Origin: Candidatus Cloacimonadota bacterium
Lineage (GTDB): Bacteria > Cloacimonadota > Cloacimonadia > JGIOTU-2 > B8-G9
Reading direction: 5' to 3'
DNA length: 5,764 bases
Assembly (NCBI GenBank): GCA_003647765.1
Contig: QMNM01000117.1
Span: forward strand, 1-5,764
The notes under the pieces were generated by a model, which saw only the letters and a list, made by a program, of their open reading frames with translations, was not told the DNA's origin and made no database searches. This document shows positions 1-5,764 of this stretch, in pieces. The translations under genes were made by a program, and so were the position numbers. Positions within the stretch are counted from its first letter, which is position 1. Each line of letters begins with the position of its first letter.

Positions 1-14
1 ACGCTAAATCAATA

Positions 15-65
15 AAAGAACGCTAAAGCGTCCTGTAATATAACGTTCTTTAGAACGCTTTTTTT
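15..65 (+). terminator. Intrinsic terminator with a competing upstream pairing (attenuator-like)
   Basis: A perfect stem with arms CGTTCT (44-49) and AGAACG (52-57) is followed after one C by seven T (59-65), the standard layout of a Rho-independent terminator on the + strand. It probably ends a transcript entering from a gene outside the window. Upstream, AAAGAACG at 15-22 is exactly complementary to CGTTCTTT at 44-51, so the terminator's left arm could pair there instead. A third hairpin (ACGCT 20-24 with AGCGT 27-31) would compete with that pairing. This is the geometry of an attenuator, but 17-24 is also a copy of 52-59, so simple duplication could produce it. The terminator itself is well supported; regulation is inference. 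Confidence 0.75.
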
Positions 66-97
66 GACTCAGCGCGTGGATTTATCCACTCGCATAA
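59..97. repeat. 39-bp direct repeat, copy 1 (palindrome plus DnaA-box-like 9-mer)
   Basis: This copy matches 185-223 at 36 of 39 positions, with three substitutions and no gaps. It begins with T7, shared with the terminator's T-run, continues with GACTCAGCG and ends in ACTCGCATAA. The centre is a perfect palindrome with arms GTGGAT (76-81) and ATCCAC (84-89). TTATCCACT at 82-90 matches the DnaA-box consensus TTATCCACA at 8 of 9 bases. No gene starts directly behind this copy. Confidence 0.9.
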
Positions 98-184
98 CAT
101 TTGTTTGTCATTCTTTCAAATACGTTTTTATTGGACAAAAAAATGTCTCAAAATTGGAATTGGATAAAATGAAAAATATTGCAG

Positions 185-223
185 TTTTTTTGACTTAGCG
201 TGTTGATTTATCCACTCGCATAA
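185..223. repeat. 39-bp direct repeat, copy 2, just upstream of the DUF4139 gene
   Basis: This is the second copy of the repeat at 59-97, offset by exactly 126 bp. The change of G78 to T204 breaks one pair of the central palindrome, but TTATCCACT (208-216) is kept. The copy ends five bases before the AGGAG ribosome-binding site (229-233) of the DUF4139 gene, a position suited to an operator or leader element. The DNA between the copies (98-184) is AT-rich, and I see no gene or convincing promoter in it. Confidence 0.9.
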
Positions 224-239
224 ATTAAAGGAGAAAATC

Positions 240-1586
240 ATGAAAACTTTATTTTTGACAGTCATTTCGGTTCTCTTATGCTCATTACTCTTGGCAGAAA
301 CTTCTATCACCATTTTTAATGAAAATTTTGCTACTGTCAGGACCAAACTGCAACTTGACTTGAAAAAAGGTGTTAATGAATATAGGTTTACTGACATCCC
401 GACTTATATTAAACCGACTTCTGTAAAATTAAACCCAATAAAGAAAACTGATAAAATAATCATCTACTCTCAAAATTATGAATATGACTTGGCTAATACA
501 AATAAAGTGCTTGATAAATATTTGGACAAAAATATTGAACTAATTGTCAAGAAAGGTGATGTGTTCAGTGGAATACTAAAAGCATTTGATAGCAACTCAG
601 TAATGATACAAAAATCGGGTTCAGATGAGATATTTATCATAAATAAGGAAGAGATGCAGAATATCAATTTAGCAAAAATGCCAGAAAATTTCTATACAAA
701 GCCCACTTTGCGATGGCTATTATATTCTGATAAGTCAGGCAAAAGGGAAGTTGAACTAAATTATATTACAGATAATATAAAATGGGATGCTCAATATGTA
801 GCCCAACTAAATAAAGATGATAATGCAATTGACCTCTCTTCCTGGATTTCTTTAGATAATAGAAGTGGCAAACGTTACGAAGATGTAAAATTGAAACTAA
901 TGGCTGGTGCTCCTCATTTAGTTAGAGAAAAACCTGTATATGCTCGTGATATAATGCCGTTATCTGCAAAAGGTATGCCAGAAGAATTCGGAGTAACTGA
1001 AAAAGAATTTTACGAATATTATTTGTATACTGTTAAGCAAACGGTAAGTATCAATAATAATCAGCAGAAGCAAATTTCCTTATTTGACCCTACTAATGTG
1101 ATAGTAGAAAAGGTTTTCACTTATAATTGTAATCCAAAAGGAGATATAAATACATCTATAAAATTTGTCAATAGTGAGAAAAATGGACTTGGCATTCCTC
1201 TGCCAAAAGGACTAGTCAGGATTTTCAAAAGAGATGCAGAAGATGATGTAGAGTTTATTGGTGAAGATGAAATAACACATTCTCCAAAAGATGAAGAGAT
1301 AGAGTTAAAAGTAGGTGTTGCCTTTGATGTAAAAGGAGAATTCACAGTCCTTCATACAGAACGGATTTCCAAAAGAGCGAGAAAAGAGGAATATCAAGTG
1401 GAACTACGCAACCATAAAGATAAGGATATTACTATTGAGGTAACAAAGAGATTGGGACGCGATTGGGAAATAACAAATGCTAGTGATGATTATGAAAAGA
1501 AAGATGCTTTTACTGCAAAATTTATAGTCAAAGTAAAAGCGAATCAGAATAAAGTAATAAACTTTACTGTTAGATTTAATTACTAA
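240..1586 (+). CDS. Exported DUF4139 domain-containing protein
   Basis: This is a 448-residue protein of the DUF4139 family, whose biochemical function is unknown to me. The N-terminus (M-K-T, then a hydrophobic run to LLLA at 16-19) reads as a signal peptide with likely cleavage after Ala19. Cys14 lacks a proper lipobox, so a lipoprotein is unlikely. Residues 97-143 look like a small Sm-like beta barrel (KKGDVFSGIL, then SVMIQKS and EIFIIN). The DUF4139 signature follows: RWLLYSDKSG near 158-167, IKWDAQYVAQL at 180-190, WISLDNRSGKRYEDVKLKLMAG at 202-223, then GIPLPKGLVRIF (318-329), FIGEDEITHSPKDE (339-352) and a beta-rich C-terminus. It lacks the long N-terminal coiled-coil region found in larger DUF4139 proteins. 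AGGAG at 229-233, six bases before ATG, supports the start. It appears monocistronic, with 375 bases before the next gene. A periplasmic or cell-surface location is inferred. Confidence 0.85.
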   Translation: MKTLFLTVISVLLCSLLLAETSITIFNENFATVRTKLQLDLKKGVNEYRFTDIPTYIKPTSVKLNPIKKTDKIIIYSQNYEYDLANTNKVLDKYLDKNIELIVKKGDVFSGILKAFDSNSVMIQKSGSDEIFIINKEEMQNINLAKMPENFYTKPTLRWLLYSDKSGKREVELNYITDNIKWDAQYVAQLNKDDNAIDLSSWISLDNRSGKRYEDVKLKLMAGAPHLVREKPVYARDIMPLSAKGMPEEFGVTEKEFYEYYLYTVKQTVSINNNQQKQISLFDPTNVIVEKVFTYNCNPKGDINTSIKFVNSEKNGLGIPLPKGLVRIFKRDAEDDVEFIGEDEITHSPKDEEIELKVGVAFDVKGEFTVLHTERISKRARKEEYQVELRNHKDKDITIEVTKRLGRDWEITNASDDYEKKDAFTAKFIVKVKANQNKVINFTVRFNY

Positions 1587-1677
1587 CTGACCTTACGTAA
1601 AAGAGGTTTTTAATATTGAACTGCTATCCTTAATGTTTTACTTTCTCAAATTCAAAAAAAGATATATGAGTCCACTA

Positions 1678-1847
1678 TAAAAACCATTAAAATGGTTAAA
1701 ATGGGCTTATTGTATTCTCTTACCCACAACTGAAGTTGTGGGCTTCTTGAAATTACTATCAGCGGTCATTTGGTGGATAAGAAGCCCACAGTTTTAACTG
1801 TGGGTAAAATGTAAAAAATCTAATACTAACCACTTCAGTGGTTTTTA
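1678..1847. repeat. 170-bp nested inverted repeat of four hairpins (BIME/REP-like or IS200/IS605-derived)
   Basis: Two arms, 1678-1748 and 1779-1847, are imperfect inverted copies around a 30-base centre. Each arm holds an outer and an inner palindrome. The outer pair is AACCATT/AATGGTT (1682-1697) and AACCACT/AGTGGTT (1828-1843). The inner pair is CCCACAACT/AGTTGTGGG (1723-1742) and CCCACAGTT/AACTGTGGG (1785-1804). CTTCTT (1743-1748) and AAGAAG (1779-1784) flank the inner pair symmetrically. Between arms the stem bases differ as compensated pairs, so each hairpin stays perfect. Inverted pairs of short hairpins are known as BIMEs built from REP sequences and mobilised by Y1 (IS200/IS605-like) transposases. 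The right inner unit with its AAGAAG foot resembles the terminal hairpin of such elements. No transposase lies in the window, so the family is inferred. The last stem runs into five T (1842-1846) and might act as a weak terminator. Confidence 0.75.
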
Positions 1848-1890
1848 GAGTAAGATCATTAGTTTTTTGAACTTTTTATTGTAAGTTAAT

Positions 1891-1911
1891 CCTTGCACTA
1901 TCTGCGCAAGG
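1891..1911 (+). promoter_or_regulatory. Possible leader hairpin before the GAF/pseudo-GGDEF operon
   Basis: CCTTGC (1891-1896) and GCAAGG (1906-1911) form a six-pair stem with a nine-base loop. GCAAG at 1906-1910 can also pair with CTTGC at 1928-1932, so two mutually exclusive folds exist about 30 to 70 bases before the start codon. It lacks a T-run and is not a terminator. A regulatory role is speculative. Confidence 0.3.
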
Positions 1912-1961
1912 TGAGCTAATAGTACAGCTTGCAAAGTTATTATTAAAAACTGAGGATTTTT

Positions 1962-2933
1962 ATGTTAGAGAGTTTGAAGAGATTAGAAGGGTTTTTTGCC
2001 TTTTTACAGGAAAAGAATAACCTGGAACAAAAGCTAAGTCATATAATTCGGAAATTAGTAGATATTATTCATCCTAATTCATGTTCTATAATTTTAAAAA
2101 AAACTCATTTTGATTACTATGGTGTCAAAATCAATCGGAATTTAACACACCATAAAGTTAAGGAATTAAGATTTTATGATAAAGATGATATTATAGAAAA
2201 GATGAAGAATACCAATATAGCTCATTTTTATAAGGAAGATAATAATAAGTTTATAATTGAGTATGCTTACTCTCATCTGATTTGTGTTCCAATTACATAT
2301 GAAGATGCATTTTATGGCTTTGCTCATATTGATAGAAAACATGGACATTTTACTGATGAGGATATACTGAGTTTTCAACTTTTCAGTCAAATTGCCAGTT
2401 TTGTGATTGCATTAGATATAATAAAAAACAAATATGAACAGTCAAAAGAAATAGACGAGCTTACTCATATAAATACATTTAGTTCGTTTAATCATCACGG
2501 CAGAGCTATTTTTTCACAGATGAAAAGATATAAGCGAGAACTATGTCTAATCATATTGGAAATTGAACATTATGAAAGAATGATTAGGAAATTTGGAATG
2601 ATAAATTCTGATAAAATGATTTGCGAATTCACTAACACAATCAAAAGTAGTGTCAGGATAATAGATTTATTAGGTAAGATTGATGTTAATGTTTTTGCTA
2701 TTCTTTTACCAGAGACGCCAATTGAAGGAGCAAAAATAGTGGCTGAACGACTTAATAAAATACTGCCAGATACTATCGCTAATTGTTGTAAGTTAAGCTG
2801 GGGGATTGCTGGTATAAATCAATCGTATAAAATAGATACATTTGACGAATTATTATTAGCTGCTGAGTCAGCTAAATTTAATGCATCAAGAAAATATATA
2901 AATAAAATTGAAGTTTATCGATCCGAACTCTAA
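1962..2933 (+). CDS. GAF domain protein with a degenerate (catalytically dead) GGDEF domain
   Basis: This 323-residue soluble protein has no signal peptide or membrane segment. Residues about 15-155 form a GAF sensor domain; its end is clear at HLICVPITYEDAFYGFAHID (105-124) followed by HFTDEDILSFQLFSQIASFV. Residues about 163-320 have the GGDEF-domain layout: DELTHIN in place of D-x-LTGLxN, FAILLPETP (245-253) after the active-site loop, LSWGIAG (278-284) for the SxGIA strand, and LLLAAESAKFNA for the final helix. The signature loop itself reads DVNVF (241-245) instead of GGDEF, and the first metal-binding Asp position reads LEIEHY (199-204). Diguanylate cyclase activity is therefore very unlikely. 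The remaining fold may bind a nucleotide or a protein partner. GAGGA at 1952-1956, five bases before ATG, sets the start. The hsp20 gene follows after 14 bases, which suggests co-transcription and a stress-sensing or regulatory role (inference). Confidence 0.85.
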   Translation: MLESLKRLEGFFAFLQEKNNLEQKLSHIIRKLVDIIHPNSCSIILKKTHFDYYGVKINRNLTHHKVKELRFYDKDDIIEKMKNTNIAHFYKEDNNKFIIEYAYSHLICVPITYEDAFYGFAHIDRKHGHFTDEDILSFQLFSQIASFVIALDIIKNKYEQSKEIDELTHINTFSSFNHHGRAIFSQMKRYKRELCLIILEIEHYERMIRKFGMINSDKMICEFTNTIKSSVRIIDLLGKIDVNVFAILLPETPIEGAKIVAERLNKILPDTIANCCKLSWGIAGINQSYKIDTFDELLLAAESAKFNASRKYINKIEVYRSEL

Positions 2934-2947
2934 TATAAGGAGTTATA

Positions 2948-3406
2948 ATGACATTCTATAAAGATGAAAAATTTATTAAGGATATAAGATATCTAGAAGA
3001 TGAGATATATAAGTTATTAAAGAATTTTTCTCATCTTACTTCTCCGCTTCATTATCAAGGATTACAAAGTAATTTTTGGTCACCAGATGCTGATATTTAT
3101 GAAACAGAACATTTACTTGTTGTTGTTGTAGATTTGTCAGGTGTTAGCAAGGATGATGTTGAAATAACCTATTATGACAACAAAATTAGGATTAGTGGAT
3201 TTAGAAATATCGTAGTAAATCCAGATAAAGTTAATACATATTATAAAATTGAGATAAATTCTGGGCAGTTTGAAAAATTAATAATTTTGCCTGATGTTCC
3301 AATAAAAGTAGAGCCGAAAGTATCTTTGACCCAGGGCCTTCTTAAAATAGTATTTCCAAAAGAAGAGGAAAAAATTATTAAAAAAGTAAAGATAGATATT
3401 GAGTAG
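2948..3406 (+). CDS. Hsp20/alpha-crystallin family small heat-shock protein
   Basis: A 152-residue ATP-independent holdase chaperone that binds unfolding proteins in the cytoplasm and keeps them soluble for the ATP-dependent chaperones. The variable N-terminal arm covers residues 1-43. The alpha-crystallin domain starts at WSPDADIYET (44-53) and shows VDLSGVSKDDVEI (61-73), the strand KIRISGFR (79-86), YYKIEINSGQFEKLIILP (98-115) and LTQGLLKIVFPK (127-138), equivalent to the family's GVL motif. The C-terminal tail ends in IDI (149-151), the I-x-I motif that docks into neighbouring subunits during oligomer assembly. Length and layout are normal. AAGGAG (2937-2942), five bases before ATG, sets the start. 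It is the second gene of a probable operon with the GAF/pseudo-GGDEF gene. I see no CIRCE heat-shock operator upstream. Confidence 0.96.
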   Translation: MTFYKDEKFIKDIRYLEDEIYKLLKNFSHLTSPLHYQGLQSNFWSPDADIYETEHLLVVVVDLSGVSKDDVEITYYDNKIRISGFRNIVVNPDKVNTYYKIEINSGQFEKLIILPDVPIKVEPKVSLTQGLLKIVFPKEEEKIIKKVKIDIE

Positions 3407-3410
3407 ACAA

Positions 3411-3451
3411 GAGTTCAAGAGTTCAAGAGTTCAAGAGTTCAAGAAGTTCAA
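3411..3451 (+). repeat. Tandem octamer array GAGTTCAA (four perfect copies plus one 9-base variant)
   Basis: Perfect copies lie at 3411-3418, 3419-3426, 3427-3434 and 3435-3442, followed by GAAGTTCAA (3443-3451). The array starts four bases after the hsp20 stop codon, with a lead-in GACAA. Read in phase as CAAGAGTT, the unit shares the core CAAGA with the inverted arrays at 3486-3525 and 3599-3638. Confidence 0.95.
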
Positions 3452-3485
3452 ATAGTTAAAAATTACATAATCCATTGTCCTTCTG

Positions 3486-3525
3486 CTTCTTGACATCTTG
3501 TCATCTTGTAATCTTGTTATTTTAT
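3486..3525 (-). repeat. Inverted octamer array (C/A)ATCTTGT, first block
   Basis: Units are CATCTTGT (3494-3501), CATCTTGT (3502-3509) and AATCTTGT (3510-3517), with degenerate octamers CTTCTTGA (3486-3493) and TATTTTAT (3518-3525) at the edges. On the minus strand the unit is ACAAGATG or ACAAGATT, so this is the same CAAGA-core family as 3411-3451 in opposite orientation. CTTCTTGA is exactly complementary to TCAAGAAG at 3439-3446, so the edges of the two arrays can form an 8-bp stem. Confidence 0.9.
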
Positions 3526-3529
3526 TAGC

Positions 3530-3558
3530 CACGAAGAACACGAAGAAACACGAAGAAA
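3530..3558 (+). repeat. Tandem CACGAAGAA(A) array, three copies
   Basis: The copies are CACGAAGAA (3530-3538) and CACGAAGAAA (3539-3548 and 3549-3558), a 9-10 base period lying between the two inverted octamer blocks. From memory, similar CACGAAG-type strings occur between genes in many environmental bacteria; no function is known to me. Confidence 0.9.
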
Positions 3559-3598
3559 TTTCTAACAAAATGTTCCTATTTGACAGCATCAGCATTCT

Positions 3599-3638
3599 CA
3601 TCTTGTCATCTTGTTATCTTGTTATCTTGTAATCTTGT
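3599..3638 (-). repeat. Inverted octamer array NATCTTGT, second block, abutting recG
   Basis: Five uninterrupted units: CATCTTGT twice (3599-3614), TATCTTGT twice (3615-3630) and AATCTTGT (3631-3638). Only the first base varies. The array ends ten bases before the recG ATG and fills the position where a ribosome-binding site would be expected. The frame that runs through it toward recG (from TTG at 3580) encodes only low-complexity residues and is not part of RecG. Confidence 0.93.
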
Positions 3639-3648
3639 ATCAACGACT

Positions 3649-5739
3649 ATGGCTTATCTAAATAATGAAATCAAATATGTTAAAGGTGTTGGACCAAGGA
3701 ACGCAAAACTATTAGCAAAGGTAGGAATAAAAACTATTGCTGATATGCTTTTTTACATACCGCGTGATTATATAAATCGGACAGTTAATAAGCCATTTTA
3801 TCAGCTGAAAATTAACGAATATGCAACTATTACAGGAAAAATAATTAACATACGGATAAAATCTAAACAACCCTATTTACCATCCTCTGTAAAATGGAAT
3901 AATCAACTTATTATAACAATAACAGATAAAACTAGTTTTATTCAATGTGTCTGGTTTAATCCTTCACAATGGCTAATAAATCAATTTGAGAAAGGACAAC
4001 AAGTTATTGTTAGTGGTATTATTAAGGAGTATAGAAATAATTTACAAATTACACATCCGGATTATGAAATTTTGGAAGAAGGCAAAGAGGCGAACTTTTG
4101 GAGTAGTAGAGAAATATTGCCAATTTATCCATTAAGTGGACAATTATCTAATAAGCTATTGAGAAATATTATCCTACATATTTTTTCGCGGGAATTCTAT
4201 ATTCCAGAAATATTGCCTGAGTACATATTGAGAAAATTCAATTTGCCAAGTAGAATTGATGCAATTAAGAGAATTCATCTTCCTGAGCAGGAACAGGATT
4301 TTATAGAAGCAAGGCACAGGTTTATATTTGAGGAATTATTCTTTACACAATTGATGTTAGCCAGACGACGACTTATATGGCATCGTCAACCTGGCAATGT
4401 AATGGTACTCAAAAAGACATTAACTACACAATTGAAGCATAGTTTAAATTTTGAGCTAACATCAGCACAGAAAAGAGTCATACGAGAGATTGTTAATGAT
4501 ATGCAATTGCCATTTCAGATGAATCGTTTATTACAAGGTGATGTTGGTTCAGGAAAGACCATTGTAGCACTTTTTGCAATGCTATTGGCAGTTGAGAATG
4601 GCTTTCAGTCCGCATTTATGGCTCCAACAGAAATATTAGCTACACAACATTACTTTTCTATTAAGTCATTTCTTAAAGGACTACCTGTAAAATTTGCTCT
4701 ATTATTAGGTGGTTATTATAAAGGAAAAAAGGCATTGAAAGCACAAGTTGAAAAAGGTGAAATTGATATTCTTGTTGGCACACATTCTCTAATTCAAAAG
4801 GATGTGAATTTTCATAAATTAGGGCTTGTAGTGATAGATGAACAGCATAGATTTGGCGTAATTCAAAGAGAGACACTTAGTCAAAAAGGACAATTTGCTG
4901 ACAAGATTTATCTTACAGCTACACCAATTCCACGCTCTCTCGCTCTTACTGTGTATGGAGATTTGGATGTTAGTATTATTGATGAATTGCCTCCGAATAG
5001 AAAAGAGGTTGCTACTTATTGGCGTACAGAAAAACATAAGGATAAAATAATCCAATTTATACGAAATGAAGTGCATAAAGGACGACAGGCATATGTAGTA
5101 TGTCCATTGGTAGAGGAATCAGAAAAGTTGGATTTGATTGATGCGACTAATACTTATGAGCAATATAATCATAAAATTTTCCCTGAATGTGAAGTAGCAC
5201 TTTTACACGGTAGAATGTCAAATCAAGAAAAAGATGAAATAATGTCCAGGTTTAAACATCATTTAATAGATATTTTAGTTTCTACAACAGTAATTGAAGT
5301 GGGAATTGATGTGCCTAATGCTACTATTATGCTGATTGAACATTCTGAACGCTTTGGATTATCTCAACTACATCAATTACGTGGCAGAGTAGGACGAGGC
5401 GAACATAAGTCATACTGCATACTAATAGCACATCATCCTATATCAGATGAGGCAAGACTACGGTTGGATACAATATCCAATACTAATGATGGCTTTAAAA
5501 TATCAGAGGTAGATTTAGAATTACGAGGTCCCGGAGAATTTTTCGGCACTAAACAGTCAGGATTGCCAAATTTTCGCATTGCCAATATTGTTCGTGATAG
5601 AAAAATATTAGAACAGGCAAGAGAAATTGCATTCTACATTATACAAAAAGATCCTGAACTAAAACATCCATCTAACGCAATTCTAAAAAAGCATTATTTC
5701 AAATATTATTTGAAAAAGGAAAAATTGTTCAGCCATTAA
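3649..5739 (+). CDS. recG: ATP-dependent DNA helicase RecG
   Basis: RecG is a double-stranded DNA translocase that regresses stalled replication forks and migrates Holliday junctions and R-/D-loops. From the ATG at 3649 it has 696 residues, the usual family length. Visible in order are the N-terminal helix-hairpin segment (KGVGPRNAKLLAKVGI), the OB-fold wedge at about 50-150 that splits the fork, Walker A GDVGSGKT (297-304), APTEILATQHY, the DExH box DEQH (397-400), TAT (423-425) within LTATPIPRS, LHGRM (519-523), and motif VI QLRGRVGRG (576-584). The RecG-specific C-terminal tail ELRGPGEFFGTKQSGLPNFR follows. All catalytic motifs are intact. An in-frame TTG at 3580 would add 23 residues made mostly of tandem repeat, and these do not resemble RecG; ATG 3649 places the conserved KGVGP segment correctly. 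No Shine-Dalgarno sequence precedes either start, unlike the other three genes. It lies 242 bases from hsp20, so its transcription is probably separate, though no promoter is evident. Confidence 0.97.
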   Translation: MAYLNNEIKYVKGVGPRNAKLLAKVGIKTIADMLFYIPRDYINRTVNKPFYQLKINEYATITGKIINIRIKSKQPYLPSSVKWNNQLIITITDKTSFIQCVWFNPSQWLINQFEKGQQVIVSGIIKEYRNNLQITHPDYEILEEGKEANFWSSREILPIYPLSGQLSNKLLRNIILHIFSREFYIPEILPEYILRKFNLPSRIDAIKRIHLPEQEQDFIEARHRFIFEELFFTQLMLARRRLIWHRQPGNVMVLKKTLTTQLKHSLNFELTSAQKRVIREIVNDMQLPFQMNRLLQGDVGSGKTIVALFAMLLAVENGFQSAFMAPTEILATQHYFSIKSFLKGLPVKFALLLGGYYKGKKALKAQVEKGEIDILVGTHSLIQKDVNFHKLGLVVIDEQHRFGVIQRETLSQKGQFADKIYLTATPIPRSLALTVYGDLDVSIIDELPPNRKEVATYWRTEKHKDKIIQFIRNEVHKGRQAYVVCPLVEESEKLDLIDATNTYEQYNHKIFPECEVALLHGRMSNQEKDEIMSRFKHHLIDILVSTTVIEVGIDVPNATIMLIEHSERFGLSQLHQLRGRVGRGEHKSYCILIAHHPISDEARLRLDTISNTNDGFKISEVDLELRGPGEFFGTKQSGLPNFRIANIVRDRKILEQAREIAFYIIQKDPELKHPSNAILKKHYFKYYLKKEKLFSH

Positions 5740-5747
5740 AGATAAGA

Positions 5748-5764
5748 AGACAAGAGTTCAAGAG
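5748..5764 (+). repeat. Start of another GAGTTCAA octamer array, cut by the window edge
   Basis: AGACAAGAGTTCAAGAG at 5748-5764 is identical to 3405-3421, the overlap of the hsp20 stop codon with the first array. It begins nine bases after the recG stop codon. The array's length cannot be seen. Confidence 0.85.

Follow-up and report, generated by a model that had tools for sequence, protein, structure and literature searches.

This locus raises two questions: what has kept its stems paired, and which enzyme, if any, has carried it. The stretch analysed here (the window, 5,764 nucleotides) contains, between two genes, a nested inverted repeat whose arms differ at several stem positions without loss of base pairing. 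An earlier note had read the repeat as a structure under selection, either as single-stranded DNA for a Y1 transposase or as RNA, and as a possible member of an undescribed family.

Architecture of the palindromic element

The strings that had been listed for both arms (TAAAAACCA, TGGTTA, TTACCCACA and TGTGGGCTTCTT) were all found at 1678–1847, as were the four perfect hairpins in mirror order (outer, inner, inner, outer). The unit is longer than had been described: terminal inverted repeats (TIRs) stretch the element to 1667–1858. Moving inward from the TIR at either end, one meets outer hairpin A or B, then inner hairpin 1 or 2, and the spacer in the middle (Table 1). Compared in one reading sense, the arms differ by exactly three compensated base pairs, the number originally claimed, with one in the outer stem (T–A/C–G) and two in the inner stems (A–T/G–C and C–G/T–A); a single loop base differs as well (A/G). 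Folded as single-stranded DNA, the element region reached −31 kcal/mol against −15.3 in dinucleotide shuffles (z = −5.1), and 0 of 200 shuffles folded as well. The alternative of an RNA found no known family behind it, as Rfam gave no RNA family match anywhere in the window.

Table 1. Features of the element and its surroundings, in window coordinates
Feature	Position	Strand	Evidence
Upstream gene, DUF4139 protein, undisrupted	240–1586	+	
Longer repeat enclosing the window copy, imperfect ends CTGACCTTACG / CGCAAGGTGAG	1584–1921	.	
Whole MITE-like element, class A, 192 bp	1667–1858	+	BLAST, target duplication test, 23-copy alignment
Left terminal inverted repeat TGAGTCCACTATAAAAACC	1667–1685	+	Pattern counts in six genomes
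Outer hairpin A, AACCAT.TAAA.ATGGTT, 6-bp stem, loop TAAA	1682–1697	+	
Inner hairpin 1, CCCACAAC.TGAA.GTTGTGGG, 8-bp stem, loop TGAA	1723–1742	+	
Foot of inner hairpin 1, CTTC on +, GAAG on −	1743–1746	−	
Central spacer, sequence and length vary among copies	1747–1780	.	Copy alignment
Foot GAAG of inner hairpin 2	1781–1784	+	
Inner hairpin 2, CCCACAGT.TTTA.ACTGTGGG, 8-bp stem, loop TTTA	1785–1804	+	
Outer hairpin B, AACCAC.TTCA.GTGGTT, 6-bp stem, loop TTCA	1828–1843	+	
Right terminal inverted repeat, reverse complement TGATCTTACTCTAAAAACC	1840–1858	−	Target duplication test; A/C difference
Downstream gene, GGDEF-domain protein, undisrupted	1962–2933	+	

Each repeating unit starts at a foot with the 8-bp inner hairpin next to it; about 24 nt separate this hairpin from the 6-bp outer one. 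Read foot-first the loops are TTYA, equal to TRAA on the other strand. Loops lie 40–48 nt apart, whether in the element's own genome and its relatives or in Bacteroidota and Cnuella; three cases exceed 70 nt. The outer-left and inner-right loops look alike because A/G variation stays within the shared TRAA rule, read from the outer side; all four hairpins obey it, which makes cross-pairing of the swapped loops superfluous as an explanation. In the window element the feet point inward (CTTC ... GAAG), forming a tail-to-tail dimer; this term and its counterpart, head-to-head, are those used for REP dimers in the part of PMC3733652 consulted. The head-to-head arrangement (GAAG-inner-outer-outer-inner-CTTC) occurs in the same genome at L030, L031, L038, L040 and L041, and as both opposite arrangements are present there, foot plus inner and outer hairpin can be taken as the unit. 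These head-to-head units (class B, L030–L041) are themselves part of a longer repeat, GGCTTCTATCAACACCAAAAAATACAATATAGAAAATG; contig ends are often close by, and the units are therefore probably high-copy.

Copies, ends and target duplications

Further copies had been predicted in the host genome and its relatives, and BLAST found them: 56 matches in the own genome (a 1.97-Mb draft of 360 contigs, 88.8% complete) and matches in 10 of 59 genomes of the class, the own genome counted. Copy counts here rest on BLAST and pattern searches. All 54 testable hairpins of the own genome lie outside ORFs of at least 100 aa, and the family exists as multiple dispersed extragenic copies, as is characteristic of REP/BIME; several of its copies are degraded or interrupted. 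No earlier description was found in the open-access papers searched, in agreement with the idea of an undescribed family.

We aligned 23 class A copies, picked by their TIR ends and independently of pairing. The conservation of structure was borne out: pairing is kept in 97.7% of stem cells, against spacers that vary freely, and double-sided changes were seen at four stem pairs (12 cells versus 3.4 in shuffles). Covariation inside the class A family is modest because most stem positions are near invariant. The compensated pair changes noted between the arms are thus real, but not as events in the window copy: full-length copies in the own genome keep an identical asymmetry, with core ACTGAAGT on the left and GTTTTAAC, or rarely GTTTCAAC, on the right, and strict hairpin patterns repeatedly recover a left core CTGAAG and a right core TTTTAA (rarely TTTCAA). 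This rules out recent compensated drift in the window copy, and the arm difference is an old, fixed heterodimer property of the family.

Some of these hairpins carry other small palindromic elements inserted in their loops or at their feet, as if the hairpins were targeted. Such insertions are TCACCCTGTTAGAT..ATCTAACTGGGT (L024 and L036, own genome), CACCCCGTGAAAT..ATTTCACGGGGT (L025 and L029) and TCCCCAATTAAATTGGGGA (L053, L098 and L102).

The class A element, about 190 bp long, starts with TGAGTYCACTMTAAAAACC and ends with its inverse, in TIRs of 19–20 bp. Five genomes contain the TIR pattern 8–43 times each and a sixth has it once; the reversed control pattern gave 0. Among 43 TIR-bounded elements from the own genome and relatives, 28 have an exact 4-bp target duplication, compared with a mean of 2.0 and a maximum of 7 in 1000 shuffled pairings; duplications of 2, 3, 5 and 6 bp were at or close to background. 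A few members of the set (L152, L161, L171, L172) are MITEs of a second family, which shares these ends. That family, found in relatives G008 and G013, is 122–175 bp long, has different contents (CCCGCGAAACACACGAAATACTCG...) and likewise shows 4-bp duplications. From the TIRs and the 4-bp duplications, we conclude that the TIR-bounded form most plausibly moves by a DDE-type enzyme.

A candidate source of that enzyme is a multi-copy IS with the same TIR in relative G003, for which 19 left ends all run off contig ends and contigs stop at about 15 right ends too, the transposase not being assembled. Position 11 of the TIR is A on the left and C on the right in the window element, as at the two ends of this IS. 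Comparing the 4-mers that flank its left and right ends gave 9 matches out of 16, against a null mean of 4.0, which is suggestive of duplication. In relative G102 a homologous IS end (75% identity) is followed by a DUF772-domain transposase, the protein being incomplete and below the NCBIfam cut-offs. The assembled genomes examined contained no intact DDE gene with exactly these ends (TGAGTTCACT), and these draft genomes, which include no strain pairs, yielded no empty insertion site.

The window copy itself lacks a 4-bp target duplication (flanks TATA and TTAG), probably due to its location inside a longer repeat (Table 1). The two halves of that repeat, 1584–1665 on the left and 1852–1921 on the right, each recur separately in the own genome (15 matches), where no intact empty copy was found. 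As the copy has no duplication and is nested in a recurring repeat, it probably spread as part of a composite. The window holds other repeats as well: a stretch TTTTTGACTYAGCGYGTKGATTTATCCACTCGCATAA occurs twice upstream of the DUF4139 gene (61–105 and 185–225), its first copy containing the palindrome GTGGATTTATCCAC; short tandem repeats of GAGTTCAA lie on either side of recG (3408–3450 and 5750–5764); and GAAACACGAA-like runs are found at about 3530–3560.

A Y1 transposase beside the same hairpins

The same hairpins and feet had been predicted beside Y1 genes, and in relatives this is what we observed. Y1 genes (PF01797) are present in 44 of the 59 genomes, and the element hairpins adjoin one in five relatives. 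Upstream of the gene stands GAAG-CCCAC..GTGGG, followed by AACCGTTTYAACGGTT, which leaves about 47 nt to the matched domain; downstream come AACCATTRAAATGGTT, CCCAC..GTGGG and then CTTC. The gene lies between two sets of units at L095, L097, L098, L099 and L102, and at L096 has the downstream dimer only; these flanking units mostly lack TIRs. At the 3' end of the gene the outer hairpin is of type A, and in 10 of 111 genes the TRA of its loop serves as the stop codon, a clade-specific trait with a background of 0.3% per position. Where these genomes contain Y1 genes of other lineages, the stems at the corresponding places differ (L101, L107). A single Y1 gene is present in the own genome. The contig ends beside it, cutting off the upstream outer hairpin GTTTCAACGGTT partway; this truncated hairpin is of the element type, and the downstream hairpins belong to another family. 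In relative G013 (contig C105, L100), two near-identical subclass-1.2 Y1 genes stand in tandem about 750 bp apart.

TnpB had been named, as an alternative to Y1, as a possible companion. No TnpB stood beside the elements or Y1 genes read, and a TnpB/omega-RNA relative, hinted at by the resemblance of AAGAAGCCCAC...GTGGG to an IS605 end, was rejected.

Nearly all of these Y1 proteins carry the signature Y---Q--HH in about 147 aa. Judged by this signature as given by Quentin et al. 2018 (PMC6006769), the predicted partner is a subclass 1.2 TnpA-Y1; it has the features of that subclass (Y---Q--HH, about 148 aa, an HUH motif and a C-terminal tail). The protein barely passes the NCBIfam IS200 model (56.4 versus a cut-off of 55) and falls far under the cut-off of the REP_Tyr_transpos model (23.1 versus 80).

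A profile scan of one genome per species, using a narrow protein alignment, gave 80 named loci with such Y1 proteins in Bacteroidota, Ignavibacteria, Planctomycetota, Verrucomicrobiota and others. Many of these loci show the same arrangement, among them Algoriphagus formosus, Larkinella knui (downstream) and an Ignavibacteriales MAG, with hairpins such as inner cccacggtTTCAaccgtggg and outer aaaccgtTTCAacggttt and feet that are chiefly ATAG, GTAG, GAAG and TTAG. Stems and loops are of other kinds in Planctomycetes and Verrucomicrobia, and at some loci the hairpins are absent. Perfect hairpins (at least 7 bp, loop of 4) reach 3.42/kb within 200 nt of the Y1 genes versus 0.48/kb at 500–1000 nt. 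Dispersed copies are also found in Bacteroidota: the exact 20-nt inner hairpin has 44 copies in Cnuella takakiae and 15 in Flavobacterium potami (reversed control 0). Across the 13 Cnuella regions examined, an outer hairpin accompanies most of the inner ones at the spacing expected, and the units occur both singly and as tail-to-tail pairs.

Across 82 genes, Y1 protein distance correlated with flanking-stem distance (Mantel r = 0.475, 0 of 2000 permutations), the stems differing at 0.14 of 7 positions below a protein distance of 0.2 and at about 4 above 0.6. Shared ancestry alone could explain part of this correlation. Taken from these comparisons, the pattern indicates that units and Y1 gene travel and diverge together.

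Readings of the element and known systems

The reading we favour, with a probability of roughly 0.8, is that of a DDE-type MITE with two REPs inside it, each of two hairpins and arranged tail to tail, for which a subclass-1.2 TnpA-Y1 would be the cognate enzyme. The earlier note had offered a Y1 transposase as one possible reason for the structure; the TIRs and 4-bp duplications, which it had missed, make the element's own dispersal look DDE-type, with the Y1 hairpins as cargo. A plain BIME or REPIN moved by Y1 alone, its outer TIRs and 4-bp repeats being incidental, is an unlikely account of the TIR-bounded form, where exact duplications of one length only sit at the TIR ends in 28 of 43 cases and the same ends recur on an unrelated MITE and a multi-copy IS; to our knowledge, Y1 enzymes produce no target duplications, as is established for IS608. 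What speaks for such an account is that Y1 genes are surrounded by the same hairpins and feet, that the dispersed Cnuella units are recognised by hairpins alone, and that the feet-out class B dimers look like Y1 gene-bearing units minus the gene; for class B and the Bacteroidota copies it may hold.

The converse, a DDE MITE and nothing else, would make the palindromes RNA or transcription terminators and put the likeness to Y1 flanks down to MITEs inserting beside Y1 genes. The TIRs and duplications agree with it, and the hairpin at 1785–1804 scores terminator-like on the minus strand. We rate it somewhat lower still, as most Y1-flanking units lack TIRs, Bacteroidota Y1 genes have the same two-hairpin geometry with no such MITE seen there, stem divergence tracks the Y1 protein, and Rfam is without a match. 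E. coli REPs have secondary roles as mRNA stabilisers or as gyrase or IHF sites, and the hairpins here are intergenic as well, but that the element is now an immobile, host-domesticated array of this kind seems very improbable given the target duplications, the copies at unrelated loci, which indicate mobility, and the degraded or interrupted state of some copies.

On the favoured reading of a MITE with a REP pair as cargo, the roughly 190-bp element would insert with a 4-bp duplication, and the most likely agent is the DDE transposase of the IS with the same ends; this enzyme would recognise the TIRs and move the enclosing MITE, the Y1 sites riding along. The two-hairpin units would be cognate sites of the subclass-1.2 TnpA-Y1, whose gene in relatives lies between two pairs of them. 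TnpA-REP acts on one hairpin plus GTAG. By analogy with that E. coli enzyme, each unit may fold into two hairpins in exposed single-stranded (lagging-strand) DNA, where a Y1 dimer would read the foot and both hairpins and nick nearby; the second hairpin may supply the site of the second subunit or set the distance to the cut. Selection or gene conversion through Y1 activity might then keep the stems intact. In a contig of relative G001 (C108; L228, L097) a Y1 gene and both flanking dimers appear to lie within TIR-like ends with TCAA on each side, possibly a Y1 gene as cargo of a DDE-type element, to judge from the sequence. We further consider it rather probable, with less confidence than in the reading itself, that subclass-1.2 Y1 enzymes have a REP class of their own across several phyla and that a DDE transposon captured one such unit here; the class would have two hairpins at a fixed 40–48 nt with TRAA tetraloops, and one dimer of the enzyme would presumably read both.

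The closest comparison is with REP/BIME/REPIN systems and TnpA-REP (RAYT; E. coli Y-Z2 BIMEs; GTAG families, as covered in the part of PMC3733652 consulted). Shared with these are extragenic palindromes in many copies, a tetranucleotide foot 5' of the stem, inverted pairs in tail-tail and head-head form, heterodimers with different stems and, in relatives and other phyla, a Y1/HUH gene flanked by the same units. REP has one hairpin, whereas the present unit has two at a fixed 40–48 nt with TRAA/TTYA tetraloops. The GTAG guide of REP occupies the position of the foot at 1743–1746, but the foot is GAAG in the window element and NTAG, including some GTAG, in other phyla, as opposed to GT[AG]G, and the partner is of subclass 1.2 (Y---Q--HH) rather than class 2 (Y---NP).

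The signature, the length of about 148 aa, the low copy number and the presence in Bacteroidota all fit TnpA-Y1 subclass 1.2 as published, to which PMC6006769 assigns no REP in its table and, according to its text, generally no secondary structures at the termini; unlike that description, many of the present genes are flanked by paired hairpins. A published orphan class of single-strand transposase thus gains a likely DNA partner with a defined geometry, open to testing in cultivated strains such as Cnuella takakiae, and REP systems would be widened to a second Y1 branch, nearer to IS200, which bears on REP origins. IS200/IS605 elements (IS608, ISDra2) likewise combine a Y1 transposase with subterminal hairpins, but in the same orientation at both ends, whereas here there are two hairpins per end in mirror image (at Y1 loci mirror-image loops prevail, TTYA upstream and TRAA downstream), gene-free dispersed copies and no TnpB at the loci read.

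The Anabaena variabilis GTAG-15 dimers, REP dimers regularly found within a larger inverted repeat, are similar in that respect; their units are single-hairpin GTAG units, and the part of PMC3733652 consulted reports no duplication or DDE link for them. With the MITEs of DDE insertion sequences the element shares TIRs, a 4-bp duplication, the lack of an ORF and the ends of a multi-copy IS, and it differs from them in its interior REP-like pair, which goes with an unrelated single-strand transposase system. Carriage of a REP pair inside a DDE-type MITE could let REPs spread independently of their own enzyme, and if the reading is true, two unrelated transposition chemistries each have sites on one and the same small element.
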